DNA of 64,000 nt from NCBI GenBank assembly GCA_016788205.1, contig JAEUTA010000014.1, positions 62,001 to 126,000 on the forward strand. Direction: 5' to 3'. The notes beneath the pieces are model-generated. The model saw only the letters and a program-made list of their open reading frames with translations. It was not told the DNA's origin and searched no databases. This DNA comes from Flavobacteriales bacterium (lineage in GTDB: Bacteria; Bacteroidota; Bacteroidia; Flavobacteriales_F; PHOS-HE28). The translations under genes and the position numbers were made by a program. Of this stretch, positions 1 through 64,000 are shown piece after piece. Each line of letters begins with the position of its first letter. Within the stretch, counting starts at the first letter, position 1.

Positions 1-108
1 AACGCCACGACACCGGTCTTTTACTATTTCGACAACCGTTCGGATACGATCGAGACCGTTCCGCAGCTGGCCCTGCTGCCGGTGATGCAATACACGTTGC
101 GGTTCTGA
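1..108 (+). CDS. C-terminal end of an outer-membrane protein (partial)
   Basis: The window opens inside a reading frame that gives 35 codons and stops with TGA at 106-108. The last residues alternate polar and hydrophobic and end in YTLRF. A terminal aromatic residue of this kind is typical of the last strand of an outer-membrane beta-barrel, for example a TonB-dependent receptor or porin-like protein. The start and most of the protein lie outside the window, so the family cannot be named. A strong hairpin follows 24 bases downstream. Confidence 0.55.
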   Translation, partial: NATTPVFYYFDNRSDTIETVPQLALLPVMQYTLRF

Positions 109-132
109 CCAGGTGCACGGTTCCATAACGAA

Positions 133-160
133 GAAGCGGGATCCGAAAGGGTCCCGCTTC
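133..160. terminator. Bidirectional hairpin terminator between convergent genes
   Basis: A 12-bp stem (133-144 with 149-160, including one T-G wobble) closes on a GAAA tetraloop at 145-148. It lies between the stop of the partial outer-membrane gene and the stop of the NlpC/P60 gene, which converge here. There is no long T tract on either side, so it may act as a terminator or as a 3' end-protecting stem. Confidence 0.75.
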
Positions 161-182
161 TGTTACTTGAAAGAGTTCGATC

Positions 183-956
183 TCACAGCACCCTGCGCAC
201 CATCCGCATGCGGTGCGAGTACTTCCCGTCCTCCGCATTGAAGATGCCCTGCTGATCGAGCTTGTCGATACGTACGCGGCCGCTGGCATGGGCCACGCGC
301 AGGTCGCCTTCTTCACTTCGGGTGAGAATGACACCGACGTGGATGATGCGACCATCCTCGTTATCGAAGAAGACGAGATCGCCGGGCTCGCAAAGGTCGA
401 GCAGTTCGATGGGGTCGCCTTCCATGGCTTGCTCGGAAGCATCGCGCGGGAGGTAGATGCCCATGAGGATGAAGAGCATTTGTGTAAGGCCGCTGCAATC
501 CACGCCCGCCGGTGTGCGGCCGCCCCAGAGGTAGGGTGCGCCCAGAAAAGTGTGCAGGTACAGTTCCAGCAGATCGGCGCGTTCGATGTCCGGCTTGTGG
601 TTGGTCACCGCGCTAACGGGAACGCGCTCATCATTCCAGAGGATGGTACCGTCCTCGTAGAAAGGCACAACGCCACCATAGGGGACCAGAACCTGCCGTT
701 CGCCCAGATCTACCAAGGTGTTCAGGTCGATCACCCGCAGATCGGGGTCGTAGTTCGGTGTGAGGCAGGGGACGATCTGCTTGTTGTCCACCCAGCCCTC
801 ATAGCCGTCGTGGTCGAACTTCAACCGGCTCCATTTGTCGGTGCGCTCCACCACTTCGGCCGTTTCGCCGAAGAGCCATTGCGTCACCATTTCGGCGCGG
901 TCGCTCGCATCCTTGCGGACCGGTACGATGGACAAGGGGCAGATGACGGATGGCAT
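183..956 (-). CDS. NlpC/P60 cell-wall hydrolase with SH3-like domain
   Basis: This is a 257-residue protein of the NlpC/P60 cysteine peptidase family, which cleaves peptide bonds in peptidoglycan stems. Residues 1 to about 60 look like a bacterial SH3 domain that would bind the cell wall. The catalytic part begins near residue 130. C154 lies in GVDCSGL, H206 in RIIHVGV and H223 in VAHASG, which matches the Cys-His-His arrangement of the family. No signal peptide is evident, so either export is non-classical or the first residues act as a poor signal. It starts 3 nt after the thiolase stop and is probably co-transcribed with it, although the two functions are unrelated. Confidence 0.9.
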   Translation of the reverse strand: MPSVICPLSIVPVRKDASDRAEMVTQWLFGETAEVVERTDKWSRLKFDHDGYEGWVDNKQIVPCLTPNYDPDLRVIDLNTLVDLGERQVLVPYGGVVPFYEDGTILWNDERVPVSAVTNHKPDIERADLLELYLHTFLGAPYLWGGRTPAGVDCSGLTQMLFILMGIYLPRDASEQAMEGDPIELLDLCEPGDLVFFDNEDGRIIHVGVILTRSEEGDLRVAHASGRVRIDKLDQQGIFNAEDGKYSHRMRMVRRVL

Positions 957-959
957 GGC

Positions 960-2138
960 TTACAGCGCTTCGATCACGATCGCACTTCCGCCACCACCGC
1001 CGTTGCAGATACCGGCTGCACCGTATTTGCCGCCGTTCTGTTTCAATACGTTGATCAGCGTAACGATGATGCGCGCGCCACTGCATCCGAGCGGATGGCC
1101 CAGGGCAACAGCCCCACCGTTCACGTTCACCTTCGCAGGATCCAAGTTCATCAGGCGCGTGTTGGCGATACCCACCACGGAGAAGGCTTCATTCAACTCG
1201 AAGTAGCTGATGTCGCTCAGCTTGAGGCCAGCTTTCTCCACCGCACGGGGAACCGCTTTCGCAGGTGTCGTGGTGAACCATTCGGGTGCTTGTTCCACAT
1301 CGGCATAGCTCAACACCTTCGCCAGAGGTTTCAAACCGAGGGCTTTTGCCTTTTCGGCGCTCATCAAGACAAGTGCTGCGGCACCATCGTTGATGGCGCT
1401 CGCGTTGGCTGCCGTCACAGTACCTTCCTTGGTGAAGACAGGCTTCAGCGTGGGGATCTTCTCGAAGATGGCCGCTTTGAACTGCTCATCCTCGGCGAAC
1501 ACCACATCGCCCTTCCGGGTCTTCACGGTCACGGGGATCACCTCATCCTTGAATTTGCCGGCCTTCCATGCGTTGGCAGCGCGGGTGTAGCTCTCAATGG
1601 CGAACGCATCCTGCTCCTCGCGGCTGATCTTGTGCTCCTTGGCCGTATTGTCGGCGCTCACGCCCATGGCGGTCTGGTGGTACACATCGGTAAGGCCATC
1701 CTTGCCGATACCGTCGATCAGTTGGCCGTTACCGAAACGGTAGCCGTAGCGGGCCTGCTCCAGGTAGAAGGGCGTACGGCTCATGTTCTCCATGCCACCG
1801 GCCACGATGATCTCGGCGTCACCGAGCAGTATGTCCTGCGTGGCCATCACCACGGCCTTCATACCGCTGGCGCACACCTTGTTCACGGTGGTGGCTTGCA
1901 CACTGTCCGGCAGCCCTGCGAATTTGCTAGCCTGGCGCGCAGGAGCCTGTCCGAGATTGCCTTGGAGCACGCTACCCATGATCACGGCCTCCACGGCTTC
2001 AGGGGCCACGCCGGCCTTCTCCACGGCGCCTTTCACGGCGGCGGCGCCCAGTTGGGTGGCGCTCACTTCGGCCAGGCTTCCGCCGAAACTTCCAATGGGT
2101 GTGCGCACTGCGGAAACGATGACGACTTCACGGGCCAT
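960..2138 (-). CDS. Acetyl-CoA C-acyltransferase (thiolase)
   Basis: This 392-residue thiolase condenses or cleaves acyl-CoA (two acetyl-CoA to acetoacetyl-CoA, or the reverse step in fatty-acid oxidation). The nucleophile C89 lies in NKVCASGMK, and the other catalytic residues are H348 in ALGHPLG and C378 in GICNGGGG. The length equals that of biosynthetic-type thiolases (AtoB/PhaA), but substrate length cannot be told from sequence. The start at 2138 (MAREVVIVSAVRTPIG) fits the family N-terminus. An upstream in-frame extension covers unrelated sequence and the promoter box, so I rejected it. The gene leads a two-gene unit with the NlpC/P60 hydrolase. Confidence 0.93.
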   Translation of the reverse strand: MAREVVIVSAVRTPIGSFGGSLAEVSATQLGAAAVKGAVEKAGVAPEAVEAVIMGSVLQGNLGQAPARQASKFAGLPDSVQATTVNKVCASGMKAVVMATQDILLGDAEIIVAGGMENMSRTPFYLEQARYGYRFGNGQLIDGIGKDGLTDVYHQTAMGVSADNTAKEHKISREEQDAFAIESYTRAANAWKAGKFKDEVIPVTVKTRKGDVVFAEDEQFKAAIFEKIPTLKPVFTKEGTVTAANASAINDGAAALVLMSAEKAKALGLKPLAKVLSYADVEQAPEWFTTTPAKAVPRAVEKAGLKLSDISYFELNEAFSVVGIANTRLMNLDPAKVNVNGGAVALGHPLGCSGARIIVTLINVLKQNGGKYGAAGICNGGGGGSAIVIEAL

Positions 2139-2172
2139 GTCTGGTGGGTTGGTTGTTGGTAGGAAGAAGGCG

Positions 2173-2180
2173 CAAAAGTA
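2173..2180 (-). promoter_or_regulatory. TAnnTTTG-type -7 box for the thiolase gene
   Basis: The complement reads TACTTTTG, an exact match to the Bacteroidota -7 consensus TAnnTTTG, 35 nt before the thiolase ATG. No convincing -33 TTG element is seen at the usual spacing. The same octamer occurs before the TPR gene at 19046 and before prmC. Confidence 0.65.
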
Positions 2181-2216
2181 GCCTCGTTGAAGGAGGTTCC
2201 TGATGCTTCGTAAGAG

Positions 2217-2290
2217 CGACCCCGGTTGGATTCGAACCAACGACCGGCAGCTTAGAAGGCTGCTGCTCTATCCAGCTGAGCTACGGGGTC
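2217..2290 (-). tRNA. tRNA-Arg (anticodon UCU)
   Basis: The reverse complement folds as a cloverleaf. The acceptor stem is GACCCCG with CGGGGTC, the anticodon loop is CTTCTAA (UCU, reading AGA), and the T arm is GTTGG-TTCGAAT-CCAAC. The discriminator is G and CCA is not encoded. It is the last of three leftward tRNA genes and lies 78 nt upstream of the thiolase start. Confidence 0.95.
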
Positions 2291-2312
2291 ATGCACCAAA
2301 GATGAGAATGAA

Positions 2313-2339
2313 AGAAGGCCAGCGAGGTGCTGGCCTTCT
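2313..2339 (-). terminator. Hairpin downstream of tRNA-Pro
   Basis: An 11-bp perfect stem (2313-2323 with 2329-2339, arms AGAAGGCCAGC and GCTGGCCTTCT) encloses a 5-nt loop. It starts 7 nt after the 3' end of tRNA-Pro on the minus strand and is followed there by a T-rich stretch. It probably ends tRNA-Pro transcription before tRNA-Arg. Confidence 0.75.
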
Positions 2340-2346
2340 TCGTTCG

Positions 2347-2420
2347 TCGGGGCGGCCAGATTCGAACTGACGACCTCCTGCTCCCAAAGCAGGCGCGATA
2401 CCGGGCTACGCTACGCCCCG
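2347..2420 (-). tRNA. tRNA-Pro (anticodon UGG)
   Basis: The reverse complement has the acceptor pair CGGGGCG and CGCCCCG, an anticodon loop TTTGGGA (UGG, reading CCA and other Pro codons) on a GCCTGC/GCAGG-type stem, and a T arm with TTCGAAT. The discriminator is A, as usual for tRNA-Pro. CCA is not encoded. Confidence 0.95.
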
Positions 2421-2506
2421 AACGGGGGCGCAAAGGAACGGTAAAAGGGCTTTGGTCTGCACGGTTCTCGAAAATCAGTGCGGCGCAGGCTGTGGCCGCA
2501 ACGATA

Positions 2507-2528
2507 GAAGCCGCCTATCGGCGGCTTC
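2507..2528 (-). terminator. Hairpin downstream of tRNA-Ser
   Basis: A perfect 9-bp stem (GAAGCCGCC with GGCGGCTTC) closes on a 4-nt loop, 5 nt after the encoded CCA end of tRNA-Ser in its direction of transcription. The minus strand beyond it reads TTCTATCGTTG, only a weak T tract. It makes tRNA-Ser a separate transcription unit. Confidence 0.75.
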
Positions 2529-2533
2529 AGATC

Positions 2534-2625
<92 letters not shown>

Positions 2626-2654
2626 AGAGGTACCCACCACGGTCGGCGGGGCGG

Positions 2655-2662
2655 CAAATATA
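2655..2662 (-). promoter_or_regulatory. TAnnTTTG -7 box for tRNA-Ser
   Basis: The complement reads TATATTTG, an exact match to the Bacteroidota -7 consensus, 29 nt before the mature 5' end of tRNA-Ser. The transcript would carry a short 5' leader removed by RNase P. A TTG lies further upstream (2688-2690 on the complement), but its spacing is a little long for a -33 element. Confidence 0.7.
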
Positions 2663-2878
2663 GAAAGCGACCCGAGAGCACGGTTATCAACGATCATTTT
2701 CGATCGTACCCCCCTCTGAACGACCTTCTAGCAGCTCTTCGGATCGATCGCGGAGCCTCCATTACCCTCCATCGGGTGCTCTTGGCGACTGGTCGAAATG
2801 TTCAAGATCTATTGATCCTCAGATCGTTGCAACCCTTGCGGGGGAGCCATTTTCGCGGCCGAAATCCCTGCAAGGATC
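2663..2878. other. Intergenic region before the beta-helix gene
   Basis: About 215 bases separate the divergent tRNA-Ser and beta-helix genes. I find no ORF, repeat or riboswitch. The only weak promoter candidate for the rightward gene is CATTTTCG at 2848-2855. Confidence 0.4.
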
Positions 2879-5800
2879 ATGTTCAACCCGATCAGGACCC
2901 TCTCCCTCGCCACCATGTTCGTGGTAACGGCCGCTCAGGCGACCGTCTACTACGTTTCGCCCAGTGGCAGCGATACGAACAATGGCACCAGCCAGGCCAC
3001 GCCATGGAAGACCATTGCTCGTGTACAACAGCTTTCGACCACTGCGGTGGCAGGTGACCAGGTGTTGTTCCAACGGGGGGGCACCTATGTTGGGCAGCTT
3101 ACGTGGAGCACTTCTGGTACGAGTGCTGCGAATATCATCATCGGTTCATACGGTACAGGCAATTTGCCGGTGATCAGCGGTGCAACCACGGTGACCAACT
3201 GGACCGCCCACTCCGGCAGTATCTACAAGGCATCGGTATCGCAAGCGGTGAAATATGTTTTCGTCAACGGCGCATTGCAAACGTTGGCCCGCTATCCCAA
3301 CACAGGCTGGCTTCGTGTGAACACGTCAACGAGCACTTCACTCACCAGTACAGGCATAACCCAGGCCAATGGCTACTGGAATAATGCTCAGCTGGTGATC
3401 CGCAGCACCAACTGGTGCTATGAGAATCGCACGATCACTGCACAGACCGGGACAACGATCTCCTATCCCGCGATGACCTACACCACCGGGAACTACAACT
3501 GGGGATTCTTCTTCTGTAACAAGCTCAGCGAACTGGACTCACCGGGAGAATGGTACCACGATACCGCGACCGGCACGCTCTACCTCTGGGCTCCCAACAG
3601 CGCGAACCCCAGTTCCCTCACCGTCGAAGCCTCTGTTCATGACTACGGTGTTTCAATTGATTGGCAACGCACGCGCGTGAAGGTGCAGGACATCGCATTC
3701 CGGGGCCAGCGAGTGGCCGGGGCATACGTAACCGGGCCATACAATACGGTGTCCGGGTGTAGTTTCCAGCAGAGCTTCCATGGCATCCAGAGCTATGGCA
3801 GCAACAATACCTACGCTGGTAACAACTTCCAGAATACGTACGCCGCAGCCTTGGCTGTGATCGATAACGGCACGACCGTATCCGGGAATACGCTTACGGA
3901 CATCGCGTTGGTGGCGGGTCTTGGTGAAACGGCTTTCGGTTACCACGGTATGCGCGTTGGTGGCGGTGTCAATGCCGTACGGGACAATCGGGTGCACAAC
4001 ACCGGCAACTCGGGCATCTTCGTTGGTGAGACCACCACAGTGGAGCGTAACGTGGTCTCTAATTTCTGTGTCACCTTGAACGATGGCGGTGGCATCTATT
4101 GGGACAATGGCACCGGATCCTTGATCCAGGACAACATCATCCGTGATGCGGTAGGCAATATCGAGAGCGCGGCAACGAACTACTCGGTGAACGGCAAGAT
4201 CCTTCCTGGTATCTATTTCGGCAATGCGCTCATCCAGAACTGCATCGTGCAGCGCAACACGGTGAGCAATTGTTCCATCGGTATCCACGTGGACCATACC
4301 ATGGTCACGTCCGGGGTGCAGGTGAAGGATAACAAGCTGTTCAACAATGGGGTACAGCTGAACATCTCGGATCTGTCGAATTACAACGGTGCGGGCGCCA
4401 CCGCGCCCTATTTCGTGGCTGCGTACAACACGGTATACTCCGGCAATGAGCTCTACTGCCTTGCCCCGGACCAGTTGTGCCTGCAGCTATGGAACAACTA
4501 CTTACAGGGCAATGTGGACTTTGGAACGTTCACCAACAACAAGCTGTACAACCCGTTCAACGAGATGAGCATCCGCAACTGGAACCTGGCGGCGGGTAAC
4601 TCGAAGGTGTACTCGTTGGAACGCTGGCGCACCGAACGGAACGAGGAGTCCGGTAGCACACGCAGCCCACTGCGTTCGGCCTTGTATAGCACGACGAGCG
4701 AGCTCAGTACCAACCTGGTGCTCAATGGCAACTTCACTTCGAACGTGACCGGGTGGGGTGGTTGGCCGACCAATGCGACCGTCACCCGGGACGTGACCTA
4801 TCTGGATAATGGAGCACTTAAAGTGGTGCTGCCCAATGCCACGCAGAGCGCGCAGTACAACCTTTGGAATCCGGACCAGTTCAGCATGCAGAACGGACAG
4901 TGGTATCGTTTCCGTTTCAGCATCCAGAGCAGCATGCCCGGCATCGTGAACGCTGCGGTGAAAGGGGTGAGCCAAATGGCCAGTGGCTACGCCATCTATC
5001 AGAATCAGATCCCGTTCGACGCGGAGCGCCGGAACATGGAGATCTACTTCCAAGGGAACCTTACGGAACAGGCGGTGACCATGTTCTCGCATTTCTTCCC
5101 GGAGAACACGTACTGGTTGGACAATGTGGAACTGCACCGTGTTACCGTGCAGCCGCGACCCGCAGCGAACGAGCACAAGTTGCTTTCCAACGAGACCGGT
5201 GTTGCACAGGCCTTCACTCTACCGGCCGGTTGCTGGTACGATATGAGCGGTACGCTACTGAGCGGTCCGCAAACGGTGGCGGCCTACTCATCCAAGATCA
5301 TTTACAATGTTCCCGGAACGGGTTGTAGCGTGGTGGCGGCTACCACCGTTGGAGCCAAGGTGCTACTGGGCGGTCCGCTCAATTGGAGTACCGGGCTGAT
5401 GCGCGACAATTTGCGTTCGGCAGGCCTCATCCCCGCCGCAGAGCCCTATACGGCACTTGGCTACGTTCTGGAGAACGCGGGAGCCACCTTGACCAGCAGC
5501 CTGCTCACCGGCACCGGTGCACAGGCCATCGTGGATTGGGTGCTCATCGAATTGCGCAACGCTGACGGTACAACGGTAGCAGGGCGTCGCGCGGCGCTGC
5601 TCAGGGCCAATGGTGAAGTGGTGAGCACTTCCGGTGAGCTACAGATACCGTTCGCCGTGAACCCTGTGGGCAAGAAGATGGTGGTGAGGCATCGCAACCA
5701 CCTTGCCGCCATGGCCAGCACGGCCATCACCGCGAACGGTCAGGTGGTGGATTTCGGTGCTGCCACCACGACGCTGTATGGTACGCTACCCATGAAGCTC

Positions 5801-6064
5801 GGCGGCGCCTATCGTGCACTATGGCCCGGTGATGTGAACACCGATGGAACGGTGATCTACACGGGTTCAGCGAATGATCGCGATCAGGTGTTGAGCACCA
5901 TCGGAGGTCAGGTTGCCACAAATACCATGAGCGGCTATACCCGCAGCGATGTGAACCTGGATGGTACCGCCAAGTACACCGGTACGGATAACGACCGCGA
6001 CCTGATCCTGAACACGATCGGCGGTGTGGTGCCAACGACCACCCGCGTAGCGCAGCTTCCCTGA
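2879..6064 (+). CDS. Secreted right-handed beta-helix protein with dockerin-like C-terminal repeats
   Basis: This is a 1061-residue exported protein. Residues 1 to about 22 form a signal peptide (hydrophobic core, AQA cleavage region). YYVSPSGSDTNNGT, at about 24, is the usual opening of pectate-lyase-like parallel beta-helix proteins. Residues to about 560 are rich in short Asn/Gly/Val turns such as NTVSGCSF and GNTLTDI, typical of helix rungs. From about 610 to 750 a carbohydrate-binding-like jelly roll runs from NLVLNGNF to WLDNVEL. Near 981 and 1023 two repeats of the form GDVNxDGxxxYTGxxNDRD occur, like the calcium-binding dockerin type found in Bacteroidota surface proteins. No T9SS sorting domain follows them. 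The enzyme activity and substrate, probably a polysaccharide, cannot be named. Its stop abuts the convergent batE stop. Confidence 0.85.
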   Translation: MFNPIRTLSLATMFVVTAAQATVYYVSPSGSDTNNGTSQATPWKTIARVQQLSTTAVAGDQVLFQRGGTYVGQLTWSTSGTSAANIIIGSYGTGNLPVISGATTVTNWTAHSGSIYKASVSQAVKYVFVNGALQTLARYPNTGWLRVNTSTSTSLTSTGITQANGYWNNAQLVIRSTNWCYENRTITAQTGTTISYPAMTYTTGNYNWGFFFCNKLSELDSPGEWYHDTATGTLYLWAPNSANPSSLTVEASVHDYGVSIDWQRTRVKVQDIAFRGQRVAGAYVTGPYNTVSGCSFQQSFHGIQSYGSNNTYAGNNFQNTYAAALAVIDNGTTVSGNTLTDIALVAGLGETAFGYHGMRVGGGVNAVRDNRVHNTGNSGIFVGETTTVERNVVSNFCVTLNDGGGIYWDNGTGSLIQDNIIRDAVGNIESAATNYSVNGKILPGIYFGNALIQNCIVQRNTVSNCSIGIHVDHTMVTSGVQVKDNKLFNNGVQLNISDLSNYNGAGATAPYFVAAYNTVYSGNELYCLAPDQLCLQLWNNYLQGNVDFGTFTNNKLYNPFNEMSIRNWNLAAGNSKVYSLERWRTERNEESGSTRSPLRSALYSTTSELSTNLVLNGNFTSNVTGWGGWPTNATVTRDVTYLDNGALKVVLPNATQSAQYNLWNPDQFSMQNGQWYRFRFSIQSSMPGIVNAAVKGVSQMASGYAIYQNQIPFDAERRNMEIYFQGNLTEQAVTMFSHFFPENTYWLDNVELHRVTVQPRPAANEHKLLSNETGVAQAFTLPAGCWYDMSGTLLSGPQTVAAYSSKIIYNVPGTGCSVVAATTVGAKVLLGGPLNWSTGLMRDNLRSAGLIPAAEPYTALGYVLENAGATLTSSLLTGTGAQAIVDWVLIELRNADGTTVAGRRAALLRANGEVVSTSGELQIPFAVNPVGKKMVVRHRNHLAAMASTAITANGQVVDFGAATTTLYGTLPMKLGGAYRALWPGDVNTDGTVIYTGSANDRDQVLSTIGGQVATNTMSGYTRSDVNLDGTAKYTGTDNDRDLILNTIGGVVPTTTRVAQLP

Positions 6065-6823
6065 TCAGATCCGTTCCAAGGTCGTTGGGGGCATCCAGCC
6101 GACGCTTCCGTTGGCCAGTTGTACCTCGCTCCAGCCATTATCCTGCTGAAGGATGGAGACTTTCGTTCCCTTATGAAGTACGAAGAGCACCGTTCCGCCT
6201 TCCCGTGGTTCGCTTCTAACGTCGACCTTGGCGCTCATGATGATGGCTTCCCGTTCATCGGTCAACTCCCGGTCGCGGAAAGCTGCGAAAGCGATGGCAA
6301 GGACCGTTACCAGTAGCATGATCCCGCCCAGTCCGAAGAGCAGTCGTCGTGCGGTGCGGTGATGCACCCCCACGCCTATACCGAGAACCACGAAGAGGAT
6401 CAAGCATGACCATAAGGAGCGTCGCGCCCATTGGTCCGCATCCCGGCCACCTCTCAGCTTACCCCACGTGGACCCCAAGGTGAAGGAGGGGAGTTCGTTC
6501 ACCCGGTCCACAACGTTCTGGCGCGCCAATTCCAGATTGGTGCGTACGTCACCATCGCCCGGTGCCAGCCGCAGGGCGCGTTCGTAGAAAAGGATCGCGT
6601 GCGGGATATCGTTCAGTTTGAAATGGCAGTTGCCGATGTTGTACAGCAGGGAAGGAGAGGTGAAGGCCGTATGCGCGGAGTCGAAGAGCACCAGCGCCTT
6701 CGCGTGGTCACCCTGGGCATAGGCGCGGGACGCTTGGGCGATCAGGGTGTCGGCCTCTACGCGTGAAAGCGCCGCGGAGGACATGCTGAGCAGCAGCAGT
6801 GGGAGAAGCAGGATGTTCTTCAT
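6065..6823 (-). CDS. batE: BatE: TPR and SH3 membrane protein
   Basis: This 252-residue protein is the last gene of the Bat operon. It has a signal peptide (residues 1-20), a TPR pair (about 25-100, with LLYNIGNCHFKLND), two membrane segments (about 135-155 and 162-185) and a C-terminal SH3-like domain (about 195-250, with VDVRSEP and GWMPPTTLERI). This order is that of BatE. The protein probably acts with BatA to BatD at the inner membrane and periplasm, but the biochemical role of Bat proteins is not settled. Its ATG overlaps the batD stop by 4 nt. The stop directly abuts the stop of the convergent beta-helix gene with no spacer. Confidence 0.87.
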   Translation of the reverse strand: MKNILLLPLLLLSMSSAALSRVEADTLIAQASRAYAQGDHAKALVLFDSAHTAFTSPSLLYNIGNCHFKLNDIPHAILFYERALRLAPGDGDVRTNLELARQNVVDRVNELPSFTLGSTWGKLRGGRDADQWARRSLWSCLILFVVLGIGVGVHHRTARRLLFGLGGIMLLVTVLAIAFAAFRDRELTDEREAIIMSAKVDVRSEPREGGTVLFVLHKGTKVSILQQDNGWSEVQLANGSVGWMPPTTLERI

Positions 6824-8574
6824 GCGCGTACCAATTGTTCGGTTCGGCCGATCAATGCGGCGGCTTCACTGTACAATCGCTGCCTCGGTCGTTCTTCCAC
6901 CGGTGCATAGCGGGCCATATCGCACACTTGCAGCAGTTCCACGAAGTCGGCGGCCAGAAAGGCACCGCCTGTGTAGCCGCCTAAGCGATCGTGCAGGTTG
7001 GCCGCACTGATCTCTGCAGGCCCCAATCCGAACTTATCACCGATGTAACCGTGGAGGGCTTTGCCTAGGGCATCGTAGAAGGCATTGCGGTCACTGCTCT
7101 TCAATGCCACCTCCGCCTCGTTCAACCGTTTGCGTGCTACGCGGTCGGCTCGCTTCCGGCGCGAACCGGCGACGTCCTGTAGCGCTGCCGCTCGTTCGCG
7201 CCGCCAGGCGAGGAAGGCGAAAAAGGCCAGGGCCGGGGTTCCCATGCCGGCGAGCCACGGCAGCGAACCGAACAACCGATGGTCGGTCGGGCGGAGTTCC
7301 AGATCCCCTGTACGGATGTATCGGATGTCCTTTCCCAGCACCTCCACATCACTTTTGCTCGGTCGGGTGATCATCGCTCCGGTGCTGCCATCCCCTGCAG
7401 AGACCTGGATGGTCATGGGGTCCGCTTGTATGGTCCGGTACGCACCTGTGCGCGTATCGAAATAGGTAAAGATGATAGGCTCCAACGGGAACTCGCCTTC
7501 GTGACGAGGGATGACCAGGTACTGGAAGCTCCGCGATCCGCTCATCCCACCTCCGTTGACGTTGATCTTATCGGTCACCTTGGGGTCGTAGGCTTCGAAA
7601 TCGCTCGGGAAATTCAGGTCAGGCGCCTCCATCAACTTCAAATTCCCGCGGCCCGCGTAGGTGATGTTCAATTCGATGGCTTCGTTCGCTTTCACCACGG
7701 TCCGGTCCGCCTTCACGATCATCTCCAGTTCCCCCACTGCACCATTGAAACTCCCTGGTGCGTTGGCCGGCAGCGCCATGGCGTTAAGCTCTACCGTATT
7801 GCTTCTCACGGTGACCGGAGTACCACGGTTGAAGAACGACCGGTTCACCACACATTCAAGCTCCACCGGTGCGATCCGGAGTTTGCCGCTTCGCTGGGGG
7901 AAGAGAACCTGGCGCTTTAGCACGGCAACACGGTACTGCAGGCCGTTCACGGTCTGCAATTGGTCTTCCCAGTTGGTGTCACCGAGGTCGATCTCTTCGG
8001 CCCAGAACCCGTCCATTCTGGGTAGGTCATACTTGGACAGCTCGATATTCGCGTAGCGTGAATAGAGCGTGTAAGTGGCGATGACCTGCTCCCCGACGTA
8101 GGCTTTGTTCTTGCTCAATGCGATAGTGGCAAACAGGTTCGCATCCCGGCTCTGGCCTTGTGCTGCTCCGGGGTCGCTGGGCCGCGTGGAAGCTCCTTTG
8201 CTCACTTCTATGACGATCGGATCCGTCTGTATGGAACCGCCGCCCACACGCACTTTCGCCGATCCGATGGTGTATTTACCAGGGGCCGTGGCCGTAAGTA
8301 CCCAGGTACGTCCCACCGAACTGGTCATACGGCCGTTCACGTAGTTGAAACTGCTGTTCTCGAATGGGCCTTGTACCACGACCAGTCCACCGAACGAGGG
8401 AGCCTCGAAGCGTTCCTGGGTGTTGCTCAAGTTGATCGTGAGCTTCACGTATTCGCCTGTAGCGATGGCGTTACGGTCCACCGAGGCCGTGAAGCTTATC
8501 TCTTGCGCCGAGGATGGAGAAAGCCACAGCATGAGACCAGCCAGCACGATGACATGTCGGAGAACGTTGATCAT
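6820..8574 (-). CDS. batD: BatD: large Bat operon membrane protein
   Basis: BatD, 584 residues from the ATG at 8574. It has a signal peptide (to about 24, ending SSAQ), several Ig-like beta domains beginning ISFTASVDRNAIATGEYVKL, a membrane segment near 435-455 (WLAGMGTPALAFFAFLAW), and a basic, helical cytoplasmic tail. The opening and layout are those of the BatD/oxygen-tolerance family. A GTG three bases upstream is an alternative start that would give the usual 4-nt overlap; with ATG the overlap is TGATG. The protein probably faces the periplasm and anchors the Bat complex. Confidence 0.88.
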   Translation of the reverse strand: MINVLRHVIVLAGLMLWLSPSSAQEISFTASVDRNAIATGEYVKLTINLSNTQERFEAPSFGGLVVVQGPFENSSFNYVNGRMTSSVGRTWVLTATAPGKYTIGSAKVRVGGGSIQTDPIVIEVSKGASTRPSDPGAAQGQSRDANLFATIALSKNKAYVGEQVIATYTLYSRYANIELSKYDLPRMDGFWAEEIDLGDTNWEDQLQTVNGLQYRVAVLKRQVLFPQRSGKLRIAPVELECVVNRSFFNRGTPVTVRSNTVELNAMALPANAPGSFNGAVGELEMIVKADRTVVKANEAIELNITYAGRGNLKLMEAPDLNFPSDFEAYDPKVTDKINVNGGGMSGSRSFQYLVIPRHEGEFPLEPIIFTYFDTRTGAYRTIQADPMTIQVSAGDGSTGAMITRPSKSDVEVLGKDIRYIRTGDLELRPTDHRLFGSLPWLAGMGTPALAFFAFLAWRRERAAALQDVAGSRRKRADRVARKRLNEAEVALKSSDRNAFYDALGKALHGYIGDKFGLGPAEISAANLHDRLGGYTGGAFLAADFVELLQVCDMARYAPVEERPRQRLYSEAAALIGRTEQLVRA

Positions 8575-9116
8575 CACCAGTCTTTTTCGATGTTACGGCG
8601 CACAGCTGGACGGCGACGTGCGCGCACTTTTTCCTGCACGTCCTTTTCCGAGCGCTCCAGTGCATCCAACATCCGCATGGCGTCCTGCGGTGCGATGGAA
8701 TTGGGCTGAGGCTGGCCTTGCCGTTCCTTCTGCTGGTCCTGTTTGGCGCGCTCCTGCTCTTGTTGCTGCTGTTCTTTCTGTTGCTGCTCCTGCTGCTGTT
8801 GCTCCTGTTGCTGATCCTGCTGCTGCTTGTCCTGATCCTTCTTCTCTTGTTCCTTCTGCTGCTGATCCTTCTGTTGCTGGTCCTGCTGTTTCTTCTCTTC
8901 CTCCTTCACCAGTTCTTCGGCCAGCTTCAGGAGTTTCGGATCGCCCGGGTATTTCTGCAATGCTTCGTCCAGCGTGCGCAGGGCGAGCATCTTATCCTGC
9001 TTCACATATTCCTTCGAAGCCCGATCGAAGTAGGCTTGGGCCGTGATGTCCTGTGCCCGCGTGGCCATGCAGGAGGCCAGGGCCAACAGGAAGATGAGTG
9101 TGCGTAGGCGGGTCAT
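8574..9116 (-). CDS. Gln-rich TPR protein with BatC-like C-terminus
   Basis: This 180-residue exported protein has a signal peptide (ending ATRAQ, with a Cys in LASC that could be a lipobox), one TPR-like segment (about 28-65), then a long Gln/Glu/Lys tract (about 70-138) likely to be helical or disordered. It ends AMRMLDALERSEKDVQEK ... IEKDW, the tail usually found at the end of BatC proteins. The operon also has a separate TPR gene just upstream, so the usual BatC functions seem divided between two genes. The Gln codons make a CAG/CAA-rich low-complexity stretch. It overlaps both neighbours by a few bases. Confidence 0.8.
   Translation of the reverse strand: MTRLRTLIFLLALASCMATRAQDITAQAYFDRASKEYVKQDKMLALRTLDEALQKYPGDPKLLKLAEELVKEEEKKQQDQQQKDQQQKEQEKKDQDKQQQDQQQEQQQQEQQQKEQQQQEQERAKQDQQKERQGQPQPNSIAPQDAMRMLDALERSEKDVQEKVRARRRPAVRRNIEKDW
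8705..8925. repeat. CTG/TTG-rich low-complexity tract inside the Gln-rich gene
   Basis: The plus strand here is an imperfect run of CTG, TTG, CTT and CCT triplets, the complement of CAG, CAA, AAG and AGG codons. It encodes the Gln/Glu/Lys tract on the minus strand and a spurious poly-Leu frame on the plus strand. Such a tract can change length by replication slippage. Confidence 0.8.
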
Positions 9117-9919
9117 TTCGCTTGTGCTGCTTTGGTCACCACATCGAGTTTATGCATATAGTCCTGCTGTTGCCGCAAGGTGGGTTCGGATCTCAATCCA
9201 TCCTGCAATACCTTCAACGCTTCGGTGAACTTATACTGTTCCACGAGCGCATCGGCTTGAGCGATGAGCTGTTTGGCCCGTTCGCTCAATCCCTTGTTCT
9301 TGTTCTTGTCCTCGTCCTTTTTCGCCTTTTCTTCCGCTTCCTTCACGCGCCGGGCGATCAACTTTTGGATCACGGCCAGGTTATGGCGGGCATCCTCATC
9401 CGTGGGGATGATTCGAAGCGCATCCTTCAATGCCCCGGCGCTCTGGGCCAGTGCTGAATCCACGAGATGTTCCAGCCGCACCTGCTCCTTCTGCAGGGAA
9501 TCCCGCACCACGAACTGCCTCACTTTGGCGGCGATATCCTCGCCCACGATCCGCACGTCGGCCAGTTGTTCTAAGCTTCGTTCCGCCAGGCTGTCGGTGT
9601 TGATGGCGAGCATGCCCCAGCCCGTACCCGAGTTATGGAAGGCTTGCGACCGGGTCAAGGCTTCATCGCTGTTCGCGATGGTGCGTGCGTAGGCGTGGAG
9701 CGCGGTGTCCAGCAGGGCCTGTTCGAAGAGCGCGTTCCCCAGGTTGTAGGCCACACGCGGGTCGAACGCGGCTTGGGAATAGATCGAATCCGCCGCACGG
9801 AAACGGGCCTCGCGATACGGTCGTTCACCTTCTCGCAACGCCCGTTCCGCAGCGCGCTCCTCCGGCGAGCCACAGGCCGTGGCAAAGGCCATCACGGCGA
9901 TAGGTGCGAAGTGCTTCAT
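9113..9919 (-). CDS. batC: BatC-like TPR lipoprotein
   Basis: This is a 268-residue TPR protein. The ATG at 9919 gives a 4-nt ATGA overlap with batB, like most other junctions in this operon, and a lipoprotein signal (MKHFAPIAVMAFATAC, C at about 16). TPR-like units run from about 35 to 165, including YNLGNALFEQALLDTAL and the Bat-type RHNLAVIQKLI. A Lys/Glu-rich stretch and a last TPR unit follow. The usual EKDW tail of BatC is missing here and is instead found in the next gene. An in-frame ATG six codons earlier is possible. Probable role: periplasmic scaffold of the Bat complex. Confidence 0.8.
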   Translation of the reverse strand: MKHFAPIAVMAFATACGSPEERAAERALREGERPYREARFRAADSIYSQAAFDPRVAYNLGNALFEQALLDTALHAYARTIANSDEALTRSQAFHNSGTGWGMLAINTDSLAERSLEQLADVRIVGEDIAAKVRQFVVRDSLQKEQVRLEHLVDSALAQSAGALKDALRIIPTDEDARHNLAVIQKLIARRVKEAEEKAKKDEDKNKNKGLSERAKQLIAQADALVEQYKFTEALKVLQDGLRSEPTLRQQQDYMHKLDVVTKAAQAK

Positions 9920-11061
9920 AGCCTTAGCGTTGACCATTTGTTCCGCCAGTGGCGGCGCTCACCGAGCGAAAGTCCGAGAAGGACCAGGATGATGCCGATG
10001 CCCAACGGGTATTGGAACTGATCCTCATGGGCCGTGAACATGTAGCTGCCTTTCTCCGTGGTGTCCATGGTGCGCAGGTCTTCAACGAGCTGCTCCATAC
10101 CAGTTGCGCCGGAAGTAGCACGCACGTAAGCACCTTTGCCCTCAGCGGCGATCCGCTCGAGCATGGGTTCGTTCAGTTTGCTCACCACCGTATTGCCGTT
10201 CTCATCCTTCCGGAAGCCGGTTACCTGCCCATTGCGACGGATCGGGAGCGGACCTCCTTCCGGTGTTCCCATCCCGATGGTGTGGACGACGATGCCAGCT
10301 GCGGCTGCCTCGCGTGCGGCACCCTCGGCATCATCCTCATGGTTCTCACCGTCGGTTATGATGATGATGGCTTTACTGCCCGGGCTCTCCGCGTCGAAGC
10401 TTTCCTGGGCCAGGGAGATCGCCGCCCCAATGGCCGTGCCCTGTGTGCCCACCGAATTCGTGTTCACCGTGTTCAGGAACAACTTGGCGGCTGACCGGTC
10501 AGCGGTAATGGGTAACTGAACAAAGGCCTCACCGGCGAAAACGACGATGCCCAACCGATCTCCGCGCAGCTTATCGATGAGCTGGGACATCGCCCGGCGA
10601 GCCGCCTCCATGCGGCTTGGACGCAGGTCTTCGCACTCCATGCTGTTGCTTACATCGATGGCGACCACCAGGTCGATACCCTCGGACTTGACCTCTTCCA
10701 ATTTGGTCCCGAACTGCGGACCGGCCAACGCGACCACCACGAAGGATAGACCGTGGCGCAACAGCAAGAAGCGCAGGAGAACCCGTAGCGTCGAATTGCC
10801 GGGCACCATGCGCGCAAGCGTTACCCCCGATGAGAATCGTTTCAGCGCCCGGTTGCGCCAGCCAAGGTCCAGCAGGAAGATCAATGCGAACAACGGCCCG
10901 ATCAACAGGCCAGCCAGCATGTCAGGGCGTTCCAACTGGAAGGCGGGAACTTCCTTTTCAAGCAGCCACCAGCATCCGGACCAGAACAAGGCACTGACCC
11001 CTTCCAGGATGAGGACGATGGCCACGGTGGCACCGACGTGATATGTGCCCGGTGTTCTCAT
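9916..11061 (-). CDS. batB: BatB: VWA domain membrane protein
   Basis: A 381-residue protein with N-terminal membrane segments (about 10-32, 48-65 and 98-113), a von Willebrand A domain (about 128-310) and a C-terminal membrane helix (about 350-368). The metal-ion-dependent adhesion site DVSNS (D136, S138, S140) is intact, as is the later TDGENHEDD. It is the second of two VWA proteins in the operon and pairs with BatA. VWA partners of MoxR ATPases generally help mature or fold metal-containing or membrane complexes. The Bat link to oxygen tolerance comes from work in Bacteroides. Confidence 0.92.
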   Translation of the reverse strand: MRTPGTYHVGATVAIVLILEGVSALFWSGCWWLLEKEVPAFQLERPDMLAGLLIGPLFALIFLLDLGWRNRALKRFSSGVTLARMVPGNSTLRVLLRFLLLRHGLSFVVVALAGPQFGTKLEEVKSEGIDLVVAIDVSNSMECEDLRPSRMEAARRAMSQLIDKLRGDRLGIVVFAGEAFVQLPITADRSAAKLFLNTVNTNSVGTQGTAIGAAISLAQESFDAESPGSKAIIIITDGENHEDDAEGAAREAAAAGIVVHTIGMGTPEGGPLPIRRNGQVTGFRKDENGNTVVSKLNEPMLERIAAEGKGAYVRATSGATGMEQLVEDLRTMDTTEKGSYMFTAHEDQFQYPLGIGIILVLLGLSLGERRHWRNKWSTLRL

Positions 11062-12140
11062 GCCATACTTCGGAGGATGGTCCGATCGAGCAGCAGGCCC
11101 AAGAGAAGGATGAGACCGCCAACAAGAACGTAGGGCTCGTACTCTTCATGTTTCGACCGGTGCTCCGTGACCTTGATCCGGGTCTTCTCCAAGCGGTCGA
11201 TCTCGCTGTAGATATCCTTCAGTTTCTTCTCGTCGGTCGCACGGAAGTACTTGCCGCCTGTTCGATCGGCTATGCTCTTCATCGTTGCCTCGTCGATCTC
11301 AACGTCCACATGGTCGTAGCGATACTGTCCGGTGGCATAGCGCGCCACAGGCGATAACGCCTTCCCTCGGGTGCCCACACCGACCGTGTAGACCCGAACC
11401 CCGAGTTGCTCCGCTATCTGGGCGGCGTCGTTCGGTTGTACGGTCCCCGCATTGTTCACACCGTCGGTCAGCAGGATCACCACCTTGCTCTTCGCTTCAC
11501 TTTCCCGCAATCTGTTCAGCGCGGTGGCCAGCCCACTTCCGACCGCCGTACCGCCGTCGATCAGCCCTGAATGAGCCTCGGAGAAAAGCTCCTTCAGTAC
11601 GCGATGATCCGTGGTGATGGGACATTGGGTGAACGCTTCACCTTCGTAGACGACGAGTCCGATACGGTCATTCGGCCGACCATCAATGAAGTCCATGGCC
11701 ACGCGTTTCGATGCTTCCAACCTATCGGGCTTCAGGTCTCGAGCAAGCATGCTGGCCGAAATGTCCAATGCGATCACGATATCGATGCCTTCGCGTTTAA
11801 CGTCCTGCCAGTTATCCTCGCTCTGCGGACGTGCCAGTGCGATGAACAACAAGCCAAGACCGAGCACACCGGTGGCGAAGGGCAGATGTCGGAAGAAGGC
11901 GAATACGTCCAATGGACCATTCACAGCTGCGTAAAGCGTGCTCAAGCGCACCATGGGGCCACGTCGCACGTTACGCCAGATGTAGAGCGCGACCACCGGT
12001 AGAAGCAGGATCAAGCACCAATACACCCAAGGATGTGCTGCTTCGAACTTTCGTATGGACCAGAGCAATGCCACCGCGATACCGGCAAAGGCAAGGGTGC
12101 ACCACACGAGCGCAAGAACGAGGTCCTTATTCCTACGCAT
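11058..12140 (-). CDS. batA: BatA: VWA domain membrane protein
   Basis: This 360-residue VWA protein has two N-terminal membrane segments (about 8-28 and 37-55), one at about 88-103, the VWA domain (about 118-310) with an intact metal site DISAS (D125, S127, S129), the later TDGVNNAG, and a C-terminal helix (about 335-355). It overlaps batB by 4 nt and the upstream gene by 8 nt. Order and spacing are those of Bacteroidota Bat operons. Confidence 0.92.
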   Translation of the reverse strand: MRRNKDLVLALVWCTLAFAGIAVALLWSIRKFEAAHPWVYWCLILLLPVVALYIWRNVRRGPMVRLSTLYAAVNGPLDVFAFFRHLPFATGVLGLGLLFIALARPQSEDNWQDVKREGIDIVIALDISASMLARDLKPDRLEASKRVAMDFIDGRPNDRIGLVVYEGEAFTQCPITTDHRVLKELFSEAHSGLIDGGTAVGSGLATALNRLRESEAKSKVVILLTDGVNNAGTVQPNDAAQIAEQLGVRVYTVGVGTRGKALSPVARYATGQYRYDHVDVEIDEATMKSIADRTGGKYFRATDEKKLKDIYSEIDRLEKTRIKVTEHRSKHEEYEPYVLVGGLILLLGLLLDRTILRSMA

Positions 12141-13059
12141 GGTCGGTAGACATCGGGCGTTGGGCGGTTTCCGTAACGAAGCGGGTCGCTTCGGTCATCA
12201 TACGCTCATTCTCCTGGGGTGACGGCACGGCCTTGGCGAACTTCACCATGTCGGCCAGTCGCAGCATGTTCTCCAGCTGCATGCGTTGCTCGCCGTTCAA
12301 TGGACTTATGCGAAGTTCTTTCACGAGTTCATCCGTGGTGCTTTCCATCGCTGGAATGCGGAAGCGTTCTTCGATGTAGCCGCGCAGGAGATCGGTCAAG
12401 CGGGAGTGATAGGACTTGTGGTCGCCTTGTTGCCATAAACGCTGCTTGTCCAGGTCCGACAAGGCCGCAAGTATCCGGTGATGGAGCGGCATCATGACTT
12501 GTGCGGCCTGGCGCTGCTGAACCGGTGACTTCTTCCGCAAGAGGAAGTAGAGCATCGTGATGATCGCCGCGAGCAGGGCGGCTCCACCTACGATCCATAG
12601 TGCATGCTGCCGGATCCAATACTGGACGCTGAAGGGCAGCACCTGGATGTCGTGGATGCCACGTAACGTAAGCGCCGTATCCAACGGAACCGTGCGCACT
12701 TCGAGGAGCAACGCTTCCGTCTCCATCGGTGCACCGTTGACCAAGAACCGGAATGGAGGCACGGCCCAGAAACCACTGTCGAACGAGGTGATGGCGAGGG
12801 TACGCACCTGACGCATCAGGCCATTGGATGCTTGGGTGGTGTCGATGCCACTGTCTTTCACGATCTCGACATGCCTGTTCAGCGTGTCGGAGAGAGCGGG
12901 CCATTGTACGCTCTCTTTCGTGGTGTAGGAGACCTCCAGGTGCAGCTTAACCTGCTCGCCGATGCGTATCACCGCGGTATCCATCCGCACGTCCACATAA
13001 CTGTTCTGGCCCATGGAGAGCAGCGGAAGGATGAGCGCTATGTGCAACAGCCACCTCAA
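12133..13059 (-). CDS. Bat operon membrane protein (DUF4381-like)
   Basis: A 308-residue protein with a signal peptide (about 1-18), a periplasmic Ig-like domain (about 20-130), one membrane helix (about 149-172) and a cytoplasmic helical tail with RLTDLLRGYIEERF, which resembles the tail of BatD. Genes of this kind often sit between the DUF58 gene and batA. The start is TTG at 13059, overlapping the DUF58 stop as TTGA. The next Met is inside the signal peptide end, so TTG is the better choice. Confidence 0.8.
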   Translation of the reverse strand: MRWLLHIALILPLLSMGQNSYVDVRMDTAVIRIGEQVKLHLEVSYTTKESVQWPALSDTLNRHVEIVKDSGIDTTQASNGLMRQVRTLAITSFDSGFWAVPPFRFLVNGAPMETEALLLEVRTVPLDTALTLRGIHDIQVLPFSVQYWIRQHALWIVGGAALLAAIITMLYFLLRKKSPVQQRQAAQVMMPLHHRILAALSDLDKQRLWQQGDHKSYHSRLTDLLRGYIEERFRIPAMESTTDELVKELRISPLNGEQRMQLENMLRLADMVKFAKAVPSPQENERMMTEATRFVTETAQRPMSTDHA

Positions 13060-13940
13060 CGGACCTCGCGTTGTTTGAGCAGTTGCATCAATGGCCGCAC
13101 ATAACCCTCTTGTGTGCTGATGGTGGCATGATCCACACCCGACCGGCGCAGGATCTCGCGTGTGCGGTTCTGGTGTTTGAGCGCTGCGGCCCGGAAGGCG
13201 TTGCGCACCGAACGGCTTCCAGTATTCACCCAGCGAGAATCGCCGGTCTCCGGGTCCACGAACTGGGCCAGACCCACGTTCGGTAGTTCCCCTTCACGCG
13301 GATCGGTACTGCGTAGCACTACGAGGTCGTGCCTGCGGTTCGCGATCTTCAAGGCCGGTTCGTAGTTCTCGTCCATCATGTCGCTGAGAAGGAAGGCGAT
13401 GCTGCGTTTCTTGATAACGCTGTTCAGGTACCGCAATGCAGCCGTGATGTCCGTTCCCCGGCTCTGCGGACGGAACTCCAGTAGTTCGCGCACCAGACGA
13501 AGGATGTGGCTGCGGCCTTTCTTCGGCGGTATGAACTTCTCCACGGTGTCGGTGAAGAGGATCAGGCCCACTTTATCGTTGTTCTTGATGGCGCTGAAAG
13601 CGATGGTAGCGCACGCTTCGGTGATCAGCTCGCGCTTCAGCTGTTGCGCGGTGCCGAACTCGCCGGATCCGCTCACGTCCGCCACGAGCATCACGGTGAG
13701 CTCGCGTTCTTCTTCGAACACCTTCACGAACGGATGACAGAAACGCGCCGTCACGTTCCAGTCGATCGTTCGTACCTCATCACCGGCCGTGTATTCGCGC
13801 ACCTCGCTGAAGGTCATGCCGCGCCCCTTGAACGCACTGTGGTACTCGCCGGAAAAGATGTGCTCGCTCAAGCCGCGCGTTTTCAGCTCGATCAAGCGCA
13901 CCTTCTTCAGGAGCTCCTTGGTATGTTGGGTCGTATTCAT
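13056..13940 (-). CDS. DUF58 (VWA-like) protein of the MoxR/Bat operon
   Basis: A 294-residue DUF58 protein. The hallmark GDEVRTIDWNVTAR lies near residues 52-65. The VWA-like core follows (VMLVADVSGSGEF at about 82, near-MIDAS DVSGS; later LLSDMMDEN). It has no membrane segment and is probably cytoplasmic, working with the MoxR ATPase encoded just upstream. The start at 13940 (MNTTQHTKELLKK) was chosen over a farther ATG because the family N-terminus KKVRLIELKTRGL follows closely. The 73-nt gap to moxR is the only real gap in the operon. Confidence 0.9.
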   Translation of the reverse strand: MNTTQHTKELLKKVRLIELKTRGLSEHIFSGEYHSAFKGRGMTFSEVREYTAGDEVRTIDWNVTARFCHPFVKVFEEERELTVMLVADVSGSGEFGTAQQLKRELITEACATIAFSAIKNNDKVGLILFTDTVEKFIPPKKGRSHILRLVRELLEFRPQSRGTDITAALRYLNSVIKKRSIAFLLSDMMDENYEPALKIANRRHDLVVLRSTDPREGELPNVGLAQFVDPETGDSRWVNTGSRSVRNAFRAAALKHQNRTREILRRSGVDHATISTQEGYVRPLMQLLKQREVR

Positions 13941-14013
13941 ATGCACATATGCGCATGTAGGCATGACGACCGTGCGAATGGGCGCAAGGTCACATGGGCA
14001 CATGCTCCAATGT

Positions 14014-15042
14014 TCAAGGCACCTCCACCGTGTTCAACACGCGATCGATGATCTCGTTCACGGAGATGTTCTCGGCTTCTGCTTCGTAGGTCAGGCCGAT
14101 GCGGTGCCGCAGGATATCGGGGCACACGGCGCGCACATCCTCGGGTATGACGTAGCCGCGACGCTTGGTGAAAGCGAAGGCTTTGGCCGCAAGCGCCATG
14201 TTGATGCTGGCACGCGGGCTGGCTCCGAAACCGATCATGCTGGTGAGGTCGGTGAGCTTGTATTGATCGGGTTTGCGCGTGGCGTAGACGATGTCCACGA
14301 TGTACTGCTCGATCTTCTCGTCCATGTAAACCTCACGTACGAGCTTGCGCGCATTGAGTATCTGTTCCGGACGCACAACCTTCTGCGGCTCTGGATTGCC
14401 CCCAGGACGAACGTTCTGGCGAATGATCAGCTTCTCCTCTTCTTTGCGGGGATAGTCCAGCACAACCTTCAGCATGAAACGGTCGGTCTGCGCTTCGGGC
14501 AGGGGATACGTCCCTTCTTGTTCGATCGGGTTCATCGTGGCGAGCACGAGGAAGGGTTGGGGTAGGGCATAGGTGGTGGCACCGATGGTCACCTGACGTT
14601 CCTGCATGGCTTCGAGCAATGCGCTCTGCACTTTGGCCGGTGCCCTGTTGATCTCATCGGCCAGCACGAAATTGCTGAAGATGGGACCTTTGCGCACGGT
14701 GAACTCCTCGTTGCGCTGGCTGTAGATCATGGTGCCGATCAAGTCGGCTGGCAACAGGTCCGGTGTGAACTGGATGCGGCTGAAACCGACGTCCACTGCT
14801 TGTGCGAGGGCTTTGATCGCCATGGTCTTCGCCAAGCCGGGCACACCTTCCAACAGGATATGGCCATCGGCGAGCAGGGCCACGAGCAGTTTCTGCACCA
14901 TGTCCTTTTGCCCAACGATCACCTTGCTCATCTCCTGGTCGATGAGGTCCACGAAGGCGCTCGCATGTTGGATGCGTTCGTTCAGCGCACGGATGCTATC
15001 CGAGGTAACGGGCTCTGCTGTTCCGGAAAGGATGTTGTCCAT
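14014..15042 (-). CDS. MoxR-family AAA+ ATPase
   Basis: A 342-residue MoxR ATPase and first gene of the nine-gene Bat operon. Walker A is GVPGLAKT (about 68-75). Walker B is VLADEINRAPAK (about 125), and sensor LVLATMNPIEQEGTY follows. The C-terminal lid contains GASPRASINM. MoxR proteins act as chaperone-like ATPases with VWA partners, here DUF58, BatA and BatB. The start MDNILSGT at 15042 avoids ten unlikely extra residues. A -7-like box CACCTTTG lies on the minus strand at 15081-15088, 39 nt upstream. Confidence 0.94.
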   Translation of the reverse strand: MDNILSGTAEPVTSDSIRALNERIQHASAFVDLIDQEMSKVIVGQKDMVQKLLVALLADGHILLEGVPGLAKTMAIKALAQAVDVGFSRIQFTPDLLPADLIGTMIYSQRNEEFTVRKGPIFSNFVLADEINRAPAKVQSALLEAMQERQVTIGATTYALPQPFLVLATMNPIEQEGTYPLPEAQTDRFMLKVVLDYPRKEEEKLIIRQNVRPGGNPEPQKVVRPEQILNARKLVREVYMDEKIEQYIVDIVYATRKPDQYKLTDLTSMIGFGASPRASINMALAAKAFAFTKRRGYVIPEDVRAVCPDILRHRIGLTYEAEAENISVNEIIDRVLNTVEVP

Positions 15043-15211
15043 GGTTCTGTTGTGCTCGGCCTGCGGCCGCAAGTTCTACGCAAAGGTGCTGGGAGCGGTG
15101 TTGGCCTTCTCAGCTTTGCGAGTTAAAGAACGTTAACCATTCGCTGTCGCAGGAACGGTTGAGGGCCTATGGTTTGAATGGTCGATCGCAGCGAAGAGGA
15201 CCGCCGACCTC

Positions 15212-15219
15212 TACCTTCG
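15212..15219 (+). promoter_or_regulatory. TACCTTCG -7-like box before the MazG-like gene
   Basis: TACCTTCG differs from TAnnTTTG at one base and ends 6 nt before the ATG at 15226, so a transcript from it would be nearly leaderless. The same octamer stands upstream of phoH, mtaB and the META gene. Confidence 0.5.
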
Positions 15220-15225
15220 GATCCC

Positions 15226-15639
15226 ATGGAGACCACGACAAAAGCCCTCACGCTTGAAGAGGCCACCGAACATGTTCGCGCGTTCCACGATGCGTTCGGC
15301 ATATCCAATTCGTCCGTCCTGAAAGGCGATATCGGAGACCGCGATGCACTGCTGCGCTACAAGCTGATCCGCGAGGAGAATGAGGAGTACCTGGAAGCGG
15401 CGCTGAAAGGTGACCTGGTGGAGGTGGCCGATGCGTTGGGCGATATCCTCTACGTCCTTTGTGGCACGCTGCTGAAACATGGCCTCGAACACAAGATCGA
15501 TGAGGTCTTCCGCGAGATCCAACGCAGCAACATGAGCAAGCTGGGTGCCGACGGTAAGCCGATCCATCGGGAGGATGGAAAGGTGATGAAGGGGCCGTCG
15601 TATTTCAGGCCGGATATCGCTTCGATCCTGGAGCGATGA
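15226..15639 (+). CDS. MazG-like nucleoside triphosphate pyrophosphohydrolase
   Basis: A 137-residue all-alpha NTP pyrophosphatase-type protein. The pattern EENEEYLEA (about 50-58) followed by EVADALGDILYV (about 66-77) is the Glu/Asp metal site of the MazG/HisE fold (ExxE ... ExxD). Such enzymes hydrolyse NTPs or modified NTPs to monophosphate and pyrophosphate. The C-terminal SNMSKLGADGKPIHREDGKVMKGPSYFRPDI is shared by short housecleaning members. The substrate is not predictable. ATG 15226 is chosen over an upstream in-frame GTG-type start because the -7-like box ends just before it. Its stop overlaps the next start by 4 nt. Confidence 0.87.
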   Translation: METTTKALTLEEATEHVRAFHDAFGISNSSVLKGDIGDRDALLRYKLIREENEEYLEAALKGDLVEVADALGDILYVLCGTLLKHGLEHKIDEVFREIQRSNMSKLGADGKPIHREDGKVMKGPSYFRPDIASILER

Positions 15640-16142
15640 ACCTGCCGCTGCTGCTTTCCAAAGCCCGCACTTCCGCTGCCTGGCGCTGGCGCTTGAATTT
15701 CCTGTTGCCATGGGCCATCCCTTTCAACGCCCCGCACGGGTTCAAGGTGATGCCGCTGCCTTCAGGTGGTATCAGTGTGTACATTCCATATTGGCGTGTG
15801 AACCGCAATCACATCAAGGGTATCCACGCGTGCGCCATCGCTACGGCCAGTGAGATGTGTAGTGGCCTTTCCGTGATGGAGAAGCTTGATCCCAAGCTGT
15901 ACCGCTTGATCATGCGCACGTTGCACATGGAGTATCGCTACCAGGCGAAACAAGCAGCGACGGCGAAGTGCGTGCCTACTGCGGAAGAGATCGCCGAGCG
16001 TGTGGTACGCCCGCTAGCATCACAGGATGCGGTGGACTATACCAGTACCGTAGAGGTACACGATGAGGCTGGCAACCACCTCGCGACCGCCACGGTCACC
16101 TGGCAGGTGAAGTTGTGGAGCAAGGTGCGCACGAAGGTTTGA
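15636..16142 (+). CDS. DUF4442 hot-dog-fold protein
   Basis: A 168-residue protein of the DUF4442 family, related to hot-dog-fold thioesterases. Features include the PFNAPHGFKV opening (about 28), PYWRVNRNHIKGIHACAIAT (about 50-69) with the NH-GIHACA pattern where thioesterases carry their active-site loop, and a final strand TATVTWQV. Activity is unproven. It overlaps the MazG-like gene by ATGA and is followed by a small membrane protein after 4 nt, forming a three-gene unit. Confidence 0.83.
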   Translation: MNLPLLLSKARTSAAWRWRLNFLLPWAIPFNAPHGFKVMPLPSGGISVYIPYWRVNRNHIKGIHACAIATASEMCSGLSVMEKLDPKLYRLIMRTLHMEYRYQAKQAATAKCVPTAEEIAERVVRPLASQDAVDYTSTVEVHDEAGNHLATATVTWQVKLWSKVRTKV

Positions 16143-16146
16143 CCAT

Positions 16147-16458
16147 ATGGGCGGAGGCATTATCGTGATCTTCTTCGGCTTCCTCCTTATGTGGGGAGTT
16201 GCCATCGTACCTGCCTACGCGATCATCCGTAAGCCGACCGCACGTATCCACTTCATCTTGCGCGTGGTGCTCTCCATCGTTGTGGCTTTCGTGCTCGCGC
16301 TGGTCGTTGCAGGGATCGCCATGTACTGGCGGTCCAAATGGATGCTCGGGGCATACTTCGTGGTCACGGTCCTGGCTTCCGGTGTGATCCTCTTCATGCT
16401 CACGTTCCGGAAGATCGTTGGGAGCGGTTCGCCATCACAGGACCCCTTCCGGGCCTAA
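16147..16458 (+). CDS. Small three-helix membrane protein, unknown
   Basis: I do not recognise this 103-residue protein. It has three hydrophobic segments (about 4-26, 33-58 and 64-87) separated by short basic turns, and a short polar tail. It starts 4 nt after the DUF4442 stop and is probably co-translated. Its stop lies 4 nt from the stop of the convergent DUF2238 gene. Confidence 0.65.
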   Translation: MGGGIIVIFFGFLLMWGVAIVPAYAIIRKPTARIHFILRVVLSIVVAFVLALVVAGIAMYWRSKWMLGAYFVVTVLASGVILFMLTFRKIVGSGSPSQDPFRA

Positions 16459-16462
16459 GGAA

Positions 16463-17104
16463 CTACGCCCTGGCAGCAGCACGCCTGACGATGCTCGCCA
16501 CCACCATCACCAGGACCGCTCCGCTGAAGGCCAATCCCATGTCTTTCTGCGCATCCCAGATATCGCCTTGTGATCCGAGGTAATCCGCGCCCTGCGCCGG
16601 GAAGAACACATCGGCCACGGCCCACTCGATCAATTCGTAGGCACCGCTGAAACTGAGCGTGATCTCCACAGGAAGCACCCAACACACCCAGTTGGGCCAG
16701 CCGAAGTGATTCTTGAAGTAATCTCGCATCGGATAGGCCAGCAGCAGGCCGAAACTGAAGTGAACGATGCGATCGTAATGGTTGCGTTCACCACGGAAGA
16801 CTTCCTGTAGCCAATAGCCAAACGGGTTGGATGCGTAGGTGTACATGGCGCCATAGATGTGGAGCATGATGTACACGAACATCAACGTGTAGCTGAGATC
16901 ACTGAATTTGAAACGCTTGTGCCCCCAGGCCAGCCCGCCGATGAAGAGCATGGTGAGGACGTTCTCGGTGATCCAATTGGACCGGTTGGTGGTGCCGATG
17001 AAGGTCCATGCCCACACGAGCAGGAAGATGCCCAGGAAGATCTTCAGCAGTGTGTTCTGGCCGAACGGAACGCGACCGACGGTAGAGGCGGTGGTGAATG
17101 CCAT
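16463..17104 (-). CDS. DUF2238 (YjdF-like) membrane protein
   Basis: A 213-residue protein with about six membrane segments (from about 20, 41, 67, 113, 146 and 190). The motifs NHYDRIVHFSFGLLLAYP and SGAYELIEWAVADVFF with QGDIWDAQKDM are typical of the DUF2238 family, whose function is unknown. The start MAFTTAS at 17104 is used; the frame stays open for 194 codons upstream, but that part is antisense-like shadow of the next gene. Confidence 0.87.
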   Translation of the reverse strand: MAFTTASTVGRVPFGQNTLLKIFLGIFLLVWAWTFIGTTNRSNWITENVLTMLFIGGLAWGHKRFKFSDLSYTLMFVYIMLHIYGAMYTYASNPFGYWLQEVFRGERNHYDRIVHFSFGLLLAYPMRDYFKNHFGWPNWVCWVLPVEITLSFSGAYELIEWAVADVFFPAQGADYLGSQGDIWDAQKDMGLAFSGAVLVMVVASIVRRAAARA

Positions 17105-17160
17105 GGGGGAGCAGCGTGGTGGCCGCCGCACGGACAAGATAGGCGCGAGGCGCAAATGGC

Positions 17161-17805
17161 CTAACCCTCCTCCTCCTCGTCTTTCGTCCTCTTCAACTTC
17201 TGCCCCTTTTTCGGGATGTAGTAGGTGTAGTGCAGCCCCACCACGAGGTTCTGTCCGCGTATCACCGTACTGAAGGGGGTGATGCTCTGCTGGATGCGTA
17301 CTTCGAACGCGCTGTTGTTCATGTCCCAGCCCATGCCGATACCAGCGCTCACCTGCTGACGGTTCCTGGTGTTGGTGAGTACATACTTGGTGTCGAAGAG
17401 CACGTTCCCGTCCTGCTTCACCACAGAACGACCGTTGATCCAATAACCACCGATGAGCGAACCGGTCAGGAAGATGCCGCCGGGCATGGTGTCCAAGCTG
17501 AATTTGATCGCCACCGGCAGTTCCAGGTAACCGAGGCGAACGCTGGTCCACACACGTTGCTGAGAGTTCTGCGTCAAGCTCCCTTTGGTGATGTACATCG
17601 GCTCGATCAACCAGGAGGCTTGGCGGGTCCATGGGATCTCCCAAGCCCACCCCCCCAAAGGACCCACTTTCGGAAGGCCGTTCCATTCCAGGATCTGTCC
17701 GGCGGATATCGTGGCCAGCCCTACTCCCAAGCGCGGTCCGCTGCGCGTGGTCTGCGCATGGAGCATGATCGGGAGGAACAGGAAGGGGAGAAGGAAGCGG
17801 CGCAT
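17161..17805 (-). CDS. Outer-membrane beta-barrel protein (PorT-like)
   Basis: A 214-residue exported protein with a signal peptide (1-18, LHAQ), then alternating amphipathic strands such as PRLGVGLATIS and LPVAIKFSLD that resemble the outer-membrane beta-barrel/PorT-type family common in Bacteroidota. It ends in an unusual charged tail, KRTKDEEEEG, after the last strand LVVGLHYTYYI. Precise role unknown. It lies between ribH and the DUF2238 gene on the same strand. Confidence 0.75.
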   Translation of the reverse strand: MRRFLLPFLFLPIMLHAQTTRSGPRLGVGLATISAGQILEWNGLPKVGPLGGWAWEIPWTRQASWLIEPMYITKGSLTQNSQQRVWTSVRLGYLELPVAIKFSLDTMPGGIFLTGSLIGGYWINGRSVVKQDGNVLFDTKYVLTNTRNRQQVSAGIGMGWDMNNSAFEVRIQQSITPFSTVIRGQNLVVGLHYTYYIPKKGQKLKRTKDEEEEG

Positions 17806-17849
17806 GACGGCGGATATTACCCGCGCAAGATCGCCTTTGCGGCCGGACT

Positions 17850-18341
17850 TCAGCCTTTGCGGTGCTTCAGCGCAACCATCTTTAACACGGCCACGGCGCA
17901 GTCCACGCCCTTGTTACCGTGTTTGCCGCCACTGCGGTCGCGGGCCTGTTGCATGGTATCATCGGTAAGCAGGCCGAAGATCACTGGCAGACTGAACTTC
18001 AATCCCACCGCCATGATGCCTTGTGTAGCACCCTGGCACACGAAATCGAAGTGCGGCGTTTCGCCACGCACCACGCTTCCCAGGCATACCACACCGTCGA
18101 AGCCGCCTTTCTCCAGCATGAGTTGAGCGCCCAGCGCCAGTTCGAAACTGCCCGGCACCCAGGTCTCCACGATATCCTTCTCGGCTACCCCGTGTTTCTG
18201 CAAGGTCTCACGGGCACCGGCGCGCAAGGCATCGGTGATCTCGCGGTTCCATTCGCTCACGACCAAGGCGAAACGAAGACCAGCGCCACTGGGGACGCTG
18301 GTCGGATCGTATTCGGAAAGATGATGTTCCGCTGTAGCCAT
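17850..18341 (-). CDS. ribH: 6,7-dimethyl-8-ribityllumazine synthase
   Basis: A 163-residue RibH that condenses 5-amino-6-ribitylamino-uracil with dihydroxybutanone phosphate in riboflavin synthesis. Visible family motifs are ALVVSEWNREITDAL (about 25), VPGSFELALGA (about 62), the substrate loop GSVVRGETPHFDFV (about 88-101, with the catalytic-position His) and PVIFGLLTDDTMQQA (about 119). It follows the TPR gene by 3 nt. ribD lies 12 kb away in a different operon. Confidence 0.96.
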   Translation of the reverse strand: MATAEHHLSEYDPTSVPSGAGLRFALVVSEWNREITDALRAGARETLQKHGVAEKDIVETWVPGSFELALGAQLMLEKGGFDGVVCLGSVVRGETPHFDFVCQGATQGIMAVGLKFSLPVIFGLLTDDTMQQARDRSGGKHGNKGVDCAVAVLKMVALKHRKG

Positions 18342-18344
18342 CGA

Positions 18345-19046
18345 CTATCCGCCCATCGCTTCAGCCTGCCCGGCGTACTTGCGCGCGGTGTTGGCATCAG
18401 CACTGCTGGGGAACTCAGTGGCCACGCGCTTGAAAGCCTTCGCAGCGGCGCTCCAGTTCGCCGCTTGGCGGTGCAGGATGCCGGCTTTCATCAGGTACAT
18501 CGGTGTGGTCAGTTCATTGTTCGTCATACCAGCGGCTTTCTCGAACATCTTCACCGCTTCATCAGCACGGCCCAGTTCAACAAGTGCATCCCCTTGGTTG
18601 CCCACGGCCATCACACGCAGCACATCATCGTCCAAGTCGGCCTTTTTGTAAGCGTCCAAGGCCGCCTGGAAGTCGCCCTTCTGCATGTAGATAGAACCCA
18701 AGTAGTAGTTGGCCAGATTCCCGCTGGGGGTGCTGCCATACTCGTCGGCGATGGTGACGAAGCCAGGCCACTGGTCATCGCCGTTCAGTGCTTTATCCAG
18801 CGAATCGATCTCGAAGTAGTACTCCGCTTTCCAGACCATCTCGGCGGCTTCCTGTGCTTTGGGCTCGGCGATGAACTTCTTGTAGCCCAAGAGGCCACCC
18901 ACCACCACGAGGATACCCACCACACCGATGGTGATGGCCTTCCGGTTGTCTTCGATGAAGAGTTCGGTACGGGTGTATACATCACCCAGGTCCACATCCT
19001 TGCTCTCCGTGGTCGGGGCTTCGTGTGGGTTCACTTTATTGCTCAT
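18345..19046 (-). CDS. Single-pass membrane protein with periplasmic TPRs
   Basis: A 233-residue protein with a short cytoplasmic N-terminus, one membrane helix (about 37-57, ITIGVVGILVVVGGLLGY) and a TPR-type domain (about 65-230) with GNLANYYLGSIYMQKGDFQAAL. The layout resembles YfgM-like tetratricopeptide proteins that act near the Sec translocon in other bacteria. The start MSNKVNPHE at 19046 is preferred over an ATG seven codons upstream that overlaps the promoter region. It precedes ribH by 3 nt. Confidence 0.82.
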   Translation of the reverse strand: MSNKVNPHEAPTTESKDVDLGDVYTRTELFIEDNRKAITIGVVGILVVVGGLLGYKKFIAEPKAQEAAEMVWKAEYYFEIDSLDKALNGDDQWPGFVTIADEYGSTPSGNLANYYLGSIYMQKGDFQAALDAYKKADLDDDVLRVMAVGNQGDALVELGRADEAVKMFEKAAGMTNNELTTPMYLMKAGILHRQAANWSAAAKAFKRVATEFPSSADANTARKYAGQAEAMGG

Positions 19047-19064
19047 GGTCGCGCTAAGGAGCGG

Positions 19065-19072
19065 CAAAAGTA
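19065..19072 (-). promoter_or_regulatory. TAnnTTTG -7 box before the TPR gene
   Basis: The complement reads TACTTTTG, an exact consensus match, 18 nt before the ATG at 19046. The octamer is identical to that at the thiolase gene and at prmC. Confidence 0.65.
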
Positions 19073-19109
19073 GACCTTTTAGGGACTTGGGGATCAGCCC
19101 CGTATCGGC

Positions 19110-19143
19110 TTATGGACAGTGGATGGTCGATACCTGTGGATGA
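19110..19143. promoter_or_regulatory. Two DnaA-box-like sites between the TPR gene and recF
   Basis: TTATGGACA at 19110-19118 matches the DnaA box TTATNCACA at all but one base. TGTGGATGA at 19135-19143 is the inverse orientation with one mismatch. They lie in the 153-nt divergent intergenic region. Binding is not proven and single-mismatch sites occur by chance. Confidence 0.35.
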
Positions 19144-19182
19144 ACGCGGCGCGGAACCTCTGGAAGGCCCGTCCGGCGCGGC

Positions 19183-19190
19183 TATCTTTA
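19183..19190 (+). promoter_or_regulatory. -7-like box TATCTTTA before recF
   Basis: TATCTTTA matches TAnnTTTG except for the last base and ends 9 nt before the recF ATG. The predicted transcript would have almost no 5' leader. Confidence 0.45.
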
Positions 19191-19199
19191 GCCCCGGCC

Positions 19200-20333
19200 A
19201 TGAGCTTCCACCTATCGCGCCTTTCCCTGTTGCATTTCCGCAACCACCGCGAGGCCGAGGTGGAACTGGGGCCCGAGGTGAACTGTTTCGTAGGTCCCAA
19301 CGGTGTGGGTAAGACCAACCTGCTGGATGCCGTGCATTACCTCTCCCTGGCCAAGAGCTACTTCGACCCGGTGGACATGCACAACATCCTGCACGGGGAG
19401 GAACTCTTCATGGTGCAGGGGCACATGCACACCGAGCAAGGTGACGATGCCATCCTGTGCAGCGTGCGTACAGGCCAACGTAAGATCCTCAGTCGCAACA
19501 AGAAGGAATACGACCGCCTGGCAGACCATGTTGGCCGCTATCCGGTGGTGATGATCACCCCGTACGATGGGCAGTTGATCCTGGAAGGTTCCGAGGTGCG
19601 CCGCCGTTTCCTGGACGGCTTGATCGCCCAGTTCGACCGCAATTACCTGGAGGCGTTGATGCGCTACAACCGCACCATCACCCAGCGTAATACCATCCTG
19701 AAGCGCTTCGCCGAGCAGGGTGGTGGTTCGTTGGAAGCCTTGGAGCCGTGGGATGAACAGCTGATCGCCCATGGCACCACGGTGTTCGAGGTTCGCAGTG
19801 CCTTCATGCACGAGTTGGTGCCCCTGCTGGAGCGTCATTACCAAGGCATCAGCGCTGGACCGGAGCGCGTGGCCCTTCAGTACAAGTCGGCGTTGGAAGA
19901 GATGCCGTTGCGCGAACTGCTGAAGCAGGCGTGGGACCGAGACCGGCTTTCCGGCCACACCACCCAAGGCATCCACAAGGATGATCTGCTCTTCACCATC
20001 AACGGCCAGCCGCTGAAACGCTACGGATCACAGGGCCAGCAGAAGACCTACTTGATCGCGCTGAAACTAGCGCAGTTCGACCTTACCCACCAACGAAGCG
20101 GCAACCGCCCGATACTGCTGCTGGACGATATTTTCGACAAGATCGATCCGCAGCGGATGCGCCATTTATTGAAGCTGCTCAGCGGCCAGCGCTTCGGGCA
20201 GGTCTTAATCACCGATACGGATGCCACCCGCTTGCACAAAGCGTTGGATGGGTTGGAACTCGACGTTCGTTTCTTCCACCTGGACCATGACAAGCCACTG
20301 ACCCGTGAAAAAGTCGAACGAACAGTCGCTTAG
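19200..20333 (+). CDS. recF: RecF recombination and replication-repair ATPase
   Basis: A 377-residue RecF, an ABC/SMC-type ATPase that helps load RecA at gapped DNA together with RecO and RecR. Walker A is GPNGVGKTN (about 32-40), the signature region is YGSQGQQKTYLIALKLA near 280, and Walker B is PILLLDDIFDKID near 308. The start at 19200 (MSFHLSRLSLLHFRNH) fits the RecF N-terminus; farther upstream starts would cross the promoter box. The downstream gene overlaps it by 29 nt. Confidence 0.95.
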   Translation: MSFHLSRLSLLHFRNHREAEVELGPEVNCFVGPNGVGKTNLLDAVHYLSLAKSYFDPVDMHNILHGEELFMVQGHMHTEQGDDAILCSVRTGQRKILSRNKKEYDRLADHVGRYPVVMITPYDGQLILEGSEVRRRFLDGLIAQFDRNYLEALMRYNRTITQRNTILKRFAEQGGGSLEALEPWDEQLIAHGTTVFEVRSAFMHELVPLLERHYQGISAGPERVALQYKSALEEMPLRELLKQAWDRDRLSGHTTQGIHKDDLLFTINGQPLKRYGSQGQQKTYLIALKLAQFDLTHQRSGNRPILLLDDIFDKIDPQRMRHLLKLLSGQRFGQVLITDTDATRLHKALDGLELDVRFFHLDHDKPLTREKVERTVA

Positions 20334-20595
20334 GTCGGCCATGGACCTCTTCGTGGACGCCTACGGTCTGCGGGAGAAGATGGACGAGCTGGACATCACC
20401 ACCGGCTGGGACGAAGCCGTGGGTCCGATGATCGCGCGACACACCAAAAGCGTTCGCCTGCGCAAGGGACGCCTCAACGTGAAGGTGGATTCAGCCCCGT
20501 TGCGTCACGAGCTCAGCTTCATGCGCGAGGCGTTGATCGAGATCCTCAACCGCCGTGCGAGCCGCAAGGTGGTGCACGAGATCGTGCTGGAGTGA
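20305..20595 (+). CDS. DUF721 / DciA-like protein
   Basis: A 96-residue DUF721 protein. DciA, a member of this family, recruits the replicative helicase DnaB in bacteria that lack DnaC. The core DELDITTGWDEAVGPMIARH and LRHELSFMREALIEILN are seen. The start is GTG at 20305, inside the end of recF (29-nt overlap), so translation is probably coupled. The pairing of recF with DUF721 supports a replication role. Confidence 0.87.
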   Translation: MKKSNEQSLRSAMDLFVDAYGLREKMDELDITTGWDEAVGPMIARHTKSVRLRKGRLNVKVDSAPLRHELSFMREALIEILNRRASRKVVHEIVLE

Positions 20596-20611
20596 GCGTG
20601 TAGGCAAAAGA

Positions 20612-20655
20612 GGCAGGGGTAGGAGCAAAGATCAAGTCTCGCGCCGACCCCTGCC
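20612..20655. terminator. Inverted repeat between the convergent dciA-like and ndk genes
   Basis: A perfect 9-bp inverted repeat (GGCAGGGGT at 20612-20620 and ACCCCTGCC at 20647-20655) has a 26-nt loop. It lies between two convergent genes, where a shared terminator is expected. The long loop and lack of a T tract make it weak. Confidence 0.45.
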
Positions 20656-20668
20656 ACTGCACCTTGGG

Positions 20669-21085
20669 CTAGAATCGCTCGCGACCGCTGAAGAAGAAGT
20701 TGCCTTCGATCTCGGCGTTCTCGTTGCTGTCGCTACCGTGGCTGGCGTTCTTGGCCTTGCTCTCGGCGAAGCGCTTGCGAATGGTGCCTTCCTCGGCCTG
20801 TGCGGGGTCCGTGGCGCCGATCAGCTTGCGGAAATCCTCCACGGCATTGCTTTTTTCCAGAATGGCCGCATAGATGGGGCCGCTGGCCATGTAGTCCACC
20901 AGCTCGCCGTAGAAGGGGCGTTCCTTGTGTACCTCATAGAATTTACCAGCCTCCTCGCGGGAAAGACGGGTGTATTTCAGGGCAATGACCTTGAAACCAT
21001 TGCTTGTGATCATATCGATGATCTTTCCTGCATGGCCGGCAGCTACTGCCTCCGGTTTGATCATCGTGAAAGTCCTGTTGCTCAT
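20669..21085 (-). CDS. ndk: Nucleoside diphosphate kinase
   Basis: A 138-residue Ndk that moves phosphate from ATP to other NDPs through a phospho-histidine. The N-terminal [10 protein letters not shown] and active-site NASHGSDS (H116) are present, and the length is that of the family. The C-terminus ends [14 protein letters not shown], the usual Bacteroidota tail. Confidence 0.97.
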
Positions 21086-21129
21086 GCTCGTTGTGCCCGT
21101 TCCGGGTCGTGATTGTTGAAAAAGCCGCG

Positions 21130-21137
21130 CAAAACTA
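21130..21137 (-). promoter_or_regulatory. TAnnTTTG -7 box for ndk
   Basis: The complement reads TAGTTTTG, an exact match to the consensus, 45 nt before the ndk ATG. No clear -33 element is present. Confidence 0.6.
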
Positions 21138-21231
21138 ACCGGCGGACGCCAAGTGATCCCGGTAGGAACATTATTCCTTCGTGTTGCGTAGTAGTCGCCG
21201 CGCTCCGGCGCTCATCTTCAACCCACCAGCA

Positions 21232-22131
21232 ATGAAAGGCAGCGTACTCTCCATCACCCTCATGGCCGTCATGGTCTCTTCCTGCGGCAGCGGTAACGAA
21301 CCCGCCAAGGATAAAGGACCTGATCTGGTGATCGGGGGAGAGGGGACCGAAGAGTCGGTGTCCAGCATTTACCAGATGCCCACCCCGAACGAACTCTTCG
21401 GACTTGTGCGGGAAATGGCCGGTGCAGGTATCAAACAGATGCTCAACCCCACCGCCAACGTGGACAAATACGCCAGTCTCAAGAGCCGTGCGTTCAACTT
21501 CGGGGTCTACTCCACCGATCTGGTGTATGCCAGCTATTTCAAATTGAACGTCGAGGTTGCGCGCTACTACCTTACCTCGAAGAAGTTGGCCGATGGCCTT
21601 GGTATCGCTTCTGCTTTCAGTGATGCAGATTTCGTGCGGTTGGAAGCGAATTTGACCCGTGGCGATTCAGATTCCCTGGAGATCATCAGTAACGATGCGT
21701 ATGCCAAGGCTTACGCCAAGTTGGAAGATGAGAAGATGGGCTCTACACTGGCGATCGTGCTTGCCGGTGGGTGGGTTGAAAGCATGCACCTTCTACTCCG
21801 CCAGATAGAAGGCTCCGGTAAGGCCGAGGCATTGATGGTGCGCGTGGGTGAACAGAAGGTGACCTTGGAGCACCTCATAGAGATGATGAAGCCCCATGAA
21901 GCGGACGCCGAGGTCGCCGCCGTGTTGAAGGACTTGATCGCCGTGCGCGATGTCTATGATCAAGTGGACGTGAAACGCGTTGCGCATCAAGGCGCATCTT
22001 CCAGCGGCCGAATGGTGCTGGGTGATGACCTGCAAGTGGATCTGACAGCAGAGAAATATCAAGCCCTGGCCAAAGCCGTGGATGACCTACGTGCTCGTAT
22101 GACCGCGCCAGAGGACAAGACCAACGCTTAA
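21232..22131 (+). CDS. Lipoprotein of unknown function
   Basis: A 299-residue predicted lipoprotein. The signal MKGSVLSITLMAVMVSSC ends in a lipobox with C at about 18. After a Gly/Glu-rich linker, the rest is mainly helical, with a conserved-looking stretch YASLKSRAFNFGVYSTDLVYA near 82. I do not recognise a named domain. It is followed within 12 nt by another exported protein gene, and the two probably work at the envelope. Confidence 0.75.
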   Translation: MKGSVLSITLMAVMVSSCGSGNEPAKDKGPDLVIGGEGTEESVSSIYQMPTPNELFGLVREMAGAGIKQMLNPTANVDKYASLKSRAFNFGVYSTDLVYASYFKLNVEVARYYLTSKKLADGLGIASAFSDADFVRLEANLTRGDSDSLEIISNDAYAKAYAKLEDEKMGSTLAIVLAGGWVESMHLLLRQIEGSGKAEALMVRVGEQKVTLEHLIEMMKPHEADAEVAAVLKDLIAVRDVYDQVDVKRVAHQGASSSGRMVLGDDLQVDLTAEKYQALAKAVDDLRARMTAPEDKTNA

Positions 22132-22143
22132 TTGAATCTACAG

Positions 22144-22761
22144 ATGACCAAGTCCATTCGTACGCTGGTGGCCGTGGCACTCCTCAGTGCTGGAACGGTC
22201 GCCAACGCCCAATACAAGTGTGCGGATTATCACCGCATGAACGGTGATCTGTCCGGCGATAAGCGTTTCTCCGTCAATGGCCAGAGCAAGAGCGCCATGG
22301 TCCAGGTGGGAAAGGAGACCGAGCTGAACATCATCGTTTACCGTGGCCAGGACTACCGCATTTCCGTCAGTCATGATGAAAAAGTGCTCGGTGAGCAACT
22401 TGCCATCCGTCTGGTTGAGAAAGTCCGTGTTCCGTACGATGAACAGGTGGAAGTGGTGACCCAGCAACCCGTGCTCGATGAGAAAGGGAACCCCACAGGG
22501 ACGACCCAGGAGGTGAAGACCAAAGAGAAGAAACGGGTTTATCAAGAGGAGGAAAAGGTGCTTTGGGATAATACCGAGCATGAGATGACGGACGAAGTGG
22601 AGTTCTCCTGCACGGCAACCAAACGCATCGCCGTCGAGGTGATCGCTCGCGGGAATAGCGAGGCCAAACCCAAGAAGAACGGAGAGACGAATGATATCGG
22701 CTGCGTGGGTATCCTGATCGAGCATATGCCCACACCGGCGCTGGGTTTCGAAGCACAGTAA
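22144..22761 (+). CDS. Exported protein of unknown function
   Basis: A 205-residue protein with a signal peptide (MTKSIRTLVAVALLSAGTVANAQ). After it, short beta strands alternate with charged segments. The middle, EVKTKEKKRVYQEEEKV, is highly charged. No known domain was recognised. ATG 22144 is preferred to a TTG four codons earlier. It follows the lipoprotein gene closely on the same strand. Confidence 0.72.
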   Translation: MTKSIRTLVAVALLSAGTVANAQYKCADYHRMNGDLSGDKRFSVNGQSKSAMVQVGKETELNIIVYRGQDYRISVSHDEKVLGEQLAIRLVEKVRVPYDEQVEVVTQQPVLDEKGNPTGTTQEVKTKEKKRVYQEEEKVLWDNTEHEMTDEVEFSCTATKRIAVEVIARGNSEAKPKKNGETNDIGCVGILIEHMPTPALGFEAQ

Positions 22762-22776
22762 GCCGAGCCATAAGGC

Positions 22777-22784
22777 TACCTTTG
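22777..22784 (+). promoter_or_regulatory. TAnnTTTG -7 box for the nrnA unit
   Basis: TACCTTTG, an exact consensus match, lies 30 nt before the chosen ATG at 22815. It also argues against an in-frame TTG start at 22782, which falls inside the box. Confidence 0.6.
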
Positions 22785-22814
22785 CGGCCTCGCTCCTTCG
22801 AGCGGGGCCGTTCC

Positions 22815-23840
22815 ATGTCCAGTCCCACCGTTCCAGCAGAAGAATTGGAGAAGCTCCGCGAGATGCTCGCGAAGCCTCGCCGTATTGCCATCGTTTCACA
22901 TTACAATCCAGATGGTGATGCCATCGGATCCAGTGTCGGCCTGATGCATATCCTTCGCGCGGCTGGGCATTCGGCTAAGGTGGTCCTTCCGAATACACCA
23001 GCCGATTTCCTTGACTGGTTGCCGGGGCGATCAGAGGCACTGTGCTTTGATAGATCCCCCGACGCTTCACTGTCCACCATCCGCACGAGCGATATGGTAT
23101 TGTGTCTGGACTTCAATCAACTGGATCGCATCGGTGGCTTGGAGGATGCAGTGCGTGGGGCGAAGGTCAAGGTGCTGATCGATCACCACCAACAGCCGGG
23201 GGATTTCGCTGCGGTGATCTTCTCCGATATCACCGCGAGCAGCACCTGCCAGATGGTCTATGATATCGCGTTGGGACTCGGACTTGATGAGCATATCGGC
23301 CTGGAGGCGGCTACCTGTCTGTACACCGGCATGGTCACGGATTCTGGCTCATTCCGCTTCCGGAGCACTACGCCGCACACCATGCGCGTGGCTGCCGACC
23401 TCATGGAACGGGGTGTGGCCATTGATGCGATCCACAGTTCCATCGCCGATACCAACAGTGCGGATCGACTTCGCTTATTGGGCTTTACCCTGAGTGAGCG
23501 GATGACCGTGCTCCCCGATCTGCGGACGACCGTCATCGGCTTGAACAAGGATGATCTGAAACGGTTCAACTTCAGGACCGGCGACACGGAAGGTTTCGTC
23601 AACTACGGTCTCTCCATCAAAGGCATGCGCCTCGCAGCGTTCTTCATGGAGCGCCCCGATGTGATCAAGATCAGCCTCCGTTCAAAGGGTGACCTCCCGG
23701 TCGATCGTTTCTTGAAGGAACACTTCGAGGGTGGGGGGCATGCGAATGCAGCTGGCGGCCAATCCAAGGAAAGTCTGGAGGTCGCTGTGCAGCGCTTCAT
23801 GTCCTTGTTGCCTGCATTCCTCGCTGCGCATCCCGAATGA
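22815..23840 (+). CDS. nrnA: DHH-family oligoribonuclease / pAp phosphatase (NrnA-like)
   Basis: A 341-residue DHH phosphoesterase. Metal-binding motifs are SHYNPDGDAIGSS (about 33-45), LCLDFNQLD, LIDHHQQ (the DHH signature) and GMVTDSGSFRF. The C-terminal DHHA1 motif GGGHANAAGG is near 310. NrnA-type enzymes degrade short RNAs (nanoRNA) and also hydrolyse 3'-phosphoadenosine 5'-phosphate. The start MSSPTVPAEELEKL follows the promoter box. ATGA overlap links it to the first FKBP lipoprotein. Confidence 0.9.
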   Translation: MSSPTVPAEELEKLREMLAKPRRIAIVSHYNPDGDAIGSSVGLMHILRAAGHSAKVVLPNTPADFLDWLPGRSEALCFDRSPDASLSTIRTSDMVLCLDFNQLDRIGGLEDAVRGAKVKVLIDHHQQPGDFAAVIFSDITASSTCQMVYDIALGLGLDEHIGLEAATCLYTGMVTDSGSFRFRSTTPHTMRVAADLMERGVAIDAIHSSIADTNSADRLRLLGFTLSERMTVLPDLRTTVIGLNKDDLKRFNFRTGDTEGFVNYGLSIKGMRLAAFFMERPDVIKISLRSKGDLPVDRFLKEHFEGGGHANAAGGQSKESLEVAVQRFMSLLPAFLAAHPE

Positions 23841-24364
23841 GAAGCCTGTTGTCATGTCTGGCGGCGATCCTCTTGTTCGCATGTGACGGTGATGGACGTG
23901 TTCCCGTTCGCAACCAACATCCGCAACCGACCGGCTCCGATCTTTTGCAAGAGAACCGCGATGCCGTGAAGCTGGAGCAGCATGATATCGATCTCTATGC
24001 GAAACGCACCGGACTGGACCTGCAGGCCACCGGTACCGGAGTGCGATACTTGATGTTGAGGGATAGCGTCGGCAGAGCGGCCGAACCCGATCAATGGGCC
24101 AAGGTCAACTACACCGTGCATTTGCTGAATGGCGATAGTGCCTACGCCAGTGTGCCCGGTAAGCCCGAATCGTTCATGGTGGAAATGGACCAGGTGGAGA
24201 GTGGCCTGCATGAAGCGATCCAGTTGATGAGCGCGGGTGACAGCGCGGTCATCGTCATCCCGTCCTATCGCGCACACGGACTCATCGGTGATCAGCAACG
24301 TATTCCCATGCGTAGCACCATCGTCTATCACCTTGGGGTGGTGGCCATAAAGAACAAGCCGTGA
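23837..24364 (+). CDS. FKBP-type peptidyl-prolyl isomerase lipoprotein (GldI-like)
   Basis: A 175-residue lipoprotein (lipobox LLFAC, C about 16) with an FKBP domain (about 65-175). The strand ending STIVYHLGVVAIKNK and the loop ESGLHEAIQLMSAGDSAVIVIPSYRAHG are FKBP-like. Such small FKBP lipoproteins include GldI, needed for gliding in Flavobacterium. From general knowledge I recall gldI beside nrnA-like genes. Whether this one is GldI cannot be shown here. Overlaps nrnA by 4 nt and the next gene by 4 nt (GTGA). Confidence 0.8.
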   Translation: MRSLLSCLAAILLFACDGDGRVPVRNQHPQPTGSDLLQENRDAVKLEQHDIDLYAKRTGLDLQATGTGVRYLMLRDSVGRAAEPDQWAKVNYTVHLLNGDSAYASVPGKPESFMVEMDQVESGLHEAIQLMSAGDSAVIVIPSYRAHGLIGDQQRIPMRSTIVYHLGVVAIKNKP

Positions 24365-25236
24365 AGCGTAGCGCATGGTCGGCATGCATTGCCATCATGC
24401 TGTGCGCATGTGAACGATCACCCTACCCGGGATATTCGTTGGTGGGTGACGATGTTCATCTGCATCTCCACACGATCGGCGATGGCGAAGTGCTACCTGC
24501 CGATAGTGATAGCGTACGGCTGCGCATACGACTGGGTGGTCATGGAGAATTGGTCGGTGGCCTTTTCAGTACCGAACAGGACTATCTGGTGAAGGATATC
24601 CGAACTGGCGCCTTGGACGCGGTGATCAGGCGCATGCATGTAGGTGATAGTCTGAGCGTTATCGCCAAGGCGGTAGACTGGCCTTGGACCGTGCTCGCCA
24701 CGGGTGCCGATGTGCTACCGCCGGATACCGGTCATGTGCAAGCGGAACTGTCCGTTATGTCCCTGCGTTCACCTGCCATGCTTCGCGCAGAAAGGGAGCG
24801 CATGAAGCGCAATGACCCACTGGGCTACGAGCGTCGATTGATCCATGCCTTCATAGCCCAGGATGCTCGTTCATTCACACGCTGGGGTACCAGCGACATA
24901 CATTACTTCATCAACGGAACGACCACGGATACGACGGCGTGCGAACAAGGCGACCAGGTCACCATCAGCTACACGGGAAGGCGGTTGGAAGATCGACAGG
25001 TCTTCGACGACACCGAACGCAATGGTGCGCCGCTCACGTTCACTTATGGGGATAAGGACCAGGTGATGAACGGTATCGAGGTCGCTTTGACGTTGCTCCG
25101 CGAAGGGCAGGAGGGTGTGTTCATCTTCCCAAGCTCTTTTGCGTTCGGAGAGAAGGGGATCCCGGGCATCCTCGAACCGTTCATGCCGGTCGTCTACTCC
25201 GTGCGCTTGGACCACTTGGAACGCAAGTCCCGGTAG
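24361..25236 (+). CDS. FKBP-type peptidyl-prolyl isomerase lipoprotein with two domains
   Basis: A 291-residue lipoprotein (signal ending LCAC, C about 17) starting at GTG. The second half (about 180-285) has a clear FKBP domain (DQVTISYTGRRLEDRQVFDD, FTYGDKDQVMNGIEVAL, FPSSFAFGEKG). The first half has a diverged FKBP-like segment (about 45-125). The double layout suggests a folding or chaperone role on periplasmic proteins, one domain possibly inactive. Third gene of the nrnA-FKBP-FKBP unit. Confidence 0.8.
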   Translation: MKRSAWSACIAIMLCACERSPYPGYSLVGDDVHLHLHTIGDGEVLPADSDSVRLRIRLGGHGELVGGLFSTEQDYLVKDIRTGALDAVIRRMHVGDSLSVIAKAVDWPWTVLATGADVLPPDTGHVQAELSVMSLRSPAMLRAERERMKRNDPLGYERRLIHAFIAQDARSFTRWGTSDIHYFINGTTTDTTACEQGDQVTISYTGRRLEDRQVFDDTERNGAPLTFTYGDKDQVMNGIEVALTLLREGQEGVFIFPSSFAFGEKGIPGILEPFMPVVYSVRLDHLERKSR

Positions 25237-25242
25237 ATCCGC

Positions 25243-25971
25243 CTAGCGCGTGGGGTTACCGAGTATGAACACGGCCGGCCGTTTTTCGAGTACAGGAATG
25301 TTCTTCTTCCAACCGCCCATGCTGCGCGTTATGATGGACCCGCCCGGCTGCGTGATATCGATGGCGATGGTGAGCGATGTGCTCGCCGCGCACTGCTCCA
25401 CCAGGTCTTTCAACAGTCCGTCGTTGCGATAGGGGGTTTCTATGAAGAGCTGTGCTGCGCCGGTGCGTTGTGCTTCGCTCTCCAGTTTCTTGATCGCCAT
25501 TTTCCGCTCCGGCGGTTTCACCGGCAGATAACCGTGGAAGGTGAATTGTTGTCCGTTCAAGCCTGAAGCCGCAAGCGCAAGGACGAGCGAGCTCGGTCCG
25601 ATGAGCGGAACGACACGCACACCGGATCGATGCGCTACGCTCACCAACAAAGCACCTGGATCGGCGATCCCCGGCATACCAGCTTCGCTCACGATAGCGG
25701 CATCACGCCCACCCCGCAGCAGATCGATCATCCGGTCCGTCTCGTCTGGCGTGGTATCCTTGTCCAGGCGATGCATCTCCAGCTTCGGTAGTTCGATGGT
25801 CGGCACCATCCGTCGCAGCATCTGCCGGGCCGTCTTCTCGTGCTCGGTGAAATACAGGTCGATGCGCTCGGCCAGCACGATGTTCTCAGGTGGTAGCTGT
25901 TCCACGCTGCCAGCATCACCCAGCCAAACAGGCATGAGGTAGAGTGTCCCGTATCCGTTAACGTCCGCCAT
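25243..25971 (-). CDS. SAM-dependent methyltransferase (RsmI-like tetrapyrrole methylase fold)
   Basis: A 242-residue methyltransferase of the tetrapyrrole-methylase/RsmI fold. Motifs DAAIVSEAGMPGIADPGALLV (about 92) and VPLIGPSSLVLALAASGL (about 118) form the SAM site. It is shorter than typical RsmI (rRNA C1402 2'-O-methyltransferase) and belongs to a class common in Bacteroidota alongside true RsmI, with unknown substrate. It overlaps the LMW phosphatase gene by 14 nt. Confidence 0.83.
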   Translation of the reverse strand: MADVNGYGTLYLMPVWLGDAGSVEQLPPENIVLAERIDLYFTEHEKTARQMLRRMVPTIELPKLEMHRLDKDTTPDETDRMIDLLRGGRDAAIVSEAGMPGIADPGALLVSVAHRSGVRVVPLIGPSSLVLALAASGLNGQQFTFHGYLPVKPPERKMAIKKLESEAQRTGAAQLFIETPYRNDGLLKDLVEQCAASTSLTIAIDITQPGGSIITRSMGGWKKNIPVLEKRPAVFILGNPTR

Positions 25972-26416
25972 TCTTCAGAACATTGGCACACGCAATGGTC
26001 AGCATGTCGTAGACGTCGACGAATCCGTCATCACCACCGAAGTAGGGGTCTGGTACTTCGCGCAACGCATGGTCCGGTGCGAAGTCCATCACCAGGCGGG
26101 CCTTCTTCGCGTGTTCGGGGGTGGGAGCGATGGCGCGCATGTTTTGCAGGTTACTTGCGTCCATCGCCAGCAACAGATCGAACTCCTCGAAGTCGGAAGT
26201 GCGCAGGTGTCTTGCACGCAGATCCGTTATGTCGATCCCACGAGCGGTCATCGTCTTCATCGCACGCCTGTCCGGCTGCTCACCAACATGGTAGTTCCCT
26301 GTTCCGGCGCTGTCGGTGCTCCAGTCGAGACCTTGCGTGCGGATCATGTCGCGAAGAATGCCTTCTGCCATGGGGGAGCGACAGATGTTCCCAAGACATA
26401 CGAGGAGGACCTTCAT
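25958..26416 (-). CDS. Low-molecular-weight protein tyrosine phosphatase
   Basis: A 152-residue LMW-PTP. The P-loop CLGNICRSP (C7 to R13) opens the protein, and the general acid Asp is in VPDPYFGG near residue 120. These enzymes act on phosphotyrosine, often on tyrosine-autokinases of capsule systems, though arsenate reductases share the fold. The start MKVLLVCLGN at 26416 is fixed by the P-loop at the N-terminus. It lies just past the dnaA terminator. Confidence 0.9.
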   Translation of the reverse strand: MKVLLVCLGNICRSPMAEGILRDMIRTQGLDWSTDSAGTGNYHVGEQPDRRAMKTMTARGIDITDLRARHLRTSDFEEFDLLLAMDASNLQNMRAIAPTPEHAKKARLVMDFAPDHALREVPDPYFGGDDGFVDVYDMLTIACANVLKNGGR

Positions 26417-26462
26417 GGTGGCCGTGCTGTTAACGCTGGCAGAGGACGAAGATCGTGAAATG

Positions 26463-26491
26463 AAAAGGCCTCCGGTGTTCGGAGGCCTTTT
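26463..26491 (-). terminator. dnaA terminator
   Basis: A 12-bp perfect stem (AAAAGGCCTCCG with CGGAGGCCTTTT) encloses a 5-nt loop. It lies 17 nt beyond the dnaA stop on the minus strand. The last four pairs give a terminal T run on either strand, so it is a strong Rho-independent signal. Confidence 0.88.
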
Positions 26492-26508
26492 CGTTGGGAG
26501 CGGTCGGA

Positions 26509-27939
26509 TCAATGTATGCTCAGCTTCTTCTCGAGGTCTTCGAGGTATCCACGGAACTGCTTGTCCGTCTCTTGCAGGTTGTTCACGGTGCGGCACGCGT
26601 GCAGTACGGTCGCGTGGTCCTTGCCACCGCAGTGCGCGCCGATGTTGGCCAGTGAGCTCTTCGTCATCTTCTTGGCGAAGTACATCGCGATCTGGCGAGC
26701 TTGCACCACCTCGCGTTTGCGCGTCTTGCTCTTCAGCAGTTCGATGGGCAGGTCGAAATAATCACACACCACTTTCTGGATGTAGTCGATGCTCACCTCG
26801 CGGGCCGTGTTCTTCACGAACTTGTCGATCATCTGCTTTGCGAGATCGAGCGTCACGGCCTTCTTGTTCAGCGAGCTCTGAGCGATCAGGCTGATCATTG
26901 CACCTTCCAGCTCACGGATGTTCGTGGTGATGCTGTAGGCGAGGTATTCCACTACTTCCTTGGGCAGGTCGATGCCCTCGGCGTACATCTTCTTCTCCAG
27001 GATGGCGATACGCGTCTCTAGGCCAGGCGTCTGCAGATCGGCGCTGAGGCCCCACTTGAAGCGGGAGAGAAGGCGTTGCTCCATGCCGGCCATTTCCACG
27101 GGAGCCTTGTCACTGGTTATCACCAGTTGCTTACCTCCTTGGTGCAGGGCGTTGAACACGTGGAAGAACACGTCCTGGGTCTTCTCCTTGCCAGCAAGGA
27201 ACTGCACATCGTCGATGATGAGCACATCCATCATCTGGTAGAACTGTGTGAAGTCGCCCACCGTATTGTTCTTCACCGCCTCGATGAACTGTTGGGTGAA
27301 CTTCTCCGCAGGAACGTAGAGGATCGTCTTGTCCGGATGGTTCTTCTTGATCTCGATGCCGATGGCGTGCGCAAGGTGCGTTTTGCCCAGGCCCACGCCG
27401 CCGTAGATCAACAACGGATTGAACGCGGTACCTCCGGGCTTCTGCGCTACGGCATAACCGGCACTGCGGGCCAATCGGTTGCAATCCCCTTCGATGAAGG
27501 TGTCGAAAGAGTAGTTCGCGTTGAGGTGGCTTTCGACCTTGATCTTGCGCAGACCAGGGATGATGAAGGGATTCTTGATCGGGCTGTTCGCAACGTCGAT
27601 CGGGAGCGACACCGCTGGGTTCTTCACCTCGCGTGCATGGCTCGTCGGCATCTTCACCGTATACGGGTTGGAGTTCTGGAAGCCGTTCTCCATGATGATG
27701 GAGTACTCCAAACGCCCTTCGTTACCCAATTCCTTCTTGATGATCTTCTTGAGGAGGCCGATATAATGTTCCTCCAGCCATTCGTAGAAGAACTGCGATG
27801 GTACCTGGATGGTCAGTACGCTGTCTTGCAGACGCAAAGCCCTGATCGGATCGAACCAGGTCTTGAAGCTCTGCTCGCTTACGTTGTCCTTGATCACTTC
27901 CAGGCACCGGTCCCAGATCTTCTCGTGGTCCTTCTTCAT
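26509..27939 (-). CDS. dnaA: Chromosomal replication initiator DnaA
   Basis: A 476-residue DnaA that binds DnaA boxes at the origin and opens DNA with ATP. Domain I runs to about 85. The AAA+ domain carries Walker A GGVGLGKTH (180-188) and Walker B VLIIDDVQFL. Domain IV ends with the DNA-binding helix CGGKDHATVLHACRTV near 445. The gene stands alone, with its own terminator and a 387-nt upstream region. I found no DnaA box there, so autoregulation is not apparent. Confidence 0.97.
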   Translation of the reverse strand: MKKDHEKIWDRCLEVIKDNVSEQSFKTWFDPIRALRLQDSVLTIQVPSQFFYEWLEEHYIGLLKKIIKKELGNEGRLEYSIIMENGFQNSNPYTVKMPTSHAREVKNPAVSLPIDVANSPIKNPFIIPGLRKIKVESHLNANYSFDTFIEGDCNRLARSAGYAVAQKPGGTAFNPLLIYGGVGLGKTHLAHAIGIEIKKNHPDKTILYVPAEKFTQQFIEAVKNNTVGDFTQFYQMMDVLIIDDVQFLAGKEKTQDVFFHVFNALHQGGKQLVITSDKAPVEMAGMEQRLLSRFKWGLSADLQTPGLETRIAILEKKMYAEGIDLPKEVVEYLAYSITTNIRELEGAMISLIAQSSLNKKAVTLDLAKQMIDKFVKNTAREVSIDYIQKVVCDYFDLPIELLKSKTRKREVVQARQIAMYFAKKMTKSSLANIGAHCGGKDHATVLHACRTVNNLQETDKQFRGYLEDLEKKLSIH

Positions 27940-28326
27940 GGATGGGTCCGTGAGTTAATGGGTGGTACCGTTGGGTTGCTTGTTCGAACGTTCACGCGCA
28001 TAGTGCATCAGGTCCGTTCGGCAAGGGGGCAAATATGGACCACAGAAAGTGAAAAACAAAAGTGGTGGATACTTGCAGGAAAGGAAAATTTCACTTCGCT
28101 TTCTCCTGATCGACCGATCATCGCTACTCCTTGTCCCACGCGGGTTTGCGAAGATCGCCGCGATGGCGTATCTGCACATATCAGCAAGGACAAGGGCGTG
28201 TCGCCGTGAGTGGTCATCGCCGTTGTGCTCATCGTCCGGTACGCCCCGAAAGTTAAGCCGCGAAAGTGCCATTGAGCAAGCTTCTTCGACCGTGTGAAGT
28301 GGTGCTCACACGGCTATCTTACCGCC
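27940..28326. other. Divergent intergenic region between dnaA and the thioesterase gene
   Basis: This 387-nt region is the longest without a gene. It contains an AT-rich patch at about 28040-28110. A dnaA -7-like box CATATTTG lies on the minus strand at 28030-28037, about 90 nt before the ATG. TATCTTAC at 28315-28322 stands before the rightward gene. I searched for TTATNCACA with up to one mismatch on both strands and found none, so I do not call it an origin. No long ORF, repeat or RNA gene is evident. Confidence 0.5.
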
Positions 28327-28740
28327 ATGTTCAGTCACGAGACGCAGGTGCGCGTGCGCTATGGGGAAACGGACCAGATGGGATACGTGTATTACGGGGA
28401 TTATGCGGAGTACTTCGAAGTAGGTCGCGTGGAGGCCCTGCGCAGTCTTGGTTTCCCGTATCGTCGCCTGGAGGAGGAGGGTGTGATGCTGCCTGTGCGC
28501 GAACTGCGCACCCTTTATCACCTACCGGCTCGTTATGATGATCTGCTGACCCTGCGCACCACCATCATGGCGTTGCCGACGGTGCGTATCGAGTTCGCTT
28601 ACGAACTGCGGAACGAGGCCGGTTCGTTGCTGTGCGAGGCGTCCACGACATTGGTCTTTGTGGATCGTTCGACCATGCGACCGCGCCGTGCACCGAACGC
28701 TTTGCTGGAGGTACTGGGCCGTTCCTTCGGCGATCACTGA
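28327..28740 (+). CDS. Acyl-CoA thioesterase (YbgC/4HBT family)
   Basis: A 137-residue hot-dog-fold thioesterase. RYGETDQMGYVYYGDYAEYF (about 10-29) carries the active-site Asp of the 4-hydroxybenzoyl-CoA/YbgC class, which hydrolyses acyl-CoA. The start MFSHETQV at 28327 was chosen because the family N-terminus is short and the TATCTTAC box ends 4 nt before it. Its stop overlaps the convergent IMPACT/YigZ gene by 7 nt. Confidence 0.88.
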   Translation: MFSHETQVRVRYGETDQMGYVYYGDYAEYFEVGRVEALRSLGFPYRRLEEEGVMLPVRELRTLYHLPARYDDLLTLRTTIMALPTVRIEFAYELRNEAGSLLCEASTTLVFVDRSTMRPRRAPNALLEVLGRSFGDH

Positions 28741-29333
28741 GGCTGGACGCTGACCCCCAGCAGGCTCCATTTCGGAAGGAGTTCGGCTAACGTTCCTTTC
28801 GGGAGTTCGACGATCGCTGAGCAATCCGCAGCGAAGGTGCTCTCGATGATCCTGCCGCCGTGTGTCGCTACATCGGACTTCATCCCATCGAAGCGATCGT
28901 ATCCGCAGCGTAGGATCGCACCTTCCATGACCACGCGCTCAACGATCGTCGCTTTCTCCAGTGCGATGCGTGCGGCCTCTCCATAAGCATGGATCAAGCC
29001 CGCCTTGCCCAGCAGGGTTCCGCCGAAGTATCGCACGACAGCCACGCCGCAATACGTGAGGCCGAGGGACCGCATGCGACGAAGGATGGGAAGACCCGCT
29101 GTACCGCTCGGTTCACCATCGTCGTTGGCGCGATATCTATCAGCGGCATCGCCCAGGATCCACGCATAGCAGACGTGCCGCGAAGCAGGATGTTCATTGC
29201 CGAAACGTTCCGCTATCGACTTGAACCCGGCTTCTTCCGTGATGGGAAATGCGCGTGCGATGAACTTGCTTGCCAATTCGCGGTGGATGCCCTCGCTCGT
29301 GCCTTCGACCGTACGGTAGCGATCCGTGCTCAT
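28734..29333 (-). CDS. IMPACT/YigZ family protein
   Basis: A 199-residue protein. The N-terminal domain contains SKFIARAFPI, the family signature, followed by RANDDGEPSGTAGLPILRRM and VRYFGGTLLGKAGLIHAY near residues 73-120. A C-terminal ferredoxin-like domain follows. Members act on translation or stress responses, but the bacterial function is not settled. ATG 29333 overlaps the EamA stop by 4 nt. Confidence 0.9.
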   Translation of the reverse strand: MSTDRYRTVEGTSEGIHRELASKFIARAFPITEEAGFKSIAERFGNEHPASRHVCYAWILGDAADRYRANDDGEPSGTAGLPILRRMRSLGLTYCGVAVVRYFGGTLLGKAGLIHAYGEAARIALEKATIVERVVMEGAILRCGYDRFDGMKSDVATHGGRIIESTFAADCSAIVELPKGTLAELLPKWSLLGVSVQPQ

Positions 29334-30184
29334 GCCGACGCGCTCATGATCAGGACCAATGATGAGATGCAGAGCGCGATGCCAGACCACTGGCGCACCG
29401 AAAGGCGCTCGCGGAAGAACGTGATGCCGATGGTCGTGGCGAAGAGGATCGCGAGGATGTTCATCATGGGAAAGATCTCGGTGGCTGGGTATTCCCCGGC
29501 TTCCAATGCTTGTACGAGGAAGAGCAGGGAGGCATAGTTCAGTACACCCAAGGCAGCGCCGCCGAGCCACGTACGTAGGTACCGCAAAGCGCGATGCTCT
29601 CTTCGTATCAAGAGTAATACGATGCTTACACAAGTGGAGGCAGCGAAGCACAACGTGGGGAAGCTTGAGGAATTCTCCGTGGTGGTGAGGGTGCGTTGGA
29701 TCACGGTAATGCTGATGTCGGCGGCGCCGCTGCATAGGAAGATGGATAGAGGAAGCGCCCATGAACGTCTCGCTCCTTGTTCAACATCCGTCATGGAGCT
29801 GAGCACAAGCCCGACGAGTGCGAGCCCGATGCCCAGAAGCGTAGTACCTCCGATGCGTTCGTGGAAGATGATCACAGTGCCTGCGATGGTGAGCACGAGG
29901 CTCATGCGTCCGGCGATGGTCGTACGTGCTGATCCTGCACGCTGCGCCGAAAGCCCGGACAATGTGAAAATGAGCACGAACAATGCACCGAGCAACATGG
30001 CGGCCGGGCCCAGTGTGGTAAGGTCCCTCGAAAGGTCGGGTGGTGCTATCAAGAATCCGCATGCGACTGAAGTTGCGTAGTTGACGGTGATAGCAGGAAG
30101 AAGGGGAACGTCGTAGCGCTCGAACAAACGGAACGTGATGGCGAAGCCCGCCACGCACAGTGCTGCAAGGCTCACCAGTCCCAT
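29330..30184 (-). CDS. EamA-family (DMT) transporter
   Basis: A 284-residue integral membrane protein with about ten hydrophobic segments in two repeats, as in the drug/metabolite transporter superfamily. The second repeat begins near ALPLSIFLCSGAADISI. The Pro- and Gly-rich helix VIIFHERIGGTTLLGIGLALVGLVL is typical. Substrate unknown. The start MGLVSLAAL at 30184 is chosen. It overlaps ribD by 13 nt. The operon ribD-EamA-IMPACT has no obvious common theme. Confidence 0.85.
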   Translation of the reverse strand: MGLVSLAALCVAGFAITFRLFERYDVPLLPAITVNYATSVACGFLIAPPDLSRDLTTLGPAAMLLGALFVLIFTLSGLSAQRAGSARTTIAGRMSLVLTIAGTVIIFHERIGGTTLLGIGLALVGLVLSSMTDVEQGARRSWALPLSIFLCSGAADISITVIQRTLTTTENSSSFPTLCFAASTCVSIVLLLIRREHRALRYLRTWLGGAALGVLNYASLLFLVQALEAGEYPATEIFPMMNILAILFATTIGITFFRERLSVRQWSGIALCISSLVLIMSASA

Positions 30185-31245
30185 GATGACCCAGCTAGCC
30201 GTTGCGGTGTGATGAGTTCGACCCTGTCCTGTCCGATGGTCGTGGAGTGAACGGCGGTGCCGACCAATACGGGCGCCGATGTTCCTGCATGGAACGCTGC
30301 TTGACCCGTTATCACACGCGCCTCGTCCCACAGGCCCCGATCGATGAAATGGCTGAGCAGTTCGGAGCCGCCTTCGACCATGATCGACCGGATGCCCCTG
30401 CGATGAAGTTCTGCGAGCATGCTATCGATGGGATCGGCCTCATTCATCAGAAGCACCTGCTCCACGTGCAGCGATGGACGTGGGGCTTCAGTGAATAGCA
30501 GTGTGTCGGCCGTCCTGTCGAAGACCTTGCTCGCATGCGGGGTGATGCCCTTTCTATCGAGTACGACGCGCAGGGGCTGACGCCCCGCGACATGCCTTAC
30601 CGTAAGCGCTGGGTCGTCATTCAATACCGTGCGACTGCCCACCAGGATCGCCTGCTCTTCCGTCCGCCATCGATGGACCATCACATCGGTCTCCGGGGAG
30701 CTGATACGTTGAACACCACGTCCACTGCGTTCGTGTCGGTCCAGGAAACCATCCACGGACCGCGCCCATTTCAGAACGATCCATGGTCTCCCATGCTCCA
30801 CGGAAGTAAGGAAACGGCGCTGTGTCCATCGGCATTCATCGGCGAGCACATCGGCGAGAACGACTATTCCTGCATCCGTCAACTTCCGGATCCCACGGCC
30901 AGCCACTTGCGGGAACGGGTCCGTCTGGCCGATGACCACCTGCCTCACCTTTCTTTGGATCAGCATGTCCGCGCATGGCGGAGTGCGGCCGTGATGCGAA
31001 CAGGGCTCAAGATTCACGTAGAGGATGGCGCTCTCGGGTACGGGCGCGTCGCCCCACGCTCGAAGGCATTCAACCTCGGCGTGAGGTCCTCCGGCTGCTT
31101 TGTGCCAGCCTTCCGCCAGCACCTCCCCGAAGCGCACCAACACCGCGCCCACCAACGGATTCGGTGCCGCTGAACCTGCACCCAGTCGGGCGAGTCGCAG
31201 GCAACGCCGCATCCAATGGTCATGTTGGTCCGATAGGGGGCTCAT
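30172..31245 (-). CDS. ribD: Riboflavin biosynthesis deaminase-reductase
   Basis: A 357-residue bifunctional RibD. The N-terminal deaminase has GPHAEVECL (about 53) and the Zn site PCSHHGRTPPC (about 82). The C-terminal reductase domain begins near 150 (RPWIVLKWARSVDGF) and has the NADPH-binding pattern IRSIMVEGGSEL. It converts diaminohydroxyribosylaminopyrimidine phosphate in two steps toward lumazine. ribH lies 12 kb away. A -7-like CACCTTTG is at 31260-31267 on the minus strand. Confidence 0.95.
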   Translation of the reverse strand: MSPLSDQHDHWMRRCLRLARLGAGSAAPNPLVGAVLVRFGEVLAEGWHKAAGGPHAEVECLRAWGDAPVPESAILYVNLEPCSHHGRTPPCADMLIQRKVRQVVIGQTDPFPQVAGRGIRKLTDAGIVVLADVLADECRWTQRRFLTSVEHGRPWIVLKWARSVDGFLDRHERSGRGVQRISSPETDVMVHRWRTEEQAILVGSRTVLNDDPALTVRHVAGRQPLRVVLDRKGITPHASKVFDRTADTLLFTEAPRPSLHVEQVLLMNEADPIDSMLAELHRRGIRSIMVEGGSELLSHFIDRGLWDEARVITGQAAFHAGTSAPVLVGTAVHSTTIGQDRVELITPQRLAGSSWDW

Positions 31246-31292
31246 CCGGAAAAGGGGCGCAAAGGTGCATCATTCAGCAGGTCCGGCCGGGC

Positions 31293-31300
31293 TACTTTTG
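31293..31300 (+). promoter_or_regulatory. TAnnTTTG -7 box for the prmC-dapA operon
   Basis: TACTTTTG, an exact consensus match, ends 14 nt before the prmC ATG at 31315. It probably drives the five-gene run prmC, outer-membrane protein, ligA, DUF6913 and dapA. Confidence 0.65.
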
Positions 31301-31314
31301 CGCACCCTGCGAAG

Positions 31315-32168
31315 ATGCGCGTTGCGACGAACACCGTTGGCTCGATTTTGGACCTTTTCCGGTCTGAGCTGGGTACGCTTTTCGGGGCGTCTGAAGCTAG
31401 GGCAATGGCGCGGGTCGTCTTTCAGGAGACCTTCGGTTGGGATGCTGCCGAACTGGATCTGCAGCGTACGACCGCTCTGAGCGAATCCGAGTTGCTGAAG
31501 GTGTACATACCTCTTACGCGATTGCGGGCAGGTGAACCTTTGCAATATGTCCTGGGGCATTCCTGGTTCATGGGCTTGCGGTTGTACGTCGGTCCAGGCG
31601 TTCTGATCCCCCGGCCGGAAACCGAAGAGATGGTGGACCTTATCCGGCAACGTGGCAGTGGCTTTGGTCGGATCTTGGACATCGGCACGGGGAGCGGATG
31701 TATCGCACTGGCCTTGAAGAAGCTGTTCCCCAAGGCCGTGGTGCACGGTGTCGATGTGTCTATTGAGGCCTTGCGCATCGCGCGCCAGAACGGCACTGAT
31801 CAAGGCTTGGATGTGTTCTGGGAACATTTCGATGTGCTCGCAGATGTTTTTACACCACTCGGCGCTCTAGATCTATTGGTGAGCAATCCGCCCTATGTGC
31901 CACGTGCGGAAGAGAAGGAACTCGAAACTCATGTGCGCGATCATGAACCTCACCTGGCACTTTTCGTGGACGATGATGATCCACTGTTGTTCTATCGGGT
32001 GATCGCGACGAAAGGCTTGGACATGCTCGTGCCCGGCGGTGAGTTATGGTTCGAAGGCCACTACAAGCATGCGGTCGAAGTCGGCGAACTGCTCGAACGA
32101 CTCGGCTACGAGAAGGTCGAAGTCTTGAACGACCTCAGTGGATCACCACGCTTCATCCATGCCATCCG

Positions 32169-32172
<4 letters not shown>
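31315..32172 (+). CDS. prmC: Peptide chain release factor N5-glutamine methyltransferase
   Basis: A 285-residue PrmC (HemK) that methylates the GGQ glutamine of release factors RF1 and RF2. The SAM motif is DIGTGSGCIALAL (about 122-134) and the catalytic NPPY is at 181-184. The N-terminal helical domain precedes it. It heads the operon and overlaps the next gene by 4 nt. Confidence 0.95.
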
Positions 32173-35372
<3,200 letters not shown>

Positions 35373-35391
35373 GCGCACAAGCGCAACCAAC

Positions 35392-36285
35392 ATGGACGAA
35401 CGTTTCCGCGGCCTCGGCGTCGCACTGGTCACGCCCTTCCGCCCCAATGGCGGCATCGATTACGCCGGTCTCGAAAAGCTCCTCGAACACCAGATCACCG
35501 GTGGTGTGGACTACGTGGTGAGCATGGGCACCACCGGCGAGAGCGTCACTCTCACCAAGGATGAGAAGAAGCAATTGCTGGCCACCACGGTGGAACTGGT
35601 GCGCAACCGTGTGCCCGTTGTGCTGGGTGTCGGCGGCAACAACACAGCGGAAGTCATCGAGAGCCTCAACAGCTTCGAGATGGACGGCGTGGACGGGATC
35701 CTCAGCGTGAGCCCTTACTACAACAAGCCCACACAAGAAGGTATCTATCAGCACTTCAAGGCAGTGGCGCAGGCGAGCTTGCGTCCGATCATCCTGTACA
35801 ATGTGCCCGGTCGCACCGGCAGCAACATGAGCGCCGAGACCACCGTGCGCATCGCGAAGGACTTCAGCAACGTGGTCGCGATCAAGGAGGCCAGCGGCAA
35901 CCTCGATCAGATGGGCATGATCCTCAAGCACAAGCCCAAGGACTTCATGCTGATCAGTGGTGATGATACGCTTACGCTACCGGCCATCGCCATCGGTGGC
36001 GTGGGTGTGATCAGCGTCATCGGCAATGCGCTGCCAGCGGAGACCAGTGCATTGGTGCATGCCTCGTTGAAAGGGGATGTGGTCGCCGCACGAAAGGAAC
36101 ATCTGCGTTTGATCGAGATCATCAACCTTCTTTTCGTCGAAGGCAATCCCGGTGGTATCAAGTACGTGTTGAAGTCACTTGGCATTTGCGGTGATCAGAT
36201 GCGCCTGCCTTTGGTGAACATCAGTGAAGCCACGGAGAAGAAACTCTACCATGCGCTGGCGGATGCGGAAGTGGTGAAGCTGTGA
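35392..36285 (+). CDS. dapA: 4-hydroxy-tetrahydrodipicolinate synthase
   Basis: A 297-residue DapA, first committed enzyme of lysine and diaminopimelate synthesis, condensing pyruvate with aspartate semialdehyde. The Schiff-base Lys is K165 in VVAIKEASGN. Y136 (LYNVPGRTGSN) and the TTGES motif (47-51) are also present. Last gene of the prmC operon. A near-palindrome at 36288-36307, just after the stop, may be a weak terminator. Confidence 0.96.
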   Translation: MDERFRGLGVALVTPFRPNGGIDYAGLEKLLEHQITGGVDYVVSMGTTGESVTLTKDEKKQLLATTVELVRNRVPVVLGVGGNNTAEVIESLNSFEMDGVDGILSVSPYYNKPTQEGIYQHFKAVAQASLRPIILYNVPGRTGSNMSAETTVRIAKDFSNVVAIKEASGNLDQMGMILKHKPKDFMLISGDDTLTLPAIAIGGVGVISVIGNALPAETSALVHASLKGDVVAARKEHLRLIEIINLLFVEGNPGGIKYVLKSLGICGDQMRLPLVNISEATEKKLYHALADAEVVKL

Positions 36286-36331
36286 GTAGGTGAATGGCCA
36301 CTCGCCTGGAGTTCTATCTTCATGCAACACG

Positions 36332-36937
36332 ATGGATTTCCTCGCCCTCGACTTTGAAACGGCCACGGCCCAGGCTGATAGTCCCTGCGAACTCGGTATC
36401 GCGGTGGTGCGCCGCGGTGTGGTAAGGGAGGTGCACAACTGGCTCATCAAGCCGCGCTACTGGCCCTACTTCAGTCCTTGGAATGTGGCTGTGCATGGTA
36501 TCAAGCCCGAAGACGTAGCGAACGCACCACGCTGGGAGGAGATCTGGGATGAAGTGGCTGCGGTTCTGCACGAGCAGACCGTCGTTGCCCACAACGCGGC
36601 CTTTGACATGTCAGTGCTCCGGAGTTCGCTGGCCTCGCACGGCCTGCCGCACCCTACGTTCCAATACTTCTGCAGCGTTCGTATGGCGCGCAAGATGTGG
36701 CCGGGGCATGCCTCTTATGGGTTGAAGCCGATGTGCGAATTGCACGGCATTCCCTTGGTGCATCACCGTGCAGGCAACGATGCACACGCCACGGCGGAGT
36801 TGGTCATCCGAGCCACGGAGCAACGCCCGTTGTTCGACATCACGCAATTCCTGCTCGATGAGCGGATCAAGATCGGTGCGTTCTACCCGGGTGGGCATCG
36901 TACGCCGGGCGGTAAGATGACGCCGGTGCGCTACTAG
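36332..36937 (+). CDS. DEDDh 3'-5' exonuclease (PolC/epsilon-like)
   Basis: A 201-residue exonuclease of the DnaQ/epsilon class. The motif ALDFETA (about 4-10) supplies Asp and Glu, VAHNAAFDMSVLRSSL (about 90) the second Asp, and HRAGNDAHATAELV (about 148-161) the final His and Asp. It may proofread or degrade DNA, or act in RNA metabolism. The start MDFLALDFET at 36332 follows the family. Its stop overlaps the convergent methyltransferase gene by 4 nt. Confidence 0.88.
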   Translation: MDFLALDFETATAQADSPCELGIAVVRRGVVREVHNWLIKPRYWPYFSPWNVAVHGIKPEDVANAPRWEEIWDEVAAVLHEQTVVAHNAAFDMSVLRSSLASHGLPHPTFQYFCSVRMARKMWPGHASYGLKPMCELHGIPLVHHRAGNDAHATAELVIRATEQRPLFDITQFLLDERIKIGAFYPGGHRTPGGKMTPVRY

Positions 36938-37707
36938 CGACTGAACCGTATGTGCGTGAATGGTGATGCGGGCATGCCCAACGCCGTGCGCAAGCGGGAG
37001 AACTTCTGCGGGGTTGAGAGCACCTGCATACCGCCGAGTTTTTCCAGGGAAGAAAGCGTGTGGGCGTGATAATTCCCCGCCATTTCCGGCACACCCAATT
37101 CGTTGTAATACCGATCACTTCGGTCCATCGCGGAGCGCGCCTCGTGCGCATCCGGGTAAAGCACGGTATCCAGAACATGGATGCGGCCCTGTGGAGCGAG
37201 CAGTTCTCGTGATCGGTCGATCGTAGCGGCTGCATCCGGGAAATACTGGAAGCTCGCTGCGAAGAGCACCACGTCGAAGCGGCCTTCGGGCAGTGGCGAA
37301 CGGAAGAGGTCAGCCCGGGCGAACAAGGGGCCATCGAACACGCGCGCGGCCTGTTGCAGTTCCGCGGTGAAAGCATCGATACCGACTACCGTGTGCCCCG
37401 CTCGGTGAAGAAGTGCGGATAGCCAACCGTTGCCACAGCCCACCTCCAGTATGTTCAACGTTTTACCGCGTTCGTCCAGCGCGACCCTCAGTCTTTTAGC
37501 GCTGGCCCCTCGGATGTGCCATTCGGTGGCGTTCCAAAGGCCGGTGCCATCCGGAAGCGCCCGCACTTGGTCATCCGTAAGGATGCGGTCCTCCAGGTTT
37601 CGCACGCGACCATAGAACTCCTCGAACGCCGATGGTGGTTCGAACACGGCCACGCCACGCTCGTTAGTGGCGTGCGAGAGCAGGCTCTTCACTTCCGTTG
37701 CCGTCAT
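36934..37707 (-). CDS. Class I SAM methyltransferase of a four-gene unit (last gene)
   Basis: A 257-residue methyltransferase. SAM motif I is ILEVGCGNGWLSALL (87-101), followed by HTVVGIDAFTAEL (motif II). RFDVVLFAASFQYFPDAAAT (motif IV) and LLAPQGRIHVLDTVLYP complete the fold. It overlaps the neighbouring methyltransferase by 4 nt. Substrate unknown; it may act on a small molecule or lipid made by the radical SAM partner. It is less like rRNA or protein methyltransferases. Confidence 0.87.
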   Translation of the reverse strand: MTATEVKSLLSHATNERGVAVFEPPSAFEEFYGRVRNLEDRILTDDQVRALPDGTGLWNATEWHIRGASAKRLRVALDERGKTLNILEVGCGNGWLSALLHRAGHTVVGIDAFTAELQQAARVFDGPLFARADLFRSPLPEGRFDVVLFAASFQYFPDAAATIDRSRELLAPQGRIHVLDTVLYPDAHEARSAMDRSDRYYNELGVPEMAGNYHAHTLSSLEKLGGMQVLSTPQKFSRLRTALGMPASPFTHIRFSR

Positions 37708-38510
37708 ATCCGTCTACGCAACGTGATCACGAAGTGGTCGCCCCAGTTGCGGAAAAGAGGGAGTGAAGCGATGCTGTCCTCAACTGCTGCGAGCACCTTG
37801 AACAACGTGGGCCAGCGCGAGGGAAAGTGCTCCTGATGCGGTGGCGGAACGATCAGCGACAAGGCGCGCTGTGCGATCACATCATAACGCGGGCCGAAAT
37901 GGTGTTCCACGTAGCTCGGTGCGTAGTAGTAGCAAGGGAAGGAAACACCTTCCAATTGCGCTGGAGTTCGTTCCCGGAAACGACGGCGTGCAAGGCGGAA
38001 ATTCCCTTTCAATGCTGCGAGCACCTCCCACGGGCTGAAGCGCGGCATGATCACCAACGTGCATGTTCCTCCCGGACGAAGAACACGGTCGATCCCATGC
38101 AGTACGATGTCCAATCGATCCGTGCAGTTGAGGCCTCCGAAGTTGCTGAAGACGTGATCGAAGCGTTTGTCACCGAGCTTTTCTAGTTCAAGGAAGGAAC
38201 ACTGGCGCGTTACCCATTGAACGGTGGACCTCTCCAGTTTCAATTCCTGCTGTTGGATCATGCCCGGCGCGACGTCCGTTGCCAGCACCTTCAACCCATG
38301 CGCTGCGAAGTAGGCGCTGTCGATGCCCGTGCCCGCATTCAGTTCAAGCAGACTTTCGCCAGCCTTCATGGATCGTATGGCCTGCGCGCGCACCCGATCA
38401 CGCACCCATCCGATCAGCGGGTTGGCGGCATCAATGGCATCGAACACGTCCGATTGCCGCGAGAAGGCATCTGCGGCCGTGCCGCGCTCGATCGTGGCCG
38501 TGCCATTCAT
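37704..38510 (-). CDS. Class I SAM methyltransferase of a four-gene unit (third gene)
   Basis: A 268-residue methyltransferase. The SAM motif is LLELNAGTGIDSAYFAA (54-70), next is VLATDVAPGMIQQ, and FDHVFSNFGGLNCTDRLDIVL is the motif IV region. The C-terminal third contains several Trp, Tyr and Phe residues and a stretch KGNFRLARRRFRERTP that may bind a hydrophobic substrate. It overlaps both neighbours by 4 nt and is not a close copy of the other methyltransferase. Confidence 0.87.
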   Translation of the reverse strand: MNGTATIERGTAADAFSRQSDVFDAIDAANPLIGWVRDRVRAQAIRSMKAGESLLELNAGTGIDSAYFAAHGLKVLATDVAPGMIQQQELKLERSTVQWVTRQCSFLELEKLGDKRFDHVFSNFGGLNCTDRLDIVLHGIDRVLRPGGTCTLVIMPRFSPWEVLAALKGNFRLARRRFRERTPAQLEGVSFPCYYYAPSYVEHHFGPRYDVIAQRALSLIVPPPHQEHFPSRWPTLFKVLAAVEDSIASLPLFRNWGDHFVITLRRRI

Positions 38511-39952
38511 GCTTTTGCCAGCCGTTTCAGACGTTCACCTTCAAGGAAAGCGGCAGGCATGTAGTACAAGGCCGAGAGCGCGCGCTTGGGGGTGAAGCCT
38601 GGTCGACCGCTCAACGCACTACGGATCGCCAGCAAAGCTTGTTTGCGCCGGTAGCGCTTGTGCACGTAACGATGAAGTCGTTTGTAGTATGCTGGGCGCT
38701 GGCGGTTCCGGAACATCATCGCGAGGTCGTCGCTGTCCGTCCAGTTCGCTTTGGCGTTGAGGTCGGTCTTCACCTTTTCGTAGAAGACCGTGCCGGGGAG
38801 TGGATAGGACACGGATACACCGATGTCGTCCGGCATCAGGTCTTCCACCATGCGGATGGTCTTCTCAACGTCAACGTCAGTTTCACCGAGATAGCCGAAC
38901 TGCAGGAAGAAGCAGACACGGACGCCTTTCGAGCGCAGCAGGCGCGTGGCCTCGGCGATCTGTTCCACGGTGGTGCCCTTGTCCATGGCATCCAGGATAT
39001 GTTGGCTGCCGCTTTCGGCACCTACCCATACTTCTTCAAGGCCGCTCGCGACGAGCGCGTCGATCGTGTCGCTTTCCAGCAATAGGTCCACGCGGCTTTG
39101 GATCTTGTAGCGGATCTTCAACCCACGTTCGATCAGCAGGTCACGGAAACGCTGCACCCATCCCGGCTTCAATCCGAAGATGTCATCAGCGAACCAGATG
39201 TGGTCCGGCTTGTACTGTTGCAGCAATTCGAACTCGCGTACCACATGCTCAGGTGAACGGCTGTTGTAGCGGTTGCCGTAGATCGGCTTTGCGCACCAGT
39301 TGCACTTGAACGGACAGCCACGCGTGGTGGCCATGTTCAGCGAGAAGAAACCTTGGGATCGCAACCAGATCGCTCGGTACGGATCTACATCGATAAGATC
39401 CCATGCAGGAAGCGGCAGTGCATCCAACTCGCGAAGCACAGCGCGTTTCGCCGTTTTGTGTACGGTGCGGTTCTTGAGCAGAACGACACCGGCCACTTCA
39501 TCGATCGGTGCGTTCGCATCCCACGTCGCGATCACTTCTTGCATTCCGGGTTCACCCTCGCCGAGGATGACGACATCGGCTCCGGCGTTCAGGTACGCTT
39601 CGGAATGATCGGTAGCATCGGAACCGTTCACGGCCACGCGGCAACCGGCATCCTTCGCAATGGCGATCATCCGGAACGCGGCATCGCGCATCACGGTGAG
39701 GCACATTTTGGTGAGGTAGTTGAAGCCGTCATCATACACCACCAACGCATGTGGCCGGAAACGTTCGATCTCCGGGATGATCTCATCAGGCGAGTTCCGC
39801 AGACCGGTATCGAAGACTTCGACGTCATGCCCTTGTTCGCGCAACACGGCTGCAGCCAGCATGGTACCGAGCGGAGGGTAGGGGCGCGCATCGGCCCACT
39901 GCTTCGGATCGAGGCGATAGAAATAGCTGTGCGTGATCAGTACGCGTGCCAT
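38507..39952 (-). CDS. B12-binding-domain radical SAM enzyme
   Basis: A 481-residue enzyme. The N-terminal Rossmann-like part (about 1-140) resembles the cobalamin-binding domain of class B radical SAM methyltransferases (YPPLGTMLAAAVLREQGHDVEVFDT), but the lower-ligand motif DxHxxG is not seen. The 4Fe-4S cluster motif CxxxCxxC (C203, C207, C210) follows in TTRGCPFKCNWCAKP. Next are the radical SAM barrel strands and a C-terminal tail about 120 residues long, rich in basic residues. It could methylate an unactivated carbon or rearrange a lipid, sugar or peptide. Confidence 0.9.
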   Translation of the reverse strand: MARVLITHSYFYRLDPKQWADARPYPPLGTMLAAAVLREQGHDVEVFDTGLRNSPDEIIPEIERFRPHALVVYDDGFNYLTKMCLTVMRDAAFRMIAIAKDAGCRVAVNGSDATDHSEAYLNAGADVVILGEGEPGMQEVIATWDANAPIDEVAGVVLLKNRTVHKTAKRAVLRELDALPLPAWDLIDVDPYRAIWLRSQGFFSLNMATTRGCPFKCNWCAKPIYGNRYNSRSPEHVVREFELLQQYKPDHIWFADDIFGLKPGWVQRFRDLLIERGLKIRYKIQSRVDLLLESDTIDALVASGLEEVWVGAESGSQHILDAMDKGTTVEQIAEATRLLRSKGVRVCFFLQFGYLGETDVDVEKTIRMVEDLMPDDIGVSVSYPLPGTVFYEKVKTDLNAKANWTDSDDLAMMFRNRQRPAYYKRLHRYVHKRYRRKQALLAIRSALSGRPGFTPKRALSALYYMPAAFLEGERLKRLAKA

Positions 39953-39955
39953 GGC

Positions 39956-40921
39956 TCAGGAAAGCGGAACGCCCAGGCGTTGTTCCAGCATGCTCATGCG
40001 CTTCTCGTATCCATCCATAACGAGTTTCTGGAAGTTGCGGGGATGATGCTTGCTCACATACGTACGTGTACGTAGCGCGATCTCGAACGAACGGACATCC
40101 ATGCCGCTGAATTTCCGTTTCCAATAGTACCAGGTCAATTGCATCGCCCATTGATCGAGCACTGTGCCGATGCGGCCACCGAGGAGTCGTTCCATCAAAC
40201 CCTTCGTGCGTCCGTTCCCGATGGGGACTTCCCTGCTTTTCGGCTGCGGTGCGGCAGGGTACATCCCGAACGCCCATGCATTGCGCTCAAAGAAGGCCTC
40301 GGTCGTTCCGTTACCGTACATCGGCATCAGCGTGACCACTTCCGTAGCGGTGAAGCGGTTGCGGTCCTCTACGGTGAGATGTTCGGTGTCGAGGAAATAG
40401 TTCACACAGAAATCGCGGCGACTGTTCAAGAGGAAGATCTTCTTGTACATCACCAGCAGTGTACGTGTCACCCACAGACGGCCAGGTGTGGTCACCACGA
40501 AGAAGTCGATATCCCCATCCTCGGCCAGGCAGCCCTTGCTCATGCTACCACTGATGAACACGGCGCGCACGAAAGGGAAACGTGCGATGCGGCGCGACAT
40601 GCCATGCGCTTTCGGCATGCGCGCGACTGCGCGACGTTCAGATGCGATCCTGCGATCCACCTTCGTGCGTATGTCGCTCAACCCCCAGTAGGAAGCATGC
40701 TGTTGCACGATGCCATGATCGGACAATTCCCCTAGAGCACGCTCTATCAGTTCCGCACATTGTGGTCCGTCATCCGCGAAGCGTAGGATCTCATCGATCT
40801 TCAGCGGGTGTGAGAACACATCGAAGTACGCCAGCACGCGTAATGCTATGGCTCGGGCCAACAGCATTTCGTTGTCGGTTCCTGGGATGACCGTTGTGGC
40901 GGGAGAGCTTAATGGTCCCAT
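39956..40921 (-). CDS. Nucleotidyltransferase-like protein with winged-helix N-terminus
   Basis: A 321-residue protein. The first about 85 residues look like a winged helix (YFDVFSHPLKIDEIL ... ELSDHGIVQQHASYWGLSD). The nucleotidyltransferase site GSMSKGCLAEDGDIDFFVV (125-143) has the GS motif and the Asp pair D137 and D139, so catalytic residues are intact. The C-terminus is a helical domain. It may transfer NMP to a protein, sugar or small molecule. A start at 40867 (MLLARAIAL) is also possible. First gene of the four-gene unit, 3 nt before the radical SAM gene. Confidence 0.8.
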   Translation of the reverse strand: MGPLSSPATTVIPGTDNEMLLARAIALRVLAYFDVFSHPLKIDEILRFADDGPQCAELIERALGELSDHGIVQQHASYWGLSDIRTKVDRRIASERRAVARMPKAHGMSRRIARFPFVRAVFISGSMSKGCLAEDGDIDFFVVTTPGRLWVTRTLLVMYKKIFLLNSRRDFCVNYFLDTEHLTVEDRNRFTATEVVTLMPMYGNGTTEAFFERNAWAFGMYPAAPQPKSREVPIGNGRTKGLMERLLGGRIGTVLDQWAMQLTWYYWKRKFSGMDVRSFEIALRTRTYVSKHHPRNFQKLVMDGYEKRMSMLEQRLGVPLS

Positions 40922-41025
40922 GGTCTCACGACGTGGTCGCCGCTTTCGGCGTGGCCTACGCGCTGTCGTGTGGTGAAGGTAACCTGACGAAACGGGAGAA
41001 GGGCGGGATGAAACGGTCGTCGCGC

Positions 41026-41481
41026 TTATTCCTCTGTGTCAACGTACATCTTCTTGATCCGCATGAGCGGCCCCGGACAGTGCGTACCGTGGCAGTTCGC
41101 GCAGCTTTGCACCAAAGCGTTGTAGGCCTGGGAACGGTCCGCCGTTCGCACCTTGTATAAGCGGTCCAATTTGTTCTGGTAGTCCTTGCCGAACGTGGGG
41201 AAGGTGATGGGGTCGATGTGCATGCCTTTCGTAGGCTCGGCAGTCAGGAGCTTCTTGAAATTCTTCGGGTACGGCGGTAGCTGACCTCCGCGCTTCACGG
41301 CGACTTTAACACTGTCGGCATGGATTGCCATGGCGCGCATCATCAAGGCCAATTCACTCGGTGGAGTAAGCTCTTGAACGGCCGGTGCCGATCGTTCCGC
41401 GACCTCCTTTTCGGGAGAACTGGCGAAGCAGCCTACGAGCGCGGTAAGCAGGAGTAGTATCAGGGTACGGGTCTGGACCAT
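41026..41481 (-). CDS. Haem-binding (cytochrome c-like) lipoprotein
   Basis: A 151-residue predicted lipoprotein. The lipobox LLTALVGC puts the modified Cys at about 18. Near the C-terminus a single haem site CANCH lies at 127-131. A distal Met, perhaps in GPLMRIKKM, could be the sixth ligand. It resembles small outer-face cytochromes in Bacteroidota. The chosen start MVQTRTLILLL at 41481 avoids a poor upstream extension. A -7-like box TTACTTTG lies on the minus strand about 7 nt upstream. Confidence 0.78.
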   Translation of the reverse strand: MVQTRTLILLLLTALVGCFASSPEKEVAERSAPAVQELTPPSELALMMRAMAIHADSVKVAVKRGGQLPPYPKNFKKLLTAEPTKGMHIDPITFPTFGKDYQNKLDRLYKVRTADRSQAYNALVQSCANCHGTHCPGPLMRIKKMYVDTEE

Positions 41482-41555
41482 CTGGAGCAAAGTAACGGCG
41501 CACTGACACAATGGCCGTGCCACGGAAGGGGTCTGGTCTTTGAGCGAGGTTCGCG

Positions 41556-42299
41556 ATGGCCGGATCGGACGAGGATTCTGTGGTGCACCTACCGCGAAAG
41601 GAACGCGGGCTGGTGAACTCGGCCGTGCTTCCAGCTATCGCTGTCCTGTTGCTGTGGTGTGCCTATTGGTTGGATGTCGTGTTCGATCTGGAATTCTACC
41701 GCCTCGGCATCTTTCCCCGCATCGCGAAAGGACTTTCAGGCGTCGTGGCGGCTCCGTTCATTCACGGTGATCTGGATCATTTGCTCAACAACTCCATCCC
41801 GCTCTTCGTGCTGGGTTGGGGGCTGATGTACTTCTTCCCCCGACTCGCCGGTCGGGTGCTGATCGGTTCCTGGTTGGTGAGCGGACTTTGTGTGTGGGTG
41901 TCGGCACGGTCCAGCTATCACATCGGCGCGAGCGGTGTGGTCTATGGCCTCGCCGCTTTCCTTTTCACCAGTGGAATACTGCGTAGACAAAGGACGTTGA
42001 TGGGGCTTGCGTTGCTGGTGGTCTTCCTCTACGGCGGTTTGCTGTGGGGCATGTTCCCGATCTTCCCTCACATTAGCTGGGAGAGTCATTTCTGGGGTGG
42101 TGCGGCCGGGGTTATCATGGCCTTCATCTATCGCCATGTTCCATCGGCCGTCAACGATCCACGGCCGATCGTTTGGGACGATGAAGAAGATGAGCCTAAC
42201 GATGACAAAGCGCTCCATCCCATGACGAACGACGAGGATGAGCATGGAACCCGCACCTGGCGCAGCACCGATACGTGGAACATCGGGCCTCCCAAATGA
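41556..42299 (+). CDS. Rhomboid-family intramembrane serine protease
   Basis: A 247-residue protein with six or so membrane segments. The catalytic Ser S126 lies in GASGVVYG and the His H178 in SHFWGGAAG; HGDLDHLLNN, a rhomboid feature, is in the second segment. After the membrane part, a polar Asp/Glu-rich tail of about 55 residues (WDDEEDEPNDD) follows. Rhomboids cut membrane proteins inside the bilayer. Its own substrates are unknown. Confidence 0.93.
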   Translation: MAGSDEDSVVHLPRKERGLVNSAVLPAIAVLLLWCAYWLDVVFDLEFYRLGIFPRIAKGLSGVVAAPFIHGDLDHLLNNSIPLFVLGWGLMYFFPRLAGRVLIGSWLVSGLCVWVSARSSYHIGASGVVYGLAAFLFTSGILRRQRTLMGLALLVVFLYGGLLWGMFPIFPHISWESHFWGGAAGVIMAFIYRHVPSAVNDPRPIVWDDEEDEPNDDKALHPMTNDEDEHGTRTWRSTDTWNIGPPK

Positions 42300-42300
42300 A

Positions 42301-42329
42301 AAGCCCCGCTGTGTCGAACAACGGGGCTT
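42301..42329. terminator. Hairpin between convergent rhomboid and META genes
   Basis: An 8-bp GC-rich perfect stem (AAGCCCCG with CGGGGCTT) begins just after the rhomboid stop. Preceding AAs and following TTs add a short A/T tract on each strand. Likely a bidirectional terminator. Confidence 0.8.
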
Positions 42330-42346
42330 CGTTCTAGAGCGTGTGT

Positions 42347-42808
42347 TCATTCCTGCGTGAAGGTCGCGAGGTCCGCACCAGCATCATCCATCAGGCCCAG
42401 GACACCGCTTTTGTCCACGTTGAACTTCCGCGCTGCCCGCAGGGCGCTCATGAAACCGTTCTCGATGGGCTGCACTCCTTCACAGTACTTCTTGGTGGAA
42501 CCCAAGTTCGGGAACTGAACGCGCTCGCCTTCGAGTTGGAAACCACCCATCAGGCTGTTGCAGCCGCCGAAGCCTTCCACCTTATCACCGTCCTTCAACA
42601 AGCGAAGCCAAGGAGCCTCGGCACCATCGGGCATGGTTACCGTATTGCCTTTGATGGTGCGAACGACCCATTTGCTGTCCAGGAGGCTCGTGACCTTTTC
42701 GGCCCCCATTGCGACATCTCCATCACCAGCAGCTGCGGCGGTCTTCTCGTTGCACTTGTGCGCGCTCATGGTAACGAGCAGGGTCAATGCCAGCGGGATG
42801 TACTTCAT
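42347..42808 (-). CDS. META-domain (HslJ-like) exported protein
   Basis: A 153-residue protein with an exported N-terminus (MKYIPLALTLLVTMSAHKC, a possible lipobox-like Cys at 19). The META domain (about 40-150) carries GFGGCNSLMGGFQLEGERV, the family signature, and WVVRTIKGN. HslJ-type proteins link to heat or antibiotic stress in other bacteria. It lies just downstream of dnaN but has its own -7-like box TACCTTCG (42827-42834). Confidence 0.87.
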   Translation of the reverse strand: MKYIPLALTLLVTMSAHKCNEKTAAAAGDGDVAMGAEKVTSLLDSKWVVRTIKGNTVTMPDGAEAPWLRLLKDGDKVEGFGGCNSLMGGFQLEGERVQFPNLGSTKKYCEGVQPIENGFMSALRAARKFNVDKSGVLGLMDDAGADLATFTQE

Positions 42809-42826
42809 AACGGATGTGTGGTTACC

Positions 42827-42834
42827 CGAAGGTA
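42827..42834 (-). promoter_or_regulatory. TACCTTCG -7-like box before the META gene
   Basis: The complement reads TACCTTCG, one mismatch to TAnnTTTG, 19 nt before the META gene ATG and beyond the dnaN stop. Identical octamers lie before mtaB, phoH and the MazG-like gene. Confidence 0.5.
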
Positions 42835-42855
42835 TGCTGATCCCGTGCCGAACGA

Positions 42856-43977
42856 TCAGTTATTCAGCATCACCGGCATCACCAGCATTAACACGTCCTC
42901 TCCAGCTTCGCCGGCTTCGCCAGGAAGCAGAATGCCCGCGCGGTTCGGTGCGCTCATCTCCAGCATCACATGTTCGGTGCCCAGGTTGTTGAGCATGTCC
43001 ATGAGGAAGCGCGAGTTGAAGCCGATGGTGATCTCGTCGCCCTCGTAGGAGCAGGTGAGTTTCTCGTTGGCTTCGTTGGCGAAGTCCAAGTCTTCCGCGC
43101 TGATGGTGAGCTGGCTGCCGTTGATGTGCAGGCGCACCTGATGTGTGGTCTTGTTGGCGAAGATGGCCACGCGGCGGATCGAGCTCAGGAAGGTCGCACG
43201 ATCGATCGTCAGTTTGTTCGGGTTCGTCTTGGGGATGACGGCCTCATAATTCGGGTACTTGCCATCGATCAGGCGGCACACGAGCAGGGTGTTGTCAAAA
43301 CGGAACGCGGCGTTGTTCTCGTTGAACTCGATGGTCACTTCGGCGTTCGTGCCAGCCAGTGTGTTCTTCAGCAGGTTCAGCGGCTTCTTCGGAACGATGA
43401 AGGAAGCGGCTTTCGGTGCCTGGATATCGGTGCGTTTGTAACGGACCAGCTTGTGGGCATCAGTGGCAACGAAGCGCACATCCTCGTTGGTGAGCTCGAA
43501 GAAGATCCCGCTCATCACCGGACGTAGATCATCGTTCCCCGTGGCGAAGATGGTCTTGTTGATGGCCATGGCCAGCGTACCAGCGGGCAGGGTCAACTTA
43601 GCGGCATCTTCCAACACCGGACTCCGTGGGAATTCACTGCCGTTGAAGCCGGTCATCTTGTACTTCCCCTGATCGCTGTTGATCTCCACACCGAAATGCT
43701 TGCCATCGATGCTGAAGGTGAGCGGCTGCTCGGGGAAGGCTTTCAGCGTGTCCAGCAGCAGACGAGCCGGAATGGCCACGCTGCCCTTGTCCTTCGCTTC
43801 CACTGCCAAGGTGGCCGTGATGGTCGTTTCCAGGTCGCTGGCCGTGATCGTCAACTGCTTGCCGTCGATGTCGAACAGGAAGTTGTCCAGGATGGGCAGG
43901 GTGTTGCTGCTGGCGAGCACCCCTTGGAGAAGCTGCAATTGCTTGAGCAGGGCAGTGCTGGAAACGATGAATTTCAT
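42856..43977 (-). CDS. dnaN: DNA polymerase III sliding clamp (beta)
   Basis: A 373-residue beta clamp with three repeated domains. Family strings are FIVSSTALLKQLQ at the start, LTITASDLETTI near 50 and the C-terminal MLVMPVMLNN. The clamp tethers the polymerase to DNA. It is monocistronic or a short unit with META, and not next to dnaA, which is 15 kb away. Confidence 0.97.
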   Translation of the reverse strand: MKFIVSSTALLKQLQLLQGVLASSNTLPILDNFLFDIDGKQLTITASDLETTITATLAVEAKDKGSVAIPARLLLDTLKAFPEQPLTFSIDGKHFGVEINSDQGKYKMTGFNGSEFPRSPVLEDAAKLTLPAGTLAMAINKTIFATGNDDLRPVMSGIFFELTNEDVRFVATDAHKLVRYKRTDIQAPKAASFIVPKKPLNLLKNTLAGTNAEVTIEFNENNAAFRFDNTLLVCRLIDGKYPNYEAVIPKTNPNKLTIDRATFLSSIRRVAIFANKTTHQVRLHINGSQLTISAEDLDFANEANEKLTCSYEGDEITIGFNSRFLMDMLNNLGTEHVMLEMSAPNRAGILLPGEAGEAGEDVLMLVMPVMLNN

Positions 43978-44005
43978 CGGAACGATAGGTCTTTTTGAAG
44001 TGGGC

Positions 44006-44013
44006 CAAAGTTA
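44006..44013 (-). promoter_or_regulatory. TAnnTTTG -7 box for dnaN
   Basis: The complement reads TAACTTTG, an exact match to the consensus, 29 nt before the dnaN ATG. DnaA-box-like sites start 30 nt further upstream. Confidence 0.65.
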
Positions 44014-44042
44014 GCCGGGCACCCTCGCGGGCACAGGTCCAC

Positions 44043-44071
44043 TTATTAACACGAAGGGGGGGTTATCCACA
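44043..44071. promoter_or_regulatory. Paired DnaA boxes upstream of dnaN
   Basis: TTATCCACA at 44063-44071 is a perfect DnaA box. TTATTAACA at 44043-44051 has one mismatch. They are in the same orientation, 20 nt apart. DnaA may regulate dnaN or bind an origin here, but two boxes are too few for a typical origin. Confidence 0.55.
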
Positions 44072-44088
44072 GGACGAGGACCCTGTGA

Positions 44089-45096
44089 TCAAGGCCTGAA
44101 ATTGCTGATCGGTTGCAGCATGCGCTCCAACGCCGGACGTTGTACCACCACCAACAAGGTGTCTTGGATCACTGCGTCCATGCGCAACTCGTCGAACAAT
44201 GGACGAGCAACGCCGAAAGGGGGGTCTTCACCACGGTAGGGCTGGTACCAGAACTTCAACCGGGTGACCTCCCCATCGCGTTTGGTGAAGGTAAGGACGT
44301 GGTTGGGGGTCGTCTTCAACAGGGAGTCCCGGTAAGTCGGTTCGCGTTGGATCTCCTCATAGTTGAGTTGTTTGGTGCTGAGTATGGCGCCGTTCACCAA
44401 GACCGTGTCGAAACGGTAGGGTCTTCCGTCCACGTCCAGCAGACTGAATGAACCTGTGGGGTCTTGCAGGATGGTATACGAATTCGCAGGTGCCAGCGGG
44501 GTTTCCAGCTTCACGGAAGCTAGGTCGCGCAGTTCGTTCAGCTTGAAGTACGCGCTACTGCGCCAGATGTCAAGGTCGGTGTGGAACCGGGTGCTCAGGA
44601 TACCGGTGAAGCCTGTCATGCCCAGGATGAACGGAGCGTTGCTGCGTCCCTCGTCCGGTTTCTCCAGTAGAGCGTATGTGCCGAAGTGGTCCTTGGTGCC
44701 GTGTCCGACGATCCAGATCTTCGAGGGCTTGGCCCCACCTTGGTAGATCTCCACTTTCTTGCCCACGGCACCCATCACGCGTAACATCTTCGCTTCTGCG
44801 GCTTTGGGCACGGGGCTTTTCACCTCCACGCGTTTGAACGTGCGAAGCAGCAGGTTCACATCATGCTCCTTGGCGGCGAACTTGTCGTTCACGGTCCATC
44901 CGGCTGCGGACCGCTTCAGGTCGATGGTACGGCCATGCTGGTCAGCGATGAAGATGCGCGTCACCGCTCCGGTGTCCGGCACCGCGAAATCGCTCAGCGG
45001 ACGGTCCAGCGTGGTGGGAGCGGAGTTGCGCGAGAGCCACCACGCCACGGCGCCCAGGGCAACGACCACGATCAAAAGGAGCAGCCTACGGTTCAT
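44089..45096 (-). CDS. DUF4340 protein of the Gld unit
   Basis: A 335-residue protein with a single N-terminal membrane helix (MNRRLLLLIVVVALGAVAWWL) and a periplasmic part of several repeated beta domains typical of DUF4340 proteins (DRPLSDFAVPDTGAVTRIFI). DUF4340 genes commonly follow gldG-like or ABC exporter genes. Function is unknown. Its ATG overlaps the gldG stop by 4 nt. Confidence 0.83.
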   Translation of the reverse strand: MNRRLLLLIVVVALGAVAWWLSRNSAPTTLDRPLSDFAVPDTGAVTRIFIADQHGRTIDLKRSAAGWTVNDKFAAKEHDVNLLLRTFKRVEVKSPVPKAAEAKMLRVMGAVGKKVEIYQGGAKPSKIWIVGHGTKDHFGTYALLEKPDEGRSNAPFILGMTGFTGILSTRFHTDLDIWRSSAYFKLNELRDLASVKLETPLAPANSYTILQDPTGSFSLLDVDGRPYRFDTVLVNGAILSTKQLNYEEIQREPTYRDSLLKTTPNHVLTFTKRDGEVTRLKFWYQPYRGEDPPFGVARPLFDELRMDAVIQDTLLVVVQRPALERMLQPISNFRP

Positions 45097-46829
45097 GCGG
45101 TACGGGTGGCTTTTCTTCGGCGGAAATACTGGTAGGCCATGCCCACCAGCACGGCGAGGATCACCGGCACCACCGTGTTCACGATCTGCCACCACGGGCG
45201 ATCCTGCACGATGCGGTCCGGATCCAATTGCCGCAGGGTGATCTCGCGGGAGCGGATGCTGATCAGGCTCTTGTCGTTCAGCAGGTGGTTCACGGCGTTC
45301 ACGATGAACTCGCGGTTGCCGTAGATCTTGGCATTGGCGTAGCGGTCGAAGCCCAACGTATAGAACATCCCCTTCACGGGATCCACACGATTTCCGATGA
45401 CATCACCATCGCTCACGACGAGTTGTGCGCTGCGTTTGCCTTTTTCCCGGTAACCAACGGCCGGGTCGGCGGTGAAGTTCGCTGGAAGCCTGTCCAGGAA
45501 GGCGCTCATGAATTCACCTTCAAGCAGCACGGCCATGGGCATGTACGGCGTGCTCTGGCGCTCGAAGGGGGGGGGCATTTCCACCACGTTCAGGCTTACG
45601 CGTACCGGATTGCGCTGTGCCAGCGAGGCGGGGGAACTGGTGAGCAGGATGGTCTTTTTCACTCCATCGGTAGCGATGGTGTCCATGCTACTTGCGAAAC
45701 GCAGGTGCACAGGGTCGATGTTGCTGACGACCGGGTGCTTGCTCTCGGGGATCAAGACCGGTTCCCAATACCAAGGGAAGCGCTCAAGCTTGCGCTGGTT
45801 GCCGTACGGTTGTGTGTACAGTTCGATGGGCGCACAGCTCCGATCGAGCACGAGGTCCTTGTTTATGCGCACGCCGTACGCGAAAAGTTGCTCATCGATG
45901 CCAAGTTCGTACGGCACTGCGATGCTGAACTGGTTCTTCCGCAGGCTGTCCAAGTGCGCGTTCATCGGATCGATGAGCCACAGTACGCGACCGCCGTTCA
46001 TGATGAACTGGTCGATGACGTACTGGTCGCGTTGGGGGAACGCACTGTCCGGTTTTGCGATGATCAGCGCGGCATAATCGTTGGCGCGGTATTTCATCCC
46101 GGCCACGGTACGACTAAGGGCGTCCACTTTCTCGTCTATGCGTACTCGGCTCACATCATAGGTCTCTTCCAACGCACTGGTGATGTCGGCTACTTCCATC
46201 GCTTCCAATTCACCATGCCCTTCCAGGAAAGCGACCTTGGCTTTTTCCTTCTGCGTGACCTGGTTGAACGCGTTGGCCAGTTCGTACTCCGTGTTGTTGA
46301 TGGAACGGTTGACGATGTCCGCGTCCGGCGTGCGCAGCTGGGTCTTCAGTAGTTGCAGGGGCACGGTCTTGTCGCGGTAGGTGACCAACGCGCCAGGGAA
46401 TACGATGCGTTCGCTGAAACTCTCCTTGTCGCGCATGCGGATGCTGCTGTACTGCAGGCCTTCCTTCTGCAACTGGTCGTAGGTCTCCTTACGCGTCTTC
46501 TCGTCCTCGCTCTCGCTCGGGTCGATGAAGGTGTACTGCAACTTCTCCGGCTGCACAACGCGCATCTCATCCAGCAGATCCTTAATGGAGCGCGAGAAGC
46601 GTTGCAGGTCGGCAGGCAGTTCCCCGGCGAGGTAGACCTTCACGTACACCACATCCTCCAACTCGCCGAGCATCTGCTTGGTCGCGGGCGTCAGCGTGAA
46701 GCGTTTCTCATTCGTCAGATCGGCACGCAGGCGAAGGAACGACCCGATGAACAGCACGAGTCCCACGATCGCCAGGCCCATCAAGAGCTCCAGCAGGTCG
46801 GCGGTGCGTGGGCTGCGGGTCTTGCTCAT
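45093..46829 (-). CDS. gldG: GldG: gliding-motility ABC exporter component
   Basis: A 578-residue protein with an N-terminal membrane helix (about 12-33), a large periplasmic GldG/ABC-type uncharacterised domain (about 40-500, LFIGSFLRLRADLTNEKRFTLTP) and a C-terminal helix (about 549-568). With GldF and the ATPase GldA it forms a transporter needed for gliding and T9SS-related motility in Flavobacterium. GldA is not in this window. It overlaps the upstream COX1-like gene and the downstream DUF4340 gene by 4 nt each. Confidence 0.93.
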   Translation of the reverse strand: MSKTRSPRTADLLELLMGLAIVGLVLFIGSFLRLRADLTNEKRFTLTPATKQMLGELEDVVYVKVYLAGELPADLQRFSRSIKDLLDEMRVVQPEKLQYTFIDPSESEDEKTRKETYDQLQKEGLQYSSIRMRDKESFSERIVFPGALVTYRDKTVPLQLLKTQLRTPDADIVNRSINNTEYELANAFNQVTQKEKAKVAFLEGHGELEAMEVADITSALEETYDVSRVRIDEKVDALSRTVAGMKYRANDYAALIIAKPDSAFPQRDQYVIDQFIMNGGRVLWLIDPMNAHLDSLRKNQFSIAVPYELGIDEQLFAYGVRINKDLVLDRSCAPIELYTQPYGNQRKLERFPWYWEPVLIPESKHPVVSNIDPVHLRFASSMDTIATDGVKKTILLTSSPASLAQRNPVRVSLNVVEMPPPFERQSTPYMPMAVLLEGEFMSAFLDRLPANFTADPAVGYREKGKRSAQLVVSDGDVIGNRVDPVKGMFYTLGFDRYANAKIYGNREFIVNAVNHLLNDKSLISIRSREITLRQLDPDRIVQDRPWWQIVNTVVPVILAVLVGMAYQYFRRRKATRTA

Positions 46830-47332
46830 GTCGTCTTCTTTCGGAACGGACTGACAGCTAAGTTGATGACGAAACAGGCTTGTCCTATGAGCGCAAGGGC
46901 CAGTATGAGCGTCATCAGATCGATCACACCATCATCCTCGATCATCGGCATTTCGGAATAGGAGTAGTACCGACGCGGTGCTGCACTGAGCGCAAGGGAC
47001 CGGTACACGAGCGGTGCTGGCAACAACACGGAAGCAGCAGAACCTATGAAATGGGTCCAGCTGAGTACCGCACTTAAACGAAGACGTGTTAGCGCAGTGT
47101 AGCGCGCGTAAAAAAGAGAAAAGAAGAGTGCAACGATCGTCATCGATCCGAAGATCGAAGCATTGGAGGTGACGAAATAGGTGTCATGTATGCCGATGTC
47201 CATCACTGTGTTTCCGACTTGACTCGCTTCATTCGAGAGCAGCATCGGCAGAAGGACGTAGAGCAGAGCGATTATGGCGAGCACCATGAAAAGCCTGGAA
47301 AGCCAGCGGGAGGAGCGTTCAGTGGTTCTCAT
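46826..47332 (-). CDS. COX1-like remnant membrane protein between gldF and gldG
   Basis: A 168-residue protein with about four membrane segments. Residues 44-54 (MDIGIHDTYFV) match the conserved HDTYFV string of cytochrome oxidase subunit I, but the AHFH haem ligands that should follow are replaced by TSNAS. It is far shorter than COX1 and cannot be a working oxidase. The start MRTTERSSRW at 47332 lies 1 nt from the gldF stop. Overlaps gldG by 4 nt. It may be a lineage-specific membrane partner of the Gld exporter. Confidence 0.6.
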   Translation of the reverse strand: MRTTERSSRWLSRLFMVLAIIALLYVLLPMLLSNEASQVGNTVMDIGIHDTYFVTSNASIFGSMTIVALFFSLFYARYTALTRLRLSAVLSWTHFIGSAASVLLPAPLVYRSLALSAAPRRYYSYSEMPMIEDDGVIDLMTLILALALIGQACFVINLAVSPFRKKTT

Positions 47333-47333
47333 C

Positions 47334-48059
47334 CTACCAACGTCGGCTTTGGAGCGCAGTGCGCGTGAGCAAGAGGAACACGGTGATGGTGCCCAGGAAG
47401 TAGAGCACATCGCGCAGGTCCACCACGCCACGGCTCAAGCTGTCGTAGTGGTCCTGGATACCGATGGACTTGATGGCGCCTTCCAACGCACCGAAGGCAT
47501 CGAAGCTGGCGATGAGATCGAAACCCAGGTAGAGGAAGAAGCACAGAAAGACCGCGATCATGAAGGCCACCACCTGGTTCTCGGTGATGGACGAGGAGAA
47601 CACACCGATGGCGCCGAAGCAGCAGGCGAGGAGCAGCAACCCGATGTACGAGCCGATGATGCCTCCGGTATCCAGGTTGCCCTTCGGCATGGCCAGCTCG
47701 TGCAGGCTGAGCCAGTAGATCAGGGTGGGCAGCAACGCGAAGAGGATCAGGATCACGGCGGCGATGTACTTGGCCAGCACCAGTTGCATCTCGGTGAGCG
47801 GCTTGGTGAGCAGCAGTTCGATGGTGCCGGTGCGCCGTTCCTCGCTGAAGCTGCGCATGGTGACGGCCGGTACAAGGAAGAGGAACACCCAGGGAGCGAT
47901 GAAGAAGAGCGGGGCGAGGTCGGCATAGCCCGTGTCCAGGATGTTGTTGGGGAACACCCAGAGGAACAGGCCGGTGAGCAGCAGGAACACCACCACCACC
48001 ACCTGGCCGATCAACGACCCGAGGAACCCCCTTACTTCCTTGAATATGAGGACACGCAT
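47334..48059 (-). CDS. gldF: GldF: gliding-motility ABC permease
   Basis: A 241-residue permease with six membrane segments (about 15, 50, 100, 135, 164 and 216). MRVLIFKEVRGFLGSLIGQ opens the family, and FSEERRTGTIELLLTKPLT is an ABC-2 type feature. Start 48059 fits. A -7-like box TATCTTGG (one mismatch) lies on the minus strand at 48074-48081, 14 nt upstream. First gene of the unit gldF, COX1-like, gldG, DUF4340. Confidence 0.92.
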   Translation of the reverse strand: MRVLIFKEVRGFLGSLIGQVVVVVFLLLTGLFLWVFPNNILDTGYADLAPLFFIAPWVFLFLVPAVTMRSFSEERRTGTIELLLTKPLTEMQLVLAKYIAAVILILFALLPTLIYWLSLHELAMPKGNLDTGGIIGSYIGLLLLACCFGAIGVFSSSITENQVVAFMIAVFLCFFLYLGFDLIASFDAFGALEGAIKSIGIQDHYDSLSRGVVDLRDVLYFLGTITVFLLLTRTALQSRRW

Positions 48060-48130
48060 CGTGAAAGCGGGCGCCAAGATAGCGGTGCCGGATAGGAGCG
48101 GACTTACCGTTGCTTGATCGCTGCGGCCGA

Positions 48131-48154
48131 GTTGTCAGTTCGTGGTTGTCAGTT
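48131..48154. repeat. Short tandem-like direct repeat
   Basis: GTTGTCAGTT occurs at 48131-48140 and again at 48145-48154, 14 nt apart, between the TPR gene and gldF. A related inverse string (TGACAACTCC) is present before the symporter near 52421. It may be a small intergenic repeat family, or chance. Confidence 0.4.
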
Positions 48155-48216
48155 GTGCGCTAGGCCACCTTGCGCATGGGCGGACCGTGAACCACAAGGA
48201 ACAATGTCCGGAACAA

Positions 48217-49092
48217 CTAGAATTCGATCACCGACTTACGGCGGCCGCGTACGGGCTTCTTCGGGATCTTCTCCTCGTCCGTATTGCAATAGTTGCGCAC
48301 GATGAACTTGGAGTCACCCTCGCCAAGGTCTGCCGCTTCACGCCAGCTTTCACACGCCTTCTCCTTGTTCTTCAGCGCGTAGTACGAATCCGCACGGTAG
48401 TAGAGCGCCTCTTTCAGCGCCTCGTCCTTCGCGTCGATGACTTTCGTGAACGTGGCGATGGCAGCTTCGTACTGCTTGGTCTCGAAGTGGAGCACGCCCA
48501 AGCTCATGAGACCATCGGCCAGTCCGGGCTTCAGGTTCAGGGCTCCCTCGATATCCGCGATGCCTTCGGCTTCTTTGAAGAGTTCACCTTTCACAACACC
48601 CCGCAGGAACAGCGCATCGGCATTGTCCGGCCGCAGTTCCAAGGAGCGCTCCAGATCACGAAGGGCGCCATCGTTATTACGGCCGATGTAGTTGGCGCAC
48701 GCGCGGTTGTACCAGGCATCGGGGTCGGTATCGTCCAGGTCTATGGCCTTTTCAATGTCCCGCATGGCTTCCTTCACGCGGTTCTCGGTGATGTGGACCG
48801 CCGAGCGGCTCACGTACAGGCGTGGGTTCTCAGGTTCCACCTTTTCCGCCTTCACATAATCCATCATCGCGCCGTGCAGGTCCTGCTGGCGCTGCTTGAT
48901 GTCGCCGCGCAGCTTGAACCCACCGGGAATTCCAGGTTCCAAGGTGATGGCACTATCAGCGTAGGCCAGCGCTTGCGTCAAGTCGTTGGCTTTGTACGCG
49001 GCTTGGGCGTTCTTCAAGTGGTCATCAGCATCCGGCTGGGCCAGCAGGGAAAGGGGCAGCAGCGCGAGGCCAGAGAGGAGGGAGCGATACAT
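48217..49092 (-). CDS. Exported TPR protein
   Basis: A 291-residue protein with a signal peptide (MYRSLLSGLALLPLSLLAQ) and about seven consecutive TPR units (about 24-265), each a helix pair with a pattern like AWYNRACANYIGRNNDGAL. A short basic tail KKPVRGRRKSVIEF ends it. TPR scaffolds bind partner proteins at the envelope. No fixed partner can be named. Confidence 0.85.
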   Translation of the reverse strand: MYRSLLSGLALLPLSLLAQPDADDHLKNAQAAYKANDLTQALAYADSAITLEPGIPGGFKLRGDIKQRQQDLHGAMMDYVKAEKVEPENPRLYVSRSAVHITENRVKEAMRDIEKAIDLDDTDPDAWYNRACANYIGRNNDGALRDLERSLELRPDNADALFLRGVVKGELFKEAEGIADIEGALNLKPGLADGLMSLGVLHFETKQYEAAIATFTKVIDAKDEALKEALYYRADSYYALKNKEKACESWREAADLGEGDSKFIVRNYCNTDEEKIPKKPVRGRRKSVIEF

Positions 49093-49225
49093 GGCCCCGA
49101 AGATCGGACAAAGACCGGACCAACGGTGGGAAATGAAGCAATGGGGAAATGGGACACTGGAGCAAAGGCAATAATGAGCAGGTCTGCCCTTTGCTCCATT
49201 GACCAATTGCTTCATTTCAGCATTG

Positions 49226-49522
49226 CTAGGGCAGATGATGCTCCCGCTCCACGCTCCACGCCTCAGCCGGAGCAGCGCAAAGGCCTTTCACAACGGGCCA
49301 AACCGAAGCGAAGACATCGGATACCCGGTAGGCCTCCAGGTCGCTCGGCCCATCCCAATGGCTGTAGGTGAAGAAGATGCGCGGGTCGTTCACGTCGTGC
49401 AGCAGTTCGAGGTGGCGGCACCCCGGAAAGGAGCGGATGCGCGGCTCCCATCCCACGAACAATTCCTGGAACCGGGCCACCTCCTCAGCTCGGAAGGTCA
49501 TTTTCACGATGCGAACGATCAT
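49226..49522 (-). CDS. Antibiotic biosynthesis monooxygenase (ABM) domain protein
   Basis: A 98-residue protein with the ABM dimeric alpha-beta barrel fold: VRIVKMTFRAEEVARFQELF, FPGCRHLELLHDVNDPRIFFTYSHW and WSVEREHHLP. Members are small oxygenases or stress-related (LsrG/YgiN-like) enzymes, usually cofactor-free. Substrate unknown. Convergent or downstream genes show no link. Confidence 0.82.
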   Translation of the reverse strand: MIVRIVKMTFRAEEVARFQELFVGWEPRIRSFPGCRHLELLHDVNDPRIFFTYSHWDGPSDLEAYRVSDVFASVWPVVKGLCAAPAEAWSVEREHHLP

Positions 49523-49572
49523 GGTACAAGTTTCAAGGGCCGCAAAGGTTCACCACCAGCGGAGTGGGGCGA

Positions 49573-50379
49573 TCATCTCCATTCTCCGAAGTCCACCCGC
49601 ACCGCATCGTCCTGACGCACGCCGAAAAGCCGTGAGGCACCGCCGCCGGAGCCCTCAACGCCCTTGTTCACCGCGATCTCCAGCAACCCTGTGGCGTTGA
49701 AGAAGGCGAGCCGTTCGCCGTTGGGCACATCGCCATACGTGGCGTGCAGTTTGGTGATGTCGTCGTCGCGGTGCCCGAATCCGATGCGGAAGGTGCGTCC
49801 TTTCCCGATCTCGTCGAACAACTGCTTGCGCACGTTGGTGACCACGTTCCCGTAACTGTCCACGTAGACCACCTTGCCACGTATGCTCGTAGGGTCCACG
49901 GCAGGTTGAAAGCCGATCTGTTCCCTGATCGAGACCACCTTCCGGCCGATCACATCCATGGTGCCGCCGCGGGCGATGTGACAAGCAGCCTTCACGAACA
50001 CGCTGCGGGTGGGGAAGGCCACATGGTCATGATCCAGTTTCATGGTGATCTCGAAGGCTTCGTGCGGCGGCCCATCGAAGAGGAGGCTGAAGATGCCGTT
50101 GTCGGCACCGACGAAAAAGTGGCCATCGTGGCGTACCACCAGGTGCGGTGTTTGTCCATCGGCCTCCGGGTTTACCCCGATGATATGGATGGTTCCGCGC
50201 GGGAATTCCGGATAAGCCTGGCGAAGTACGAAGGCGGCCTGCCCGTTGTCGAACGGCTTGATCGAGTGGCTCACATCCACGATGCGCGCTTCGGGGAACT
50301 GCGTCCATATGGCACCCTTCACCGTGGCCACATAGTGGTCCTTCAGGCCCATGTCGGTGGTGAGGGTGATGATGGACAT
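49573..50379 (-). CDS. SAM hydroxide adenosyltransferase-like protein (DUF62)
   Basis: A 268-residue protein of the DUF62 family, which includes fluorinase and chlorinase relatives and hydrolyses SAM to adenosine and methionine in most bacteria. Family features are TLTTDMGLKDHYVATVKG (about 5-22), VSHSIKPFDNGQAAFVL and the C-terminal RLFGVRQDDAVRVDFG. The long fluorinase-specific loop cannot be judged here. Divergent from phoH over 100 nt. Confidence 0.92.
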   Translation of the reverse strand: MSIITLTTDMGLKDHYVATVKGAIWTQFPEARIVDVSHSIKPFDNGQAAFVLRQAYPEFPRGTIHIIGVNPEADGQTPHLVVRHDGHFFVGADNGIFSLLFDGPPHEAFEITMKLDHDHVAFPTRSVFVKAACHIARGGTMDVIGRKVVSIREQIGFQPAVDPTSIRGKVVYVDSYGNVVTNVRKQLFDEIGKGRTFRIGFGHRDDDITKLHATYGDVPNGERLAFFNATGLLEIAVNKGVEGSGGGASRLFGVRQDDAVRVDFGEWR

Positions 50380-50406
50380 GACAGCGCGGAACGTGCGGGC
50401 AAGGAC

Positions 50407-50414
50407 TACCTTCG
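50407..50414 (+). promoter_or_regulatory. TACCTTCG -7-like box before phoH
   Basis: TACCTTCG, one base from TAnnTTTG, lies 65 nt upstream of the phoH start and would give a leader of about 60 nt. A second candidate, TTACTTTG, overlaps the start codon and cannot be the phoH promoter. Confidence 0.4.
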
Positions 50415-50479
50415 GCGCTCAAAACTATCCCGGGCCGCAAGCGGCCTTTGGTTGAAGAAATCAACAATCGAAAGTTACT

Positions 50480-51445
50480 TTGATCGAGAAGCTGATCATA
50501 ATCAGTGGCGTTGACCCCGTGGAGGTCCTGGGCGCCAACGATGCCAACCTGCGGATCATCCGCACGTTCTTCCCAAAGCTCAGCATCATCGCCAGGGGTG
50601 ATACCCTGAAGGTGAGCGGCACCGACCACGAGATCGACCAGTTCGAGCAGCGCTTCGGCGAGCTGATGGCCTACGCCACCCGCTACAACGAGCTGCCGCG
50701 CAAGGTGTTGGACGATATCATGAGCACACACACCACCGCAGGCGAACGCGAGAACCCGGACGAGGCCGACGTGCTCGTCTACGGCAACGCTGGCTTGCGC
50801 GTGAAAGCCCGTACGCGGAACCAGGAGAAGCTGGTGGAAGCGGTGGAGGCGAGCGACATGGTATTCGCCATCGGCCCGGCCGGTACCGGGAAGACGTACA
50901 CGGCAGTGGCCCTCGCGGTGAAGGCGTTGAAGGAACGCAAAGTGCGCCGCATCGTGCTCACGCGTCCGGCCGTAGAGGCAGGGGAGAACCTCGGTTTCCT
51001 GCCCGGCGACCTGCGTGAGAAACTGGACCCCTACCTGCAGCCGCTCTACGATGCGCTGCGCGAGATGATCCCGGCCACCAAGCTCGCTGATCACTTGGAT
51101 GAGGGTGTGATACAGATCGCGCCGCTGGCCTTCATGCGCGGTCGTACGCTCGATCACGCCTTCGTGATCCTGGACGAAGCGCAGAACGCCACGATGACGC
51201 AGATGAAGATGTTCCTCACCCGCATGGGGCGGAACGCCAAGTTCGTCATCACCGGCGACGCCACGCAGGTGGATCTGCCCGATCGCCAGCCCAGCGGCCT
51301 GCTGCCCGTGGTGAACATGTTGCGCAACGTGGAAGGGGTTACCGTGGTGGAACTGGACGAGAAGGATGTGATCCGCCACGAACTGGTAACGAAAGTGCTG
51401 AAGGCTTTCCGCGAATTGGAGGAGAACAACGGAACGAAGAAATGA
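50480..51445 (+). CDS. phoH: PhoH-like ATPase
   Basis: A 321-residue PhoH-like P-loop protein. Walker A is GPAGTGKTY (132-140), Walker B VILDEAQNATMTQ, and the N-terminal KH-like domain (IEKLIIISGVDPVEVLGANDANL) is complete. These ATPases act in RNA metabolism. The start is TTG at 50480, because the family N-terminus begins right there and the frame upstream has no ATG or GTG. purC follows with a 4-nt overlap. Confidence 0.93.
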   Translation: MIEKLIIISGVDPVEVLGANDANLRIIRTFFPKLSIIARGDTLKVSGTDHEIDQFEQRFGELMAYATRYNELPRKVLDDIMSTHTTAGERENPDEADVLVYGNAGLRVKARTRNQEKLVEAVEASDMVFAIGPAGTGKTYTAVALAVKALKERKVRRIVLTRPAVEAGENLGFLPGDLREKLDPYLQPLYDALREMIPATKLADHLDEGVIQIAPLAFMRGRTLDHAFVILDEAQNATMTQMKMFLTRMGRNAKFVITGDATQVDLPDRQPSGLLPVVNMLRNVEGVTVVELDEKDVIRHELVTKVLKAFRELEENNGTKK

Positions 51446-52398
51446 ACGCTGTGATGGATGGCACGCTGATGCGCTCGGACCTGAAGTTGCCGGGTGTGGA
51501 GAAGATCTACCGGGGCAAGGTGCGAGACGTGTACCACCTGGCCGATGGCCGCACGATCCTCGTGGCCAGCGACCGCATCAGCGCGTTCGACGTGGTGCTA
51601 CCGCGCGGCATTCCGCAGAAAGGGCAGGTGCTCACGCAACTGAGCTGGCACATGCTGCAGGCCACGGCGCACATTGCACCCAACTGGGCCATCGCTTCAC
51701 CTGACCCCAACGTGGTGATCGGTCACACGGCCAAGACCGTTCCCGTGGAGATGGTGGTGCGCGGCTACCTCGCAGGTCACGCGTGGCGGCAATACAAAGC
51801 GGGGCACCGTGTGTTGTGCGGTGCGGCCATGCCCGAAGGCTTGAAGGAGAATGATCGTTTCCCGCAGCCGCTGATCACACCGAGCACGAAAGCCGAAGAA
51901 GGCCACGACGAAGACATCACACCGGACGAGATCCTGTCGCGCGGTGTTTGCACCAAGGAAGAATGGGAGACCATGTGCCGGTATGCCCTGGCGCTCTTCG
52001 CCGAAGGCACTCGACTGGCTGGGAAACAAGGGTTGATCCTAGTGGATACCAAGTATGAGTTCGGTCGAACGAAAGAGGGGAAGATCCTATTGATCGACGA
52101 GATACACACGCCGGACAGCTCACGCTATTTCTACGCTGAAGGCTATCAAGAGCGTCAGGCCCGCAACGAACCGCAGAAGCAGCTGAGCAAGGAGTTCGTG
52201 CGCGAATGGCTCATCGCCAAAGACTTCATGGGCAAGGAAGGGCAGCGGGTTCCCGAAATGGATGATGCCTTCGTCCGCAGTGTAACTGAGCGCTACACCG
52301 AGCTATACGAACGGATCACAGGACAAAAGCTAGTACCGGCACCGACGGAGGACATGAACGCACGGGTGCAACGGGCACTGGAGCAGTACTTGTCGTAA
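51442..52398 (+). CDS. purC: SAICAR synthase
   Basis: A 318-residue PurC, which ligates aspartate to CAIR in purine synthesis. The conserved strings KIYRGKVRDVYHL (about 21), ASDRISAFDVVLP (about 42), VRGYLAGHAWRQY and LVDTKYEFG are present. The length is like the eukaryote-type class rather than the shorter bacterial one. It is coupled to phoH by overlap. Confidence 0.95.
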   Translation: MNAVMDGTLMRSDLKLPGVEKIYRGKVRDVYHLADGRTILVASDRISAFDVVLPRGIPQKGQVLTQLSWHMLQATAHIAPNWAIASPDPNVVIGHTAKTVPVEMVVRGYLAGHAWRQYKAGHRVLCGAAMPEGLKENDRFPQPLITPSTKAEEGHDEDITPDEILSRGVCTKEEWETMCRYALALFAEGTRLAGKQGLILVDTKYEFGRTKEGKILLIDEIHTPDSSRYFYAEGYQERQARNEPQKQLSKEFVREWLIAKDFMGKEGQRVPEMDDAFVRSVTERYTELYERITGQKLVPAPTEDMNARVQRALEQYLS

Positions 52399-52477
52399 GC
52401 TTACGCTCACAGTCGGCGGCTGACAACTCCAAGCATCGCTACGGAGAGAGGCGGACAAGGAGCATTTCCTTCGCTCC

Positions 52478-53923
52478 ATGAGCCCAACGCTCCTCCTCTC
52501 CATCGTCTTCGGCTACTTCCTGCTGCTGCTGGGCATTGCGTGGTACACCAGCCGCGGTGCTGGTGAGCACGCCTTCTACAGCGGCGAGCGCAAGAGCCTG
52601 TGGTGGGTGGTGGCCTTCGGGATGATCGGCACGTCGCTCAGCGGGGTCACGTTCATCAGCGTACCCGGTCAGGTGGCGGCGAAGGGGTGGACGTATTTCC
52701 AACTCGTCTTTGGGTTCGCGATCGGCTATTGGATCGTCGCCGGGATCCTGCTGCCGCTCTACTACCGCATGGGGCTCACGAGCATCTACGGCTACCTGCG
52801 CGAACGTTTCGGCATGGTCAGCTATCGTACGGGTGCATCGTTCTTCATCTTGTCACGACTGGCGGGTGCCACCATCCGGATCTTCGTGGTGCTCAACGTG
52901 ATCCAGCTGTTCGTGCTGGATGCCATGGGTGTACCGTTCGAGCTCACCGCCTGTTTGGTGATGCTGATGATCGTGCTCTACACGCTGAAAGGCGGCGTGA
53001 AGACCATCGTGTGGACGGACACCTTGCAGACGCTCTTCATGCTGGGCGCGCTCATCGGTACCATCATCTATATCACGAACCATGTTGAGATGAGCGACTG
53101 GCGCCCGTTACTCGCCGAGAGCGGGATGACGCGCATCCTCGATCTGGATTGGCGCAGCGACGGGTTCCTGTTGAAGCAGATCCTCGCGGGCATGTTCATC
53201 ACCATCGCGATGACCGGTCTTGATCAGGAGATGATGCAGAAGAACCTGAGCGTGGCCACGGTGGGCGGCGCGAAGAAGAACATGCGTGTCTTCAGCGTGA
53301 TCCTGCTGGGCGCGAACCTGTTGTTCCTGTTGCTGGGTGCGCTTTTGTACATCTACTCCGGAAAACTGGGGATCACCTTGCCCGAGCGTCCGGACGATGT
53401 CTTCCCCACATTGGCATTACAGCAGTTCCCGGTGTGGCTGGGACTGTTCTTCATCATCGGCCTCATCAGCGCGCTCTTCCCCAGCGCTGATGGTGCGTTG
53501 ACAGCGCTCACCGCCAGTACTTGCATCGACCTTATAGGCATACGTGACCGTGGTTGGGATGAAGCGAAGCAGAAACAGGTGCGCCAACGGGTTCACTTGG
53601 GCATGGCGGCCTTGTTCATGGCTTTCATCCTGTACTTCCATTGGCTGGCCACGCCGAGCGTGATCAAGACCTTGTTCGATATCGCGGGCTTCACCTACGG
53701 GCCGCTGCTCGGGCTCTTCGCCTACGGCCTCTTCTTCAAAGGCAAGCCCGAAGAGCGGTGGGTGCCGGTGGTGTGCATCGCCGCACCGATCATCACCTAC
53801 ATCCTGCGCCAGAATTCGGAGCAACTGCTCTTCGGTTACAAGATGGGTTTCGAAGTGCTGCTGGTCGTGGCCGGGCTGACCATGCTCGGATTGCGGCTCA
53901 TCGGCAAGCGGCAGGCAGCATAA
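52478..53923 (+). CDS. Sodium:solute symporter (SSS family)
   Basis: A 481-residue transporter with about 13 membrane segments. GMIGTSLSGVTFISVPG (about 47) and the TM5-TM6 region SRLAGATIRIFVVLNVIQ are typical of the sodium:solute symporter family. A conserved ISALFPSADGALTALTAS (about 330) may hold the sodium site. Substrate unknown (often proline, sugars or carboxylates). A -7-like TTCCTTCG lies only 4 nt before the ATG. Confidence 0.9.
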   Translation: MSPTLLLSIVFGYFLLLLGIAWYTSRGAGEHAFYSGERKSLWWVVAFGMIGTSLSGVTFISVPGQVAAKGWTYFQLVFGFAIGYWIVAGILLPLYYRMGLTSIYGYLRERFGMVSYRTGASFFILSRLAGATIRIFVVLNVIQLFVLDAMGVPFELTACLVMLMIVLYTLKGGVKTIVWTDTLQTLFMLGALIGTIIYITNHVEMSDWRPLLAESGMTRILDLDWRSDGFLLKQILAGMFITIAMTGLDQEMMQKNLSVATVGGAKKNMRVFSVILLGANLLFLLLGALLYIYSGKLGITLPERPDDVFPTLALQQFPVWLGLFFIIGLISALFPSADGALTALTASTCIDLIGIRDRGWDEAKQKQVRQRVHLGMAALFMAFILYFHWLATPSVIKTLFDIAGFTYGPLLGLFAYGLFFKGKPEERWVPVVCIAAPIITYILRQNSEQLLFGYKMGFEVLLVVAGLTMLGLRLIGKRQAA

Positions 53924-53983
53924 CGCTCCATCCCTGCGTCATAGATTTCGGAGCGGTACTCACATGTACTGCGTCCGCTTACA

Positions 53984-54925
53984 ATGCAAAGCCGTTCTAT
54001 CGTTCCCATAGCCTTCGCTGCGGTGTGCTGTCTCGCGCTGATCGGGTGCCACAAGGGAACAAGCTTTGGGCCGGTGGATGAAGGTGATGGGTTGAGCGCC
54101 CTCTTCGAGGATCGGCTCGCCAATGCGACACAGCACTTTTCCATGAACGCTACCACGGGTGGTACGATACATGGAGCAGGGGGAGTGGAATTCATCTTTC
54201 CGCCCAACGCGTTCCAGACCCAAGGCGGGGGAATCGTTGCAGGTAGTGTCAATGTGGAAGTGATCGAAGTGCTGGATATCGCTGATATGATCCTGTTGAA
54301 CATCACGACCGTGGGGGATGACAACGGTACCCGACGCGTACTGAATAGTGGTGGTTCCGTGTATGTGAGCGCGCGTCAAGGGAACACGGAGCTTTTCCTA
54401 GGCCCACAGGGTATGGGGATCATCGTTCCGGCCACGACCGTGAGCATGCAAATGGGTGTTTTCACCGCGAACCGAACACCGGGCGAGGATCTGCTTTGGA
54501 CAGAAGCCGACAATGCGACCATCACACCGATCGCAGTGGACACTGCTGGAAGTGGTGGCGGGTATAGCTATCAACTGCAGGTGGATTCCATGCAGTGGAT
54601 CAATTGCGACTATTTCCCCTTCAGTCCGGATAATACCACCATCACGGCGATCACACCGAGCGATGTGCCCAACGACAGCACTAGGGTCTGGTTCGTGTTC
54701 CCCACGCTGAACGCAGTGGCCGGAGGTTCGCCGAACGCTCCTCAGACGTACGCCTTCGGGCAGGTTCCAGTAGGTCTTCCGGCAATAGCAGTGAGCCTAA
54801 CGCGAAATGGTGATGACTACCGTTCGGCCTTCACGAACTTCACCACCACACCGACCGGAAGCGTGGGCCTTTCCTACCAACCGACAACGCTCCAGGCCTT
54901 CGAAGCTGCGGTGAACGCGCTCTGA
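53984..54925 (+). CDS. Lipoprotein of unknown function
   Basis: A 313-residue lipoprotein (lipobox LALIGC, C at about 22). The N-terminal third has GGVEFIFPPNAFQTQGGGIVAGSVNVEVIEVLDIADMIL, a ZU5-like pattern seen in Bacteroidota surface proteins. The remainder is beta-rich and Thr/Asn-rich. A -7-like TAGATTTC lies 35 nt before the ATG. Its stop directly abuts the convergent acyltransferase stop. Confidence 0.75.
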   Translation: MQSRSIVPIAFAAVCCLALIGCHKGTSFGPVDEGDGLSALFEDRLANATQHFSMNATTGGTIHGAGGVEFIFPPNAFQTQGGGIVAGSVNVEVIEVLDIADMILLNITTVGDDNGTRRVLNSGGSVYVSARQGNTELFLGPQGMGIIVPATTVSMQMGVFTANRTPGEDLLWTEADNATITPIAVDTAGSGGGYSYQLQVDSMQWINCDYFPFSPDNTTITAITPSDVPNDSTRVWFVFPTLNAVAGGSPNAPQTYAFGQVPVGLPAIAVSLTRNGDDYRSAFTNFTTTPTGSVGLSYQPTTLQAFEAAVNAL

Positions 54926-56041
54926 TCAGGCGGCGACCGATGTTTTCTTCTTCTCCAGCCCGAACACTTTCGTGAGCCACTTGCGACCCTTGGTGTTCAT
55001 CGGTGCCTCAAAGTGCAGATGTACCTGATTGGCGGCTATCTGGATCACCACGAACACGGCGATGAACCAGGGGATGTACATCCAAACGGGGATCGAGAAC
55101 TCCAGCTTCAGCAGGACCTGCCGTCCATAGCGGAGCATCAGTTCGTGGATCATGTAGAAGGTGAAGCTGGCCTCACCCAGGAACACCATGCGGTCGCTGG
55201 CAAGCAACCAATTCTTCGTGTCCCGCCGGAAAGCCGTGCCGAGCACCACCATCAAGCTGCCGGGCAGCATCCACAGGTTGGTGCCGCTGGCTTCGTCGCG
55301 GTAATACTCCAGCGCCATCATGCCACAGAACCAGAGGATGCCCAATGGCAACAGGGCTTGCTTCCACGCTTCTGAGTAGGTTTTGAACCGGTTGAAGAAG
55401 AGGAAGGCCAGGATGCCGAGCACGTAATCCGTCACCCTGAACGGCGCACGTTCCACCTTGATGAACGCATCCGGGTCGTTGTGCGTGGTGAAGAACGCGA
55501 GGGTCAGGGCTGCCAACACGATGAAGATGGACGCTAGGAAGAGGACCTTCTTTTTGCCCGCCTTCAGCATACCGGCGAAGAGGAGCGGGGTAAGCACGTA
55601 GAAGAGCATCTCTACGCTCAGCGTCCACGAGACCTTGTTCGGGCCGGGACCCGGGTAGCCGATGGGGCTCCACTCCTGAAGCAGGGCGATGTGAATGGGC
55701 AGGTTCTCCAGTTGGATCGGTGAGGTGCTGCTCTTCAAACCCAAGGGCAGGCACACCAGCATGGTGAGCAGGTGGAGCGGGAAGATGCGGGTGACGCGGG
55801 CGATCAAGAAGCGACCGGCGTTCGCACGTGTTGGCTCCCACTTGTCCTCGCCGTAGTAGACATAGGTCATGATGAAGCCGCTGAGCACAAAGAAGATGGA
55901 GACACCCAGGCGGCCCTGTAACTCGGCATGCTCGTGGCCGAGCCATTCCAGGCCCGGCAGCATGCTGGCGTGGAGGGAGAACACGACGAAAGCCGCATAG
56001 AACCGCAGTGCGGTAAGCGGACGAATGAGTTCCTTTTGCAT
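54926..56041 (-). CDS. Acyltransferase 3 family membrane protein
   Basis: A 371-residue protein with about ten membrane segments of the acyltransferase-3 family. The catalytic-position His lies in VVFSLHASML (about 24), and RLGVSIFFVLSGFIMTY, SWTLSVEMLFYV and EASFTFYMIHELML are all conserved. Such enzymes O-acylate surface sugars. A -7-like GATCTTTG lies at 56052-56059 on the minus strand. Confidence 0.92.
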   Translation of the reverse strand: MQKELIRPLTALRFYAAFVVFSLHASMLPGLEWLGHEHAELQGRLGVSIFFVLSGFIMTYVYYGEDKWEPTRANAGRFLIARVTRIFPLHLLTMLVCLPLGLKSSTSPIQLENLPIHIALLQEWSPIGYPGPGPNKVSWTLSVEMLFYVLTPLLFAGMLKAGKKKVLFLASIFIVLAALTLAFFTTHNDPDAFIKVERAPFRVTDYVLGILAFLFFNRFKTYSEAWKQALLPLGILWFCGMMALEYYRDEASGTNLWMLPGSLMVVLGTAFRRDTKNWLLASDRMVFLGEASFTFYMIHELMLRYGRQVLLKLEFSIPVWMYIPWFIAVFVVIQIAANQVHLHFEAPMNTKGRKWLTKVFGLEKKKTSVAA

Positions 56042-56125
56042 CAGGCCTGGACAAAGATCCAGTGGATCGCGTTCTACGCTGCCGGACCGGGGAGGGTTCC
56101 TTTCACAACCCGGTGCTGAGAACGG

Positions 56126-56923
56126 TCAATCCTGGCGCTGCCAGTTGCGCTCGATCACCTCCAGCAGTTCGTCGTGTACGGCGCGGTTGCTGGCCACGAT
56201 CTCTTCATCGAAGAGCGGGTCTTTACTCGGAGCGAAACCGCTGACACGGCCACCTGCCTCGCGCACGAGAAGTACTCCGGCGGCCACGTCCCAGCTATTC
56301 AGGCCATACTCGTAGAACGCTTCGAAGCGACCACAGGCCACGTAGGCCAGATCGGCGGCGGCACTACCCAGTCGACGGATGCCACGGGTACGGTGCATCA
56401 GCTCACGCAAGAGGTCCATGTACTCCGTTTCGTAGCCGAAGTCATCGTATGGGAAGCCGGTGGCCAGCAGGCTTTCCTGCAGTTCCTTACGGGGCGATAC
56501 CTGGATACGCTTCCCATTGAGGAACGCGCCTCCACCTTTCCACGCTGTGAAACGTTCGTCGCGTGTTACCTCATGCACCACCCCCAGAACGGGTTCGGTG
56601 CCATCGACAAGGGCGATGCTGATGCAGTAGCACGGAATACCGTGAACGAAGTTCGTGGTGCCGTCCAACGGGTCGATGATCCAGTTGAGCCCTTCACCTT
56701 TTTCGCCGCTGCCTTCCTCGGCGATGAACCCGGCTTCGGGAAGGATCTTCTCCAACGCCTCCACCAGACGGTCCTCGGCCGTGTGGTCTACGTGGGTGAC
56801 CAGGTTGTTCGCGCTCTTTTCCGAAATGCCAGCGGCGGTGAGCTTGCCCGCTTCGCTACGAATGAACGCGGCGACATCGACACAGATCGCTTCGACCTGT
56901 TCAGTGAGTTTCTTGAGTTCCAT
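56126..56923 (-). CDS. Inositol monophosphatase family protein (SuhB-like)
   Basis: A 265-residue phosphatase. The Mg-binding signature is IIDPLDGTTNF (about 81-91) with the earlier EEGSGE, and the second motif is LNSWDVAAGVLLVREAGG near 210-227. The family removes phosphate from inositol or other sugar phosphates, and SuhB also acts in rRNA transcription. Its ATG overlaps the lgt end by 23 nt, so the two are probably co-translated. Confidence 0.93.
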   Translation of the reverse strand: MELKKLTEQVEAICVDVAAFIRSEAGKLTAAGISEKSANNLVTHVDHTAEDRLVEALEKILPEAGFIAEEGSGEKGEGLNWIIDPLDGTTNFVHGIPCYCISIALVDGTEPVLGVVHEVTRDERFTAWKGGGAFLNGKRIQVSPRKELQESLLATGFPYDDFGYETEYMDLLRELMHRTRGIRRLGSAAADLAYVACGRFEAFYEYGLNSWDVAAGVLLVREAGGRVSGFAPSKDPLFDEEIVASNRAVHDELLEVIERNWQRQD

Positions 56924-58073
56924 TCAAGGTGTTGTTGCGCGAGCGGACCCAAAGGATGCCCGCGATACCGGCGATGACCAGACCGAGGGAGATCACTTCG
57001 GCCTGGGTCCAGCTTCCTGCGAAGGCGACGTTGACGCGGATCTTCTCGATGAAGAAACGCTCGACACCGTTGAGCAGCAGGAAGGTGAAGAAAATGATGC
57101 CCGGAGTTGAGACCCGCTTCCGCAAGGACCACAGCAGGAAGAAGAAGCCCACGCAAACGATGGTCTCATACAACGGGGTAGGGAATACCGGTTCCGGAAG
57201 TACGGTGCAGTATCCATCGAAGCAGGGCGTTCCGCTGAAAGGGACACCAACGCCGTTCACATTGTTCGGATAGGTGTAACTCCACAGCCAGTCCGGCAGC
57301 CAGCTTGGTGCGGGTGTGTTGTTCACGATGCCCCAGTCGCCATCGCCGCTCACCTGGCAGCCGATACGGCCCACACCATAAGCGAGCATGACGCCGGGTG
57401 CAGCGCTGTCCGCGCCGTGCCAAGCGGGTATGCCGTTGTTCCGGAAGTAGCGGATCACCATGGCACCCGCCACGATCAACCCGCCGTACATCGTGAGGCC
57501 GCTGAAGACGCCATCGCCACCGGGGTTCTTGACGAAGGAGATGAACTCGTCCGGGTTCTCCAACCAGTGGAAGAGCTTGGCACCCACGAGTCCCCAGAGG
57601 GCCGCCACCATGGTGATGTTGCCTCCGTGTTCGTGCGCCTGCATGCGGATCTCCTCGGTCTTCGGCTCGGCCAGCTTGGTCTTCTCTTTCTCCCTCCACT
57701 TCGACCAGGCCATGAAGCCGCCGAGGATGACCCCTCCGATGAAATTGCCCTTGCCACTGAGCAGGAAGCCTTGTGGATCCGCCGTGGACTCCGATAGGTT
57801 CAGCACAAGAAATAGGCCCTTCCACCCGAGCAGGAAGCCGAGCAAGCCGCTCCAGATCAGCTCACCCGGAGACGCTGGCAGACCGATGGTCACCTTGCGT
57901 GTAACCGGTTGGAGCAGACCGAGCCCCTCTTTGCGGCGTAGCTCCATCCCCAAGGTCCAACTCGCGAAGAGGAACGCCAGCGCTACGAAGAACCCGAAAC
58001 TATTGAGGAACTTGAGGAAGGACAGGTCAAGCCCGGTGAGATCGAGAAGGGCGTGGTAGATCGTTGGGTACAT
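56901..58073 (-). CDS. lgt: Prolipoprotein diacylglyceryl transferase
   Basis: A 390-residue Lgt, which adds diacylglycerol to the Cys of lipoprotein signal peptides. The signature GRIGCQVSGDGDWGI (about 239-252) and PVFPTPLYE are present. It is about 100 residues longer than the Escherichia coli form, with an insertion (about 120-170) rich in charged residues between membrane segments, as in other Bacteroidota. It serves the many lipoproteins in this window. Lies 25 nt downstream of mtaB. Confidence 0.93.
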   Translation of the reverse strand: MYPTIYHALLDLTGLDLSFLKFLNSFGFFVALAFLFASWTLGMELRRKEGLGLLQPVTRKVTIGLPASPGELIWSGLLGFLLGWKGLFLVLNLSESTADPQGFLLSGKGNFIGGVILGGFMAWSKWREKEKTKLAEPKTEEIRMQAHEHGGNITMVAALWGLVGAKLFHWLENPDEFISFVKNPGGDGVFSGLTMYGGLIVAGAMVIRYFRNNGIPAWHGADSAAPGVMLAYGVGRIGCQVSGDGDWGIVNNTPAPSWLPDWLWSYTYPNNVNGVGVPFSGTPCFDGYCTVLPEPVFPTPLYETIVCVGFFFLLWSLRKRVSTPGIIFFTFLLLNGVERFFIEKIRVNVAFAGSWTQAEVISLGLVIAGIAGILWVRSRNNTLNGTQETH

Positions 58074-58098
58074 CCTGGTAAGCCGTTTAGCGGATGCG

Positions 58099-59460
58099 TC
58101 AATTAGCGAGTTGGACTTCTGGGGTCAGGCCGATGATGTGCCCGTCACCATCCATTCGGGTCAGTTCCACGGGGACGATACGGTTGACGAACGCTGCGTC
58201 GTACGGCATGGTCACACGCAGGTAGTTGTCGGTGAAGCCAAGCATGCGGCCGTCGTTCTCTTCGGCCTCGAAGAGCACGCTGCGCGCCGAGCCGAGGTGA
58301 TCTTGGTAGAACGCCCGTTGCAGCTTGTTACTGAGGATGCGCAGTTGCTTGGTGCGCTCGCGCCGTGTTTCCATGGGCACGCTGTCATCCATGCGCACGG
58401 CCGTGGTGTTGGCACGCTCGCTGTAGGTGAAAACGTGGAGGTAGTCCACGGCTATGGAACGAAGGAATTCGTGCGTCTTCAGGAACTCGTCCTCCGTCTC
58501 GCCCGGTGTTCCCGTGATCACGTCCACGCCAACGCAGGCGTGCGGCATGCGTTCCTTGATGCGCGCGACGCGTTCGGCATAGAGCGCCGTGTCATAACGG
58601 CGGCGCATGCGCTGCAGGATGGCGTCACTACCGCTTTGCAGGGGCATGTGGAAGTGCGGCGCGAAACGTGCGCTGGTGGCTACGAAGTCGATGACACCGT
58701 CATGGCACAGGTTCGGCTCGATACTGCTGATCCTGAATCGTTCAATGCCTTCGACCTCGTCCAGGGCTTCGATCAATTGAAGGAAGGTCTGCTCATGTCC
58801 ACGGCCGAAGTCCCCCGTGTTGACCCCGGTCAGGACGATCTCTTTCACGCCGGAAGCAGCGATCGTACCGGCCAGTGCGACCGTTTCCGCTACGGTGGCG
58901 CTGCGGCTACGCCCACGGGCCAGCGGTATGGTGCAGAACGAACAGAAGTAGTCGCAGCCGTCCTGCACCTTCAAGAACGTTCGGGTGCGGTCGTTGGCGT
59001 TGTAGGAGGGGACGAAATGCTTGAGGTCCTTGATCGGAGAGTGGACCGCTTCGCCTTTCCCTCCGTGATCCCCGGCTTCGGCCGAGGCCAGCTTCCTGTC
59101 CACATGAGAGGCCAGGTCGAATTTCTCGTTGGCGCCCAACACCAGGTCCACACCGGGTATGCCGGCGATCTCCTCGGGCTTCAGTTGCGCGTAACAGCCC
59201 ACCACGGCGATGAACGCATCCGGGTTGATGGACTGGAAACGGCGCACATGCCGGCGGCATTCCTTGTCGGCATTCTCCGTTACGCTGCAGGTGTTGAGCA
59301 CGAACACATCGGGACGGTCCTCCTGGCGCACCTTGGCATAGCCGGCCTCTTCCAACGAACGGGCCAGGGTACTGGTCTCGCTGAAGTTGAGTTTGCAGCC
59401 CAGGGTATGGAAGGCGACGGTCTTGGAAGGCCTCATGTGGTCCGGTGCTCCGGTGGACAT
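58099..59460 (-). CDS. mtaB: tRNA t6A methylthiotransferase
   Basis: A 453-residue radical SAM methylthiotransferase that makes ms2t6A at tRNA position 37. The N-terminal domain carries HTLGCKLNFSE, VLNTCSVTENADKEC and VVGCYAQLKP (three cluster cysteines). The radical SAM motif CDYFCSFCTIPLARG (three Cys) follows near 180. A TRAM-like domain ends it. Two starts are possible: 59460 (used) or 59436 (MRPSKTVAFHTLG), closer to the family N-terminus. First gene of the mtaB-lgt-suhB unit. Confidence 0.93.
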   Translation of the reverse strand: MSTGAPDHMRPSKTVAFHTLGCKLNFSETSTLARSLEEAGYAKVRQEDRPDVFVLNTCSVTENADKECRRHVRRFQSINPDAFIAVVGCYAQLKPEEIAGIPGVDLVLGANEKFDLASHVDRKLASAEAGDHGGKGEAVHSPIKDLKHFVPSYNANDRTRTFLKVQDGCDYFCSFCTIPLARGRSRSATVAETVALAGTIAASGVKEIVLTGVNTGDFGRGHEQTFLQLIEALDEVEGIERFRISSIEPNLCHDGVIDFVATSARFAPHFHMPLQSGSDAILQRMRRRYDTALYAERVARIKERMPHACVGVDVITGTPGETEDEFLKTHEFLRSIAVDYLHVFTYSERANTTAVRMDDSVPMETRRERTKQLRILSNKLQRAFYQDHLGSARSVLFEAEENDGRMLGFTDNYLRVTMPYDAAFVNRIVPVELTRMDGDGHIIGLTPEVQLAN

Positions 59461-59487
59461 GTGACCATGGCCTGACCGGAGCGGCGG

Positions 59488-59495
59488 CGAAGGTA
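59488..59495 (-). promoter_or_regulatory. TACCTTCG -7-like box for mtaB
   Basis: The complement reads TACCTTCG, 27 nt before the ATG at 59460. It matches the recurrent variant octamer. Confidence 0.5.
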
Positions 59496-59546
59496 CCGCT
59501 CCACGGTGGATGAAGCAGTTGAAAGCCAAGCGCCTATATTCAGGCA

Positions 59547-59554
59547 TCTATTTG
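59547..59554 (+). promoter_or_regulatory. -7-like box before the T9SS paralogue pair
   Basis: TCTATTTG differs from TAnnTTTG at one base and lies 111 nt before the ATG at 59666. A rival candidate, TATATTCA, is about 13 nt upstream. The long leader contains the short ORF at 59595. Confidence 0.35.
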
Positions 59555-59594
59555 CGCAGCCAACGTCTGCCTACTGAACCCGGACCCTTCGGCC

Positions 59595-59669
59595 ATGCCC
59601 TCAGGATCACTTGCATCGTTGAGCCTGTCCCGACCAGTAAGCGAATTCCATTTTAGCCGAACTCAATGA
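59595..59669 (+). CDS. Putative 24-residue leader ORF overlapping the next start
   Basis: An ATG at 59595 opens a 24-codon frame ending in TGA at 59667-59669. The stop overlaps the ATG of the T9SS gene in an ATGA arrangement, which would allow translational coupling. The peptide (MPSGSLASLSLSRPVSEFHF and four more) is Ser-rich with no known motif. Chance is a real possibility. Confidence 0.3.
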   Translation: MPSGSLASLSLSRPVSEFHFSRTQ

Positions 59670-61939
59670 TCCGAACCCTACACTCTTCCAAGTTTTTCCT
59701 GCTGTTCGGTCTTTCGCTCGTATCGCTTTCGGCGCATGCCAGCATTTCCTTCTCCATTTCCCCCGCCCACTGTACGCATTGGGATGCGGTGATCATCACC
59801 CAGGTGAGCGGCGGTGTACCGCCCTATACCTTCAGCTGGAGTGATGGCCCCACCACGCAGAACCGTTACAATGTGAACGGGGGTACCTATACGTTGACCG
59901 TCACGGACCTCGTGGGTGGTGTGCAGCAAGCTGAAGCCACGGTTCCCACCTTGCCCAACTATCCTTGGGACCCGAATACGATGTTCGCTCAGGCGATCCC
60001 CAGTTGCCTTCCCGGGCCGGAACCCAACGGGGGCGGTTACATGTTCTTCGGTGGAGACCAGTACCCGGCCCCGGCTGGCGTAGCTCCCCATGAGTTCGAT
60101 ACCGGGTGTCTGGAACAGCCGTTCGCGGAAGGCAACATCCCAACGGATTGGTCGTGGTTCGTCAATGGCACCGTACGCGCCGTATGCTTCCTGGGCATGG
60201 AGGGGCAGAGCTACACGATCGGTTACACGGATGCCACGGGATGTCCGGGGACGATGGAAGTGACCGTGCCACAGGTGCCCCAGTTCTACCCCGTGGGTAT
60301 CCTGGACATCGAGGGCTCCTGCTCGGGCGGCACCAATGGGAGGGTCCGATTCAGCATACCGGCAGAGCCCGATTACATCTACGGTGTTCGTCCACACCTC
60401 TACAACCCCGATTGGCAGGAGAACGAGGCGTTCTGGAATTCCATGGCCATGAACTGGACCGGTGGGGCGGAATACGACGTACCCGACCTGGGCCCGGGTA
60501 CTTATGCGTTGGTCCGCAAGATCAGCATCGACCCGGACTGGGCGCAGTGGTTCCCGTGTGGCGATACTACGTACATCACCATTCCAGACCTGGGTCCCAC
60601 ATGCGGATACGTGAACGGAACGGTCGCGCTTGATGTGAACGAGGACTGTACATTGCAATGGTCGGATACGCGCATTCCCGAGACCGTGCTCGAGTTCCTC
60701 CCTGGTCCATATTACGCCACGACCAATACCACTGGAGGATATGCGGTTCACCTGCCGCTGGGATCGTACACGGTACATCAGCAGAGCACTGTGCTGCGGG
60801 AACATTGCCTTGGTGATCCAAGCTCGTTGACAGTGGCAGGGAACATGACCTACGATCTGCTGGACACGGCGTTGATGACCAACGATGTGCAGCTGACCAT
60901 GGCCAGTGGGCCTGCTCGTCCCGGTTTCGAACTGTCCTATGCCTTGGATATCGATGCGCTCACCAGCGCCGCTCATCAGCTCAACAGTCTGGTGCTTACG
61001 GTGGATGCCGAACTGAGCTATGTGAGCGCTTCACCGACGCCCAGCAACGTCAGCGGCAACACGATCACGTGGAGCAACTTCGGCTGGCTCAATTATTTCG
61101 GCCACCGCGATGTGAACGTTCGTTTTCTGGTGCCGCCCGATGTGAACCTGATCGGCAACGAACTGCAGGCCAGTGCAACGCTCGGCAGCAACGGGGATCA
61201 GAATACATTGAACAACGTAGCCGACGGTTCGGTGGTGGTCACGGGCAGCTATGATCCGAACGACAAGGTGGCTACCACGAGCAGTGGTGCAAGCCGGGAA
61301 CATTACTACATCGATGTGGACGAATGGGTGGATTATGTGGTGCGTTTCCAGAACACCGGAACGGATACGGCGTTCACGGTGGTGATCACGGACACGCTAC
61401 CCACGACCCTTGATCCGGCAACGCTCGTGATGGGAGCAGGATCACACCCGTTCACATGGGAGTTGGAAGGGAGCGGCACTGTGCGTTTGATGTTCGCGAA
61501 CATCCTTCTACCCGACAGCAACGTGAACGAGCCTGCCTCGCACGGTTTCGTGTCGTTCCGTGTTCGACCTAAGCAGCCGTTGGTTCCCGGACTTGGCATA
61601 GAGAACGTCGCGAACATCTTCTTTGATCTCAACCCACCGGTGATCACCGAGCCCAGCGTCCTGGTGGCGGAGTTCAGTACGGGAACGCGGGATCAAGCGC
61701 CTGGTCAGGGGCGATTACGGCTGCTCCCGAACCCTGCAAGGGACCAACTCCTGGTGAACGCTGAAGGAACGATGACCGCCGTGCGGATCATAGCTGCGGA
61801 TGGGAGGGAGGTGCTGCGCACGCGTGTGCGATCGACCCATGCGAGCATAGTGTTGGAGCAACTGAAAGCGGGTGTCTATTTCATCAGCGCGTCGTTCATG
61901 GACGGGTCTGAGATACGCGAAAGGTTCATCAAAGAATAA
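59666..61939 (+). CDS. T9SS secreted protein (paralogue 1)
   Basis: A 757-residue secreted protein. A signal peptide (1 to about 25, ending SAHA) is followed by a SprB-like repeat (about 28-95, GGVPPYTFSWSDGPTTQNRYNVN). Several beta domains come next, then near 528 the conserved SYDPNDKVATTS and VDYVVRFQNTGTDTAFTVVITDTLP unit typical of Bacteroidota surface proteins. From about 685 to the end is the type IX sorting domain (LRLLPNPARDQLLVNAEG ... LKAGVYFISASFMDG). It is exported by the T9SS and then anchored or released. Role on the surface, perhaps adhesive, is not known. The next gene is a paralogue. Confidence 0.88.
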   Translation: MIRTLHSSKFFLLFGLSLVSLSAHASISFSISPAHCTHWDAVIITQVSGGVPPYTFSWSDGPTTQNRYNVNGGTYTLTVTDLVGGVQQAEATVPTLPNYPWDPNTMFAQAIPSCLPGPEPNGGGYMFFGGDQYPAPAGVAPHEFDTGCLEQPFAEGNIPTDWSWFVNGTVRAVCFLGMEGQSYTIGYTDATGCPGTMEVTVPQVPQFYPVGILDIEGSCSGGTNGRVRFSIPAEPDYIYGVRPHLYNPDWQENEAFWNSMAMNWTGGAEYDVPDLGPGTYALVRKISIDPDWAQWFPCGDTTYITIPDLGPTCGYVNGTVALDVNEDCTLQWSDTRIPETVLEFLPGPYYATTNTTGGYAVHLPLGSYTVHQQSTVLREHCLGDPSSLTVAGNMTYDLLDTALMTNDVQLTMASGPARPGFELSYALDIDALTSAAHQLNSLVLTVDAELSYVSASPTPSNVSGNTITWSNFGWLNYFGHRDVNVRFLVPPDVNLIGNELQASATLGSNGDQNTLNNVADGSVVVTGSYDPNDKVATTSSGASREHYYIDVDEWVDYVVRFQNTGTDTAFTVVITDTLPTTLDPATLVMGAGSHPFTWELEGSGTVRLMFANILLPDSNVNEPASHGFVSFRVRPKQPLVPGLGIENVANIFFDLNPPVITEPSVLVAEFSTGTRDQAPGQGRLRLLPNPARDQLLVNAEGTMTAVRIIAADGREVLRTRVRSTHASIVLEQLKAGVYFISASFMDGSEIRERFIKE

Positions 61940-61946
61940 GGACGGT

Positions 61947-64000
61947 ATGACGCCGAGAACACTCTTCCTTGCCACACTTCTTCTGGTTCCGGCCACGTCC
62001 TGGTGCGTCCTCACCGTTAGCGTGGAGGTGGTGCATGAGACGTGCACGTATTCGAGCGGATCCGCGACCGCCGCTATCTCCGGTGGGGTGCCGCCTTACA
62101 CGTTCGCTTGGAACACCGGTGAGACCACACAGTCCATCAGTGGCCTGCCGGCCGGACAGTATTCCGTGATGGTGACCGATGGCAGCGGAGCTGAAGTGAC
62201 CGCACAAGGGGAGGTGTTGTCGATGCCGTACGAGCTGATGTCCATGATGAACGATATGCCCTGGTGTACGGCGCCTTTCCACGCCTTCAACGCACCGGAG
62301 GTATCCGGGCTTGTGAATACCTGGACGGTGAATGGGTCGCCGGCGATCCTGCACAATATGGGGATCTACGAGTTCCCCTCAGTTCCGACCGATGGTAGTT
62401 TCTCCTACCCGGTGGATGACGGCAATGGCTGTGCAGGTACGGTGTCGGGCATCAACGGTACGCAGATCACCGATTGGCCGCAACTCGCCGTGACCAGCGT
62501 AGTACCTTCTTGCGGTACGCAGCCTTTAGGGGCCATCAACCTGCATGCCGACGGTACTGTCCCTCAGAATGGTCTGTTCTTGCCGTTCATCGACCTGATC
62601 GATGGTAATGGAGTGCAATTGCAACGGTCAGCTTCTCCCGATGCCAACGGCAATGCCGTATTCCCTGATCTGGTTCCCGGGCTTTATGGATTCCATTGGT
62701 GGCTGGGCGTTACAGCCGAGCATCTTGATCCAGGTATATGCGCGTACGACACGGTGTGGGTCTCTGTTCCGAACCTGGGTGACGTCTGTGGCAGCATCTC
62801 GGGCAGAAGCTACTTGGACCTTGATGAAGATTGCACATTCGACGCCGGTGACGTGGGTCTGCCGTACGCTCCGCTGATGATCATGCCCGGCAACGACACA
62901 TTACTGACAGGCTCGCAAGGGCAATACGCGTTGCCGTTGTACAACGGTGCTTACACCTTGGAGCAACTGGATCCGACATTGGAACCCATTTGTCCGGGAA
63001 CCCAGCCGGTGCCGTTCACCATCGCATCCGATCAACAAGTGGTCGATCTCGCCAACAGCTCCACACTACCGCTCGATCTCGCGGTCGGGATCAGCGGCTC
63101 GTTGTTCAGGCCCGGGTTCACGACCAACTACCATCTTGTCGTGCGCAATATCTCACCTCAACAAAGTGGTCCGGTCACCGTTACCGTGGAATTGGACCCG
63201 TTGCTCCTTCCAGTGGGAAGCAGTGTTCCGCCTGCAACACAGGTCGGCAGTTCGTTCTCGTGGGAACTACCGCCGTTCGCACCTTTCGGGGAGTTCACCG
63301 CGCACATCCAAGTGCAGGTTCCCGTGGGTACGGCTTTGGGTACCCCGTTGACCACGAACGCCACCATTGAAACCAACCTGCCAGATGCCGTTGCGACCAA
63401 CGATGCGGCACAGGCACAAGATGAGGTGGTAGGTAGCTATGATCCGAACGACAAGCGAGCGACCACCAGCACGCGCACGAGCGACGAGCTTTATTTGATC
63501 GATGCTGATGAGTGGATCGACTACACCATCCGCTTCCAGAACACGGGCACGTTCCTGGCTGAATTCGTGGTGATCACCGATACGCTACCATCCACGTTGG
63601 ACCTGCTCACGTTCCAACAAGGAGCCGCCTCGCATCCGTTCACCGCCAGTTTCAAACCCGGAAGAGTGGTGGAATGGCGGTTCGATGGCATCATGCTGCC
63701 CGACAGCGCGAGCGATGAACCTGGAAGCCATGGTCTGGTCAATTTCAGGATACGGCCGCGCTTGCCGATCGCTCCAGCGACCGTTATCGAGAACGTCGCC
63801 AACATCTACTTCGACTACAACGAGCCGGTGATCACCGAGCCCAGCGTGTTGGTAGCGGAATTCAGTACCAGCATCGCGGAAGGACTGAAGAATGAACTAA
63901 GCGTTTCCCCTGTACCAGCCACCGAATTCCTCCAGATCCGTTCACGTACTCCGATCAGTAGCCTCCTGGTGATCGCTTCGGATGGTCGGCCGGTCCTTCA
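61947..64000 (+). CDS. T9SS secreted protein (paralogue 2, cut by window end)
   Basis: An open frame from ATG 61947 runs to the window edge without a stop. At least 684 residues are seen. It has a signal peptide (MTPRTLFLATLLLVPATSWC), the SprB-like GGVPPYTFAWNTGETTQSISG near 50, beta domains, then near 496 SYDPNDKRATTSTRT and the DYTIRFQNTG unit. The sorting domain begins near 650 (LSVSPVPATEFLQIRS) and is cut. It shares domain order with the previous gene, 7 nt downstream of its stop, so it arose by tandem duplication. Confidence 0.88.
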   Translation, partial: MTPRTLFLATLLLVPATSWCVLTVSVEVVHETCTYSSGSATAAISGGVPPYTFAWNTGETTQSISGLPAGQYSVMVTDGSGAEVTAQGEVLSMPYELMSMMNDMPWCTAPFHAFNAPEVSGLVNTWTVNGSPAILHNMGIYEFPSVPTDGSFSYPVDDGNGCAGTVSGINGTQITDWPQLAVTSVVPSCGTQPLGAINLHADGTVPQNGLFLPFIDLIDGNGVQLQRSASPDANGNAVFPDLVPGLYGFHWWLGVTAEHLDPGICAYDTVWVSVPNLGDVCGSISGRSYLDLDEDCTFDAGDVGLPYAPLMIMPGNDTLLTGSQGQYALPLYNGAYTLEQLDPTLEPICPGTQPVPFTIASDQQVVDLANSSTLPLDLAVGISGSLFRPGFTTNYHLVVRNISPQQSGPVTVTVELDPLLLPVGSSVPPATQVGSSFSWELPPFAPFGEFTAHIQVQVPVGTALGTPLTTNATIETNLPDAVATNDAAQAQDEVVGSYDPNDKRATTSTRTSDELYLIDADEWIDYTIRFQNTGTFLAEFVVITDTLPSTLDLLTFQQGAASHPFTASFKPGRVVEWRFDGIMLPDSASDEPGSHGLVNFRIRPRLPIAPATVIENVANIYFDYNEPVITEPSVLVAEFSTSIAEGLKNELSVSPVPATEFLQIRSRTPISSLLVIASDGRPVL

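Follow-up and report, generated by a model that had tools for sequence, protein, structure and literature searches.

The locus considered here lies in a 64,000-nucleotide stretch of DNA (the window) from a Flavobacteriales bacterium and comprises three genes on the minus strand whose ends touch or nearly touch. The first is gldF (47334..48059), which encodes the permease of the gliding motility ABC transporter and matches TIGR03518 with 319 bits against a cut-off of 288.5; the last is gldG (45093..46829), which encodes the auxiliary/substrate-binding protein of the transporter and matches TIGR03521 with 565 bits against a cut-off of 389.85, so both flanking genes are those that an earlier note on this DNA had named. 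Between them sits an open reading frame (46826..47332, minus) for a 168-residue membrane protein, which we call X and which matches neither of these two models in an NCBIfam profile search. X begins with ATG, ends with TGA, is separated from gldF by 1 nt (position 47333) and shares the tetranucleotide ATGA (46826..46829, minus) with gldG, its stop overlapping the gldG start; the sequence reads here exactly as the earlier note had described it. The ATG start is supported by an N-terminus common to the X proteins of three genomes, namely G000, which is the window's own genome, G041 and G017. Downstream of gldG the window contains dnaN. In F. psychrophilum, too, gldG follows gldF and precedes dnaN, according to PMC5682007, which terms the order of the two gld genes highly conserved among Flavobacteriia. 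Additionally, a 368-residue reading frame lies between gldG and dnaN in the window (44089-45195, minus) and has no NCBIfam match at E 1e-5; frames of 336-373 residues occupy the corresponding position in G017, G015 and G007.

X descends from the last four helices, which we take to be TM IX-XII, of COX1 (CtaD), subunit I of the aa3-type haem-copper oxidases. The motif HDTYFV, from which the resemblance had been proposed, is present at residues 49-54, and similarity searches bear the proposal out. TIGR02891 matches residues 39-163 with an E value of 3.1e-6 and Pfam COX1 (PF00115) matches with 1.1e-4; this similarity is significant, but the scores of 26.1 and 21.7 bits lie below the curated cut-off of 670.75 and the gathering score of 34.8, respectively, and the set of helices and ligands is incomplete. 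The host's own full-length COX1 is 35-38% identical to X, the E value being 4e-15 when the genome was searched and 1e-19 when the two proteins were compared pairwise. A profile built from X and its short relatives (23 proteins, described below, with no full-length COX1 among them) finds solved COX1 chains with E values down to 1.9e-20 and bovine COX1 residues 344-475 with an E value of 2.2e-12. It is these profile matches to solved COX1, together with a structural alignment in the same register, that establish the derivation from TM IX-XII. X thus has the TM IX-XII fold and register in common with COX1 but is without TM I-VIII, measures 168 residues where COX1 has about 600, and is encoded between gldF and gldG rather than among oxidase genes. 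A recent duplication of the host's COX1 was rejected as the source of X, given an identity of only 35-38% and the absence of any grouping with the COX1 of the genus in either of two trees.

COX1 has twelve core transmembrane helices and six conserved histidine ligands. Like COX1, X carries a D-x3-HDTY motif, a helix-XI histidine and a PRRY loop. The first of these, DIGIHDTY (D45-Y52; 47177..47200, minus), is predicted to form a beta hairpin and, in the register given by the alignment of the short-protein profile to solved COX1, corresponds to bovine D364, H368, D369, T370 and Y371. The second, H94 (47051..47053, minus), occupies the position of bovine His413, where yeast COX1 has Gln. The third, the arginine loop PRRYYSYSE (residues 119-127; 46952..46978, minus), is the same as in the host COX1 at all 9 of 9 residues. 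Both haem ligands of the stretch, in contrast to these features, are gone: HDTYFV is followed by V-A-H-F-H in COX1 and by T-S-N-A-S in X, and the alignment sets N57-A58-S59 (47156..47164, minus) in place of the H-F-H that carries the haem a3 and haem a ligands, with N57 and S59 at the ligand positions, as the earlier note had observed. We take these two positions to be bovine 376 and 378. The remaining ligands of COX1, those of CuB and one more for haem, sit in helices that X does not have. With TM I-VIII absent and both haem ligands of its own stretch lost, X cannot be an oxidase of a known kind.

The predicted structure agrees with this derivation. An AlphaFold2 model of X (pLDDT 82.8, pTM 0.80) contains four helices, at residues 3-32, 57-82, 88-116 (broken) and 134-163, and a beta hairpin at residues 43-56. 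The comparison to COX1 proposed in the earlier note was made with two methods. In VIA-align the seven best chains are all COX1 (Z 8.0-11.7 over 138-143 residues, rmsd 3.4-3.8), in the same register as the sequence alignment, with the best unrelated chain at Z 8.0; helical bundles reach middling scores by chance, and the structural matches to COX1 come from VIA-align alone, a Foldseek search of the PDB having returned no match at E <= 0.001 and unrelated proteins in its top rows.

X is one of a larger set of short COX1-like proteins, for which we use the term mini-COX1. Searches across the class turn up reading frames of this kind, similar to the last third of COX1 only, next to full-length COX1 and long frames of more distant similarity. 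Reading 24 short candidates from outside the genus left 18 in the alignment (A2); those dropped were a 94-residue stub (L098), four that touch contig ends (L085, L087, L090 and L096, of which L087 and L096 look like real COX1 ends) and one with no motif (L099). The host genus is therefore joined by at least 18 further verified genes, in 18 genomes of 10 other Bacteroidia families; these counts are lower bounds and leave out short matches in, for example, G119, G336, G152, G397, G582, G554 and G696. Among the matches listed for a phylum sample of 395 genomes, the short ones all fall in the same class. The defining features of the set are a short reading frame, COX1 TM IX-XII only, D-x3-HDTY, the helix-XI histidine and a helix-XII asparagine, and X shows every one. 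Mini proteins from other genera are 15-26% identical to X and share its length class, conserved residues and loss of haem ligands, whereas their gene neighborhoods differ. Across the 23 proteins (five gld-linked and 18 others), the hairpin residues are kept in 21 (D45), 15 (H49), 20 (D50), 21 (T51) and all 23 (Y52), the helix-XI histidine in 22 and the helix-XII asparagine in 21; the arginine loop is a trait of X and some relatives (R120 in 8/23, R121 in 7/23). Histidine stands at the first haem ligand position in 4/23, at the second in 8/23 and at both in 2/23, these last being the X of G015 (A-H-E-H) and L084 (E-H-L-H). The set has no Pfam or NCBIfam family of its own; at E <= 0.1, 17 of the 23 match Pfam COX1 and 16 match TIGR02891. 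We found no description of such short COX1-like proteins among the open-access papers searched, and the set is apparently undescribed.

The genes beside mini-COX1 genes are unrelated to one another; phosphoglucose isomerase, GTP cyclohydrolase I, an aminotransferase, a caspase-domain protein and a VTT-domain protein all occur. Of 20 neighbors scanned (one of which adjoins the stub L098, absent from the alignment), 13 have a Pfam family at E 0.001, and none of these is an ABC transporter, gld or respiratory family. An all-against-all comparison of the neighbors finds likeness only between pairs of loci. L092:4995-5441 and L097:4817-5212 (G134 and G032, of one family) each hold a mini gene near phosphoglucose isomerase or a homologue with a 4-nt neighbor overlap, a shared context that suggests vertical descent there. 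At another locus (L083:4019-5428 and 5727-6233), a mini-COX1 gene has a caspase-domain protein gene on one side and an SPFH/band-7 protein gene on the other. Mobile origins were also considered: no mini protein matches PADLOC at E 0.01 (0/23), one of the 23 has a weak match to PHROGs (E 0.0056), two scans of viral contigs contain no relative of X, and in the 20 of 30 plasmid records listed no match extends over more than 77% of X, with identities of about 28-32%. A phage, plasmid or defense origin was rejected on the empty viral scans, the lack of PADLOC matches and the fact that the plasmid genes, where named, are oxidase subunit I.

Trees were built from 32 (quick tree) and 22 (careful tree) of 55 collected COX1 stretches, L089 and L101 being left out of the latter. 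The mini proteins fall mostly apart from full-length COX1, on long branches; the split is clean in the quick tree and appears in 36% of the bootstrap trees of the careful one. One mini protein, L079, groups with full-length COX1 in the careful tree (in both trees, according to another part of the analysis), so the set may or may not go back to one origin. Within the genus, the X proteins of G000, G041 and G017 form one clade (support 100/98). On a tree of gldF and gldG combined, the five carriers occupy two places, G007 with G015 and G017 with G000 and G041, and the latter clade has six other members without X; Fitch parsimony requires three changes, or else one gain and nine losses. A single clade of all five X proteins is not rejected (p-AU 0.143), and X may thus have been gained just once, long ago, with a role linked to gld.

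X is under purifying constraint, about four times weaker than that on its neighbors. Between G000 and G041 the dN/dS of X is 0.194 (36.3 nonsynonymous and 47.7 synonymous changes), compared with 0.047 for gldF and 0.046 for gldG; against G017 synonymous sites are saturated, and no ratio is given. Protein identity is 81.5% between the X of G000 and G041, 35-37% between either and G017, and 23-28% for the other pairs, among them G015 and G007, which are sister genomes, at 27%. The GC3 of X is 60-62% in four of the five carriers and 79% in G007, compared with 89% for gldF, 80% for gldG and 83% for COX1 in the host. A low value fits capture or acquisition, weak codon selection or low expression, but we give it little weight because 9 of the 56 longest non-overlapping reading frames of the window have a lower GC3 still, several of the 9 being antisense to real genes.

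How constant is X at this junction? It was found in 5 of the 45 genomes of the host genus that were searched (G000, G041, G017, G015 and G007). The gldG match is present in 43 of the 45, and the junction is readable in all 43, a count that leaves out G046 and G057: gldF and gldG are adjacent in 38, and the remaining five have X in between. In the 38, gldF and gldG are separated by -3 to 90 nt; the 202 and 230 nt that seem to part them in G010 and G011 are gldF coding sequence. A close sister genome, G003, has no X and a gldF that is 95% identical. Outside the genus, each gene was searched for in 149 genomes of the class; 132 of the 141 with a gldG match entered the count, which leaves out G000, as the window's own genome, and G038, G110, G114, G121, G127, G135, G139 and G147, for which no usable partner is among the matches listed. 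This gave 124 pairs whose two genes share a contig and strand and are no more than 5 kb apart; 120 of these pairs belong to genomes outside the genus, and none of the 120 has X or a 500-nt insert. Gaps there run from -37 to 82 nt, plus one of 274 nt in G067 that holds a 97-residue DUF167/YggU-like frame (L189:1790-2083, G067:C110; TIGR00251, 91.5 bits). Apart from this one, the 120 pairs have gldF and gldG adjacent, the order that the earlier note had taken as normal. In 8 of the 132 genomes (G082, G085, G090, G103, G118, G154, G159 and G170) the two genes lie apart or on different contigs, possibly through a split of the locus or contig breaks, and in G025, G029, G093, G129, G151, G155 and G161 the frames that carry the gldF match and the gldG match are equally long, at about 800 codons, which looks like a fusion into one gene. 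The gldF-X-gldG arrangement itself recurs in five genomes from two separate clades of the genus, and also in a public record (DLGQ01000069.1, Flavobacteriales bacterium UBA7690) whose source may be identical with one of these five carriers; an assembly artefact was rejected on these grounds. Neither of the two outcomes that the earlier note had named as fatal to its reading, no likeness to COX1 or an arrangement limited to one faulty assembly, was observed. X adjoins GldF and GldG with overlapping start and stop, yet it is no constant part of their locus, and the best reading is that GldFG in general does not need it.

We consider it somewhat better than an even chance (roughly 55%) that X is an orphan mini-COX1 which is functional and was captured by the message of gldF and gldG. 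X stems from the C-terminal third of an aa3-type COX1 and is part of a loose Bacteroidia-wide gene set; in a minority of the genomes of one Flavobacteriales genus it has landed precisely at the gldF-gldG junction, where it would be translated together with its neighbors. The protein would be a cofactor-free four-helix scaffold in the inner membrane, with a topology that is likewise predicted, in which the D-x3-HDTY hairpin on the periplasmic side, the helix-XI histidine and the helix-XII asparagine would hold a COX1-like fold. Its mode of action would be to bind other membrane proteins by this surface, probably independently of GldFG. The lack of a conserved partner among the neighborhoods of mini genes counts against the proposed binding role.

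The strongest competitor makes X a lineage-specific accessory subunit of GldFG, translationally coupled, that packs against GldF and tunes the complex where present. In its favor are the 1-nt gap, the ATGA overlap, the purifying selection on X and the use of one junction in two separate clades by all five mini-COX1 genes of the genus, a coincidence that counts against chance capture and leaves a role as Gld partner a minor but real chance. The absence of X from 38 of 43 junctions in the genus, that of G003 included, and from all 120 pairs elsewhere, the relatives that are not gld-linked but stand beside unrelated genes, and the identity of just 27% in two sister genomes all speak against it, and the argument from position is further weakened by the DUF167 gene at the same junction in G067. 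We regard such a subunit as unlikely, and the same low but real probability applies to the partnership with the Gld exporter that the earlier note had put forward. A broader proposal is that Bacteroidia possess an undescribed, widespread family of four-helix proteins that lack catalytic activity and arose from the final third of COX1, with the propionate/Mg-side hairpin and helix-XI histidine kept, the haem ligands lost and a new role in binding membrane proteins. In one Flavobacteriales genus, members of this family would have been recruited, perhaps repeatedly, to the gldF-gldG junction, where they would serve the gliding transporter as a partner that varies and evolves fast. This is a tentative proposal, a shade less likely still.

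Orphan capture also compares well with roles tied to respiration. X might act on the respiratory oxidase as a COX1 look-alike that binds the partners of COX1, whether as assembly factor, regulator or decoy; the kept residues are those of the propionate/Mg side and helices XI-XII of COX1, and a longer frame of COX1 type, of 377-669 codons, accompanies the verified mini gene in all 18 genomes outside the genus. Co-occurrence is uninformative, however, when at least 358 of 395 class genomes have COX1 matches, no verified mini gene stands beside a respiratory gene among the scanned neighbors, and G015 (a 69% complete genome) has X and no full-length COX1 among its matches; we consider this role doubtful. 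A role for X in electron transfer, by a new mode of binding haem or some other redox cofactor, is very improbable: the A-H-E-H and E-H-L-H sequences and the nearly invariant helix-XI histidine would suit it, but both ligand histidines occur in two of 23 proteins, neither is in the X of the window, and TM I-VIII are absent. Finally, the earlier note had called X a COX1 remnant, of which the descent stands and the implied decay does not; fast divergence and patchy presence would be expected of a neutral, decaying fragment, but a dN/dS of 0.194, a confident four-helix model and a frame kept intact in five genomes make such a fragment hardly credible.

An orphan mini-COX1 captured by gldF-gldG has several implications. 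COX1 is well known and gene fragments are common; a selected, ligand-free, four-helix piece of COX1 that occurs across a class and, here, inside a gliding operon is not described in the open-access papers searched. A fragment of a highly conserved respiratory enzyme persists as a selected membrane gene without its haem ligands and can be compared across many families. The gldF-gldG arrangement, in turn, tolerates insertions. Additionally, the residues that are kept without the haem histidines, namely D-x3-HDTY, the helix-XI histidine and the helix-XII asparagine, may help to tell the requirements of the COX1 fold from those of catalysis.
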